In this document: piece after piece, positions 1-47,076 of the stretch | Layout: each line of letters opens with the position of its first letter | Position numbering within the stretch: the first letter of the stretch is position 1 | Source: Bacteroidaceae bacterium | Lineage (GTDB): Bacteria > Bacteroidota > Bacteroidia > Bacteroidales > Bacteroidaceae | Reading direction: 5' to 3' | DNA: 47,076 bases | NCBI GenBank assembly: GCA_016280445.1 | Contig: JAEEGS010000043.1 | Location: forward strand, 1 to 47,076 | The notes under the pieces: generated by a model | Database searches by the model: none | What the model saw: only the letters and a program-made list of their open reading frames with translations | Told to the model about the DNA's origin: nothing | Position numbers and translations under genes: made by a program

Positions 1-1479
<1,479 letters not shown>

Positions 1480-1520
1480 GAGTTTAAGTGATTAAAAAAT
1501 GTCATGCGCGAATGTCAGTT

Positions 1521-1540
1521 ATGGCACTTGAAAATGCCAT
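1521..1540 (-). promoter_or_regulatory. Palindrome in the leader of the AAA ATPase gene
   Basis: ATGGCA and TGCCAT form a perfect six-base inverted repeat with an eight-base loop. It lies between the promoter and the start codon, about 40 bases upstream of the ATG. It could be a leader hairpin or an operator; nothing else decides between these. Confidence 0.4.
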
Positions 1541-1557
1541 GACGACAAAATTTTCGG

Positions 1558-1589
1558 CAAAAGTACGACATTTTTCATTAAAATGCAAA
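1558..1589 (-). promoter_or_regulatory. Bacteroidetes-type promoter of the AAA ATPase gene
   Basis: Read on the minus strand, a -33 TTTG (1589-1586) is followed after 20 bases by TACTTTTG (1565-1558), a good match to the Bacteroidetes primary promoter. The leader to the ATG at 1479 is about 75 bases. This makes the ATPase gene a transcription unit separate from the thiamine operon upstream. Confidence 0.7.
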
Positions 1590-1689
1590 CTTGACTTTGC
1601 AAAAGTTGCATTTAAAGATGAAGAATTTTCATGGAAAGGAGTTTTTGCTCTCAAAAAGGCTTTTTTTGGGCATTTTTGCAACAAAGGAA

Positions 1690-2487
1690 CTAAAAGTTCC
1701 AAATGGGACCATTGCCATGACCAATACGCAGGTCTTTTCCTCCTTGGATGGCATCAGAGACGAACTTCTTTGCTTGACTGACGGCTTCTGTGAGATTGGC
1801 ACCAAGTGCTAACGCTGATGCGATGGCGGAAGAAAGGGTGCAACCCGTTCCATGGAGATTTGTGCTGTCGATTTTCTCACTATGATATTCGTGTAGCGTT
1901 CCGTTGGTGAGGAAGAGTCGATCAGTCATTGCCCTCCCTTGGGCATGTCCGCCTTTGAGAAGGGTGTTGATGCCATATTTTTGTGTGAGGGCTTTGCCTG
2001 CTTTCAGATAGTCTTCTTCGTTGGTGAGAGTATATCCCGTCAGTTGTTCTGCTTCGGGAATGTTGGGGGTGATGAGGAAGCAGAGCGGGAAAAGATGTTC
2101 TTGAATGTATTGGATGCAATCGGGTGACATCAATCGGTTACCACTGGTGGAAATCATAACAGGGTCGTACACGATTGGAATGTACGGCTTGTCTTTTTTA
2201 TAAAAAAATCTTAATGTCTTGATGATAGTCTCCGCTGTTTCTGTATTTGGTATCTGTCCTATTTTGATTGATTTAACATCAAAATCTTCAAGGATTGATT
2301 GAAGTTGAGATGCTACGACATCTGGAGGTACAGTCATGACATCTTTTACGCCTTGGGTGTTCTGTGAAGTCAAGGCTGTAATGACCGTTGTACCATAACA
2401 TCCCATTGCTGTTATGGTCTTTAGGTCTTGCTGAATGCCAGCCCCTGCTGAAGGGTCGCTGCCTGCTATGCTTAATACTATTTCCAT
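1690..2487 (-). CDS. thiD: Hydroxymethylpyrimidine/phosphomethylpyrimidine kinase
   Basis: ThiD phosphorylates HMP and then HMP-phosphate, giving the pyrimidine diphosphate that ThiE joins to the thiazole. The 265 residues match the usual length. Visible motifs are the substrate-binding IAGSDPSAGAGIQQDL near the N-terminus, the central YDPVMISTSGNRL, and the ribokinase-fold anion hole DSTNLHGTGCTLSSA with Cys216. It is the last gene of the thiamine operon, and its start overlaps the end of the ThiE-like gene by 10 bases, which suggests translational coupling. It is unfused; some bacteria fuse ThiD to ThiE. Confidence 0.95.
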   Translation of the reverse strand: MEIVLSIAGSDPSAGAGIQQDLKTITAMGCYGTTVITALTSQNTQGVKDVMTVPPDVVASQLQSILEDFDVKSIKIGQIPNTETAETIIKTLRFFYKKDKPYIPIVYDPVMISTSGNRLMSPDCIQYIQEHLFPLCFLITPNIPEAEQLTGYTLTNEEDYLKAGKALTQKYGINTLLKGGHAQGRAMTDRLFLTNGTLHEYHSEKIDSTNLHGTGCTLSSAIASALALGANLTEAVSQAKKFVSDAIQGGKDLRIGHGNGPIWNF

Positions 2488-3014
2488 GCGTCGCTGAGTA
2501 TCATGGCTCCTCCGAAGCCAATTTGTTTGATAAGATTCAGTTTGTTGAATGTAATGCCGCCGAGTGCCATCACACGGTGGTCAATGATGCCCTCCTGATG
2601 TGCTTTTTTCAGGTCTTCGGCTGTAAAAGCAGCGTGATAGCCCTGTTTGGAAATGCTGTCGAAGATGGGGCTGAGACTGAGGTAAGTGAAAGGTTCCTTT
2701 TTCCTCTCAGCCAGTTCTTCGATTGAATGACATGAGATACTAAGTTGGCCGTTCCATTCTTTAGGGGGATATGGATGTCGGCTATTCAGGTGAATGCCAC
2801 GCAGATGATAAGAAAGGGCAAGAGCAGGGTGGTCATGCAATACCAGTTGCTGATGCAGTTGCTTGGGAATGGCACGGATGAGTGCCTCCATTTCTTCGCG
2901 AGTTGATTCGGGTTTGCGTAGATGAATGAGGTCAATATCTCCTCGGCAGAGTAACTGAACGATGCGTTCAGCTTCTCCGTCGAAGAAATGGGGTTGTGTG
3001 ATGACAATGGTCAT
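2478..3014 (-). CDS. ThiE/TenI-like thiamine phosphate synthase paralogue
   Basis: This is a 178-residue TIM-barrel protein of the ThiE/TenI family, shorter than the true ThiE (205 residues) encoded in the same operon. The strand IDLIHLRKPESTREEM corresponds to ThiE QLRxK, and VMALGGI to the C-terminal phosphate-binding GGI. The acidic pair that binds metal in ThiE reads LHDH here, the GxHLG(x)xD segment reads GIHLNSRH, and the pyrophosphate-binding GPxxxTxxK segment reads LSPIFDSISKQGY. It may therefore be a TenI-like thiazole tautomerase or a degenerate ThiE rather than an active synthase. It overlaps thiH by four bases and thiD by ten. The family call is firm; the activity is open. Confidence 0.8.
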   Translation of the reverse strand: MTIVITQPHFFDGEAERIVQLLCRGDIDLIHLRKPESTREEMEALIRAIPKQLHQQLVLHDHPALALSYHLRGIHLNSRHPYPPKEWNGQLSISCHSIEELAERKKEPFTYLSLSPIFDSISKQGYHAAFTAEDLKKAHQEGIIDHRVMALGGITFNKLNLIKQIGFGGAMILSDAWK

Positions 3015-4144
3015 GCGGATCTTCCGAATAAATCAAAGGATGCGTCCCAATCTTTCCAGACAGGTTCACGTCCTAATTCTTTGAGACGTTGATTGATTTC
3101 CTTCGCAGTGCGTTCATCGCTGACTGTAAACTGTTCGAGTGCCTGCGGATATGTGTGGTATCCTCCAGGATTCACTTTGCTTTCGGCAGACATGGTGGTC
3201 ACTCCAAGCGTGCACATGTGGTCACGAATGAAAGCTGGCTCGCGTGTGGAGTAGGAGATGTCCACATCGTGGTCGAAAATGCGCATGGCAAAGGTGGCTT
3301 GGGCCAATTCTCTGTCGGTCATGTAGCAGTTAGGATGGAAACCTTCGTTTTGTGCAGGACGCATGCGCGGAAAGTTCACGGAGTATTTGGTCTTCCAGTA
3401 ATGCTTCTGCAGGTAGCGTAGATGGTGTGCCATCATGGTTACATCAGTTCGCCATTCTTTTTCTAATCCGATGAGGACGCCCATGCCAATGGAGTGGACT
3501 CCCGCTTGGCCCATACGATCAAATCCGTCGCAACGCCATTCAAATTTGCTCTTCATGCCGTGTGGATGGTAAAGGTTGTAGTGCTCGCGGTTGTATGTCT
3601 CTTGGAAGCAGATAACTCCGTTAAGGCCATGGTGTGTCAGTTCCTTATAGTCTTCAGCCGACAAAGGCATCACCTCAATCTTGATGTTGGAGAAGTATTT
3701 CTTGGCGATGTCTATGGCCTTGGCGAGATAGGGCACTCCAGCCTTGGCGGGGTTCTCGCCAGTTACAAGCAGGATGTTCTCGAAAGGTGCCAGTTGTTTG
3801 ATGGCACGATACTCGTCTTCAATCTGTTCTGGAGTGAGGATTGTACGTGCCATGGGGTTCTCGCGATGGAATCCGCAATAGACACAAGAGTTGGAACATG
3901 AGTTAGTGATGTATAGTGGAATGAACATTGACATCGTTTTGCCAAACCGCTCTTCCGTGTATTTGCGCGACAGGCGTGCCATGGTTTCAAGATAAGGCTC
4001 GGCAGCCGGTGACAGCAGAGCCATGAAGTCATTTACATCGCAATGGTCTTTTGCTAATGCACGCCGTACATCTGTATCAGTCATGGAAGCAATCCGTTCA
4101 GTGGTTTCCTCCCAACTGAGTTTCTTTAATTCTTCTGAAAACAT
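3011..4144 (-). CDS. thiH: 2-iminoacetate synthase (tyrosine lyase)
   Basis: ThiH is a radical SAM enzyme that cleaves tyrosine to dehydroglycine (2-iminoacetate) and p-cresol, feeding the thiazole ring made by ThiG in anaerobes. The 377 residues carry the [4Fe-4S] motif CSNSCVYC (Cys83, Cys87, Cys90) after FIPLYITNS, and the ThiH-type segments NILLVTGENP and SAESKVNPGGYHTY. Having ThiH rather than the oxygen-dependent glycine oxidase ThiO fits an anaerobic host. The gene lies between thiF (3 bases upstream) and the ThiE-like gene (4-base overlap). Confidence 0.95.
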   Translation of the reverse strand: MFSEELKKLSWEETTERIASMTDTDVRRALAKDHCDVNDFMALLSPAAEPYLETMARLSRKYTEERFGKTMSMFIPLYITNSCSNSCVYCGFHRENPMARTILTPEQIEDEYRAIKQLAPFENILLVTGENPAKAGVPYLAKAIDIAKKYFSNIKIEVMPLSAEDYKELTHHGLNGVICFQETYNREHYNLYHPHGMKSKFEWRCDGFDRMGQAGVHSIGMGVLIGLEKEWRTDVTMMAHHLRYLQKHYWKTKYSVNFPRMRPAQNEGFHPNCYMTDRELAQATFAMRIFDHDVDISYSTREPAFIRDHMCTLGVTTMSAESKVNPGGYHTYPQALEQFTVSDERTAKEINQRLKELGREPVWKDWDASFDLFGRSA

Positions 4145-4147
4145 AAT

Positions 4148-4951
4148 CTATTTCTTTTTACAACATGGCTGGAAGGCATATTCTTTCAGTCGTGTGATGG
4201 AAGGATGCTTGCCACAAAGGGCACATTCTTCATTCTTGGGAAATTCAAATCGTTGCCAGTTCATTGTAAGGGCATCGAACGTGAGCAAGGTATTGTAGAG
4301 TGGCTCGCCCACGCCTGCCAGACATTTGATGGCTTCGGTGGCTTGCACCGTTCCAAGCATGCCTGCAATACTGCCTAATACTCCCACCATGGAACAAGTT
4401 TCCACTTCTCCGATGTTGGGTGGTTCGGGAAAAAGACATCGGTAGCAAGCGGTGCCAGGGCGGTGTGTCATCACTTGTCCAGAATATCTGCTGATACCTC
4501 CCATACAAAATGATTTGTTGAGCATTACACATGCATCGTTTACCAAATACTTGGTGGCGAAATTATCTGTACCATCAATCACAAAATCGTATGGTTGGAT
4601 AAGATCCAGAGCATTGTCCTCACTGAGATAAACCTCGTGCTTGACAATGACAATGTCTGGGTTGATAGCATGGAGTTTCTCCTCGGCTGAGTCCACTTTG
4701 GAACGTCCCACATCTGGTGTGGTGTGGATGACCTGTCGTTGTAGGTTGGTTAGGCTCACCTGATCGCCATCCACCAATCCAATGGTGCCAACCCCTGCCG
4801 CTGCAAGATATAGGGAAACAGGGGAACCAAGCCCACCTGCCCCAACGATGAGCACCTTCGATTGCAAGAGGCGCTGTTGTCCCTCATCACCGAATCCGTC
4901 CAAAATGAGGTGGCGGTTGTAACGTTGCTTTTGTGTGCGGCTCAGTTCCAT
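4148..4951 (-). CDS. thiF: ThiF/MoeB/HesA-family adenylyltransferase
   Basis: ThiF activates the ThiS C-terminus with ATP (acyl-adenylate) before sulfur transfer. I chose the start at 4951 (MELSRTQKQRYNRHLIL): it gives the canonical N-terminus and sits 2 bases after the thiC stop, whereas the longer frame begins inside thiC. The protein has 267 residues. The nucleotide loop GAGGLGSP is at 37-44, the conserved DGTDNFATKYLVND follows in the middle, and two CxxC zinc ligand pairs (CYRC, CALC) lie in the C-terminal half. Sequence alone does not separate ThiF from MoeB, but its place in the operon with thiS and thiG supports the thiamine role. Confidence 0.9.
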   Translation of the reverse strand: MELSRTQKQRYNRHLILDGFGDEGQQRLLQSKVLIVGAGGLGSPVSLYLAAAGVGTIGLVDGDQVSLTNLQRQVIHTTPDVGRSKVDSAEEKLHAINPDIVIVKHEVYLSEDNALDLIQPYDFVIDGTDNFATKYLVNDACVMLNKSFCMGGISRYSGQVMTHRPGTACYRCLFPEPPNIGEVETCSMVGVLGSIAGMLGTVQATEAIKCLAGVGEPLYNTLLTFDALTMNWQRFEFPKNEECALCGKHPSITRLKEYAFQPCCKKK

Positions 4952-4953
4952 GT

Positions 4954-6651
<1,698 letters not shown>

Positions 6652-7422
6652 TTAGTTTAAGAATGCAGTTAAAGGACTGGATGCTTCAGCACAATCAGCA
6701 ATGGCGCCAAGGCCTGCTTCATATGCTTGACGGCCTGCGATGACAGCCTGACGGAAGGCATCGGCCATGGCAACAGGATCGCCGGCTACGGCAATGGCTG
6801 TGTTGACCAAACAGCAATCGGCACCCATCTCCATTGCTTCGGCAGCGTGACTGGGGGCACCGATGCCTGCATCCACCACAACAGGAACGGTGGCTTGCTC
6901 AATGATGATTTGTAAGAAATCTTTCATGCGCAACCCCTTATTGGTGCCGATGGGAGCAGCCAAAGGCATGACCGTTGCGGCTCCTGCCTCTTCCAAATGC
7001 TTGCATAGGGTGGGGTCGGCTTGGCAGTAGGGAAGTACGATGAAGCCCATTTTGACCAGTTGTTCTGTCGCCTTCAGTGTTTCGATAGAGTCGGGCAACA
7101 GATAACGTGGGTCGGGGTGTATCTCCAGTTTCAGCCAATTTGTACCAAAAGCCTCGCGTGCCATCTGAGCAGCAAAGACGGCTTCTTCCGCATTACGTAC
7201 CCCAGATGTGTTGGGTAGCAATTGGATATTCTTATTTTGAGTGATATGAGTGAGCAGGTCGTCCTGTTTGTCTTCCAGCTCGATACGTTTCATGGCCACA
7301 GTGACCATTTCTGTTTGTGATGCCTTGATGGCCTGTGCCATCAGGTCGTTGTTGTTGAATTTTCCTGTTCCAAGGAAAAGTCGAGAATTGAATTCTCTTC
7401 CTGCAATGACTAATTTACTCAT
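6652..7422 (-). CDS. thiG: Thiazole synthase
   Basis: ThiG condenses 1-deoxyxylulose 5-phosphate, dehydroglycine and ThiS-thiocarboxylate into the thiazole phosphate. The 256-residue TIM barrel shows the Schiff-base lysine in [10 protein letters not shown] (Lys98), the LFLGTGKF opening, and the phosphate-binding C-terminal strands [19 protein letters not shown] and LVNTAIA. It overlaps thiE by four bases (ATGA) and is followed by thiC after 6 bases. Its partners ThiS, ThiF and ThiH are all encoded in the same operon. Confidence 0.97.
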
Positions 7423-8036
7423 GGTTTAGTGATGTTGATGATTCTTTTCATTTCTTCAATAGGATTGGCAGCACGAAGAATGGTGCTGCTCAGCGCAATA
7501 CCGTTAATGCCTGTCTGTATGATGGCAGGGATATCTTCTGCCGTGATGCCACCAATGGCAATGATGGGCAGATGAATGTCGGCATCCCTCATCTGATTAA
7601 TGATATTTCGGTATCCGTCAAGTCCTAACACGGGCGAGAGGTTCTTCTTTGTCGTTGTGAAGCGGAACGGGCCACAGCCGATGTAGTTGGCCGAAGCTTC
7701 ATAATGGGCTTTTACGTCTTCGAACGTGTTGGCTGTTCCACCAATGATGAAGGATTCTCCCAGCACCTTTCTTGCCTCATTGATAGGCATGTCGTTCTTT
7801 CCCAAATGCACTCCATCGGCTCCTATTTCCTTAACCAGTTCTACACGATCATCAATGATGAAGGTCGCACCGACATTTTTGCACATCTGTAGTGCTTCAA
7901 TAGCGATGGGGCGCACTTCATCATTTGAAGCGTCTTTCATGCGTAGCTGAATCCATCGGCATCCGCCTTGTAGTGCAATGCGGATGGAGTCGAGATAGGA
8001 GTATTGCTCCGTGTAGTGTGAGATGAATTGCAACAT
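7419..8036 (-). CDS. thiE: Thiamine phosphate synthase
   Basis: ThiE joins HMP-PP to thiazole phosphate to give thiamine phosphate. The 205 residues carry all family motifs: [13 protein letters not shown], the acidic pair in [22 protein letters not shown], the pyrophosphate-binding [15 protein letters not shown], and [10 protein letters not shown]. It therefore looks fully functional, unlike the shorter paralogue at 2478-3014. It starts 3 bases after thiS and overlaps thiG by four bases. Confidence 0.96.
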
Positions 8037-8039
8037 GGC

Positions 8040-8237
8040 TTATCCCCCACAAGCAGCCTTGATGATGACAATGTCTGCGCCTTCCGTAATCGGTGTGTTG
8101 ATCCATTCTGTGCGTGGAATCATCTGATTGTTAATGGCAACAGCTATTCCCTTTTCTGGCAGACTCATTTCTTGTGCCAGTTCTTGCAGGGTGCATGAGG
8201 CTATGCTTGTCTTTTTGTTGTTAAGCTTGATGTCCAT
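8040..8237 (-). CDS. thiS: Sulfur carrier protein ThiS
   Basis: ThiS is a small ubiquitin-fold protein whose C-terminal Gly-Gly carries sulfur as a thiocarboxylate to ThiG. The 65 residues begin MDIKLNNKKTSIA and end KAACGG, the required diglycine tail. The core TLQELAQEMSLPEKGIAVAIN is typical. The frame is open further upstream to an ATG at 8276, but that codon lies inside the terminator hairpin, so the start at 8237, just after the U-run, is preferred. It is the first gene of the riboswitch-controlled thiamine operon. Confidence 0.93.
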   Translation of the reverse strand: MDIKLNNKKTSIASCTLQELAQEMSLPEKGIAVAINNQMIPRTEWINTPITEGADIVIIKAACGG

Positions 8238-8250
8238 ATATAATAATGTA

Positions 8251-8292
8251 TAAAAAAAACGTCGAGTGGTAAACACTAATGTTGACTACTCG
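8251..8292 (-). terminator. Intrinsic terminator between the TPP aptamer and thiS
   Basis: On the minus strand CGAGTAGTCAACA pairs with TGTTTACCACTCG (11 of 13 positions) around a four-base loop, and GTTTTTTTT follows almost at once. This is a classic rho-independent terminator in the leader. Its 5' arm includes bases that can also pair with the aptamer's 5' strand, consistent with a transcription-terminating OFF switch. Confidence 0.8.
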
Positions 8293-8328
8293 AGGTTTCT
8301 TGTTCTGTCGCGAATGGGCGTATACGCT

Positions 8329-8412
8329 GTTTTCCCTGCGTCGGCATTATCCGTGTCAGGTTCAATGGGTATAATCTCAGCCTTTACTATTCAGTATCAG
8401 CACCCCGAGTAT
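8329..8412 (-). promoter_or_regulatory. TPP riboswitch (THI element)
   Basis: The minus strand carries the conserved THI-box blocks in order: ACTCGGGGTGCT, GGCTGAGATTATACCC, TGAACCTGACACGGATAATG and GACGCAGGGAAAA. These are the aptamer core that binds thiamine pyrophosphate. It lies directly upstream of the terminator and thiS, and about 6 bases downstream of the likely transcription start. By family knowledge, TPP binding should end transcription before the operon. Confidence 0.95.
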
Positions 8413-8424
8413 GTGATTCGCCTG

Positions 8425-8454
8425 CAAAATTAGCAATTATTTTTCACATACAAA
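8425..8454 (-). promoter_or_regulatory. Promoter of the thiamine operon
   Basis: On the minus strand TTTG (8454-8451), 18 bases, then TAATTTTG (8432-8425) match the Bacteroidetes -33/-7 form. The expected start point, near 8418, would place the aptamer at the very 5' end of the transcript. Confidence 0.75.
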
Positions 8455-8498
8455 CATAAAAGGATGATTTTCTTTCTTATGCGTGAAAATCAGGCGTT

Positions 8499-9545
8499 TT
8501 ATATCACTAAATTGGGGTACTGCATGGTGGAACAATGCAAGGAACCGTGCTGCAAGATGAGTACCCGACAGTCGATGCCGATGACCATACGGTCGGGAAA
8601 AGCTTTGCGTAGTTGAGCGATAGCCTCTTGGTCTTTCTCGGCTTGATGATAGGTGGGCACCAACACAGCTCCGTTGATGATGAGAAAGTTGGCATGGGTG
8701 GCTGGAAGTCGTTGTCCCTCTTCATCAAAGCAAGGGTCGGGGAGAGGAAGTGGGTAGAGCGTGTAGGGCTGTCCTTCTGCCGTACGGAAGGCAAGAAGCT
8801 CTTTTTCCATAGCCTGCAATTCCTCATAGTGCTCATCGGCGGGATTTTCGCATTTCACATAAGCAATGGAAGTGGGTGAACAGAATCGTGCCACCGTATC
8901 AATGTGTCCATCTGTGTCATCGCCGGCCAGCCATGAATGATGCACCCAAAGCACTCTTCCTGCATTAAAGTATTGCTTTAATAAATTCTCTATATTTTGT
9001 TGAGAAAGAGTTTTGTTTCTGTTATCTGACAGTAAGCAGCTTGTGGTAACAAGAAGCGTTCCTTCACCATCGCTCTCGATGCTACCACCTTCGAAGACGA
9101 AGTCAAGATGATTGATGTATTCTGTTTGAATGTCTTGTGCTTTGTAGTAATCAGCGATATGGGAGAACGTGGTTTTGTTAATCTGATTGTCGTGGTTGGC
9201 GGCAAATTTGAGTCCCCAACCGTTGAATTGGAAGTCGTTCAGGAACACCTTTCGTTTCTGCTCATCGATACAGGTGATGAAGGCGTGGTCGCGTGCCCAT
9301 GTGTCATTTGTGGGACATTGGATAATGGTGATATTGTCAAGGCTGATGCCTTGCTGGATGAGGGATTCTTTTGCCTCCTCAGGATATTGTGCCACAATGA
9401 GTAGGGGCTCCCGTTTAGCCACTTCGCAAGCAATGTCGCAGAAACAAGAAATGGCATCAGCAAGCACTGGTGACCAATCCGTGTTCTTGTGAGGCCACGT
9501 GAGTTGTACAAATGCTTGCTGATGCCATTCAGAGGGAAAAAACAT
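8499..9545 (-). CDS. aguA: Agmatine deiminase (porphyromonas-type peptidyl-arginine deiminase family)
   Basis: This enzyme hydrolyses agmatine to N-carbamoylputrescine and ammonia, a step toward putrescine. The 348 residues show the family motifs: NDTWARDHAFI near 80-90, FVFEGGSIESDGEG, the WLAGDDTDGHIDT block with the catalytic His/Asp, and the C-terminal HGSLHCSTMQYP with the catalytic Cys338. Length fits AguA. No carbamoylputrescine amidohydrolase (aguB) lies beside it, although the two are often adjacent. It begins 46 bases after the GH43 gene and may be the last gene of that run; no clear promoter is seen in the gap. Confidence 0.9.
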   Translation of the reverse strand: MFFPSEWHQQAFVQLTWPHKNTDWSPVLADAISCFCDIACEVAKREPLLIVAQYPEEAKESLIQQGISLDNITIIQCPTNDTWARDHAFITCIDEQKRKVFLNDFQFNGWGLKFAANHDNQINKTTFSHIADYYKAQDIQTEYINHLDFVFEGGSIESDGEGTLLVTTSCLLSDNRNKTLSQQNIENLLKQYFNAGRVLWVHHSWLAGDDTDGHIDTVARFCSPTSIAYVKCENPADEHYEELQAMEKELLAFRTAEGQPYTLYPLPLPDPCFDEEGQRLPATHANFLIINGAVLVPTYHQAEKDQEAIAQLRKAFPDRMVIGIDCRVLILQHGSLHCSTMQYPNLVI

Positions 9546-9591
9546 GCTGATTGGATGTTCAAAGGTTGATCTCTAATGTAGAATCCCGCTT

Positions 9592-11559
9592 TTATTTCTG
9601 TTTGAGCGGTTCGGGACCATTCAGAGTAGGCTGGACTGGTATGATGTTGCCTTTCTTGTCGAAGGTCATCTTGTCGATGCACACCTCACGATGTATACCT
9701 GGTTGTCTGTCGATGTAGTTCTTGTTGATACGGTGATAGACGATATACCACTCATCCTTTCCTGGTATCTGAAGGATAGAGTTGTGGGCAGTGCCATAGA
9801 TTTTATCAGCTGGCACCTGCTCGATGACGCGATAGTTTTGTTCGTCAATCTGGATGTCGCCCAATGGGGTTTTGCTGGTGCCGTAACATACGTGATAGTT
9901 GGGAGAACCCGTATCGTCCACCGACCAAAGGAAATAGTAGGTGCCTTTGCGGTAGAACACGTAGGGTGCTTCGCGATAAGCCCAGGTCTGAAGGTTGCCG
10001 CCCTGAGGAGTCATGTGCTTGATGGTCTCCTTCTTCACAGAGAGCATGTCATCGTTCAGCTCAGCACCGGCCATGAAGCCATTACCCCAGTAGAGGTAGT
10101 ATTTGCCAGACTTTGGGTCTTGGAACACATCTACGTCGATGGCTTGTCCGCCACGTGCCTCTTTGGGTCGGTCGGCATCGGTGATGATAGGTGCACCCGA
10201 GTCGACGAAAGGACCTGTAGGGTTGCTGCTCACGGCTACACCAATTTCCTTGCGCTTGCTTATCGGGTTATGTGCTGAATAATAGAAATAATACTTGTAA
10301 GTGCCGTCAGCCTGTTGGCGCTCAATGATACAGGGAGCCCATGCGTTGCCTGTTGCCCATGTCACTTGGTCACCCTTCACGTCAAGCATCTTCCCTTCAT
10401 CTGTCCAGTTGACGAGGTTGGTGGAAGAGAACACGCTGAAGTCGTGACCGCCCCATCCTGGCGTTCCGTCTGTCGTGCTGTAGATGTAGTATTTCCCTGT
10501 CTGTCGGGAGTACATTACCTCTGGATCAGCATGGAAACCTGTCAGGATGGGCTGATTAAAATTTCCGTATTCCTTCAGAAGGCGGTCCTTTTCTGCCTGT
10601 GTGATGGGGATGATTGTGCCGTGGCGTGGCGTGAACTTGCCCTTCGTCTCGGTGTTTTGTACAAACTCAAAGGTCTTCAGGTCGTAAGACTTGCAGAACT
10701 GGTAGTGTCCGTTGCCATAGCAGTCATACATGATAATCCACGACTTGCCGTCGAGACTCTTGCACACGCCTACACCTTCCACAGCTTCGTTTGTCTGCTC
10801 CACATGACCATCTATCATGGTCCATCTGTCCGTCAGGTTGGCTGCTACGGCCTGATAGATGCCGCGACCCGACTCCTGTTTGTAGAAGAGGTGGTAGAGT
10901 TTGTCTTCCTCATTATAAACGATATCACCGTCGATGGTGGCGTTGCCTGCATCGAAGAGCCATTTGGGTTCGCCTTCAAGGTCTGTAAAGTCCTCATTGG
11001 CATACTGATAGTAAATCTTGTCGAACGAACCAGGGTCGCTGGTGCGCAGCGAATAGAACACCATGTACTTGCCAGCCTTGTGGTCATAGATGGTTTCTGG
11101 TGCCCACACGCGGATGACGTTCTTCCACTCTTTCGTATAACGGGTAGGGAAGTTGATGGCTGAATGTTGCCAGTTGATGAGGTCGGTCGACTTCAGCAGA
11201 ACCATACCACGGTTGCTCGACCATCCGAGGCTCGACTTCATGTCTGTCACCACCATGTAGAAAGTCTTTCCATCTTCACCACGCAAGATGTGTGGATCGC
11301 GCACACACTGGGTGAAGGCGATGGTGTCTGACGAGATGACAGGATTGCCGTTGTTCAGTGGCGTGAAGTTGTAGCCGTCCTCCGAGATGGCATAGCAAAT
11401 TTGTTCGTCTTTCGGATCGTTGCTGTTGAAATAGGTGAACAGATAAGCCACCATCTTCTCTTCATTCTCAGGATTCTCCTTTGGTGCATTTTGGCCAGCT
11501 GCTGCAGGTGTGGCAAGCGATGCACAAAGCATTGTGGTTAATAAAAAGTTTTTGTTCAT
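9592..11559 (-). CDS. Secreted glycoside hydrolase with two GH43-like domains
   Basis: The protein has 655 residues with an N-terminal signal peptide (MNKNFLLTTMLCASLATPAAA). The first five-bladed beta-propeller (about 30-340) has CVRDPHILRGEDGKTFYMVV and VWAPETIYDHKAGKYMVFYS. The second (about 345-645) has GFHADPEVMYSRQTGKYYIY, AWAPCIIE, AIDVDVFQDPKSGKYYLYWG and EAPYVFYRKGTYYFLWS. DP, APE and EAP segments are where GH43 enzymes place the catalytic base, pKa modulator and acid. GH43 members are mostly arabinofuranosidases, xylosidases and related exo-enzymes; the substrate cannot be read from the sequence. It likely acts in the periplasm or at the cell surface. It follows the nucleotidyltransferase by 12 bases. 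Confidence 0.85.
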   Translation of the reverse strand: MNKNFLLTTMLCASLATPAAAGQNAPKENPENEEKMVAYLFTYFNSNDPKDEQICYAISEDGYNFTPLNNGNPVISSDTIAFTQCVRDPHILRGEDGKTFYMVVTDMKSSLGWSSNRGMVLLKSTDLINWQHSAINFPTRYTKEWKNVIRVWAPETIYDHKAGKYMVFYSLRTSDPGSFDKIYYQYANEDFTDLEGEPKWLFDAGNATIDGDIVYNEEDKLYHLFYKQESGRGIYQAVAANLTDRWTMIDGHVEQTNEAVEGVGVCKSLDGKSWIIMYDCYGNGHYQFCKSYDLKTFEFVQNTETKGKFTPRHGTIIPITQAEKDRLLKEYGNFNQPILTGFHADPEVMYSRQTGKYYIYSTTDGTPGWGGHDFSVFSSTNLVNWTDEGKMLDVKGDQVTWATGNAWAPCIIERQQADGTYKYYFYYSAHNPISKRKEIGVAVSSNPTGPFVDSGAPIITDADRPKEARGGQAIDVDVFQDPKSGKYYLYWGNGFMAGAELNDDMLSVKKETIKHMTPQGGNLQTWAYREAPYVFYRKGTYYFLWSVDDTGSPNYHVCYGTSKTPLGDIQIDEQNYRVIEQVPADKIYGTAHNSILQIPGKDEWYIVYHRINKNYIDRQPGIHREVCIDKMTFDKKGNIIPVQPTLNGPEPLKQK

Positions 11560-11571
11560 CGTATAGGTTTT

Positions 11572-12279
11572 TTAGTTAATATGTTTGTTGTTGTTAAGGA
11601 AAGCCTCTGCTTTTTCAATGTCGCTGGCATGGTCAACATCCAAAATCTTGCTGAAGGGATAGGCTTTTAGTCTCAATCCCTCTTTCACCAGCTGCCGTTG
11701 GAAGTTGCGCATGCGTGATTGTCCTTCGGCTATGCATTTGTCAATCACAGGAAAACTCTTCTCGTTCAATCCATAGATGCCTCCAGAGATGAAACGCTGT
11801 GGTTCTTGATCAAGGAAAGCTGTGATGTTCAGATGCTCATCGGTGGCTATGTAGAGCGGTTTCTCGTCATCAATATAGTCAGTCACCGCCATCATACCGT
11901 CTTCGCAGGATTCCTGCCATGCCTGGATGTACTGCTTGAATTCATCCTCCCTAAAGATGGTGTCTACCGTGGTGAGGCAGAACTTCCCGTCGCCCATCAC
12001 TTGCCGCAGTTCATAAAAACTATGCATTGACGAGGGAGTGGTCTTCACGATGAGATGCAGCATAGAATCAGTCTCCTGCAACCTCTGCAAGTGTCCCTGT
12101 GTCAGCGGAGTGAGATTGTTGGTGATGATGTAGATGTTGTCGGCACCGCAATCGTGAAAGATGCGGATGAGGCGATCAATCATTGCCTCACCCCCAATCT
12201 TGACCAACGGCTTGGGCACTTCCACACCCTCCTGCGCCAGTCGAGACCCTTCTCCTGCTGCTAGAATGGCAAATGTCAT
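11572..12279 (-). CDS. Sugar-phosphate nucleotidyltransferase family protein
   Basis: This is a 235-residue GT-A-like NTP transferase. The signature LAAGEGSRLAQEG, then VPKPLVKIGGEAMIDRLI, binds the nucleotide, and the LTTVDTIF segment supplies the metal-binding Asp. The C-terminal half has ISGGIYGLNEKSF and ILDVDHASDIEKAEAFL, as in MurNAc-1-phosphate uridylyltransferase-like and other sugar nucleotidyltransferases. Substrate and product are not determined. It lies 25 bases after prs and 12 bases before the GH43 gene, so the three probably share a transcript. An alternative is a cytidylyltransferase for a phosphorylated alcohol. Confidence 0.75.
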   Translation of the reverse strand: MTFAILAAGEGSRLAQEGVEVPKPLVKIGGEAMIDRLIRIFHDCGADNIYIITNNLTPLTQGHLQRLQETDSMLHLIVKTTPSSMHSFYELRQVMGDGKFCLTTVDTIFREDEFKQYIQAWQESCEDGMMAVTDYIDDEKPLYIATDEHLNITAFLDQEPQRFISGGIYGLNEKSFPVIDKCIAEGQSRMRNFQRQLVKEGLRLKAYPFSKILDVDHASDIEKAEAFLNNNKHIN

Positions 12280-12304
12280 TCTACCTAATACATTATTTTA
12301 TATA

Positions 12305-13243
12305 TTAGAAACTGAATTCTTCGCTCACGCTCTTCTGCTCCGCCACGGCACGGATGGCACGGGCAAACATGTCGGCGATAGAGAGTTGTACCACCTTCGG
12401 ACATTTCTGTGCGTAGGGGATAGAGTCTGTGAAGACCATCTCAATGAGGGCAGATTGCTGCACACGGTCGCTGGCAGGATCGCTCATCACACAGTGACTG
12501 GCCACAGCGCGTACACTTCTTGCTCCTGCCTTCATCATTTCGTCGGCAGCACGAGTGATTGTTCCGGCAGTGTCCACCATGTCGTCCACCAGCACCACAT
12601 CCTTATCCTTCACATCACCGATAATCTGGATGCTGTCCACCACGTTGGCCTGCAGGCGCACTTTGTTGCACAACACGAGTGGCGCATTCAGTTTCTTGGC
12701 AAACAGACGTGCGCGTTTCGCACCACCCACATCAGGTGTGGCGATGACAAGGTTAGGCAGTTGAAGGTTTTCCACATAAGGCACTTCGACAAGCGATCCA
12801 TACAGATGGTCGACGGGAACATCGAAGAAACCCTGAATCTGATCTGCATGCAAGTCCATCGTGATGAGGCGGTCAATGCCTGCCACACTCAACAAGTCGG
12901 CCACCAACTTTGCGCCGATGCTCACACGTGGCTTGTCCTTACGGTCCTGACGAGCCCAACCGAAGTAGGGGATGACTGCCACGATGCTGCGTGCGCTGGC
13001 ACGTTTGGCCGCATCAATCATCAGCAGCAACTCCATCAGGTTGTCGCTGTTGGGGAACGTGGACTGCACCAGGAACACATCGTTTCCACGGATGGACTCC
13101 TCGAACGAGACGGCAAACTCGCCGTCGGCAAAGTGTGAAATCACCATGTTGCCCAGCGGACAACCCAGACTCTGGCAGATGCGCTCTGCCAAATACCTTG
13201 TTTTCGTACCTGCGAACACTTTGAAAGGTCTTGCTTCACTCAT
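12305..13243 (-). CDS. prs: Ribose-phosphate pyrophosphokinase (PRPP synthetase)
   Basis: Prs makes PRPP from ribose 5-phosphate and ATP for nucleotide, histidine and NAD synthesis. The 312-residue protein carries VIPYFGWARQDRKDKPR (ATP/flexible loop), DLHADQIQGFFDVPVDH and the PRPP-binding loop VVLVDDMVDTAGT. Length and motifs match class I enzymes. It starts the run prs, nucleotidyltransferase, GH43, aguA. A -7-like element (TACCTTTG, 13293-13286) lies upstream but no -33 partner is evident. Confidence 0.97.
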   Translation of the reverse strand: MSEARPFKVFAGTKTRYLAERICQSLGCPLGNMVISHFADGEFAVSFEESIRGNDVFLVQSTFPNSDNLMELLLMIDAAKRASARSIVAVIPYFGWARQDRKDKPRVSIGAKLVADLLSVAGIDRLITMDLHADQIQGFFDVPVDHLYGSLVEVPYVENLQLPNLVIATPDVGGAKRARLFAKKLNAPLVLCNKVRLQANVVDSIQIIGDVKDKDVVLVDDMVDTAGTITRAADEMMKAGARSVRAVASHCVMSDPASDRVQQSALIEMVFTDSIPYAQKCPKVVQLSIADMFARAIRAVAEQKSVSEEFSF

Positions 13244-13247
13244 GTTT

Positions 13248-13262
13248 TTCTAACTGTTAGAA
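13248..13262 (-). promoter_or_regulatory. Small hairpin at the prs ribosome-binding region
   Basis: TTCTAAC and GTTAGAA form a perfect seven-base palindrome with a single central base, ending only a few bases before the prs start codon. In RNA this would sit at the initiation region and could affect translation. No ligand or regulator is implied. Confidence 0.3.
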
Positions 13263-13378
13263 AGTTGATTGGATAAAATCTTGTGCAAAGGTAATGAAAA
13301 TATATGGAATGTATGCTTTATGAAGTTATAAAAAAAGAAAAAAGTTTCAGCGATGTTCGGTGGACTTCATCTTGAGCA

Positions 13379-14539
13379 CTATTTTTGTTCACCGACCGAC
13401 ACCGCATCATCGGGTCCGCATGGCAAATGAATGCTGTCATTGATCAATGGGGTAGTGGCCGTGACGGCATACGATTTCTGTTGTTCCTCCAGAGGAATGA
13501 AAAGCGAAACCTTTCCCTCCTCGTCCGACGTAACAGCCCGGCCATCCACCTTCACCGTGGTGTTTTTGAGATATTGTGAATGAACTGAATCCCACAGTGA
13601 GAAACACACATTGCCATAGACAGAAGGATTGCGATGGATGTTCAGCACCACATTGGGGGTTAATGTCAGGGTGGTGTCAAGATTCATGAAGTCCTGACAA
13701 GCGAACGTCATGCGCACCTCTTGGTTCAGATAGTGATGAGGAATATTGGTAAATGTGGCTGAGCCATCAATCGAGTGGATGGTGTCCGTTTTCGATTCGT
13801 TGTCCAGCGTGATGGTGACGACGGCATCTTTCAGCGGAGGCAGATTCTCGTTATGCACCGAAACCTCGTTCAGTTTCAATTCCACATTGACCGGTCGACC
13901 GCTTATCCACACGCCGACTATTGCTGCCACAACTGCAATAATGCCCACCACCCAGACAATGGCTTTGTGGATGAGGAGTCGCTTATGTCGTTGCCAGATG
14001 GCATCGAACTCCACACCAAGCAGTTTGGAGATGAGTTGCACGTAGGCACGCTGCTTGTTCAGCCACGGACATGGGATATTCGTGAAAGGATAGGTTTGTG
14101 TCTGTTCATGGATGTTGGCACCCAAAATCTCTGGAAGACCTAATGTGTCCACCACAGGATTGAAGCACTCCGTGTCTTCATTCCCACTGTGTGGTTCACC
14201 TTCCACAATGAAGAAGTGAATCTGCTTTGTTCGTCCCAGTTCGTGGAAGAAGGCGATTTCCTTGCCCACCCATTCCGACTTCGCAGAGTTGGGCGAACAG
14301 ATGACAATCAGGTTTCGCGATGCCCGCAGCCGCTCCTGAAGTTCCTCCGACAACCCTCCAGGCTGAATGTCCGTCGGTGCAAAGAATACAGGCTTGATGG
14401 GCGTGCGGCTCCATCCATGCTCACTGCACAGCGTGGCAGGCATCCTGTAATGCTCCAATTTCTGCTGCACTCGCTTGCCCCATGCGGTATCCTTGGAGTT
14501 GTAACTGATAAAGGCAAAGTATTTGTAGGTCTGTTCCAT
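13379..14539 (-). CDS. TIR-domain membrane protein
   Basis: The protein has 386 residues. Residues 1-150 form a TIR_2-type domain: YFAFISYNSKDTAWGKRVQQ, then DIQPGGLSEELQERLRAS, LIVICSPNSAKSEW and VGKEIAFFHELGR. The Ser88-x-Trp90-x3-Glu94 arrangement places a Glu where NAD-cleaving bacterial TIR domains have the catalytic one. A single membrane helix lies at 193-214. Residues 220-386 look like two beta-sandwich (carboxypeptidase-regulatory or Ig-like) units, for example DAVVTITLDNESKTDTIHS and NTTVKVDGRAVTSDEEGKVS. By the positive residues before the helix (RHKRLLIHK), the TIR part should be cytoplasmic and the sandwich part extracytoplasmic. Bacterial TIR proteins often act in antiphage defence; that role here is inference. 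It has its own promoter and a structured leader. Confidence 0.85.
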   Translation of the reverse strand: MEQTYKYFAFISYNSKDTAWGKRVQQKLEHYRMPATLCSEHGWSRTPIKPVFFAPTDIQPGGLSEELQERLRASRNLIVICSPNSAKSEWVGKEIAFFHELGRTKQIHFFIVEGEPHSGNEDTECFNPVVDTLGLPEILGANIHEQTQTYPFTNIPCPWLNKQRAYVQLISKLLGVEFDAIWQRHKRLLIHKAIVWVVGIIAVVAAIVGVWISGRPVNVELKLNEVSVHNENLPPLKDAVVTITLDNESKTDTIHSIDGSATFTNIPHHYLNQEVRMTFACQDFMNLDTTLTLTPNVVLNIHRNPSVYGNVCFSLWDSVHSQYLKNTTVKVDGRAVTSDEEGKVSLFIPLEEQQKSYAVTATTPLINDSIHLPCGPDDAVSVGEQK

Positions 14540-14603
14540 ATGTTGTGTGCTATTGTTCTTTCATTTTCTGTTCCTAATACCTTTTCAAAGATGGCTGATG
14601 CGT

Positions 14604-14638
14604 TGGAATAGCATTCCATTGTCATGGAGGTCTCCATG
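14604..14638 (-). promoter_or_regulatory. Two perfect hairpins in the TIR gene leader
   Basis: CATGGAG/CTCCATG (14623-14638, 2-base loop) and TGGAAT/ATTCCA (14604-14618, 3-base loop) stand side by side between the promoter and the TIR start codon. Both should fold in the leader RNA immediately after the predicted start point. They could also be dyad operators. Confidence 0.45.
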
Positions 14639-14645
14639 TCGGAGG

Positions 14646-14677
14646 CAAAGATACGCTATTTCGTCCGAACCAACAAA
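14646..14677 (-). promoter_or_regulatory. Promoter of the TIR gene
   Basis: On the minus strand TTTG (14677-14674), 20 bases, then TATCTTTG (14653-14646). The -33 element coincides with the end of the upstream terminator's T-run. A leader of about 100 bases precedes the ATG. Confidence 0.7.
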
Positions 14678-14701
14678 AAAGGCGGGGATTTTTTCCCCGC
14701 C
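14675..14701 (-). terminator. Intrinsic terminator upstream of the TIR promoter
   Basis: On the minus strand GGCGGGGA and TCCCCGCC form a perfect eight-base GC-rich stem with a short A-rich loop, followed by TTTTTT. It ends the transcript that includes the orphan coding tail stopping at 14721. Confidence 0.85.
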
Positions 14702-14720
14702 TCTAGTTATTATGAAATTC

Positions 14721-14880
14721 TTAGTAGTCAGCCTCCTCGTCGTCGAAACCTTCGGGACACCAGTTGAGGTCTCCGGTGCTTTGATTGCTCAATGAGGTGA
14801 CGCTGCGACTCAGGCAGATGATGTAGGTCTGCTCCGTTGCCCCCACCTGCAAGCCCGTTGCGTTGGTGGGCTTTACGTCG
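14721..14880 (-). pseudogene. Orphan coding tail, possibly the remnant of a lost gene
   Basis: A minus-strand frame open for about 50 codons ends in TAA at 14721, 20 bases before a strong terminator. It reads (after a repeat-derived start) NATGLQVGATEQTYIICL and then STGDLNWCPEGFDDEEADY. The acidic aromatic tail and the correctly placed terminator look like a genuine gene end. I see no start codon, and the frame enters the palindromic element at 14871. It is in the same frame as the 95-residue gene upstream, separated from it by that gene's TGA. It may be a decayed gene broken by the repeat, or chance. I cannot name a family. Confidence 0.3.
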
Positions 14881-14921
14881 GAAAGCTCACGAGGGTAACG
14901 ACGTAAGGCTCGTGAGCTTAG
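14871..14921 (-). repeat. Dispersed palindromic element, copy 1
   Basis: AAGCTCACGAG (14883-14893) and CTCGTGAGCTT (14909-14919) are perfect 11-base arms around a loop that reads TTACGTCGTTA on the minus strand. On that strand the element matches the copy at 29303-29352: loop ACG(T/G)CGTTA and the flank TGAGCTTT are shared, while arm bases differ in a compensated way. A further hairpin (AAGCCC/GGGCTT, 14850-14872) lies just beside it. Confidence 0.65.
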
Positions 14922-14972
14922 TGGAGGAGAGGATGAGTTAGGAGTGAGAAGTTTGGAGTGGGCAGTTAGGGG

Positions 14973-15260
14973 TCAGGCACTTTCCATGTGGAAGTAGAAG
15001 TGGGGGCCGTGGAGGTCTTCCATGTCGGAGGCGAAGATGTTGAAGTCAATGCGGATGTGTTCGCGGTGGGGGAAAGGTACGGAGATGATGGCATCGGCTT
15101 GGGTGTGGGTGCCGGAGGGTGGGGCGACGATGGTGAGTTCGTAGCGTTGGGAGACTTGCCCGATGAACTGGTTGAGGAGGGTGGCGGCGCTGATGGTGTC
15201 GCTGCTGTTTTCCACGCTGATGTGTACGGGAAAAGGTATGGATGAATGTGTTTTGTCCAT
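14973..15260 (-). CDS. Small protein of unknown function (95 residues)
   Basis: I do not recognise a family. The frame starts MDKTHSSIPFPVHISVENSS and has a balanced composition with alternating hydrophobic strands (YELTIVAPPSGTH, DAIISVPFPHREHIRIDFNI) ending in ASDMEDLHGPHFYFHMESA. It has no signal peptide or membrane helix, so it is probably a small cytoplasmic alpha/beta protein. The opposite-strand frame is Val/Gly-rich and looks like a shadow. A -7-like TACCTTTG lies at 15362-15355 in the divergent region, in a sequence block also found upstream of grpE. Confidence 0.55.
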   Translation of the reverse strand: MDKTHSSIPFPVHISVENSSDTISAATLLNQFIGQVSQRYELTIVAPPSGTHTQADAIISVPFPHREHIRIDFNIFASDMEDLHGPHFYFHMESA

Positions 15261-15348
15261 AAAATGGTGTATTTTATCATAAATAAGGTTAAAAAACGGG
15301 GCTTTGGGGTAGCGGCAAACTTTTTAACACTTATCTTTGCAACTGATT

Positions 15349-15381
15349 TTGCTGCAAAGGTACGATTTAGTGAGCGAAAGT
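15349..15381 (-). repeat. Conserved promoter-like block, copy 1
   Basis: The stretch GCTGCAAAGGTACGATT followed by AGTGAGCGAAA nearly repeats the block at 46478-46505 (GCTGCAAAGGTACGATT, then AAGTGAGTGAAA). On the minus strand it includes the -7 element TACCTTTG. It is probably a recurring promoter region rather than a mobile element. Confidence 0.5.
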
Positions 15382-15391
15382 TAAGTAATTT

Positions 15392-15604
15392 ATGGTGAAA
15401 ATAGCGCTTTTTTGTGTGGTCATTGTGGGAGTGGCGGTGCTTTTGTTGAGTGTCCGTGTGCTGCTGAAACGAAACGGACGTTTTGTGAAGACACATGTGA
15501 GCCAGTCGAAAGCGATGCGTGAGCGGGGTGTGACATGTGTGCAGAGCCAAGATTTTGCCATGCGACAGGAATCGCCTTATGCGGTGAAAGAGGTTGAAAG
15601 TTGA
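15392..15604 (+). CDS. Small single-pass membrane protein of unknown function
   Basis: This is a 70-residue protein with an N-terminal membrane helix (about residues 3-24, IALFCVVIVGVAVLLLSVRV), then a basic segment (LLKRNGRF) and a soluble tail containing VKTHVSQSKAMRERGVTCVQ. From memory, short proteins with a helix followed by a comparable TH(V)xxSKAM/LRxxGxxCVQ segment are common in Bacteroidales, but I cannot name a domain. The helix followed by positive charges predicts a cytoplasmic C-terminus. It lies 39 bases before the OmpH-like gene and may be cotranscribed with it. Confidence 0.65.
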   Translation: MVKIALFCVVIVGVAVLLLSVRVLLKRNGRFVKTHVSQSKAMRERGVTCVQSQDFAMRQESPYAVKEVES

Positions 15605-15643
15605 AAATTGACAATTGAGATAGAGAACATTTAAAATTCAAAT

Positions 15644-16282
15644 ATGAGAAAAACTTTTACACTTGTCCTTTGTGGACTTATGATGGGTGCTGTGGCCGCT
15701 TCGGTTGTTTCATGCACCAACACGAATGAGGAACCTTCGAGTGCTGTTACGCCAACTAAGGCTGTGGAGTCGAAGGGACAGAATTACAAGATTGCCTATG
15801 TGCTGATTGATACGCTGACTTCGCAGTATCAGAAGTGCAAGGATCTTGAAGAGGAATTCACTAAGAAGCGTGCGAATGCCGAGAGCACCATCAATTCGAA
15901 GGGAAAGGCTTTCACGACGCAGATGCAGGAGTTCAACCGCAAGTATCAGAGCAACCAGTTCACGCAGCAGCAGTTTGAGGCTGAGCAGGCTCGTCTGGCT
16001 AAGTTGCAGCAGGATTTGCAGGATTTGCAGGCTCGTTTGAGCAATTCGCTGCAGGAGGAGTACCAGAAGGAGTTCCAGGCTTTGACCGACACGATTCAGA
16101 ACTTCACCAAGTCGTATGCGAAGGAGAAGGGTTATGACTTCATTCTCTGCAAGTCTTCAGGCATTGACAATGTGCTCTATGCTAACGAGGCTTACGACGT
16201 GACGGACGAGGTGGTGAAGGCCCTGAACAAGCGTTACGAGAAGGATGCTCCAAAGAAGGATGATAAGAAGGACAAGAAATAA
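15644..16282 (+). CDS. OmpH/Skp-family periplasmic chaperone-like lipoprotein
   Basis: This is a 212-residue protein with a lipoprotein signal (MRKTFTLVLCGLMMGAVAASVVSC, lipobox VVSC). The mature part has the OmpH/Skp plan: a short beta start KIAYVLIDTLTSQYQKC, a long coiled coil (about 65-150) rich in Gln and Glu, and a return strand GYDFILCKSSGIDNVLYAN, then DVTDEVVKALNKRY. The C-terminus is a lysine/aspartate tail (KKDDKKDKK). Skp proteins hold outer-membrane proteins in the periplasm. A lipid anchor is unusual for classic Skp but occurs among Bacteroidetes OmpH proteins. A strong hairpin follows the gene. Confidence 0.85.
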   Translation: MRKTFTLVLCGLMMGAVAASVVSCTNTNEEPSSAVTPTKAVESKGQNYKIAYVLIDTLTSQYQKCKDLEEEFTKKRANAESTINSKGKAFTTQMQEFNRKYQSNQFTQQQFEAEQARLAKLQQDLQDLQARLSNSLQEEYQKEFQALTDTIQNFTKSYAKEKGYDFILCKSSGIDNVLYANEAYDVTDEVVKALNKRYEKDAPKKDDKKDKK

Positions 16283-16298
16283 CTGAAAGAATTACTTT

Positions 16299-16340
16299 CA
16301 AACAGCGGGTTAAACAAGATTTTGTTTGACCCGCTGTTTG
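16299..16340 (+). terminator. Hairpin downstream of the OmpH-like gene
   Basis: CAAACAGCGGGT and ACCCGCTGTTTG form a perfect 12-base stem, extended inward by TAAACA/TGTTTG. It begins 17 bases after the stop codon. The downstream T-run is weak (TTATGAT), so termination efficiency is uncertain. Confidence 0.65.
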
Positions 16341-16522
16341 TTATGATGACACACATTGATGCTGTAAAGGCAACGCCGTTACCACTCCATTGATTTCTCC
16401 GTTTCTGATTGATTGGTTTCCTCGTTGTCTATTAATTGGGAAGCCCGTTGCCATTTGAGGGGTGTTTCGTTCTCCTCGAATGGGCTTTTGTGTGTCTCTG
16501 AATTGATAGAAAATGAGTCAAT

Positions 16523-16561
16523 AAAAAAGGGCTACCCCGTTTCTCACGAAAAAGAATAGCC
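16523..16561 (-). terminator. Terminator distal to galE
   Basis: On the minus strand GGCTA and TAGCC bracket a second palindrome (TTTC/GAAA), and TTTTTT follows. It is the only one of the three hairpins after galE with a clear U-run. Confidence 0.6.
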
Positions 16562-16590
16562 ACAACACAAACACAAAATAAAACACGACA

Positions 16591-16652
16591 AACGGTTCTG
16601 GTTTTACCCAGAACGTTGTTCTGGAACGCATCAGGGTGACCCCCGATGCGTT
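16591..16652 (-). terminator. Two consecutive hairpins immediately after galE
   Basis: AACGCATC/GATGCGTT (16625-16652) and AACG-TTCTGG/CCAGAA-CGTT (16591-16617) are stable inverted repeats beginning 6 bases beyond the galE stop. Neither has a U-run, so they may protect the mRNA 3' end while termination occurs at 16523-16561. Confidence 0.45.
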
Positions 16653-16658
16653 AGATGT

Positions 16659-17693
16659 TTACTGTATACCGTCGGCGCGGAGTTTCTCTTGCCATTTCCA
16701 CGCTGAACGCAGAATGTCGTCGAGCGGGGTGTCGGCACTCCATCCGAGCACCTTGTTGGCTTTGTCCACATTGCCCCAGATGGCTTCGATGTCACCCTCG
16801 CGACGTGGTGCATACTCCCATGGGAGTTTTACGCCTGTTGCTTTTTCGAAACCTTCGACAATCTCCAGCGTTGAGTAGCCGTGACCTGTACCGATGTTGA
16901 ACACCTCAACAGGGTCAGTCTCCTGTTCGAGCACACGCTGCATGGCCTTGACGTGAGCCTTGGCGAGATCCACCACATAGATGTAGTCGCGGATGCAAGT
17001 CTTGTCGGGCGTGTTGTAGTCGTTGCCGAAAATCTTCAGTTGCTTGCGGATGCCGATAGCAGTCTGAGTAACGAATGGTATGAGGTTCATGGGCACGCCA
17101 TTTGGCAACTCGCCGATGAGTGCAGATGGGTGTGCGCCGATGGGGTTGAAGTAGCGAAGAATGACGGACTTGATGGGAGCACCCGAGTGGATGTAGTCCT
17201 GAATGATTTCCTCGTTGATTTGCTTGGTGTTGCCATAAGGAGAGAGTGCCTTCTGGATGGGTGCCTGTTCGGTCACTGGAAGATTCTCCTTGGTAGGCTG
17301 ACCATAGACGGTGCAGGATGATGAGAAGATGATGCCCTTGCCACCATACTTGACCATGAGTTCCAGCACATTCATCAGCGAGTTGAGGTTGTTGCGGTAG
17401 TAGAGCAGTGGTTTTTCCACCGATTCGCCTACAGCCTTGGAAGCAGCAAAATGGATGCAGCCTTTGATGGGATATTTCTTGAAGACGGCTTCAGTTGCGG
17501 CAAAGTCGTTGAGGTCCACTTTCTCAAAAGCGGGACGAGTGCCTGTGATTTTCTCGATGCCGTCAACCACAGAAGCGTTCGAGTTAGATAAATTGTCGAT
17601 GATGACCACGTCGTAGCCTGCCTGCTGGAGCTCCACTGTGGTGTGTGAACCGATGAAACCTGTTCCGCCGGTCACGAGGATTGTCTCTTTCAT
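16659..17693 (-). CDS. galE: UDP-glucose 4-epimerase
   Basis: GalE interconverts UDP-glucose and UDP-galactose with bound NAD, supplying galactose for polysaccharides and the Leloir pathway. The 344-residue short-chain dehydrogenase fold shows VTGGTGFIGSHTTVELQQAG (NAD binding), the serine region IIFSSSCTVYG, the catalytic Tyr-Lys in SPYGNTK, and the sugar-binding RYFNPIGAHPS. Length and motifs are those of bacterial GalE. The promoter region upstream is enclosed by a 13-base inverted repeat, which is unusual. Confidence 0.95.
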   Translation of the reverse strand: MKETILVTGGTGFIGSHTTVELQQAGYDVVIIDNLSNSNASVVDGIEKITGTRPAFEKVDLNDFAATEAVFKKYPIKGCIHFAASKAVGESVEKPLLYYRNNLNSLMNVLELMVKYGGKGIIFSSSCTVYGQPTKENLPVTEQAPIQKALSPYGNTKQINEEIIQDYIHSGAPIKSVILRYFNPIGAHPSALIGELPNGVPMNLIPFVTQTAIGIRKQLKIFGNDYNTPDKTCIRDYIYVVDLAKAHVKAMQRVLEQETDPVEVFNIGTGHGYSTLEIVEGFEKATGVKLPWEYAPRREGDIEAIWGNVDKANKVLGWSADTPLDDILRSAWKWQEKLRADGIQ

Positions 17694-17739
17694 GTGTTAT
17701 GTGTATGTTTAATAATTAGTGTTTCCAAACTTAAGGGCT

Positions 17740-17805
17740 GAAGAACGAATCTCCGTGTTCCTTTGCTTGTGGTGTTGCAAATATAAAACAAAAGATTCGT
17801 TCTTC
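17740..17805. repeat. Inverted repeat enclosing the galE promoter region
   Basis: GAAGAACGAATCT (17740-17752) and AGATTCGTTCTTC (17793-17805) are perfect 13-base inverted repeats separated by 40 bases; GGG and CCC outside them can extend the match with a bulge. The minus-strand -7 element TATATTTG (17785-17778) lies between the arms, and no TTTG is found at -33, because the right arm fills the spacer. Confidence 0.7.
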
Positions 17806-17868
17806 ACCCCTTGTCGGGTGTTTATTTTTGAGAAAAATGCACTTTTTGTAAAAAAAACCCTTTTTTTC

Positions 17869-20800
17869 TTACTTTATGATGAATTTGATGCGGCATTCAT
17901 CGCCTGCCTCAGTGATGGCAGTGGCAATATAGATGCCGCGCGGGAGTGTTGACACAGCAACGCTGACGAAGTGGTCGTTGGAGCGACTGAACTGGGTGCC
18001 TTTTGCCGACAGACCAGAAGTGTTGTAGATGCTGACTTGTCGGATGGGCGAGTCTTCACTCTTCACGTTAACCGCACCACCCACATAAGCGATGGTGATG
18101 CCTCCTTCCTTCGTGTAAGAACGGATTTCGTCGGGTTCTGGTTGAGGTGCAATATAAAGAGTGTCGTAGAAACCAATCAGGTTGCTCTCCGCGATGGTCG
18201 GTATATTCATCACGTAGGTGTCGTTAGAACCGTCAGGATAGCGTCCGAAACTCTGAATGCCCGTGTGGGTATCGTAAGTGAGGACATCAGAGTATTGGGT
18301 GGTGCTGATGATGACATCGCCGCCAGCGGCTTCCAGTTTGAAGTTGGTGTGAATTTCTGTTGTGTTGTCCAACTTGTCACACCAGATAATCTTGAAGCCA
18401 TGAGCAGGAATGATGGTGTTGAGGGTCGCATCGTCCGAAGGCACCTGATACTTGTTGGGCTTCTTCACGTTGTCGGAGATGTACATGCCTGCAATGTCGA
18501 TGTCTTCGTCGGTGGTGTTGACAAGTTCAATCCAGTCGTTCTTCTTGAAGTAGTCGTTCACGTACATGGAGTTGGCTGCACCCACTTCATTGATGCGTAC
18601 GGGCGTGATACCTTCTGCCAGCATTTCTTCTTCAGATACTTGCTCGAAGCAGGCTCTGAGTTTCTGTGTGCCCGAAAGCGGCAGCGTGTATTCCTCGTTG
18701 GTGGAGACGAAGGTGCTGCCATCGCTGGATTCGGTAGTGACTGTGAGCGATGCGTTCCACATGATGTCGGTGGAACCAGTGCTGTTATTGTGTACTTCAA
18801 CTGCAATCACATTACTGCCCTTCTGGAAGAAGGATGGATTCAACTCGAGAGTGCCAGTATCTGGGTTGTCAGGTGCATAACTGGATGCAAAGGTGTCGTA
18901 TTTGACTGTGCCTGAAGGCATGTTGTAGCGTCCAGCTTCATGACCATTGACGTACACCACCATACCGTCGTCGATAGTGAAGTCGAGCGTGTAAACATCT
19001 GTGGAAGCAGGTGTGTTGGTGACATTGAATGTCTTGCGGAAGTAGTAAGTGGAGAGATTGCCTGTCACATCGCTGGTTGTGATGTCGGGATGCATATTGT
19101 TGTAGTCGTAACCGATGATGGCAGACCCCGACTTCCACCCTGTGATGTCAAAGTTTTTCGCTGTCCAGTCTTCGCCATCCAGCGAACCGCCATCGTAGTA
19201 ACTCCATTTGGTGCCAGCAGCGAAGAGGGTCGCCTGAGTTCCGTCCACAGGCTTGCTCCATCCGACGAAACGGTAGCCAGCAGGAGCTACGGCCTTGATC
19301 TTGGCAGGTGCGAATACATAACCGTTAAATCGAGAATAAGGTATCTCGATGTCGTTCAGCATAATCTTTGCGTCTGGATGGTTGACTGACAGATTGGCGG
19401 TAATCTTTGCGGTGGTGGAAAGCTTCATCTCCGAACGCTCCTTCAGCTGCGTCATCCTGTTGCTGTTGTAGCTGGCTGTCAGCGTGCTCTTGAGGTTATT
19501 GGCTGTGCTTCTGGGATCTACATATCCACCCTGACTGAGGTAATTGCTCATCTCATCAACGATGGACTGCACCTTGTCGGGTTGGAATACTGAACCACCC
19601 ATGATGGAATACGTGTCGATGAATCTTTTGCGGAATGTGGCATTCTGCAGCAGATTCTTAAACATGGTGACTAATTTGATTTGTAAGGTGAGGGATGTTC
19701 CGTCGATGTTTTCGCCAGTAGCGTAATTATAGCCATACAGCCTGTCGAAAGTGTGGTATTCCCTGCCGAAGAAATAATCGAAAGGATTGGATGATCCGAA
19801 GGCACCGTCAAGGTCGAACAGGACAAAACGGAACTTTCCGTTGTTCCGGTCGCGGAAGCCCTTCACATTGTTGCGAGGCCAGTCGTTTCCTGACAGATAG
19901 AGTTCTGCAGCCATATAGTTGATGAACTCATTCATGTCAACCAATTGGCATATCTCTTCATAGGTGCTCTCGTTGGTTGCTTTTGCGCTGAGGCTCACCA
20001 GACGGAGGAATGCCTCGTCGGTTCCACGTTTCTGCACGTAGCCAGAATCGGGTGAAATCTCAAACTGATCCATCTCGTCGGTGTCGATGCCGTAGTTTGC
20101 ATAAGCATAGTCCTTGTTGTTGGGTTCGCGCATGTTGATGACGGCATGGCTGCTTCCGTTGATGTAAACATGCACAGGCTGCCACGACTGGTAATCGATG
20201 TCGATGCCGCTTCGGGCAACGATTTGCTGGAGTGCAGCGTCCTTGATGCGGCAACCGCTGTCATTACCTCCGTTGCGGATTTGTAGCGTCTTGTTCTTGA
20301 GATATGGCTTTTCTGCGAAGAACTGCACGGGGAATGAGTTCTGCAAGTCGTAAGTCTTTGTAGCCTTGAGCTTGAACGAATGGGGGTCCCATCCACGGCT
20401 CCAACCTCCACAGGCTGAGAAGTCACATTCTTGAGAAACGAGACACTCGTTGTCGGTGGTGATGTATTCGAACGAAACGGGACGATCCCAATCCATGTTC
20501 CAGTTACAGTTGTAATTTTTACCGTTGCCAGGTCGGCCATAAGGTCCTCCTGACGCGAACACTCCATATTCAGTGCTGTAGATGCCATCGGGATCGGTTA
20601 CCACAGAGATGATGGGGAAAGGCTCGTTGCCATTATTATATAAATATGTACGTGTGACCACTGCGGATGGAAGATATCCATCTTTGAACAGACGGAAACG
20701 GAAACAAGTTGTGTAGTCGATGTTGAAGAGTCCTGTTTCCGACACTTGGCCATTGTCGAGTGTTGGTGTTGTGCCGTCAGTGGTGTATTTCAGCGTGGCA

Positions 20801-22284
20801 CCCGCTGGAATGTTGACACAGATTTGGAGATTGCCCTGGAAGAGTTGTCCATCTTTGTCCACAATGGGTGCATCTACCTGGTCTGTTGCAAAGCCTCCGT
20901 TCACCTCGTTGGAGTAACCTGGTGAAGGTGCTCCTGTTTCCATCCACGTGTCTCCACCGTCCGTTGTGCGGGCGTATGATATACGTGAAATGGCTTTGGG
21001 ATATTCTTGCTGTGCGATGATTTTCTTACCATCAGTGATGAAGATTTTACCGCCATCGCAATCCAGTTTGTCATCAATCTGGTAGAGCGCATACGGAGTC
21101 CACACTTCGAAGTGGTCGAAGTGGAGCATGGCGAAACCATGAGGAGGCAGAGACTCGTGGTCGTCTCTCAGGCGGTGCTTGGTCAGGTTCTGTTCATCAT
21201 CGGTCACATAGAGCCCTGCCAGTGAAACACCCTTGTCGGTGGGGTTGTAGAGTTCCACCCAACTGCCATAGTTCTGTGATGGGTCGCGATAGACATCCAC
21301 ATTCGCTGCCATGAGTTCATTGATGATGATATTCTCGGCAGTAGGTTCATTCTTGACAACGGTCACCTTGCATTGTGCAACTGCTCCCTTGCCGTCTTTT
21401 GCGATGGCTTTGATATAGCAAGTGCCGAAGCCCACCGCTTGAATCTCTCCCTTGCTGTTGACGGTGGCGATAGATGCGTCTGTTGACTCCCAGTTCACAT
21501 TGCGGTATGTGGCATCCGTCGGATAGGTGGTGGCTGTCAGATAGTAAGTCTCCAAGATGGAGAGTTCGATGTCATTCTCAGAGAGTTCGATGGTGGTGAC
21601 AGGATTGACCGTTCCCCAGAATTCCAGCGTCCAGTCGTCGAGACAGGTCCAGTCGTCGCTGATGGTGGTCTGCTTACGGATACCGATTTTCAGTTTGTTG
21701 TCGCTGCCCACCTGACATTCAACAGTGTTTTTGTATTTGCCGGCATTGAACCAGTAGTAGGCGGCTTCCATATTGTCCGGCACATAGCTGCCACCAACGG
21801 TAATATAGGACCATGCCTCCCAATCCCATTCTTCATGGCCTCCCACCATCTTGGCGCTTCCGCCCAGACTGTAGCTGTTCATGCCCGAACAGAGGGGGAC
21901 GATGGGTGTGCTATAGTCATTGATGGACGATGTGGCATACAATTGTGCATGCTGATATTGGGAATAGTTGCCCGAAGAGTATTTGTTGTAGTCGGAGTTC
22001 GTATCACCCATGCGATAGAAAGCATTGAGGATTACACGGTATTTGCCTGCCGGAAGCCCTTCAATGTCCTGATAGCTGTCATAATTCTTCCCGTAGTGTT
22101 CAGCGTTCTCCCACGGGTTGTAGGCACTGAATTCTGTGCCCGACCATCCTGTGGTTCGGTCGTTGTTGTCAAATCTCGGATTGATGAGGTATTTGTCCGT
22201 CACGTCAATCCAAGCTTTGTTTTCCTGCGCGAAACCTGCCAAGGAGGCTGTCGCAAGCAGCAATGTAGTAAATAGTTTCTTCAT
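17869..22284 (-). CDS. Large secreted multidomain protein with CotH kinase, lamin-tail and sorting domains
   Basis: The protein has 1471 residues with a signal peptide (MKKLFTTLLLATASLAGFAQ). In order: a beta-rich, possibly carbohydrate-binding region (about 20-225); a BIG2 Ig-like domain (about 230-312, with WESTDASIATVNSKGEI); a lamin-tail domain (about 318-460, IINELMAANVDVY); a chitobiase-type C-terminal domain (about 490-560, LKYTTDGTTPTLD); a CotH-type kinase-like region (about 600-960, with RFVLFDLDGAFG); a galactose-binding-like region (about 1070-1180); a second lamin-tail domain (about 1240-1370, INEVGAANSMYVN); and a C-terminal type IX sorting domain (IYNTSGLSAKG, LPRGIYIATAITEAG). 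It should be exported and anchored or released at the surface. CotH proteins are atypical kinases of surface proteins; the substrate here is unknown. Confidence 0.8.
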   Translation of the reverse strand: MKKLFTTLLLATASLAGFAQENKAWIDVTDKYLINPRFDNNDRTTGWSGTEFSAYNPWENAEHYGKNYDSYQDIEGLPAGKYRVILNAFYRMGDTNSDYNKYSSGNYSQYQHAQLYATSSINDYSTPIVPLCSGMNSYSLGGSAKMVGGHEEWDWEAWSYITVGGSYVPDNMEAAYYWFNAGKYKNTVECQVGSDNKLKIGIRKQTTISDDWTCLDDWTLEFWGTVNPVTTIELSENDIELSILETYYLTATTYPTDATYRNVNWESTDASIATVNSKGEIQAVGFGTCYIKAIAKDGKGAVAQCKVTVVKNEPTAENIIINELMAANVDVYRDPSQNYGSWVELYNPTDKGVSLAGLYVTDDEQNLTKHRLRDDHESLPPHGFAMLHFDHFEVWTPYALYQIDDKLDCDGGKIFITDGKKIIAQQEYPKAISRISYARTTDGGDTWMETGAPSPGYSNEVNGGFATDQVDAPIVDKDGQLFQGNLQICVNIPAGATLKYTTDGTTPTLDNGQVSETGLFNIDYTTCFRFRLFKDGYLPSAVVTRTYLYNNGNEPFPIISVVTDPDGIYSTEYGVFASGGPYGRPGNGKNYNCNWNMDWDRPVSFEYITTDNECLVSQECDFSACGGWSRGWDPHSFKLKATKTYDLQNSFPVQFFAEKPYLKNKTLQIRNGGNDSGCRIKDAALQQIVARSGIDIDYQSWQPVHVYINGSSHAVINMREPNNKDYAYANYGIDTDEMDQFEISPDSGYVQKRGTDEAFLRLVSLSAKATNESTYEEICQLVDMNEFINYMAAELYLSGNDWPRNNVKGFRDRNNGKFRFVLFDLDGAFGSSNPFDYFFGREYHTFDRLYGYNYATGENIDGTSLTLQIKLVTMFKNLLQNATFRKRFIDTYSIMGGSVFQPDKVQSIVDEMSNYLSQGGYVDPRSTANNLKSTLTASYNSNRMTQLKERSEMKLSTTAKITANLSVNHPDAKIMLNDIEIPYSRFNGYVFAPAKIKAVAPAGYRFVGWSKPVDGTQATLFAAGTKWSYYDGGSLDGEDWTAKNFDITGWKSGSAIIGYDYNNMHPDITTSDVTGNLSTYYFRKTFNVTNTPASTDVYTLDFTIDDGMVVYVNGHEAGRYNMPSGTVKYDTFASSYAPDNPDTGTLELNPSFFQKGSNVIAVEVHNNSTGSTDIMWNASLTVTTESSDGSTFVSTNEEYTLPLSGTQKLRACFEQVSEEEMLAEGITPVRINEVGAANSMYVNDYFKKNDWIELVNTTDEDIDIAGMYISDNVKKPNKYQVPSDDATLNTIIPAHGFKIIWCDKLDNTTEIHTNFKLEAAGGDVIISTTQYSDVLTYDTHTGIQSFGRYPDGSNDTYVMNIPTIAESNLIGFYDTLYIAPQPEPDEIRSYTKEGGITIAYVGGAVNVKSEDSPIRQVSIYNTSGLSAKGTQFSRSNDHFVSVAVSTLPRGIYIATAITEAGDECRIKFIIK

Positions 22285-22316
22285 ATTGTTTGGTTTTGTT
22301 TGGATAGTTTCTTTGT

Positions 22317-22396
22317 TGTCAGCGTTTGGATGCTTTATGTTAGTTGTTAGCGTTTGTATGTTTTGTTAGTTGTCAGCGTTTGGGTGCTTTGTCAGT
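22317..22396 (-). repeat. Three tandem copies of a 26-28 base unit at the 3' end of the DUF4421 gene
   Basis: On the minus strand the units are ACTGACAAAGCACCC then AAACGCTGACA; ACTAACAAAACATAC then AAACGCTAACA; ACTAACATAAAGCATCC then AAACGCTGACA (22396-22371, 22370-22345, 22344-22317). The first copy encodes the last residues TDKAPKR and the TGA stop of the DUF4421 protein; the other two are non-coding. Confidence 0.75.
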
Positions 22397-23575
22397 TCGC
22401 CGTTTCTTGTATTCTGGTTTCTTCCAGAAGTTTACACCCAGAAGATATTTGATGGTACCATAGGTGTTGGTCAGACCGAACTTGTTTTTCCTGTAGGAAT
22501 ATGTGTGCGCCTCGACAATGAGACCACTGAACATGCGTGTGTTGTTCCAGAAGAACGATAAGCGTATGTTCAGGTCGGTGGAGAGGTTGTTGATGGTCAA
22601 GTGCTTGAAATCGAGGGGTTCGGTGATACTTGACTTTCGGTAACCCAAGCAGGGAATGACTGATGTGGCGAAGAGCACGTTGCGCCCTATCACGCAGTTG
22701 AAGTTGTATCCCACACTCACACCGTAATCTTTATAATTCACGTGACTGAAAAGGAGGGTGGAGTCGATGTCGGCCTTGATGTAGTCAGGTAGTTCGTCCT
22801 TGTCGAAGTGGATGTCCTGACGGTTGTACTGGATGCCCACACTCCAACTCCCGCAACTCTTGCGCTGTACGGCGTTGGCACCGAAAGCGGCAGGCCACGA
22901 GAAGTGACGGTTGTTAAAGAAATAGATGGCACTGAAGCCGTTGCATCGGCTGTCCAGTCCATGGAAGGCTCGCTCCTTGCCCTTTGTGCTGATGCCACTC
23001 ACGCTCCTGATTTCCGCACTTTTTCCTGAGTTGAACATGTAGTATTCGGCAAAGATTTTCGCCGTGTGGATGACAAACGTTTGCCGGAGCGATGTGCCGT
23101 TCGTTTTGCCAGCCCTGATACCAATGTCGTTCAGGTTCCACACTGCACCATAACCGAAGATGCTGTAGTAGACGAATCCTCCGAGGATGACCGACGGGTC
23201 AGACTGTATAATCATCGTGTTGCCCGTTTTCGACGACCGCATGAAGTAGTAGTCATGCCAATACGAGAGTTCCATCTGTGCCGTGAGGTTATACTTCTGT
23301 GGAGTGACGTAGCTGGTGTCACAATCCATGAAGAAATGGTTCACACCATCCATAGCACGTGTCAAGAAAGGTTTACGTCTGGCATTGACCGACACACCTT
23401 TCAGCATCGTGGCGCTGTCAGTTAGGCTTTCCATATCGATGCTGTCAATGACATCTTCTGTCATCGTCACACCACCTCTTTCTGTAGGCACCGAATCAGT
23501 CTGGGCCATGCAGTCGACAGGTGCGGATATTCCAAGCGCGACCATCCACAACATTATGATGACGAATCTCTTCAT
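22373..23575 (-). CDS. DUF4421-type outer-membrane beta-barrel protein
   Basis: This is a 400-residue protein with a signal peptide (MKRFVIIMLWMVALGISAPVDCMA) and a long set of alternating amphipathic strands (for example MELSYWHDYYFMRSS, SWSVGIQYNRQDIHF, YKDYGVSVGYNFNCVIG), ending in a strand YLLGVNFWKKPEY followed by a basic tail. This pattern fits the Bacteroidetes DUF4421 family of predicted outer-membrane proteins, whose function is unknown. It starts 3 bases after the oxidoreductase gene and is followed after 88 bases by the CotH gene, suggesting an operon. Its 3' end is part of a tandem repeat. Confidence 0.7.
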   Translation of the reverse strand: MKRFVIIMLWMVALGISAPVDCMAQTDSVPTERGGVTMTEDVIDSIDMESLTDSATMLKGVSVNARRKPFLTRAMDGVNHFFMDCDTSYVTPQKYNLTAQMELSYWHDYYFMRSSKTGNTMIIQSDPSVILGGFVYYSIFGYGAVWNLNDIGIRAGKTNGTSLRQTFVIHTAKIFAEYYMFNSGKSAEIRSVSGISTKGKERAFHGLDSRCNGFSAIYFFNNRHFSWPAAFGANAVQRKSCGSWSVGIQYNRQDIHFDKDELPDYIKADIDSTLLFSHVNYKDYGVSVGYNFNCVIGRNVLFATSVIPCLGYRKSSITEPLDFKHLTINNLSTDLNIRLSFFWNNTRMFSGLIVEAHTYSYRKNKFGLTNTYGTIKYLLGVNFWKKPEYKKRRTDKAPKR

Positions 23576-23578
23576 GGG

Positions 23579-24574
23579 TTATATCTTTCCTAAGATTCTG
23601 TCCATCACCCAGTTGGTGGGGGTGGCACTCATCGAGTCGCAGTCACACGCTTGCTCGCCTCGCAGGTGCTTGACCACTTTCTCAATCAACCCCATTTGCA
23701 CATGAGGTGGATTGGGCACCGTGATTTTCTCTTGTCCTCGTTCCGTGTCGAGCACGATGGGCTCATAGTCAAACACGGAAAAGACAATTTTTCCTTTCGT
23801 TCCCACGATGGAGATGCGGTCTCTCCGTGCTGATTCGTGTGCCACGAAACACCAAGAACCACTGCCAGAGAGTCCATTGGCAAAGCGGAAACAGGCGTTG
23901 AATGTGTCTTCCACCTTGTAAAGCCCAGCCATGTTTTGACAATAACCTTCCGCCTCGATGATGGCTCCGAACCAGTATTGCAACAGGTCTATCTGATGGG
24001 AGGCCAAGTCGTAGAAATAACCACCTCCGCCGGCCACTTCGGGTTGCAGTCGCCAAGGCAATTCCTTACCGCTCTCGTAGTCGAGTTCGCGAGGAGGCAC
24101 CGCAAAACGGATTTGTACCGTCAGGATTTTTCCAATCTCTCCACCCGACACAATCTGCTTCACACGTTCGAAGTAAGGCAAGTAGCGACGGTAGAAAGCC
24201 ACAAAGCATGGAATGCCAGTCAGTTCGCTGATGCGGTTCACTCGCAAGCACTCTTCATAACTGGCAGCCAAAGGCTTTTCGATGTAGGCAGGCTTGCCAG
24301 CCTTCATAGCCATCACGGCAAATGTGGCATGAGAGGATGGGGGAGTGGCGATGTAGACAGCGTTCACTTCTGGGTCGTTCACCAGCAACTGAGCGTCTGT
24401 GTAATATCTTGCGATATGGTGACGTTCGGCATACGACTTCACCTTCTCCTTGTCTCGGCTCATCACAGCGACCACTTGGCTACCTTCAATCTTGCCGAAG
24501 GCAGGCCCGCTTTTCTTCTCGGTCACTTCGCCGCAACCGATGAATCCCCATTTCACTGTGCTTAGATATTCCAT
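23579..24574 (-). CDS. Gfo/Idh/MocA-family NAD(P)-dependent oxidoreductase
   Basis: The 331-residue protein has an N-terminal Rossmann fold (VKWGFIGCGEVTEKKSGPAF), the family EKP motif (PAYIEKPLAASYEEC) and the C-terminal catalytic domain with GGGYFYDLASHQIDLLQYWFG, where Asp and His of DxxxHxxD-like spacing sit in the active site. The family oxidises or reduces sugars, inositols and amino-sugar derivatives; the substrate is not readable here. It is the first gene of the minus-strand run leading to DUF4421 and CotH. A -7-like TAACTTTG (24623-24616) lies upstream, divergent from the rlmD promoter. Confidence 0.85.
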   Translation of the reverse strand: MEYLSTVKWGFIGCGEVTEKKSGPAFGKIEGSQVVAVMSRDKEKVKSYAERHHIARYYTDAQLLVNDPEVNAVYIATPPSSHATFAVMAMKAGKPAYIEKPLAASYEECLRVNRISELTGIPCFVAFYRRYLPYFERVKQIVSGGEIGKILTVQIRFAVPPRELDYESGKELPWRLQPEVAGGGGYFYDLASHQIDLLQYWFGAIIEAEGYCQNMAGLYKVEDTFNACFRFANGLSGSGSWCFVAHESARRDRISIVGTKGKIVFSVFDYEPIVLDTERGQEKITVPNPPHVQMGLIEKVVKHLRGEQACDCDSMSATPTNWVMDRILGKI

Positions 24575-24615
24575 GTTCTTGGTGGAAAGGGCTGATTGAT
24601 GCCCATAATGCCGTG

Positions 24616-24674
24616 CAAAGTTATGAAATAATCCTTAAATCTAATTCCTAATTCCCAATAATTCACTACCTTTG
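24616..24674. promoter_or_regulatory. Divergent promoter region with two -7 elements
   Basis: The minus strand carries TAACTTTG (24623-24616) for the oxidoreductase gene, and the plus strand TACCTTTG (24667-24674) for the methyltransferase gene. The -33 elements are weak on both sides. The DNA between is AT-rich with repeated TAATTCC motifs. Confidence 0.45.
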
Positions 24675-24706
24675 CCCCCAAATTAACAAAAAAGGATTCA
24701 TTTTAT

Positions 24707-26146
24707 ATGGCTCGAAACAAAAAGAAACAACTTCCAGTGCTGGAGCAAGTGACCATCACAGCCTGTGCTGCCGAAGGCAAAGCATTGGCTCGAGTGGATG
24801 ATAAGGTGGTTTTTGTGCCCTTTGTTGTGCCAGGCGATGTGGTTGACTTGCAGGTGAAAAAGAAGAAGAATTCCTACATGGAGGCTGTAGCCATTAAATT
24901 CCATGAGAAATCTCCTCTGCGCACAGAGCCCCGTTGCCGCCACTATGGTGTGTGTGGCGGTTGCAAGTGGCAATGCCTCCAGTATGAGGAGCAACTCAAG
25001 GCCAAGCAGCAGCAGGTGTACGACAATCTCGCCCGCATTGGCAAAGTGGAGTTACCTGAATTTCAGCCCATTCTCGGCAGCAAAAAGATATATGGCTATC
25101 GCAACAAACTGGAGTTTGGATTCTCCAACAAACGTTGGCTCACCGATGAGGAAGTGAAGCAGGATGTGAAGTATGATGTGATGGACTCTGTTGGTTTTCA
25201 TATTACAGGTGCATTCGACAAGATTCTCGACATCACCGAGTGTCATCTGATGGACGATATCAATAACCAAATCCGCAACGACATTCGTCAATATGCGTTG
25301 GGAAATGGACTGGAATTTTACGACTTGCGACAGAACCGTGGACTCCTTCGTTCACTCATGATTCGAACCTCCAACACAGGCGAACTCATGTTCCTTGTGC
25401 AGTTCAGAATCGACACTCCTGAAGAGCAGGAACAAGCCGACAAATTGATGCAGCATCTCAGTGAAACCTTTCCTCAAATAACATCGCTCCTTTACGTTGA
25501 TAATCATAAAGCTAACGATACGTTTGGCGACCAAGAAATCCATGTTGTGAAAGGCAAGAATCACATCTACGAGCAGATGGAAGACCTTCGCTTCAAAGTG
25601 GGGCCAAAATCGTTCTATCAGACCAACACGGAACAAGCTTACGAACTCTACAAAGTGGCCCGCGAATTTGCCTTTGGAGAGGGGGACGAAACAGCATCAG
25701 AAAAGCCGCTCGTGTACGACCTTTATACAGGCACAGGCACCATCGCCAATTTCGTTGCCAAACAAGCCCGTCAAGTTATCGGCATAGAATATGTGCCAGA
25801 AGCCATTGAGGATGCCAAAGTGAACTCCGACATCAACGGCATCACCAACACCCTTTTCTTTGCAGGCGACATGAAAGATATTCTCAATCGCGACTTCATC
25901 GAAGAACATGGGCGTCCAGATGTCATCATCACCGACCCTCCACGTGCAGGCATGCATCAGGATGTCATCGACACCATTCTCTTTGCGGCTCCGCAACGCA
26001 TCGTCTATGTGAGTTGCAACCCTGCCACACAGGCTCGTGACCTTCAACTGCTTGATGTCGATTACAAAGTAGTTAAAGTACAACCCGTTGACATGTTCCC
26101 CCACACTCAGCACGTGGAAAATGTCGTATTATTAGAAAGAAGATGA
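24707..26146 (+). CDS. rlmD: 23S rRNA (uracil-5-)-methyltransferase, RlmD/RumA family
   Basis: The 479-residue protein has an N-terminal TRAM domain (about 10-65), four iron-sulfur ligands in CRHYGVCGGCKWQC (about 80-93), a central domain, and a C-terminal SAM methyltransferase fold with YDLYTGTGTIANFVAKQA, ITDPPRAGMH and the catalytic Cys in IVYVSCNPATQARDL. Enzymes of this group methylate a uridine of 23S rRNA (U1939 for RlmD, U747 for RlmC) using SAM. The exact position cannot be assigned from sequence alone. It overlaps the next gene by four bases. Confidence 0.9.
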   Translation: MARNKKKQLPVLEQVTITACAAEGKALARVDDKVVFVPFVVPGDVVDLQVKKKKNSYMEAVAIKFHEKSPLRTEPRCRHYGVCGGCKWQCLQYEEQLKAKQQQVYDNLARIGKVELPEFQPILGSKKIYGYRNKLEFGFSNKRWLTDEEVKQDVKYDVMDSVGFHITGAFDKILDITECHLMDDINNQIRNDIRQYALGNGLEFYDLRQNRGLLRSLMIRTSNTGELMFLVQFRIDTPEEQEQADKLMQHLSETFPQITSLLYVDNHKANDTFGDQEIHVVKGKNHIYEQMEDLRFKVGPKSFYQTNTEQAYELYKVAREFAFGEGDETASEKPLVYDLYTGTGTIANFVAKQARQVIGIEYVPEAIEDAKVNSDINGITNTLFFAGDMKDILNRDFIEEHGRPDVIITDPPRAGMHQDVIDTILFAAPQRIVYVSCNPATQARDLQLLDVDYKVVKVQPVDMFPHTQHVENVVLLERR

Positions 26147-27072
26147 GCAACTATTCCGATTATAAACGAGCCAATCATTACACCACCTACACGGTGAAGG
26201 AACCTGCAGAACTGCTCCAGTTCCTCCTGACCGCCATTGCTGGCATCTCGCGCACCAAAGCCAAAGAATATCTTAGCCAGCGAATGGTGTATGTGAACAA
26301 TCAGATTGTCACACAGTTCAACCATCCTTTGCAGAAAGGGCAAATTGTGCAAGTCTCCCAGAACCGCCACAAGCGGACTGTGACGAGCGACAAGATACAT
26401 ATTGTCTACGAAGACGCCTTCCTCATCGTGATAGAGAAAAAGGAGGGGCTTCTCACCAACAGCATGGAAGGCAGCCGTCAAGATAGCGCAAAGAGAATAC
26501 TCGACGAATATGTGCGTCGGCAGAACAGGACTTTTGCCGTCCATACCGTCCACAGACTTGACAAAGGCACCTCTGGACTGCTCATCTTTGCCAAGCGGCG
26601 CGACATCCAGAAGATATTTACCGACAACTGGCACGACATCGTGCTCGACCGCCGTTATGTGGCCGTCGTCCAAGGAGATGTACAACAGAATACGGGTACA
26701 GTTGAATCATGGCTCACCGAGGGAAACAGGTGTGTCACCCAATCTAGCCCTGTCGATAATGGCGGAAAATATGCGGTGACACACTACAAGACCTTGCAGC
26801 GCAGAAACGGTTATTCTCTGATTGAACTGAAACTCGAAACGGGGCGTAAGAACCAGATTCGTGTCCACATGCAAGACATCGGCCACCCCATCGTGGGCGA
26901 CTTCAAATATGGCTATCAGAACCCCGATGCCGAGCAGAATGCAGCTCACACATCACCAGCCAAGCGCATCTGTCTCCATGCCTTCACCATCGCTTTCCGG
27001 CATCCCATCACAGGCGAATTCCTGAAGTTCGAGACACCCTATCCCCCCGAATTCAAGCAACTGCTTCGCTGA
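26143..27072 (+). CDS. RluA-family pseudouridine synthase
   Basis: This is a 309-residue enzyme that isomerises uridine to pseudouridine in RNA. An S4-like RNA-binding N-terminus (about 20-85, ISRTKAKEYLSQRMVYVNNQ) precedes the catalytic domain with VHRLDKGTSGLLIFAK, where the Asp is the nucleophile, and later GRKNQIRVHMQDIGHPIVGD. These are RluA-subfamily signatures; which rRNA or tRNA site is modified is unknown. Translation is probably coupled to the preceding methyltransferase through the ATGA overlap. Its stop lies 2 bases from the end of the convergent SH3-like gene. Confidence 0.9.
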   Translation: MSNYSDYKRANHYTTYTVKEPAELLQFLLTAIAGISRTKAKEYLSQRMVYVNNQIVTQFNHPLQKGQIVQVSQNRHKRTVTSDKIHIVYEDAFLIVIEKKEGLLTNSMEGSRQDSAKRILDEYVRRQNRTFAVHTVHRLDKGTSGLLIFAKRRDIQKIFTDNWHDIVLDRRYVAVVQGDVQQNTGTVESWLTEGNRCVTQSSPVDNGGKYAVTHYKTLQRRNGYSLIELKLETGRKNQIRVHMQDIGHPIVGDFKYGYQNPDAEQNAAHTSPAKRICLHAFTIAFRHPITGEFLKFETPYPPEFKQLLR

Positions 27073-27074
27073 CC

Positions 27075-27569
27075 TCAGTTCCTCGGTCTTCCATACCTCT
27101 TGGGGATGTAGTAATACTGTTCTCTGTACACCACCTTGTAGTAGTCGCCCGTTTCACCCACGCAGCGCAGGTAGTCGCCCGTGTTGAAATGCGGTGCCGA
27201 ACTGCCCGTCCATTTCGTCGATTCATCAGGACGGAAACGCAGGCACACCCTGTCTCCAGCAACGACGATGTTGCTGTAAGACGTAGCTCTTGCGCTGCTT
27301 GAACTTTGTGTGCCTCGTGGACGTGCATATTGCTTGGGCACATAGTAATAATCGCCTCTGTACTTCACCTTGTAGAAGTCACCCACTTGCCCCGCACATG
27401 GAAGTTTGTCACCCGTGTTGAAATGCGGTGCCGAAGTTCCCGTCCATTTCGTCCCGTTGTCGGGACGGAAACGCAGACACACATTGTCGCCCGCAATCAC
27501 CACCTCACTCTGAGCCTGCACATACAGTGCCGCCAATGCCATCAAACAAAGAATCGCAATCTTTTTCAT
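27075..27569 (-). CDS. Secreted protein with two SH3-like repeats
   Basis: This is a 164-residue protein with a signal peptide (MKKIAILCLMALAALYVQAQ). Residues 23-85 and 101-163 are direct repeats: each has AGDxVCLRFRPD, TKWTGxSAPHFNTGD and YYYxPKxYxRPR. The plan resembles bacterial SH3 domains that bind cell-wall peptides. The two halves are also very similar in DNA, pointing to a recent internal duplication. The linker is Ser-rich. It is probably periplasmic or exported; the ligand is unknown. It converges with the RluA gene. Confidence 0.7.
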   Translation of the reverse strand: MKKIAILCLMALAALYVQAQSEVVIAGDNVCLRFRPDNGTKWTGTSAPHFNTGDKLPCAGQVGDFYKVKYRGDYYYVPKQYARPRGTQSSSSARATSYSNIVVAGDRVCLRFRPDESTKWTGSSAPHFNTGDYLRCVGETGDYYKVVYREQYYYIPKRYGRPRN

Positions 27570-27641
27570 ACAATTTCGGTTTTTAGGAGTTAATAATTAA
27601 TTAATAATTGATATGCTGTATGTTGTTTCTCTTTTGTGGCA

Positions 27642-28772
27642 TCATTTTGTCTCAAACTTTCCCTCAATGATGGCAATGGCCAATTCGGCCCACACCCACA
27701 AGTTCTTGTTGTAAAGCCCCTTAAATTCCGACAGCGGAACAGGATTTTTTGTGCCCAGTTCTATGGTGGCGCTGGGGCGATGGAATCGCACCTCTACCTC
27801 GTCTCCCCACGAACCGCATTCGGGCGATGTGTCAGAGCCATAGAGTGGGTAAGCCGTGTGGCGTTTGATGATGTTGGCCATTTTTAGAGCCAGGTCGTTC
27901 ACCTGCTTCGGGGCATTTTTACATCCGTGATAAACCAGATTGCCACACGTGTGGTAGTTCAGGAAGCAGGCATACTCACGCTCTTGTGCCACCTCCATCA
28001 GCAGATTCGACTCGACTTCCGTCAGAGGTTCCTTCCCGGGGTAATGAGAGTAGTTCTTGCTGGGTTTCCGTTTCCTGTCCTTGCCAAATCCGTTGTGGAA
28101 ATTGCGGTTGATGTCAACCCCTCGTGCATTTGACTTGATTTGATCATGCTTGATACCAGCCTTTGTGTTGGCTTTCACCCATTCTTTCACATCGGCAGTC
28201 ACGGCTCCAACCTCTCCTCGTTGAGCTATCTCCACCCCGTCAGGGTTGGTCATGGGGATGATGACAAAACAGACATCTTCCAGCAGCTGCTTCAAATCCT
28301 GCCCGTTGAAGTTCCCCGTTTCGTGATTCCTGACGTAATACTCCAACATGGACATCACCAATTGAGCTGACATATATTCGCGGGCATGCATTGCTGCCTG
28401 TACCATTACGTGATACTGGGCCTCATGGTTACCCAAATACACCACGGGAATTCCTCTGCCCTGATAAGTCTCGCTTCTCATCTCAAATCTGATGCATTCT
28501 GGCCACACCTCTTGCATCACCTGTAAGTCCTCCAGCATTTCCTCATAAGAATAAATCTGCTTCGTTCTGTCCACGATGTCCCCATGTGGAGGGGTCTTCC
28601 TCTGAACAACGACAGTTGAGTCCTTCGTGCTCCCAGTTGTACACGAAATGGCATTGCTTGTTTCCCTGCCCGAATCGGGCATGCCTTGTCCGTTGTTTTC
28701 TTTGATGTTCCCTTGGCAACTGAGGCATATCAGCAACATCACAATGGTAGACAAATAAGTTCTCTTTTTCAT
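27642..28772 (-). CDS. M14-family zinc carboxypeptidase, predicted lipoprotein
   Basis: The 376-residue protein starts with a lipoprotein signal (VMLLICLSCQGN, Cys19). The M14 metallocarboxypeptidase fold begins near 70. The zinc ligands are in MHAREYMSAQ (His129, Glu132) and the later His of CFLNYHTCGN; other motifs are MTNPDGVEIA, GVDINRNF (substrate-binding Asn-Arg) and the catalytic Glu in SATIELGTKNP. It should remove C-terminal residues from peptides at the cell envelope; gamma-D-glutamyl peptidase activity is an alternative for this group. It has a very good promoter (28826-28857). Confidence 0.88.
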   Translation of the reverse strand: MKKRTYLSTIVMLLICLSCQGNIKENNGQGMPDSGRETSNAISCTTGSTKDSTVVVQRKTPPHGDIVDRTKQIYSYEEMLEDLQVMQEVWPECIRFEMRSETYQGRGIPVVYLGNHEAQYHVMVQAAMHAREYMSAQLVMSMLEYYVRNHETGNFNGQDLKQLLEDVCFVIIPMTNPDGVEIAQRGEVGAVTADVKEWVKANTKAGIKHDQIKSNARGVDINRNFHNGFGKDRKRKPSKNYSHYPGKEPLTEVESNLLMEVAQEREYACFLNYHTCGNLVYHGCKNAPKQVNDLALKMANIIKRHTAYPLYGSDTSPECGSWGDEVEVRFHRPSATIELGTKNPVPLSEFKGLYNKNLWVWAELAIAIIEGKFETK

Positions 28773-28825
28773 GTTCAGATGATGGATTAATAAGGCATTT
28801 AAGCCTCCTTGGTTAGTTTCGACGG

Positions 28826-28857
28826 CAAAATTACAAAATTATAGTGAGAACGACAAA
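28826..28857 (-). promoter_or_regulatory. Promoter of the M14 carboxypeptidase gene
   Basis: On the minus strand TTTG (28857-28854), 20 bases, then TAATTTTG (28833-28826), a close match to the Bacteroidetes consensus. The leader to the ATG at 28772 is about 47 bases. Confidence 0.75.
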
Positions 28858-28886
28858 CGAAACAATAAAAACTTGTAATTGCAAAT

Positions 28887-29034
28887 CCTCAGTTTCTTCA
28901 ATTGACAGTTTTATGGGGCACTTTTCTTGAGAATATCAAAAAATGTCAAAATAATGGTTGTATTATAGCATAAAAATTTTTTTTGTTCGAGAAATGGGCA
29001 GTCGTTATAAAACTGTCAACTGAGGAAACTGAGG
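28887..29034. repeat. Inverted repeat with 28-base arms
   Basis: The arms 28887-28914 (CCTCAGTTTCTTCAATTGAC...) and 29007-29034 are reverse complements at 26 of 28 positions, separated by 92 AT-rich bases containing a run of eight T. I see no target-site duplication and no coding sequence inside. It could be a miniature inverted-repeat element, a structured RNA, or a protein-binding region. Confidence 0.65.
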
Positions 29035-29063
29035 AAAGAGGACGTTTTTGAGGCTTTCGGTAT

Positions 29064-29142
29064 CGATTACTCGGTATTGGTGACGCCGATTTTTCGATGG
29101 CGACAGTGTCGATTAATCGAGAGTGGGAGCATCGATCTGTCG
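29064..29142. repeat. Four palindromic units at an exact 23-base period
   Basis: The cores CGATTACTCG (29064), CGATTTTTCG (29087), CGATTAATCG (29110) and CGATCTGTCG (29133) share CGATnnnTCG and are spaced 23 bases each time. The 13-base spacers are related (TGG at their middle in three of four). Flanks such as CAT/ATG around unit 4 extend the dyad. The period is not a multiple of three, so this is not a coding repeat. Confidence 0.75.
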
Positions 29143-29302
29143 ATGATGGTAGTGGAGTGGGTGTACATGTGGCAGTCCATTGATTTTCTGTTGATTGAAC
29201 ATTCAAGCGTGTTGTTAGCATCACAGATTTAGCGAATCCTGCTTTTCCCGTACACAATAGGACGCAGTTCCTCAATGTCGTTAAGTTCACGGGCATACCC
29301 TC

Positions 29303-29352
29303 AGTAGGCTCATGGGCTCTACGGCGTTAGGCCCATGAGCTTTACGGCGTAG
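29303..29352 (+). repeat. Dispersed palindromic element, copy 2
   Basis: GCTCATGGGC (29308-29317) and GCCCATGAGC (29331-29340) are perfect 10-base arms; the loop contains ACGGCGTTA and TTTACGGCGTA follows. It aligns with the minus strand of the copy at 14871-14921. Confidence 0.65.
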
Positions 29353-29507
29353 GGGATATGGGGGGACTGCTTGGGTACAAAATGCGATGTGGTGGTTGAT
29401 TGGGTGAATGGCGGAAAGTGGTCGTATTCTTGAGATGGCAAAGGTGGTGTAATTTGTAAAATGGGGATAAATAAATGGGGCGTGAATGTGATAAAAAGTG
29501 TAAAACT

Positions 29508-29539
29508 TTTGAATTTTCGGAATAAAAGTGCTATATTTG
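29508..29539 (+). promoter_or_regulatory. Promoter of rpoD
   Basis: TTTG (29508-29511), 20 bases, then TATATTTG (29532-29539) fit the Bacteroidetes primary promoter. The start codon at 29562 would leave a short leader of about 15 bases. Confidence 0.75.
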
Positions 29540-29561
29540 CACACTTTTTTACGCGTAAAGT

Positions 29562-30431
29562 ATGAGGCAATTAAAAATCACCAAGTCAATCACGAACCGT
29601 GAGAGTGCTTCGTTGGATAAGTACTTGCAGGAAATCGGTCGTGAGGAGTTAATCACTGTTGAAGAAGAAGTTGAACTGGCTGCGAAGATTCGCAAAGGCG
29701 GTGTCGAGGGCAGAAGAGCCTTGGAGAAACTGACTAGAGCGAACCTTCGTTTCGTCGTTTCTGTGGCCAAGCAGTACCAGAATCAGGGCTTGAGTTTGCC
29801 CGACCTCATCAACGAGGGTAATCTGGGTCTGATCAAGGCTGCGGAGAAGTTTGACGAGACGCGCGGTTTCAAGTTCATCAGTTATGCTGTGTGGTGGATT
29901 CGCCAGTCCATTCTGCAGGCATTGGCTGAGCAGAGCCGTATTGTGCGTCTGCCGCTGAACCAGGTGGGTTCGCTCAACAAGATTGGCAAGGCTTTCTCGA
30001 AGTTTGAACAGGAGAATGAGCGTCGCCCTTCGCCTGAAGAGTTGGCTGCACAGTTGGACTTGCCAGTGGACAAGGTGGCTGACACGATGAAGGTGAGCGG
30101 ACGTCACATCAGTGTGGACGCGCCTTTCGTGGAGGGTGAGGACAACAGTCTGCTCGACATCTTGTCGAACCCCGATTCTCCATCAGCAGACCGTATGCTG
30201 GTGACGGAGTCGTTGCAGAAGGAGATTGAGCGTGCGCTTGATACGCTGACGGTGCGCGAGAAGGAAATCATCAAGATGTTCTTTGGATTGGGCGAGCCGG
30301 AGAAGACGCTGGAGGAGATTGGCGAACGCTTCAATCTGACCCGCGAACGTGTGCGTCAGATTAAGGAGAAAGCCATCCGCCGTCTGCGCTCGCAGTCGAA
30401 GAGCAAATTGCTGAAGACGTATTTGGGATAA
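29562..30431 (+). CDS. rpoD: Primary RNA polymerase sigma factor (sigma-70, Bacteroidetes short form)
   Basis: The 289 residues lack the long N-terminal region 1.1 and insertion of proteobacterial sigma-70, as is usual for Bacteroidetes. Region 1.2 is [20 protein letters not shown]; region 2 has [39 protein letters not shown] and [17 protein letters not shown]; region 3 has [13 protein letters not shown]; region 4.2 ends with [18 protein letters not shown], the -35 (here -33) binding helix. It directs transcription from promoters such as those marked in this window. Its upstream region is unusually long and repeat-rich. Confidence 0.95.
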
Positions 30432-30465
30432 TTGACAATTGATGATTGACAATTGGTAATTGGGA
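30431..30465 (+). repeat. Short TTGACAATTG-type direct repeats after rpoD
   Basis: TTGACAATTGATGATTGACA and the following ATTGGTAATTGGGAA contain repeated ATTGACAATTG words. A similar word (AAAATTGACAATTGAGA) occurs at 15603-15619 between two other genes. It looks like a low-complexity intergenic sequence family, with no function visible. Confidence 0.4.
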
Positions 30466-30473
30466 ATGAGAGA

Positions 30474-30929
30474 ATGAAGAGATTTTTTGTATGGAGTGCC
30501 TTGCTGTGCCTGATGTTTGCTGTGCCTGCGTGTGTTTCGGCAAAGAAAAATCCTCAGGCTTATGGAAAGGGTAAGGCGACAATTTATATTTTTGGTGTGA
30601 GCCAGATGCTGACCGATAGTGTGGTGTACATCACCAACATCAATCAGGTGGACAGCATCGATTTGGAGCGGAAGACCAAGTTTCTGCCGTTTCGTTCGGA
30701 GTTTAGCCTGCAACTGAAAGAGTATATGGAGGGCCAGTTGGCTCTGAACCACCAGACAACCTGCGTGTTTTATGCTTCGAGCCGTAAGAAACTGTCGAAG
30801 AAATTCTACAAAATAAAGAAGCGTTATCTGGACGATCCTTACAAGAAGATTGTGATGGTGGATGAACGCTATTTCACATTCAAGCATCCTTTGGACGCTG
30901 TTTCTGGAGCAGCATCGGCGGAGGAATAG
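30474..30929 (+). CDS. Secreted protein of unknown function (151 residues)
   Basis: I do not recognise a family. I chose the ATG at 30474 (MKRFFVWSALLCLMFAVPAC) because it gives a clean signal peptide; an in-frame ATG lies 21 bases upstream. Cleavage may be lipoprotein-type at VPAC or after CVSA. The mature part is small and basic (KKNPQAYGKGKATIYIFGVS, then SSRKKLSKKFYKIKKRYLDD) and ends AVSGAASAEE. It lies 42 bases after rpoD and about 50 before the C11 peptidase start, so it may be the first accessory gene of that block and is a possible substrate or partner of the block's enzymes. Confidence 0.7.
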   Translation: MKRFFVWSALLCLMFAVPACVSAKKNPQAYGKGKATIYIFGVSQMLTDSVVYITNINQVDSIDLERKTKFLPFRSEFSLQLKEYMEGQLALNHQTTCVFYASSRKKLSKKFYKIKKRYLDDPYKKIVMVDERYFTFKHPLDAVSGAASAEE

Positions 30930-30981
30930 GAGGATGCGGCTGATGAGGAAAAGAGAACGGATACCGTGCCGATGCGTTGAC

Positions 30982-32268
30982 ATGAATGGTCGGCAAAGAA
31001 TATGGGCAGTTGTGACAATGGTTTTGGCCATCGTCGCAACTGGCTTGTTTTCGGCCTGTCAGAAAGATGAGGGGACGCAGCCACCGCAGTATGACACATC
31101 GATGGCCGAGAGCCGCACAGTGATGGTTTACATGGCGGCAGAGAACAGCATGTCGGACTATGTGAGCAGTGATATGCGTGAGATGCTGGATGGAATGGCC
31201 TCGAAAGTTTTCTATCCAGGTGACCGCATCGTGGTGTATGTGGACGATAACACGTTGCCGCGCATTTACTTGATTGACAACACCACAAACGTGACTTCGC
31301 CTGCTAACTTGCAACCGGTGAAGACGTATAGCGAAGATGTCAATTCGGCCTCGGCTGAGCAGTTGGGTGCCTTCGTTTCCTATGTGAAAACGAACGATAA
31401 GTATAAGGCCGATAGTTACGTGTTGGTGATGTGGTCGCATGGAACGGGCTGGATTCCCTCTGATTATAGCGGAGATGTTTCCAGCCAATCGTTGCGGAGA
31501 TCGTTTGGTGTGGACAACGGATATAATTATACAAGTGGCAACAAGATTGATGAAGGCTATAAGATGAACATCCCAGATATGGCGCGTGCCTTGGAAGAGC
31601 AGGGTGGAGTGGACGTCATTCTGTTTGATGCATGTTTCATGCAGACGGTGGAGGTGGCATACGAACTGCGTCACGCTGCGGCGCACATCATTTCTTCGCC
31701 TGCCGAGATTCCCGGATTAGGCGCTGACTATTCGACGATGGTGCCAGCCATGTTCCAGAAGGATGACTATGCCACAAAAATGTTGGAGGCTTATTACAAC
31801 AGGTATTGCAATGACCCTGCGTGCGGCATCGTGATTTCGAGTGTGAACACGGATGCGCTAGATTCCTTTGCTGCCTACGTGAAGCAGGTGGTGGCGTTGC
31901 ATCGCGATGACTTGTTGAATGCTGACTACACTCATGTGTTGGACTATCTGCTTTATGGCGTGGGGCGTTGGGGAACGGACAATCCAGATTGTTACGACAT
32001 GCAAGGGGTGATGAAGAATGTGATGAGTGAGGAGGAATTTGCCGTTTGGCAGGAGAAGGTATCTCAGGTGATAACCTGTATGCATACAAATTTTTGGTAT
32101 AGTGGTAGACGCGGAGGATGGAAAACGTATCAAATCGAAGACCCGTCGCAGTGTTGCGGTGTATCGATGTTTATCCCGCTGAACAAATATGCAACGAACT
32201 CAGCCCGTTTCAACGACACGTATCTTGATATGGAGTGGGGAAAAGATGTGTGGGGAATTGAGAATTAG
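30982..32268 (+). CDS. C11 (clostripain-type) cysteine peptidase, predicted lipoprotein
   Basis: The protein has 428 residues from the ATG at 30982, chosen because it gives the lipoprotein signal MNGRQRIWAVVTMVLAIVAT with lipobox FSAC; earlier in-frame ATGs (30934, 30943) would add a basic extension. The caspase-like fold begins with RTVMVYMAAENSM. The catalytic pair is His153 in VLVMWSHGTGWIP and Cys218 in VILFDACFMQTVEVAYEL, both canonical for C11. PAEIPGLGADYS follows, as in the family. C11 peptidases cut after Arg or Lys and can activate partner proteins (fragipain activates fragilysin). It should face the periplasm or surface. It lies 10 bases before the HPr-kinase-like gene. Confidence 0.87.
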   Translation: MNGRQRIWAVVTMVLAIVATGLFSACQKDEGTQPPQYDTSMAESRTVMVYMAAENSMSDYVSSDMREMLDGMASKVFYPGDRIVVYVDDNTLPRIYLIDNTTNVTSPANLQPVKTYSEDVNSASAEQLGAFVSYVKTNDKYKADSYVLVMWSHGTGWIPSDYSGDVSSQSLRRSFGVDNGYNYTSGNKIDEGYKMNIPDMARALEEQGGVDVILFDACFMQTVEVAYELRHAAAHIISSPAEIPGLGADYSTMVPAMFQKDDYATKMLEAYYNRYCNDPACGIVISSVNTDALDSFAAYVKQVVALHRDDLLNADYTHVLDYLLYGVGRWGTDNPDCYDMQGVMKNVMSEEEFAVWQEKVSQVITCMHTNFWYSGRRGGWKTYQIEDPSQCCGVSMFIPLNKYATNSARFNDTYLDMEWGKDVWGIEN

Positions 32269-32278
32269 AAAACTGACA

Positions 32279-33178
32279 ATGAAGAAAGTTTATTATAGAG
32301 TAGGGCGACACACGTATAGTGTCTGTTTCAAAGACGATAAGAACACGACGGATTTGCTGCCATCGAGTGAACCTTTCCGTTTGGACGATGAGCCAGCGGA
32401 GCGTGAACCTTTGCTGTTTGAACTGACGGTGGATGACAATTGGCGACCTGCACAGAAAGGTTCGGAGATTGGACAGTTTGACTGTGGTGGAAACAATCAT
32501 GGCGTGTACAGATTGGACGATGGTGCTTACCAGATTCAGGTCAGCGATGTGTCGGACAGGCAATGTTGTCTACTGGAGGCGAAGTCCGACTTCTCTTCGG
32601 CTCAGGTGTGTCTGAATGGTGACTGGGTGATGCGCAACTTCGGCTTGAACAACGCGCTGATGATGATGTATGCTTTTGCAGGTGCCGACAAGATGACGGT
32701 ACTGATGCATGCGTCGGTGGTGAGGAAGGACGGACGTGGCTATTTGTGCCTTGGTGTGAGTGGAACGGGTAAGAGCACTCATACATCGAACTGGCTCAAA
32801 TATGTGCCTGGCACCGATTTGATGAACGATGATAACCCTGTGGTGCGCGTGTGCGACGATGGAGTGGCGCGTGTGTTTGGTTCGCCTTGGAGCGGTAAGA
32901 CCCCTTGCTACCGTAATGTGGAGGCACCTATTGGTGGCTTTTTGCAACTGGAGCAGGCTCCTTATAACAATATCAGCCGCATGCGGGTTGTGGATGCTTT
33001 TGCTTCATTGCTGCCTTCATGCTCGGTGATGAAGTGGGACAGACGCGACTATGTGGGAACATGCGACACGGTGTCGCGCTTGCTGGAACTGGTGCCTGTG
33101 TTCTTTTTGAAAAATTTGCCTGACGAGGATGCTGTGCGGATGAGTTATGAGGCGATGACAGGAAAGGCGTATGCATAA
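32279..33178 (+). CDS. HPr kinase/PEP carboxykinase-like P-loop protein
   Basis: The protein has 299 residues from the ATG at 32279 (MKKVYYRVGRHTYSV); this start sits after the upstream stop, while the longer frame overlaps the C11 gene. The N-terminal half (1-135) has no domain that I can name. The C-terminal half has Walker A GVSGTGKST (159-167), then DLMNDDNPVVRV, GSPWSGKTPCY and GGFLQLEQAP, the layout of HprK-like kinases that occur beside PqqD-like proteins. HprK-like kinases in lasso peptide clusters phosphorylate a precursor; here the target is unknown. It overlaps the S26-like gene by 8 bases. Confidence 0.75.
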   Translation: MKKVYYRVGRHTYSVCFKDDKNTTDLLPSSEPFRLDDEPAEREPLLFELTVDDNWRPAQKGSEIGQFDCGGNNHGVYRLDDGAYQIQVSDVSDRQCCLLEAKSDFSSAQVCLNGDWVMRNFGLNNALMMMYAFAGADKMTVLMHASVVRKDGRGYLCLGVSGTGKSTHTSNWLKYVPGTDLMNDDNPVVRVCDDGVARVFGSPWSGKTPCYRNVEAPIGGFLQLEQAPYNNISRMRVVDAFASLLPSCSVMKWDRRDYVGTCDTVSRLLELVPVFFLKNLPDEDAVRMSYEAMTGKAYA

Positions 33179-33671
33179 ACTGTCGGTTGACAACAAGGAG
33201 TTCCTTCCGATTGTGGTGGAAAGAGTGAGGGCAGGACAGTTGGCCACCATTATGGCGCGTGGTAACAGCATGCGCCCGTTTATTGAGGACGGTCGCGACA
33301 AACTGGTGTTAGGCAAACCTGACCATGTGAAGGTGGGCGATGTGATTCTGGCCGAAGTGGAGGAGGGGCATTTTGTGTGTCACCGCATTGTACAGATGGC
33401 TGATGGGATGGTGACTATGCGTGGTGACGGTAATCCTGTAGGCACAGAGGTCTTTCCTGAAGCGAATGTGCGGGCGAAACTGGTGCAAGTGATTAGGAAA
33501 GGGAAAACGTACACGCTGGACACATCGAGAAAGTGGAAGGTGTATTCGGCTGTGTGGCCAAAATTGCTCCCTGTGCGGCGATATCTGTTGGCTCTGTACC
33601 GTTTGCTTTGGCTGCATCAGTGGCCGGAACGATGGACAAAATCGCGCGCTGGACAATCAATGAAAACGTAA
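33171..33671 (+). CDS. S24/S26-family peptidase-like protein with Ser/His arrangement
   Basis: This is a 166-residue protein with the signal-peptidase/LexA fold: MARGNSMRPFIEDGRDKLVL places the nucleophile at Ser33, VGDVILAEVEEG follows, VCHRIV has His71 where signal peptidase I has Lys, and MRGDGNP (83-89) corresponds to the GDN box. A His general base is typical of ER-type and SipW signal peptidases. No N-terminal membrane helix is seen; a hydrophobic, basic segment (LLPVRRYLLALYRLLW) near the C-terminus may bind membrane. It is embedded between the HprK-like and PqqD-like genes and could process the same peptide. Confidence 0.75.
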   Translation: MHKLSVDNKEFLPIVVERVRAGQLATIMARGNSMRPFIEDGRDKLVLGKPDHVKVGDVILAEVEEGHFVCHRIVQMADGMVTMRGDGNPVGTEVFPEANVRAKLVQVIRKGKTYTLDTSRKWKVYSAVWPKLLPVRRYLLALYRLLWLHQWPERWTKSRAGQSMKT

Positions 33672-33686
33672 CACATTATTTATAAT

Positions 33687-33953
33687 ATGAGAATCAAAAA
33701 AGGTTTTGAATTGCGCAATGTTTGTGGTGAGAACATCATCATTGCACATGGTTTGGAGAACATCGACTTCACAAAGGTCATCACGCTGAACGAGTCAGCG
33801 GCATTCCTCTGGAACAAGGTGGTAGATAAAGACTTCACCGAACAGGAGATGGTGGAGATGCTCCTGGCAGAATATGAGGTGGAGAAGCAGACAGCCGAAG
33901 AGGATGTGAAAGCGCTGGTGACCTCGTGGAAAGAAACAGGAATGGTGGACTGA
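33687..33953 (+). CDS. PqqD-like peptide-binding protein (RRE fold)
   Basis: This is an 88-residue protein of the PqqD family: [20 protein letters not shown], then [20 protein letters not shown] and a helical end with [19 protein letters not shown]. The [10 protein letters not shown] helix is the family hallmark. PqqD domains act as recognition elements that bind the leader of a ribosomally made peptide and bring it to modifying enzymes. It follows the S26-like gene by 15 bases and precedes ung by 1 base. No radical SAM enzyme or obvious short precursor gene is adjacent. Confidence 0.85.
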
Positions 33954-33954
33954 T

Positions 33955-34620
33955 ATGGCGAAGGTACAGATAGAGCAATCGTGGCGCGAACGACTTCAAA
34001 CGGAGTTTGATAAGCCTTATTTTGAGGAACTGATTCAGTTCGTCAAGCGGGAGTACGCGCAAGGCACATGCTATCCGCCTGGTGCTCTCATCTTCAATGC
34101 GTTCAATCTCTGTCCACTGCCGAAGGTGAAGGTGGTGCTCATCGGACAAGACCCTTATCACGAACCGGGACAGGCACACGGGCTTTGTTTCTCGGTGAAT
34201 GACGGTGTGCCATTTCCTCCCTCGCTGCGTAATATCTTCCAGGAGATTCAGACAGACCTCGGTACTCCTGTGCCGCAATCGGGCAATCTGACCCGATGGG
34301 CTGAGCAGGGGGTGCTGTTGCTCAACGCTACGTTGACCGTGCGTGCTCATGCTGCAGCCAGTCATCAGAAACGGGGTTGGGAAGAGTTCACCGATGCTGT
34401 GATTCGTCTGGTCAGTGCCGAACGGGAACATGTGGTGTTCATCCTTTGGGGCAGTTATGCACAAAGTAAGGCGTCCCTTATCGATGCTACGAAACATTGT
34501 ATCCTGCGTTCCGCACATCCATCTCCTTTGTCTGCCTATCGTGGCTTCTTTGGCAATCATCATTTCAGTATATGCAATCAATATTTACAACAACATGGTT
34601 TAACACCAATTCAATGGTAA
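33955..34620 (+). CDS. ung: Uracil-DNA glycosylase
   Basis: Ung removes uracil from DNA and starts base excision repair. The 221 residues show the catalytic water-activating loop [33 protein letters not shown] (uracil recognition Asn), and the Leu-intercalation loop [14 protein letters not shown]. Length and motifs are those of family 1. It begins one base after the PqqD-like stop, so it probably shares that transcript, though it has no evident link with peptide processing. Confidence 0.96.
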
Positions 34621-34624
34621 GATT

Positions 34625-35356
34625 ATGAAAAGATTATATTTAGCCATTATCATCTCCATCTTTGCTTTAGGTGCAGCATTTGCTCAAAAGCAGGTGAAGT
34701 CTGTCACCATTTTCGGTGATAGTTATTCTACATTTGAAGGCTATCTGATGCCTGAAAATAATCTGACGTGGTATCTCCTCGACCGTCAGCAGAAAGACAA
34801 TGATGTGGTCACTGTGGAAAACACATGGTGGCATCAGTTGCTGAAAAAGAACGGTTGGAGACTCTGCATGAATAACTCCTACAGCGGTTCCACCATTTCC
34901 TCGTCGGGTTATGGAAAGGCTGATTATAGCGACCGTTCGTTTGTCACCCGTTCCACCAATTTGGGCGATCCCGACATCATCTTCATCTTTGGTGCTACGA
35001 ACGACTCTTGGGTGCCATCGCCGATTGGTGAATATAAGTACAGCGGTTGGACGAGGGAAGACCTGAAATCGTTCCGTCCTTCGTTGGCAAAGATGCTTGA
35101 CTTCATGACGAAGCGTTATCTGGGTGTGGAGATGTACTTCATCCTCAACAGTGAACTGTCGGATGCCATCAACGCTTCGGTTTTCACCATTTGCAACCAC
35201 TATGATGTGCCAGTCATCGTGCTGCGCGACATTGACAAGAAGGCAGGTCATCCATCTATCGCTGGTATGAAGGCAATTGCAGATCAGGTGGATGCATTTG
35301 TACAGAAACAGCATGGCAAGAAAGATCAGTCAAAGAAATCGAAGTCGAAAAAGTGA
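34625..35356 (+). CDS. Secreted SGNH/GDSL-family hydrolase
   Basis: The 243-residue protein has a signal peptide (MKRLYLAIIISIFALGAAFA). The SGNH blocks are visible: the nucleophile in VTIFGDSYSTFEGY (block I), NNSYSGSTIS (Gly), IIFIFGATNDSW (Asn, block III) and KAGHPSIAGM (His, block V). The C-terminus is a lysine/serine tail (KKDQSKKSKSKK). Family members are esterases, lipases and deacetylases of carbohydrates; the substrate is unknown. It starts 4 bases after ung and is followed after 7 bases by the PLD-like gene. Confidence 0.82.
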   Translation: MKRLYLAIIISIFALGAAFAQKQVKSVTIFGDSYSTFEGYLMPENNLTWYLLDRQQKDNDVVTVENTWWHQLLKKNGWRLCMNNSYSGSTISSSGYGKADYSDRSFVTRSTNLGDPDIIFIFGATNDSWVPSPIGEYKYSGWTREDLKSFRPSLAKMLDFMTKRYLGVEMYFILNSELSDAINASVFTICNHYDVPVIVLRDIDKKAGHPSIAGMKAIADQVDAFVQKQHGKKDQSKKSKSKK

Positions 35357-35363
35357 AAGGTTG

Positions 35364-36587
35364 ATGAAAAGACGTTTAATCTTACTGACATTGTTTGTTC
35401 AGAGCGTTCTTCTTGCGACGGCTCAGACTTCAGACTCCATTATGGCAGCCCATCTGCGCGAACGTGGAATTAACATCACGGATGGTAATTCTGTCGTGTT
35501 GCTGAAGAATGGGCATGATAAGTTTGAAGATATGTTTGAGGCTGTGAGGAATGCCCAATCGTTCATCCATCTTGAATATTTCAACTTCCGCAACGACTCT
35601 ATCGCAGGACTCCTTTTTCATCTCTTGGCACAGAAAGCCGCTGAAGGTGTGGAGGTGAGAGCCTTATATGATGCGTTTGGCAATGCTTCCAACAATCAGC
35701 CTATCAAGAAGCAGATGCACGATTCCATCTGTGCGTTGGGCATTCAATTGGTCAAGTTCGACCCCATCCGATTCCCGTGGGTTAATCACATTTCGCCTCG
35801 CGACCACAGAAAGATTGTGGTCATTGATGGACGTGTGGCCTATACGGGTGGCATGAACGTGGCTGATTATTATATCGTCGGATTGCCTGGCATCGGTGAC
35901 TGGCACGATATGCACATGCGCATTGAAGGCCCTGCCGTGAACGACTTGCATGAGATATTTCGACACATGTGGCGGAAAGAGACTGGCGAATTTCTGTCTG
36001 ACGAGAAGTATTTTCCGCTTCCTGAACATAAGAAGGAGAACCAGCGACTGGCTGTTGTGGATCGTCACTCAGGCATCACACCTGATGCCATCCGTGATCT
36101 CTTTGCCGAAATGATCAACACGGCACAGCATAAGGTGCTCATCATCAATCCCTATTTCATACCGACGCACCGTGTCAGGAAAGCCTTGAAGAAAGCGATA
36201 GACCGTGGTGTGGATGTGCAGATTCTTCTCTCGGCAAAAGGTGACATTCCGCTCACACCAGAGACTTCTCATTATATTGGCAATAATCTGGCCAAACGTG
36301 GTGCGAAGGTTTACCTTTTCGAGGGTGGTTTCCATCACACGAAAATCATGATGGTGGATGACCTCTACTGCACGGTGGGGTCCAGCAACATGAATTCCCG
36401 TTCGTTGCGCTATGACTATGAAGTCAACACCGTCATTTTCAGCAAGAAGACAACGGCCGAACTGACCGACCTTTTCAATGAACAACTCAAATCGAGTTTC
36501 CAAATCAAGAAGGGCTATTGGAAAACCAAGTCAACAGGCAAGAAATTTCAAGGTTGGTTAGGAAATCTGCTGACCCCTTGGCTGTGA
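35364..36587 (+). CDS. Exported phospholipase D/cardiolipin synthase-like protein
   Basis: The protein has 407 residues from the ATG at 35364 (MKRRLILLTLFVQSVLLATA), which gives a signal peptide; earlier in-frame ATGs lie in the upstream gene. The two PLD motifs are DHRKIVVIDGRVAYTGGMN and HHTKIMMVDDLYCTVGSSN (both HxK). The overall plan matches cardiolipin synthase, which condenses phosphatidylglycerol or transfers phosphatidyl groups. Classic cardiolipin synthases have two N-terminal membrane helices; here one signal-like segment replaces them, so a periplasmic enzyme is likely. Phosphatidyltransferase and phospholipase activities are both possible. Confidence 0.82.
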   Translation: MKRRLILLTLFVQSVLLATAQTSDSIMAAHLRERGINITDGNSVVLLKNGHDKFEDMFEAVRNAQSFIHLEYFNFRNDSIAGLLFHLLAQKAAEGVEVRALYDAFGNASNNQPIKKQMHDSICALGIQLVKFDPIRFPWVNHISPRDHRKIVVIDGRVAYTGGMNVADYYIVGLPGIGDWHDMHMRIEGPAVNDLHEIFRHMWRKETGEFLSDEKYFPLPEHKKENQRLAVVDRHSGITPDAIRDLFAEMINTAQHKVLIINPYFIPTHRVRKALKKAIDRGVDVQILLSAKGDIPLTPETSHYIGNNLAKRGAKVYLFEGGFHHTKIMMVDDLYCTVGSSNMNSRSLRYDYEVNTVIFSKKTTAELTDLFNEQLKSSFQIKKGYWKTKSTGKKFQGWLGNLLTPWL

Positions 36588-36628
36588 GAAATGCAATAGA
36601 CAATTAAGTATAAGATAAAGATACCTAT

Positions 36629-38119
36629 ATGAAGAGACTGTTACTTTTATTCATCATGTGTTCTTCCATTTTTATGTCGAACGCTATCAATCCCAAGCGT
36701 GAGTTTCGTGGTGCATGGATTCAGTGTGTCAATGGCCAATATATCGGCAAGACTCCCGAACAATTGCGGCGGATGTTGTCCTCGCAGTTGGACACGCTTC
36801 AGAAGTGTGGCATCAATGCCATTCTTTTTCAGGTGCGTGCTGAGGGCGATGCACTCTACGAATCGAATTATGAGCCTTGGTCACGTTTCCTCACAGGCAC
36901 ACAAGGGAAGGCTCCTTCTGATGGATGGGACCCTTTGGCGTGGATGGTCAACGAATGTCATCAGCGTCAGATGGAATGTCATGCATGGATAAACCCCTAT
37001 AGGGCGAAGACAAAGTTCACGAAGGAACTAGTGCCGGAACATCCTGCCGTGCGCCATCCTGAACGCATCTTCGAGTATGACGGACTCTACATCTTCAATC
37101 CAGCCCTGCCAGAGAACCGCACTTACACTTGTATGGTGGTGGAGGATATTCTGCAACATTACGATGTGGACGGTATTCACATCGACGACTATTTTTACCC
37201 CTATCCTGTAGCAGGTTTGGAAATGCCTGACCGCTCTTTCTACGAAGCAGATCCGCGTGGTTTCTCCACGATTGAGGATTGGCGTCGCGACAATGTGAAC
37301 CTGCTCATCCGCGACCTTCACATGCTGGTGCGCTCCGTCAAGCCTTGGGTGAAGTTTGGAGTGTCGCCTTTTGGCATTTATCGGAATAGCACGACAGGCT
37401 CCAACACAAAAGAGGGTAGTGCCACTGCTGGTAAACAGAACTACGATGACCTCTATGCCGACATCGTTTACTGGGTCAAGCAGGGATGGGTGGATTATAA
37501 TATTCCGCAAGTCTATTGGAACTTTGGCAATAAAGCAGCCGACTACGAAGTGCTTCTTCATTGGTGGAATGACTATTGCGGTGACCGTCCACTCTTCATC
37601 GGACAGGATGTGGAACGCACCGTGAAGGGTGTTGACCCCAACAACCCCAACTCTCATCAGATGCAGGCAAAATATAACCTCCAGCGTTTGTTGCCTCGTA
37701 TACAAGGTTCTTGTCAATGGTATGCTGCTGCTTGTGTCAACAATCCCGGCAACTACCGAACCATGCTGGAGAAAGTTTATCACTCCACACCGGCTCTTCA
37801 GCCCTTGATGCCTTTCATTGACAAGAAAGCGCCTGGAAAGCCAAGCAATGTGAAAGCCTCCAAGTATGCCATGAACGGCACCATCATCGGTTGGGAGGCT
37901 CCCAAGGCCAAGCATGAGATGGATCGTGCCTATCAATACGTTGTCTATCGCTTTGAGAAAGGGGAGAAGGTGGACTTGGAAAAGGCTGAGAACATCCAGA
38001 CTATCACAAACGCTTTTTCCTATACCGTTCCTTCTGCTCCGCGTGGAACCACGATTGTTGTGACCGCTCTCGACCGTTTGCACAATGAGTCGAAGCCTGT
38101 GAAGATAAAGGTCAAGTGA
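36629..38119 (+). CDS. GHL10-type glycoside hydrolase (PF02638-like), secreted
   Basis: This is a 496-residue protein with a signal peptide (MKRLLLLFIMCSSIFMSNA). The TIM-barrel core has KREFRGAWIQCVNGQYIGKT, CGINAILFQVRAEGDALYES, CHAWINPYRAKTKF, then VDGIHIDDYFYPYP with the presumed catalytic acidic residues, and VKFGVSPFGIYRN. A fibronectin-III-like domain (about 395-495, KPSNVKASKYAMNGTIIGWE) ends the protein. Some members of this family act on bacterial polysaccharides or peptidoglycan-like substrates; the substrate here is unknown. It lies 41 bases after the PLD gene. Confidence 0.85.
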   Translation: MKRLLLLFIMCSSIFMSNAINPKREFRGAWIQCVNGQYIGKTPEQLRRMLSSQLDTLQKCGINAILFQVRAEGDALYESNYEPWSRFLTGTQGKAPSDGWDPLAWMVNECHQRQMECHAWINPYRAKTKFTKELVPEHPAVRHPERIFEYDGLYIFNPALPENRTYTCMVVEDILQHYDVDGIHIDDYFYPYPVAGLEMPDRSFYEADPRGFSTIEDWRRDNVNLLIRDLHMLVRSVKPWVKFGVSPFGIYRNSTTGSNTKEGSATAGKQNYDDLYADIVYWVKQGWVDYNIPQVYWNFGNKAADYEVLLHWWNDYCGDRPLFIGQDVERTVKGVDPNNPNSHQMQAKYNLQRLLPRIQGSCQWYAAACVNNPGNYRTMLEKVYHSTPALQPLMPFIDKKAPGKPSNVKASKYAMNGTIIGWEAPKAKHEMDRAYQYVVYRFEKGEKVDLEKAENIQTITNAFSYTVPSAPRGTTIVVTALDRLHNESKPVKIKVK

Positions 38120-38176
38120 TAATCCCTTCTTGGGACACCCTTTCTCACGCCTTCGAATAAAAATCGATGGAATTAT

Positions 38177-38207
38177 TTTGTTCTGTGCTGGGTTTTTGCT
38201 ACCTTTG
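38177..38207 (+). promoter_or_regulatory. Promoter of ispE
   Basis: TTTG (38177-38180), 19 bases, then TACCTTTG (38200-38207) match the Bacteroidetes consensus exactly. The leader to the ATG at 38235 is about 20 bases. Confidence 0.8.
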
Positions 38208-38234
38208 CCCCGTTAACTAAAAAAACGGAGAATT

Positions 38235-39062
38235 ATGATAGTATATCCTAATGCAAAGATAAACATTGGTTTGAACGTGGTGGAGAGGCGTCCAGACGGC
38301 TACCATAATTTGGAAACAGTGTTTTATCCGATAGGTCTGCAAGACATATTGGAGATACAAGAGATTGAGACAGATGCACCAGCATGTGGCTATCGCCTGA
38401 AGGTGACAGGTACGGTGCTGGACGGTTCGCCAGAGGATAATCTGGTGGTTCGTGCATTCAAGTTACTGAAGAAGGTGTATGATTTGCCGCCTGTGAGCAT
38501 CGGGCTGTATAAGCATATCCCCACCGGTGCAGGTCTTGGAGGAGGTTCGGCTGATGCCGCTTTCACGGTGAAGACATTGAATGAGCGTTTCAAACTGGGA
38601 ATGACCATCCAGCAGATGGAAGACTATTGTGCCCAATTGGGTGCCGACTGTCCTTTCTTCATTCAGAACAAGCCCGTGTTTGCTACAGGCATCGGCAATG
38701 TGTTCCATCCCATCGAGATGAATTTGCAGTACAAGCAGTTAGTTCTTGTCAAACCCGATATTTTTGTGTCCACCAAGGATGCTTATGCTAAGGTGAAGGT
38801 GCAGCATCCTGAAAAGCAGTTGCCCGAACTTTTGGCACAACCGATAGAGACTTGGAAGGATACCGTGAAGAACGACTTCGAGGGAAGCGTGTTCTCGAAG
38901 TATCCGGAGATTGCCGCTATCAAGGACAAGATGTATGATTTAGGGGCTGTGTACGCCAGCATGTCGGGCAGCGGCTCCAGCGTGTTCGGCATTTTCGAAG
39001 ACCCAGTGGAGAATGTCGATGAAGAATTCTCTGGCATGTTCTGTCGCCAGCGTGAACTTTAA
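38235..39062 (+). CDS. ispE: 4-diphosphocytidyl-2-C-methyl-D-erythritol kinase
   Basis: IspE phosphorylates CDP-ME in the MEP pathway of isoprenoid synthesis. The 275-residue GHMP kinase shows [20 protein letters not shown] at the N-terminus, the ATP loop [15 protein letters not shown], the QLGADCPFF segment, and the C-terminal [12 protein letters not shown]. Length is normal. It has its own promoter and overlaps the 3' end of the convergent porin gene by 4 bases. Confidence 0.96.
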
Positions 39063-41122
39063 TCGTAGAAATTCCAACTGATACCAAAGCGGATGCTCTT
39101 GGGGTTGATGGGGTAACCCGGAGCCCAGAAGTAGCGTCCGTTTGATTGGTTGAAGTGATGGTACATCACGTAGAAACGTGTACGCTTCAGGTCAAAATTG
39201 GCATAGACAGAAAAGATGGGGTAATTTCCAATCTTGGTTTTCTTCTGCGGATTCTGATTCATGAACATACCGATGGCTGGCGAATAATCAGGTGCATTAT
39301 ACTCCGTGAAATACTTCATGTCGGCTCCGAATTCCGTCTTCAGCACTTTGGCAATTCTGAATCGCAGAAAGAGATTTGTGTAGAGCGAAACGGTCGGGAG
39401 CGGAAGGACATCTGAATGACTGCACGTCTGGTAGGTGATGTCATTCTCCCAATGAAAGATGCCAAGTTTGAAATCCTGTAGCAGATTGACGCTGACGATT
39501 TGAATGTTGTCAGAGCACTGCGTAGGTGTCGCGTTGTTGCTGATGGCCTGTGTTTCTGTACCAGCATTGAACACGATGCCTGTGTTCTGGAAGTAGCAGA
39601 AGTTCTTGATGTTTTCCACACCCACGGTGATTTTTGTATGGGTGTGTGGAATATCGATGAGGCCTTCGATGCGCTGTCTGAATTCCTTGTCGAAATCTTT
39701 GTCCCACCAGGCATGCTTTCCATGATAGTGGCGGAAATAAAATTTAGGAGCGGTGTTCTTGATGTAGGCGTTGAGAGCCACCTGTGCTGTGTCGCCTAAG
39801 ACTGGAATGTTGACTTCAGCATGACCATTTACGTCGAAGGCGCCGATGTCAGTGCCTCCCACCACAAATTCTCCATTCAGATGATAGTGTACGGCTGTGC
39901 CTTGCGAACGAATAATCTGTCCACCCACCAATACATTGTTTTCATGGAGATGTTGTTTGCCGACGCGTCCGGTCGTGTTGGTGTAATAGCCGCCATACAT
40001 GGTCGAATCCGGCAAAGAGAATCTTTTGGTCTCAAAGCCCACATAAGCATTCAGTCCGAACAAAGCCCATTTGTTGAAACCCTCGCACATGGAGAGACCC
40101 ACGAGATTCTTCATGTGGAAGTGCTTGGTGAAGTCCTCTGTTGAATCTCCTGGCAGATAGGTGTAGGAGTGGTAGTTCTCAGTTTCCCGGTATGCGCGGT
40201 TATTGCGCATCATGTTCTCGATTTTCAGCGTATGGAAAATCTTGCTCACCGGCACGAACACCTGCTTGGTGGTGACAGAGTCAATCTCTTCTTCGCGATA
40301 GAAGCCGATGTTGTAGTGATGATTGAAAAAGATGAGGTCGTGCTCCTGTCGGTTCCAAGTATGAGAGAGCAGGGTGGGGATGTCGTTCGACGATAGTTCC
40401 TTCTCCATGTTCTCCGGATTGGTGATGTAACTTTCATTCTCGATACCGCCATTCTCAGCCGTCTTCATAAAGTTGTGCTGGTAGTAGAAATGGAAGTCAT
40501 ACTTGTCCGACAGATACGAAGCCCATGCCGAAGCGTTCATGTAGGAAGTGGACTGCGTATCATAATATCCGCGTCCATAGATATAATCGAAAATGCCGCC
40601 GAAGTTGAACTTCTTTCCTGCATTATTCGTGAAAGTGGCTTTCACATGGTCTGAACCCGTATCTCTCGAACCATTCCAGTTGTATGTCACGTTCATGAAG
40701 GGTGACTTGGTGTTGTAGAAACGAAAATGTTCCGTGTCCACATAGAACATGTCGAAGGGCAGGGTGAACATGAAATCACGCATGACAGGACGCTCCATGA
40801 AGATGCGCGACATACGTGGAGAACCCACGTTGCCCAACGAGTTGTAGTGTCCGTGGATACCTTCAGGCAGGTCTGTGTTCATGAAGAGATGGTGGAGCGT
40901 GTCAACGTAGGTGTCAGTTCTGTTTCCAAAAGTCTCGTCCACCGTCCATGCTCGAATATCGTTGGGAACCACCTTCTTTTTCTTCTTGGTCTCCATCGAG
41001 TCGGGACGTGAGTCCATCGACAGGTCGGTGTTGGTTTCCAGTTCGGTCACAATGCGCTGGGCATGGCTCACCGAAGCGAACAATGTCAAGAAAAAGAGTG
41101 TGAATAGATAGTTGGATTTCAA
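39059..41122 (-). CDS. Putative porin, Porin_10-type outer-membrane beta-barrel
   Basis: The 687-residue protein has a signal peptide ([21 protein letters not shown]), a short linker with a KKKKK stretch, and then many amphipathic strands from about 110 to the end, finishing with [11 protein letters not shown], whose terminal aromatic residue fits outer-membrane insertion. The N-terminal part [19 protein letters not shown] and the length agree with the Bacteroidetes putative porin family. The transported substrate is unknown. It follows the 88-residue membrane protein gene by 36 bases. Confidence 0.8.
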
Positions 41123-41158
41123 AATCTTAAATGTATGTCTTGAAAGGATGACATGAAC

Positions 41159-41425
41159 TCAGAGCATAAATCTCAGATAGAACTCCGCCAACTTCAACGC
41201 GACGGCTCCGAAGCCAACACAGAAGAAGAGGGTGCGCTGTTCGGGCAGAACAAAGTAGATGATGATGGCTGCGGCAAACCCCAGCATGAATGTCCAGTTC
41301 AGGACTCTTCTTGCTGTGGCCACACTATCGCTGGAGGATTTGCTTTTGTGCCATTTCTTATGGCTTTCCTTCTTGCTCTCCGCAACGGCTTCCGCTATGA
41401 TTTTGTCAACGTCTTCTTGGTTCAT
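41159..41425 (-). CDS. Small two-helix membrane protein of unknown function
   Basis: This is an 88-residue protein: a charged N-terminal cytoplasmic stretch (MNQEDVDKIIAEAVAESKKE, then HKKWHKSKSS) and two hydrophobic helices (about 43-60, LNWTFMLGFAAAIIIYFVL; about 66-85, LFFCVGFGAVALKLAEFYL) joined by a short PEQRT loop. Both termini should be cytoplasmic. I cannot assign a family. It lies between the DUF4468-like gene (18 bases) and the porin gene in one run. Confidence 0.6.
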   Translation of the reverse strand: MNQEDVDKIIAEAVAESKKESHKKWHKSKSSSDSVATARRVLNWTFMLGFAAAIIIYFVLPEQRTLFFCVGFGAVALKLAEFYLRFML

Positions 41426-41443
41426 GCTTGCTCTGGGTCATGT

Positions 41444-42103
41444 TCAGTTGATGGCTGCCGCGATTTCCTTCTTCAGTTCCTCCACCAAGTCGATGGTTTT
41501 GACGCGGAATTTGGAGGGGATGCGTTTCATCTCGCCCTTCTTGTTCAGGCATTCCTTGTCTGTAATCCAGTCTTCGGCAGGAACACGTGTGAACTGCCCT
41601 TCACCCAAGTCAACATTGAAGGAGAGGGTGTTGAGTTCAAACTCCACCTGTCCGTCACGCACATTCAGGTTGAGCAGGTAGAAAGCCTGGGTGTAGTTCT
41701 TGGCCAGCGCCTTGAGCGAGAAGATGAGTTCTTCGGCACCTTGGCACTGGAGGACTCCGCTTTGCTTGTCAGCCTTTGTCACCTTGGCGAACTCGAGGTT
41801 CTTGAAGAAGTTGGCATCCCTGTAATCGTCACCCATCACACTGTTGGCCTCATAGCGGAGACTTGCCCACTGAGCCAGTTTCGTGAAGATGTCGTCTTTT
41901 GTTTTGCCGGGGGCGGCTATGACATCCTTGAACACCACTTTGCCGTCCACTTCGGGCACGGCTCCCTTTGCAGCGTAGGCTGAAAGGTCGGCTTTCTGTC
42001 CTTTGGGAGCCTTGCGGCTAAACAGACCTTCGCTTTGGGCTTGCATCATCATGGGGAGTGCCACAGCGAAGAGGGCGATGAGAAATTTCTTCATTTTGTT
42101 CAT
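41444..42103 (-). CDS. Exported protein with a DUF4468-like domain
   Basis: This is a 219-residue protein with a signal peptide (KKFLIALFAVALPMMMQAQ). The segment VVFKDVIAAPGKTKDDIFTK followed by LAQWASLRYEAN resembles DUF4468 (a TBP-like fold in Bacteroidetes exported proteins), continuing through LKALAKNYTQAFYLLNLNVR. The function of the family is unknown. The start may be either ATG of the MNKMKK pair. It is the first gene after the strong hairpin at 42163-42213, so it begins a new unit that includes the small membrane protein and porin. Confidence 0.65.
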   Translation of the reverse strand: MNKMKKFLIALFAVALPMMMQAQSEGLFSRKAPKGQKADLSAYAAKGAVPEVDGKVVFKDVIAAPGKTKDDIFTKLAQWASLRYEANSVMGDDYRDANFFKNLEFAKVTKADKQSGVLQCQGAEELIFSLKALAKNYTQAFYLLNLNVRDGQVEFELNTLSFNVDLGEGQFTRVPAEDWITDKECLNKKGEMKRIPSKFRVKTIDLVEELKKEIAAAIN

Positions 42104-42162
42104 GTTTTAGATGTTGATATGGTTTGTTTCTCTTGGCATCAGTCGCGATGGACAGGTGCTAC

Positions 42163-42213
42163 AAAAGGAAAAACACTAACTTTTCGTGTGCAAAGTTAGT
42201 GTTTTTCCTTTTT
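42163..42213 (-). terminator. Long perfect hairpin ending the sigma factor operon
   Basis: AAAAGGAAAAACACTAACTTT and its exact complement form a 21-base stem around an 8-base loop. On the minus strand the distal arm ends in CCTTTTGT. The A-rich and T-rich ends make it plausible in both directions. It separates the sigma/anti-sigma/Spy-like genes from the DUF4468-like gene. Confidence 0.8.
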
Positions 42214-42231
42214 ATGGTCAAATTATTACTT

Positions 42232-42726
42232 CTATTTTTGTGGTGCGTTGCGGTCTTTGTTTCCTCGGCCAGGTTGGAAATGGTTGAGGGCCTCCATCTG
42301 GAAGCGCGACAGAGCGATTCTCACAGCGTACACTTTTTTCCACGGGAGCACCGTGTGGAAGCGCTTGTAGTAGGTCTGCTCCACCTTCTTGCTCTCCACT
42401 TCGAGAGCAGCGACGCGGTTCACCAGTTTCTCGTATTCGGCCTCACTCATGTTAGGCTTTTTCCATCCCTGCATCATCAGTTCCCTCTGCTGCCTCACCA
42501 GGCTGTGCTGTTGGTCCAGCATCTCCTTGAGCAGCGGGAAGAACTTGGCTTGTTCTGCTTCGGTCAGATGGGCCTCGCAAGCCACGAACTCGTTCATCTT
42601 CTTCATGTAGAGTTCGGGGTTGAATTCGCGTCGGCCATTATGTTGTCTGCCATTGTTGGCAGGCTGCTGGGCATTCATGCTGGTGAACATCAGCATGGCC
42701 ACCATCCATGTGAGTATCTGTTTCAT
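42232..42726 (-). CDS. Spy/CpxP-like periplasmic protein
   Basis: This is a 164-residue protein with a signal peptide (MKQILTWMVAMLMFTSMNAQ). The mature part is almost entirely helical and rich in Gln, Met, Lys and Glu: LTEAEQAKFFPLLKEMLDQQ, then REFNPELYMKKMNEFVACEA before it, and a later YKRFHTVLPWKKVYAVRIAL. This resembles the LTxxQxxKhxxLh pattern of Spy/CpxP stress proteins, though similarity is weak and Bacteroidetes have a related unnamed family. Its place after a sigma factor and a membrane anti-sigma candidate supports an envelope-stress role. It begins 56 bases after the anti-sigma gene. Confidence 0.6.
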   Translation of the reverse strand: MKQILTWMVAMLMFTSMNAQQPANNGRQHNGRREFNPELYMKKMNEFVACEAHLTEAEQAKFFPLLKEMLDQQHSLVRQQRELMMQGWKKPNMSEAEYEKLVNRVAALEVESKKVEQTYYKRFHTVLPWKKVYAVRIALSRFQMEALNHFQPGRGNKDRNAPQK

Positions 42727-42782
42727 AGTCAGTCCGTTTTTTTTGTGTCAGATTCAGTCTGTTCTTGTCAAATGATGAGTTG

Positions 42783-43220
42783 TTAGTAAGCGTCTTCAGC
42801 ACCCATGTCGTCGCCCGATTCCAGATAGCAGTACACATCCATGTTGTCCGCCATCGTGTAGGTCATCAGGGCTTCGTTGTAGTCGTCCGCCGTGTATTCG
42901 GCCACCAGTTCGTCGGTGGGTTGCGCGGTGTTGCCTGCCCACGGAATGAACTTCAGTGCCACAGTGGCGACGATTGCCAACGAGGCAGCGATGGAAACGA
43001 TGCTGAGCCACCGCTTGTTGCGGCGTGTGTTCGAGTCGTTGATGCTGACCAACTTGGCTCCCTTTTCAGGGCTTTCGTTGGTGTAGGTGTCTTCTGCCTG
43101 CTCGGCTTCATCCACTTTTGCCATGATACGAGCAGTCAGATTGTCGAAATATTCGTCACTCACCTTGAACGGATATCTGCCGCCTTCGGGGTTTAATATT
43201 CGGTTGTTCTTTGTACTCAT
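42783..43220 (-). CDS. Membrane-anchored anti-sigma factor candidate
   Basis: This is a 145-residue protein with an N-terminal cytoplasmic part (1-68, including YPFKVSDEYFDNLTARIMAK), one membrane helix (about 71-91, LSIVSIAASLAIVATVALKF), and a short acidic outer part ending MDVYCYLESGDDMGAEDAY. It lacks the zinc motif HxxxCxxC of classic anti-sigma factors, but the position directly downstream of an ECF sigma gene (80 bases) and the topology are those of Bacteroidetes anti-sigma proteins. The function is therefore inferred from context. Confidence 0.6.
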   Translation of the reverse strand: MSTKNNRILNPEGGRYPFKVSDEYFDNLTARIMAKVDEAEQAEDTYTNESPEKGAKLVSINDSNTRRNKRWLSIVSIAASLAIVATVALKFIPWAGNTAQPTDELVAEYTADDYNEALMTYTMADNMDVYCYLESGDDMGAEDAY

Positions 43221-43300
43221 ATTATTATATTGTTTTAGTTGTTAGTTATTGGTATGACTTCTCTTGATCTGCAATGGTTTAATCCAGTTGTATCTTTTTT

Positions 43301-43846
43301 TTATTCTTTTAATTGGAGGAAGTTGGTGATTTTCTCCACGGCGATGTGGTAGGAGGCCTTGAGCGCCCCGACACTGGTGCCCACCAGCGAGGAGATTTCT
43401 TCATACTTCTTGTCCTCGAAATATTTCATGCAGAACACCTGGCGCTGTTTGGCCGGCAGGGTGGAGACCGCTTGCATCAGCAGTTCTTCAGTCTCATCGC
43501 CATCGAAATAATCGTCGGCTGCGAAGTTGGCCTGCTCCACAAAGTCCTCATCGTCAATTGATGCCATCTGCCGGCGTTGTTTCAGCCAGGTGATGGACTC
43601 GTTGTAGGCTATGCGGTAGAGCCAAGTGGACAGCGCTGCATCTCCCTTGAACCCGTCGATGCCTCTCCATGCTTTGATGAACGTGTTTTGCAGCACATCG
43701 TCCGTGTCGTCATGATTCTGCAGCAGATGGTGAATCTGCCAGTAGAGTTGACGCGAATAGGCGCCCACCATCTCCTCGAAGGCGGCTCGTTTCGTCTCTG
43801 GACGCTGAAATCGCTGCAATATGTCTTGTTCGTCTATCTTTCTCAT
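43301..43846 (-). CDS. ECF-type RNA polymerase sigma factor
   Basis: This is a 181-residue sigma factor with region 2 (about 22-90: LYWQIHHLLQNHDDTDDVLQ, then NTFIKAWRGIDGFKG and LSTWLYRIAYNESITWLKQ) and region 4 (about 125-178: STLPAKQRQVFCMKYFEDKK, YEEISSLVGTSVGALKASYH). The short acidic linker (DDEDFVEQANFAADDYFDGD) is usual. It is not FecI-like in context, since no TonB receptor pair follows; the next genes encode a membrane anti-sigma candidate and a Spy-like protein. I see no clear autoregulatory promoter. Confidence 0.9.
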   Translation of the reverse strand: MRKIDEQDILQRFQRPETKRAAFEEMVGAYSRQLYWQIHHLLQNHDDTDDVLQNTFIKAWRGIDGFKGDAALSTWLYRIAYNESITWLKQRRQMASIDDEDFVEQANFAADDYFDGDETEELLMQAVSTLPAKQRQVFCMKYFEDKKYEEISSLVGTSVGALKASYHIAVEKITNFLQLKE

Positions 43847-43941
43847 GGGGTGTAGGCGCTCACTCGATGGGTGTGACTTGCCGAAACGTCGAAAGGTTTA
43901 ATGCGGAGGGGCAGAATGAGTTCTGTGGCGAGAACGTAAAA

Positions 43942-43977
43942 GACCCTCTCGGTCCTTTTGGGGCAGGGGAGAGGGTC
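43942..43977 (-). terminator. Hairpin between the T9SS mini-protein gene and the ECF sigma gene
   Basis: GACCCTCTC and GAGAGGGTC form a perfect nine-base stem with an 18-base loop containing CCTTTTGGGG, which can pair further. No U-run follows on either strand. It sits 22 bases beyond the mini-protein stop and probably serves as its 3' end. Confidence 0.5.
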
Positions 43978-43998
43978 AGTTCCTTGTTATCTCTTCTT

Positions 43999-44343
43999 TT
44001 AGTGTAAATAAACTTTGCGGGAGAAATTGCCAATCTTCACGATATAATATCCGTGAGGCAGTTGGCCAAGATCAAAGGACTTCGACTGCGCTTCAATGCG
44101 CTGCGTGTAAACTTTATCGCCAATCAGGTTGAAAACCTCCATTGTCTGTCCTTCGGCATTCTTCACTTGCAGTTTCATGCGTGAGGCGCTGACCATGATT
44201 TGGTTCTGCTCCATCTCAGGTTGATTCTGCGCGAATTCCTCAAACATGGTCTCAGTCATCGTGTCGGCCATCATGGCTGTTGGAACTGCGAGGCAAACTG
44301 CTACCAAGAAGGCCTTTATCGTCGTATGTATAGATGTACTCAT
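43999..44343 (-). CDS. Miniature exported protein consisting mainly of a type IX sorting domain
   Basis: This is a 114-residue protein with a signal peptide (about 1-26, AFLVAVCLAVPTAMMA), a short acidic linker (ETMFEEFAQNQPEMEQNQ) and then a complete type A sorting-like domain: SASRMKLQVKNAEGQTMEVF, NLIGDKVYTQ, SFDLGQLPHGYYIVKIGNFS and the terminal strand RKVYLH. There is no cargo domain between signal and sorting domain. By family knowledge such domains send proteins through the type IX system. Whether this one is a functional decoy, a surface peptide or a remnant is open. It has a good promoter. Confidence 0.75.
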   Translation of the reverse strand: MSTSIHTTIKAFLVAVCLAVPTAMMADTMTETMFEEFAQNQPEMEQNQIMVSASRMKLQVKNAEGQTMEVFNLIGDKVYTQRIEAQSKSFDLGQLPHGYYIVKIGNFSRKVYLH

Positions 44344-44413
44344 AGGCTATTTCCTTTTAGGAGTTTGTGTCGGAAAGGGAGCGTTTGTCACCCCACTTTT
44401 CGGAATTATTGTG

Positions 44414-44445
44414 CAAAACTATGCTTTTTTTTTGTTCCAACCAAA
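44414..44445 (-). promoter_or_regulatory. Promoter of the mini sorting-domain gene
   Basis: On the minus strand TTTG (44445-44442), 20 bases, then TAGTTTTG (44421-44414). It lies in the short A/T-rich gap after dnaJ, with a leader of about 65 bases. Confidence 0.65.
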
Positions 44446-44483
44446 CTTTTTTTCAAAAAAAACGCGATTTTTTCAAAAAAAGT

Positions 44484-45653
44484 TCATTTTTTGATGTAGG
44501 CACGGAAGAAACTGAAAATTTTCTCCTTGATGCTGGCCGACGGTTTGAAGTTCTCGCTTTCGGCAAATCCCTCGATGGCTTTTCGCTCGTCTTTGCTGAG
44601 CGTTTCAGGCATGTAGATGGAGATGTTGATGATTTCGTCGCCACGCTGATGGCCATATCCGTTGATGTCTGGAATGCCCTTATTCTTCAGTCGGAGCACA
44701 GTGCCTGGCTGAGTGCCTGCAGGGATGGTGATTTTGGCCTTCCCGTCGTGGGTAGGCACTTCCATTGAGGTGCCAAGCACCGCCTGTGGAATGGTGAGCA
44801 AGAGGTTATAGACGAGGTCAACACCATCGCGCACCAGTTCGGGATGCGGCTTCTCATGCACCAGAATCTGCAAATCGCCGTTCACACCGTTCTTGCGGCC
44901 AGCACCGCCTTTGCCTTGGAAGTTGTAGGCATAACCCTCCACCAATCCGGCAGGCAGTTCCACCTCCACTTGCTTCTCGCCCCTCACGATACCCTCGCCG
45001 TTGCAGTGCTTGCACTTGTTCTTGATGACTGTTCCCTCGCCGTGACACGTGTCACACACCGTCTGGGTCTGCATGATGCCAAGCATCGTCTGGCGTGTCT
45101 TATACACAACGCCCTGGCCGTTACAAGTGCCGCAAGTCGACTCCTGTCCGTCTTCCGAACCCGTTCCCTTGCAATGCGGGCAAGTGATGTCGGTGCGCAC
45201 ATTGAACTTCTTGGTCACACCGTTCACGATGTCGTTCAAGTCCAGTTCGATGCGCATACGGAGGTCTTGACCCTTATACACAGGTTTACGATGCTGGCCA
45301 CCGCCACCGCCGAAACCTCCAAAGCCGCCGAATCCTCCGCCGAATCCACCGCCGCCGAAGATGTCGCCAAACATGCTGAAAATGTCATCCATCGACATGC
45401 CCTGTCCGCCAAACCCACCAGCACCAGGACCGAAGGCATCAGGACCGAACTGGTCATAACGCTGACGTTTCTGCGGGTCGCGAAGCACATCGTATGCCTC
45501 AGCCGCTTCCTTAAACTTCTCCTCGGCCTCCTTGTCACCCGGATTGCGGTCGGGGTGATACTTGATGGCCATCTTCTTGTAGGCACGCTTTATCTCGTCG
45601 TCGGAAGCCGTCTTCGACACTCCCAGCACCTCGTAGTAGTCTCTTTTCGCCAC
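44484..45653 (-). CDS. dnaJ: Chaperone protein DnaJ
   Basis: DnaJ delivers substrates to DnaK and stimulates its ATPase. The 389 residues show the J domain with the HPD motif ([18 protein letters not shown]), the Gly/Phe region (about 75-125), four CxxCxGxG zinc modules ([32 protein letters not shown]) and the C-terminal substrate-binding domains. All type I features are present. It follows grpE after 138 bases that contain a repeat-built hairpin; dnaK is not in the window. Confidence 0.97.
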
Positions 45654-45673
45654 AGTCTTATATTAATTTTAAT

Positions 45674-45787
45674 GAAGTTAGAGAAGTTAGAGAAGTTAAA
45701 GAAGTTGGCGACGATACTCTGTCATTAGTATAACACATGTCTTTTAACTTCGAGCGAAGCGATAACTTCTTTAACTTCTTTAACTTC
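45674..45787. repeat. Nine-base tandem repeats forming an inverted pair between grpE and dnaJ
   Basis: GAAGTTAGA-type units repeat almost four times at 45674-45706, and their complement (AACTTCTTTAACTTCTTTAA...) repeats at 45764-45787. The arms match at 23 of 24 positions across a loop of about 57 bases, which itself contains CTTCG/CGAAG. In the grpE-dnaJ transcript this would be a long stem. Confidence 0.7.
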
Positions 45788-45791
45788 AGAA

Positions 45792-46373
45792 TTACTCTGC
45801 CACTGCCACTTTGGCGTAGCGAATCACCTTATCGTTCAGCGTGTACCCTGCAGTCATGCAGTCCATCACCTTGCCCTTCTGGTCTTCAGGCTGTCCAGGC
45901 ACCATAGCGATAGCCTCGTGGAAGTCGGCATCGAACGGCTTCCCCACCACATCCATCTTCTGCAATCCCTCCTGCGCCAAGAGTTTGAAGAACTTGTCGA
46001 TGATGAGCGACAGACCCTCCTTCACCGCAGCCACATCCTCATACTTGTCCATGTTCTGCTGAGCGCGCTCCAGGTCGTCCACGATGGGCAGCAGGGTAGT
46101 GATGACCTTCGCCCCGCCATTCTTGATGAGGTCGGCCTTCTCCTGCATCACGCGCTTGCGGAAGTTGTCAAACTCAGCCACTTTATACAGTTGCTGAGTC
46201 TTCAACTCCTCAATCTGCTTCTCCAGTTCCGCCACCTTCTCCTCAGGCGTCAGTTCCTTCTTCTCATTCTCTTCAGGTTTTTCAGCAGCATCCGTCTGCA
46301 CCTCGGCAGCGGCATCCTGCTCCTCGTTAACGATATCCTCGTTAACCTCTTCGTTCTTTATCTCTTTTTCCAT
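45792..46373 (-). CDS. grpE: Nucleotide exchange factor GrpE
   Basis: GrpE releases ADP from DnaK. The 193-residue protein has an acidic, disordered N-terminus (1-45, Glu-rich), a long coiled coil (about 45-115, VAELEKQIEELKTQQLYKVA, then DNFRKRVMQEKADLI), a four-helix segment (VDDLERAQQN) and the C-terminal beta domain with KPFDADFHEAIAMVPG and GYTLNDKVIRYAKVAVAE. Length is normal. It precedes dnaJ and has its own promoter and structured leader. Confidence 0.95.
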   Translation of the reverse strand: MEKEIKNEEVNEDIVNEEQDAAAEVQTDAAEKPEENEKKELTPEEKVAELEKQIEELKTQQLYKVAEFDNFRKRVMQEKADLIKNGGAKVITTLLPIVDDLERAQQNMDKYEDVAAVKEGLSLIIDKFFKLLAQEGLQKMDVVGKPFDADFHEAIAMVPGQPEDQKGKVMDCMTAGYTLNDKVIRYAKVAVAE

Positions 46374-46414
46374 AATTCAATGATTTTTTCGTTTTCACGA
46401 GAGTGACAAAAAAC

Positions 46415-46458
46415 ATGCCAGTGCATGAAACTCTGGCATTGCTGTGACATTGTGTCAC
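46415..46458 (-). promoter_or_regulatory. Two hairpins in the grpE leader
   Basis: ATGCCAG/CTGGCAT (46415-46421 and 46433-46439) and GTGACA/TGTCAC (46444-46458, 3-base loop) are perfect dyads between the promoter and the ATG. They do not match CIRCE. They may be leader RNA structures or operators for heat-shock control. Confidence 0.4.
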
Positions 46459-46481
46459 CCCACCTCTCAGCAAATCCGCTG

Positions 46482-46513
46482 CAAAGGTACGATTAAGTGA
46501 GTGAAAAAACAAG
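46482..46513 (-). promoter_or_regulatory. Promoter of grpE-dnaJ
   Basis: On the minus strand CTTG (46513-46510), 20 bases, then TACCTTTG (46489-46482). The -7 element is perfect and the -33 element has one mismatch. The surrounding block (46478-46505) recurs at 15351-15381. Confidence 0.6.
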
Positions 46514-46775
46514 TTTATTTGAGTTATTCCGAACGAAAGTACCTTCGAGCGGAGCTCAATGTACGGATAATTTTCCGAAAACACCGAAATCCCCCTCATG
46601 TTTTTCCACCGCTCACGGTGTCTTTCTCTGTTTTCTGTGATTTGGCTGCTCTGTTATTTTAGAGTAAAATGCAATCATCAGAGCACCTTTCAGTGAGACG
46701 CTGTACCATATGGAAATGATGAAGCTAACCATGTGGAAGTGACTGGCGTGAGCATGTTGGTGTCATCCTGACGAG

Positions 46776-46935
46776 GGTGTGAAATTGTGAAATTGTGAAA
46801 TCGTGAATTTTGCTTTCTGCGCAGCCAAGTTATATTATATATTATATATTTATATAACTCTTCTTACTACCCCCTATTAATAATCCCCCAAACCAACATG
46901 AATTTCCATTTTTCACAATTTCACAAATTCACACC
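46776..46935. repeat. Inverted repeat built of GTGAAATT units around an AT-rich core
   Basis: GGTGTGAAATTGTGAAATTG... (46776-46801) has three GTGAAAT(T/C) units, and TTTTCACAATTTCACAAATT... (46910-46935) is its reverse complement at 24 of 26 positions. The 108 bases between contain an alternating TATATTATATATT stretch and a C-rich stretch. No coding frame is evident. Confidence 0.65.
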
Positions 46936-47076
46936 ATGTCTTTCCCTGTATAATGTTGACTCCCTTTGAGCCTTGATTTGATACTGTTTTGTTAATTACT
47001 GTTTCTTGTACTGATTTAGTTGACTTGTCTCTCTGAGCCGGTTGTCTGCTTTCCTGATTCTGTTGTCCCTTTTCCC

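What the first reader, a model, noticed from the sequence alone, without database searches (positions are those of the whole stretch)
30474..33953. Compact HprK-like / S26-like / PqqD block with a C11 lipoprotein peptidase: possible undescribed peptide-processing system
Seen: five plus-strand genes with gaps of about 50, 10, -8 and 15 bases: a secreted basic protein, a C11 peptidase (His153/Cys218), an HPr-kinase-like P-loop protein (Walker A at 159-167), an S24/S26 peptidase-like protein and an 88-residue PqqD-like protein. Known: PqqD domains bind leader peptides in ribosomally made peptide pathways; HprK-like kinases phosphorylate lasso-peptide precursors in some clusters; C11 peptidases activate partner proteins by cutting after Arg/Lys. 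Inference: together they could recognise, phosphorylate, cleave and mature a peptide or protein, yet no lasso cyclase, radical SAM enzyme or precursor is present. The 151-residue secreted protein, or an unlinked gene, may be the substrate.
Basis: partly seen in the sequence, partly recalled or inferred. Interest (0 to 1): 0.75.

Follow-up and report, generated by a model that had tools for sequence, protein, structure and literature searches.

The report
Peptide-tailoring gene trio in Bacteroidales
Three neighbouring genes of a gut-type bacterium (a kinase, a protease-like protein and a leader-binding protein) look like the core of an undescribed machine that modifies small peptides, whose likely peptide genes are scattered over the genome, often beside genes for secreted or surface proteins.

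Summary
The block is real, but only its last three genes form the unit: an HprK-like kinase (HPK, 32279-33178), an S24/S26-like peptidase (33171-33671) and PqqD (33687-33953). They lie within 6 kb on one strand in 67 of 77 named loci and 29 of 40 order-wide loci. The secreted 151-residue protein and the C11 peptidase are a separate pair that also occurs away from the trio.

Order-wide, an ABC exporter accompanies HPK in 27 of 40 loci and a same-strand NTP_transf_5 protein in 12 of 40. In 11 of 40 a 42-76-residue peptide with a YxxP leader precedes HPK. Such peptides track HPK: 33 of 36 peptide-bearing genomes among 295 carry it, and 122 of 125 among 199 family genomes. The window's genome has three, all unlinked.

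HPK keeps the lasso-kinase His-Lys-Asp-Asp set, but the lasso protease family PF13471 occurs in only 4 of 43 HPK genomes, against 23 of 28 genomes with lasso-type kinases. Best reading: a non-lasso, leader-guided system that phosphorylates, trims and exports peptides. The link between peptides and enzymes is well supported; the chemistry is inferred.

The parts
32279..33178 (+). HprK-like kinase (HPK), 299 aa; His144, P-loop with Lys165, Asp184-Asp185
   Evidence: H, K, D, D invariant in 26 aligned homologues (numbered one higher there); positions; fold matches PEPCK and HprK/P
33171..33671 (+). S24/S26-type peptidase-like protein, 166 aa, Ser33, His71, Asp86; overlaps HPK by 8 bases; proposed leader peptidase
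   Evidence: PF00717; S33, H71, D86 invariant in 23 aligned homologues; fold matches LexA C-domain, SipA and signal peptidases
33687..33953 (+). PqqD-family leader-binding protein, 88 aa; the only PF05402 match found in this genome
   Evidence: PF05402 7.6e-16; single match in own genome; best PDB sequence match is TfuB1, 6jx3, 4.6e-7
30982..32268 (+). C11 (clostripain family) lipoprotein peptidase: neighbour, judged NOT part of the system
   Evidence: PF03415; occurs with rpoD and the secreted protein without HPK in L195 and L197; absent beside the trio in Paraprevotella and Alloprevotella loci
30474..30929 (+). secreted 151-residue protein: neighbour, judged NOT part of the system
   Evidence: found in 5 of 295 order genomes, all of the window's family, two of them without HPK

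Best explanation
The three genes are the conserved core of a leader-guided peptide modification system that is not a lasso peptide pathway. PqqD binds the YxxP leader of small precursor peptides (42 to about 80 residues); HPK phosphorylates the bound precursor, most likely at the Ser/Thr found about 20 residues after the leader Tyr; an NTP_transf_5 protein may add a further group to the phosphate; the S24/S26-like peptidase removes the leader near that site; an ABC exporter carries the product out. In the window's genome exporter, nucleotidyltransferases and precursors lie elsewhere. Shown by computation: genes, conserved motifs, gene neighbourhoods, genome-level co-occurrence. Inferred: every binding, phosphorylation, cleavage and export step, and the role of the product at the cell surface.
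For: Conserved neighbourhood: S26-like and PqqD within 6 kb of HPK on its strand in 67 of 77 named loci and 29 of 40 order-wide loci; ABC exporter in 27 of 40, same-strand NTP_transf_5 in 12 of 40 (identities). A YxxP peptide gene lies directly upstream of HPK in 11 of 40 order-wide loci. Peptides track HPK: order sample 33 both, 3 peptide only, 10 HPK only, 249 neither; without the 14 genomes that supplied model rows 19/3/10/249, Fisher p 2e-19; family sample 122/3/38/36, p 1e-15. HPK keeps the His-Lys-Asp-Asp set reported as catalytic for lasso tailoring kinases (PMC9266682, passages). PqqD's best solved match is the lasso leader-binding protein TfuB1. Ser/Thr at position +20 from the Tyr in 48 of 62 collected peptides, next to the position (+19) of Ser3 that kinase BsfK phosphorylates with help of the PqqD-like BsfB1 (PMC10368454, abstract and passages). 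S26-like has invariant Ser, His, Asp. Own genome: one PqqD, three peptides, two NTP_transf_5, one clear exporter homologue, no PF13471.
Against: No biochemistry. The first peptide rows were picked by a YxxP pattern, so Tyr and Pro conservation is circular. 10 of 43 (order) and 38 of 160 (family) HPK genomes show no peptide at E 0.01; 3 peptide genomes in each sample lack HPK. S26-like is not beside HPK in 5 of 8 further family stretches (L227-L231). In the 77 named loci the exporter is within 6 kb of HPK in 1 and a same-strand NTP_transf_5 in none. Only 1 of 62 peptides ends in Ser, the site used in paeninodin. In PMC10368454 Ala changes of the YxxPxL residues did not stop phosphorylation of BsfA. 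The two samples are not corrected for ancestry beyond family level.
Confidence: 0.68

Rival explanations
1. A scattered or partly lost lasso pathway: the peptides are lasso precursors and protease and cyclase lie elsewhere in the genome.
For: YxxP leader, PqqD, HPK-like kinase, NTP_transf_5 and ABC exporter all occur in lasso clusters of the same order and in described clusters. A 37-residue peptide in the lasso-type locus L242 weakly matches the peptide model (E 0.03).
Against: PF13471 in 4 of 43 HPK genomes (3 over cut-off, none on the trio's contig stretch) against 23 of 28 genomes with lasso-type kinases; none in the window's genome. Thr at +15 and Gly at +17, which the lasso frame of PMC10368454 would need, are not among the six commonest residues there. 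The cyclase family itself was not searched.
Confidence: 0.07
2. HPK and PqqD act on another substrate (for example a surface-polysaccharide or regulatory protein), and the YxxP peptides merely share ancestry with HPK-bearing lineages.
For: Five family stretches place PqqD, NTP_transf_5 and HPK among glycosyltransferase and export genes (L227-L231; gene identities read by eye). Many HPK genomes lack a detected peptide.
Against: Peptide genes lie immediately upstream of HPK in 11 of 40 order-wide loci from many families, peptides are in 0 of the 28 lasso-kinase genomes chosen, and the association holds inside one family.
Confidence: 0.15
3. The first reader's five-gene system, with the secreted 151-residue protein as substrate and the C11 peptidase as activator.
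For: The five genes are adjacent in the window and in most close relatives.
Against: rpoD, secreted protein and C11 occur without HPK in L195 and L197; the secreted protein is in 5 of 295 order genomes only, HPK in 43; the trio stands without both in the order-wide loci outside the family.
Confidence: 0.03

Closest known systems
Lasso peptide clusters with tailoring kinase (paeninodin PadeK, pseudomycoidin PsmK/PsmN, BsfK)
   Same: PqqD-like leader binder, HprK-like kinase with His-Lys-Asp-Asp, nucleotidyltransferase-like protein, ABC exporter, YxxP leader
   Different: No PF13471 leader protease at the locus and in 39 of 43 genomes none at all; an S24/S26-like protein instead; precursors mostly dispersed; no conserved Thr at +15 or Gly at +17
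NCBIfam HPr-rel-A system (HprK-related kinase A with PqqD_rel_X)
   Same: HprK-like kinase paired with a PqqD-like protein (models named)
   Different: Scores 22.7 against cut-off 200 and 15.3 against 35
SynChlorMet cassette (ScmC, ScmD)
   Same: kinase-like ScmC and PqqD-like ScmD both match weakly
   Different: 24.1 against cut-off 125 and 17.9 against 100
Signal peptidase I / S24 (LexA, SipA) fold
   Same: fold and Ser, His, Asp positions
   Different: no curated signal-peptidase model over its cut-off (36.6 against 51.85); role as leader peptidase is inferred

Membership tests
Lasso peptide pathway | PqqD-like leader-binding protein (B1) | tested here: met
   PF05402 7.6e-16; TfuB1 match 4.6e-7
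Lasso peptide pathway | transglutaminase-like leader protease B2 (PF13471) | tested here: not met
   own genome none; 4 of 43 HPK genomes, none on the trio's stretch; control 23 of 28 lasso-kinase genomes
Lasso peptide pathway | Asn-synthetase-like cyclase (C) | not tested
   no family search was run; proteins of about 610-640 aa that look like it were seen by eye only in lasso-type loci L238, L239, L242, L243
Lasso peptide pathway | precursor with YxxPxL leader, Thr at -2 and Gly at core position 1 | tested here: not met
   Tyr and Pro by construction, aliphatic residue at +5 in 47 of 62, but Thr at +15 and Gly at +17 not among the six commonest residues
Lasso tailoring kinase (HprK-like) | His-Lys-Asp-Asp catalytic set | tested here: met
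   invariant in 26 of 26 aligned rows; motif as reported in PMC9266682
Lasso tailoring kinase (HprK-like) | phosphorylates the precursor peptide | not testable with these tools
   needs biochemistry
HPr-rel-A system | NCBIfam cut-offs for kinase A and PqqD_rel_X | tested here: not met
   22.7 against 200; 15.3 against 35
SynChlorMet cassette | NCBIfam cut-offs for ScmC and ScmD | tested here: not met
   24.1 against 125; 17.9 against 100
S24/S26 peptidase | Pfam S24 cut-off and catalytic Ser | tested here: met
   25.6 bits against 23.3; Ser33 invariant in 23 of 23 rows; that His replaces Lys as in SipW or archaeal enzymes is recalled

The most novel reading that the evidence does not exclude
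A new class of ribosomally made, linear phosphopeptides (perhaps phospho-sugar peptides) common in Bacteroidales: one central PqqD/HprK-like/S26-like machine serves many dispersed precursors, each encoded with its own type IX-secreted or lipoprotein partner, so that the finished acidic, Trp-ended peptide acts with, tags or anchors that partner at the cell surface.
Probability: 0.4. Interest if true: 0.9.

Novelty: new variant of a known kind. Interest (0 to 1): 0.78.

Why it matters
If right, lasso-type leader recognition and peptide phosphorylation exist as a free-standing system without the lasso fold, in 160 of 199 sampled genomes of the window's family (HPK at E 1e-15), including cultured Paraprevotella and Alloprevotella. 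Its precursors are short, were matched by no Pfam or NCBIfam model over a cut-off where tested (5 peptides), and lie away from the enzymes, so cluster-based mining would miss them. Their neighbours, type IX-tailed proteins and lipoproteins, point to a role at the cell surface. The substrate question becomes directly testable with one peptide, PqqD and HPK.

Tried and rejected
Secreted protein and C11 as members: rejected. In L194 (G053) the secreted protein had no rpoD or C11 in the 3.3 kb held, so its link to rpoD is 3 of 4 loci there.

Lasso pathway as such: rejected on PF13471, with the cyclase untested.

Anti-phage defence: PADLOC gave nothing useful for six proteins; PqqD matched PDC-M22A at 0.0013 and the exporter only ATPase-type models.

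Window scan for a YxxP peptide beside the trio: one unrelated small frame at 1904-2011, so no linked precursor in the window.

PDB sequence search with HPK gave nothing meaningful.

Exceptions with peptides but no HPK: stretches of G143 and G250 show other PqqD gene rows without HPK; G112 and the family exceptions G340, G350, G373 were not looked at.

The HPK threshold in the order sample (E 1.6e-28) was set by me at a gap in the list; the next hit, G205 at 2.1e-19, has no peptide. The profile gave 211 of 295 at E 0.001, mostly short matches to other P-loop proteins.

The tail pattern used for family-type secretion tails was written after I had seen the tails.

Literature: searches in an open-licence library. 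Nothing listed describes this system, but most subscription papers are not held, so absence in print is weakly supported.
Full report
Observation. The five genes are present as described, with gaps of 52, 10, -8 and 15 bases. The window is contig 58 of a 3.07 Mb, 84-contig genome; its nearest named relatives are Bacteroidaceae/Prevotellaceae MAGs. Families: C11, S24 and PqqD match over their Pfam cut-offs; the secreted protein and HPK do not match any.

Which genes belong together. A profile-free search found HPK in 42 of 295 genomes of the order; a scan of named genomes gave 77 loci. I fetched wider DNA for 40 of the 41 other genomes. S26-like and PqqD genes lie within 6 kb of HPK on its strand in 67 of 77 named and 29 of 40 order-wide loci; some misses are at contig ends. 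The order of the genes varies. In five of eight further family stretches PqqD, NTP_transf_5 and HPK stand together but S26-like is not in the stretch (L227-L231); those eight were chosen because peptide and HPK hits lay close on one contig. The secreted protein occurs in 5 of 295 order genomes, all five of the window's family; G053 and G145 lack HPK at E 1e-15 and in G222 it lies about 83 kb from HPK. In L195 and L197 rpoD, the secreted protein and C11 stand together without HPK. These two genes are therefore neighbours, not members.

Partners. Two protein clusters recur beside the trio in the order-wide loci. Examples are an ABC exporter (PF00664, PF00005) and NTP_transf_5 proteins (PF14907). 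The exporter is within 6 kb of HPK in 27 of 40 order-wide loci, a same-strand NTP_transf_5 in 12 of 40; in the 77 named loci, mostly close relatives of the window, the numbers are 1 and 0. The window's genome has them elsewhere: an exporter homologue on contig 3 (5e-113; next best 5e-29) and NTP_transf_5 on contigs 23 and 31.

Precursor candidates. Looking for small frames with a YxxP motif near HPK, I found one directly upstream of it (within 540 bases) in ten order-wide loci; the later model added L124, giving 11 of 40. Tyr and Pro conservation among the first rows is by construction. One of these, in L110, matches the NCBIfam paeninodin-family precursor model at E 0.042, below its cut-off. 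A model of the first 13 peptides, none from the window's genome, found two in that genome, at 0.0024 and 0.017. With those added (16 rows), three are found at E 0.01 or better, on contigs 18, 25 and 33; only the last (6e-5) is not a row of the model. They are 57 to 70 residues long. None is near the trio.

Co-occurrence. Order sample of 295: HPK strong (E 1.6e-28 or better, my threshold) in 43, peptides (E 0.01) in 36, both in 33, peptide only 3 (G112, G143, G250), HPK only 10, neither 249, Fisher p 2e-31; leaving out the 14 genomes that supplied rows, 19/3/10/249, p 2e-19. Family sample of 199: HPK (E 1e-15) in 160, peptides in 125, both in 122, peptide only 3, HPK only 38, neither 36, p 1e-15; nearly the same without G000 and G222. 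Some genomes carry many peptides: 14 in G049, 11 each in G394 and G395. These tests are not corrected for ancestry beyond the family level.

Not a lasso pathway. The profile also gave weak, short matches to other kinases near PqqD genes. I took 28 such genomes as control; PF13471 was found in 23 of the 28 and in 4 of the 43 HPK genomes (G280, G042, G150 over cut-off, G034 below); in none of the four on the trio's contig stretch, and not in the window's genome. In eight control stretches seven show kinase and PqqD together, with a protein of about 140 aa next to PqqD in most and, in L238, L239, L242 and L243, one of 614 to 635 aa that looks like a lasso cyclase (by eye). None of the 28 control genomes has a YxxP peptide by the model. 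L242 holds a 37-residue peptide ending in Ser that matches weakly (E 0.03). The cyclase family itself was not searched.

What the enzymes could do. HPK: His, P-loop Lys and two Asp are invariant in 26 rows chosen from 46 available, the set reported as essential in lasso tailoring kinases in the review PMC9266682 (passages). The model (pLDDT 94.8) matches PEPCK (6e-8) and HprK/P (1jb1, 7.7e-5). S26-like: Ser33, His71, Asp86 invariant in 23 chosen rows; the model (pLDDT 89.5) matches LexA C-domains, SipA and signal peptidases. PqqD: best PDB sequence match TfuB1. The same review reports that PsmK phosphorylates and PsmN, an annotated nucleotidyltransferase, installs hexose on the phosphoserine of pseudomycoidin. 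In PMC10368454 (abstract and passages) kinase BsfK phosphorylates Ser3 of the core, BsfB1 speeds this up, and YxxPxL spans -17 to -12; that puts Ser3 at +19 from the Tyr. In 62 distinct collected peptides Ser/Thr stands at +20 in 48, Glu at +6 in 46, Trp within the last 8 residues in 37; no Cys follows +24. Of the 48, 40 have Ala, Gly, Ser, Thr or Met at +18, which would suit a signal-peptidase-like cut after +20 (inference). So +20 may be the phosphorylation site, the cleavage site, or both in turn. Against a simple picture: Ala changes of the YxxPxL residues did not stop BsfA phosphorylation, and only 1 of 62 peptides ends in Ser.

Where the precursors lie. Of 30 family-type peptides examined, 19 have a same-strand gene within 150 bases upstream and 17 of those end in a tail such as GIYIVNGKKVLVK; 8 of 864 background genes fit the pattern, one of them itself next to a peptide (pattern written after seeing tails). 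Of ten upstream tails scanned, the six order-level ones are type IX type A sorting domains over cut-off (TIGR04183); the four family-type ones, the window genome's contig 25 neighbour included, match no model. About ten others precede genes whose start looks like a lipoprotein or signal peptide (crude rule and by eye). In five family stretches (L227-L231) PqqD, NTP_transf_5 and HPK stand among glycosyltransferase-like genes, with export-like genes beside HPK in four (by eye).

Verdict. The trio is best read as the core of a free-standing, leader-guided peptide phosphorylation, trimming and export system with dispersed precursors. The association of peptides and enzymes is well supported; the chemistry and the role of the product are inferred. 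It works like the tailoring half of a kinase-bearing lasso pathway but fails the lasso membership test on the protease and on the precursor core. The paper searches listed no description of it; PMC10352776, on peptide clusters in Bacteroidales, mentions PqqD once, in its reference list, and no such kinase in the passages seen.

Noticed in passing
window 29562-32268; L195, L196, L197: rpoD, the secreted 151-residue protein and often C11 form their own conserved stretch in the window's family; the secreted protein has no known family.
   Followed up: partly
L238, L239, L240-L244: Lasso-type loci of Bacteroidales with a sulfotransferase-like gene (WLxSYPKSGNTW, by eye) in L239-L244 and, in L238 and L239, a row of short proteins beginning like MDxFxGEIRxF; names recalled, not tested.
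   Followed up: no
L227-L231: PqqD, NTP_transf_5 and HPK stand inside glycosyltransferase-like gene rows, with export-like genes beside HPK in L227-L230 (by eye), and a YxxP peptide a few kb on.
   Followed up: partly
L236 2680-5352; L237 4059-7498: Another PqqD gene row: PqqD followed by proteins of about 350 and 450 aa (TGLNNTDNPGPG motif), in two genomes that have YxxP peptides but no HPK.
   Followed up: no
G049 (14 peptide matches); G394 and G395 (11 each): Large expansions of YxxP peptides in single genomes.
   Followed up: no
upstream genes in L200, L204, L206, L208, L209, L211, L213, L216-L219, L222: A recurrent C-terminal tail (GIYIVNGKKVLVK type) that matched no Pfam or NCBIfam sorting model in the four scanned.
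   Followed up: partly
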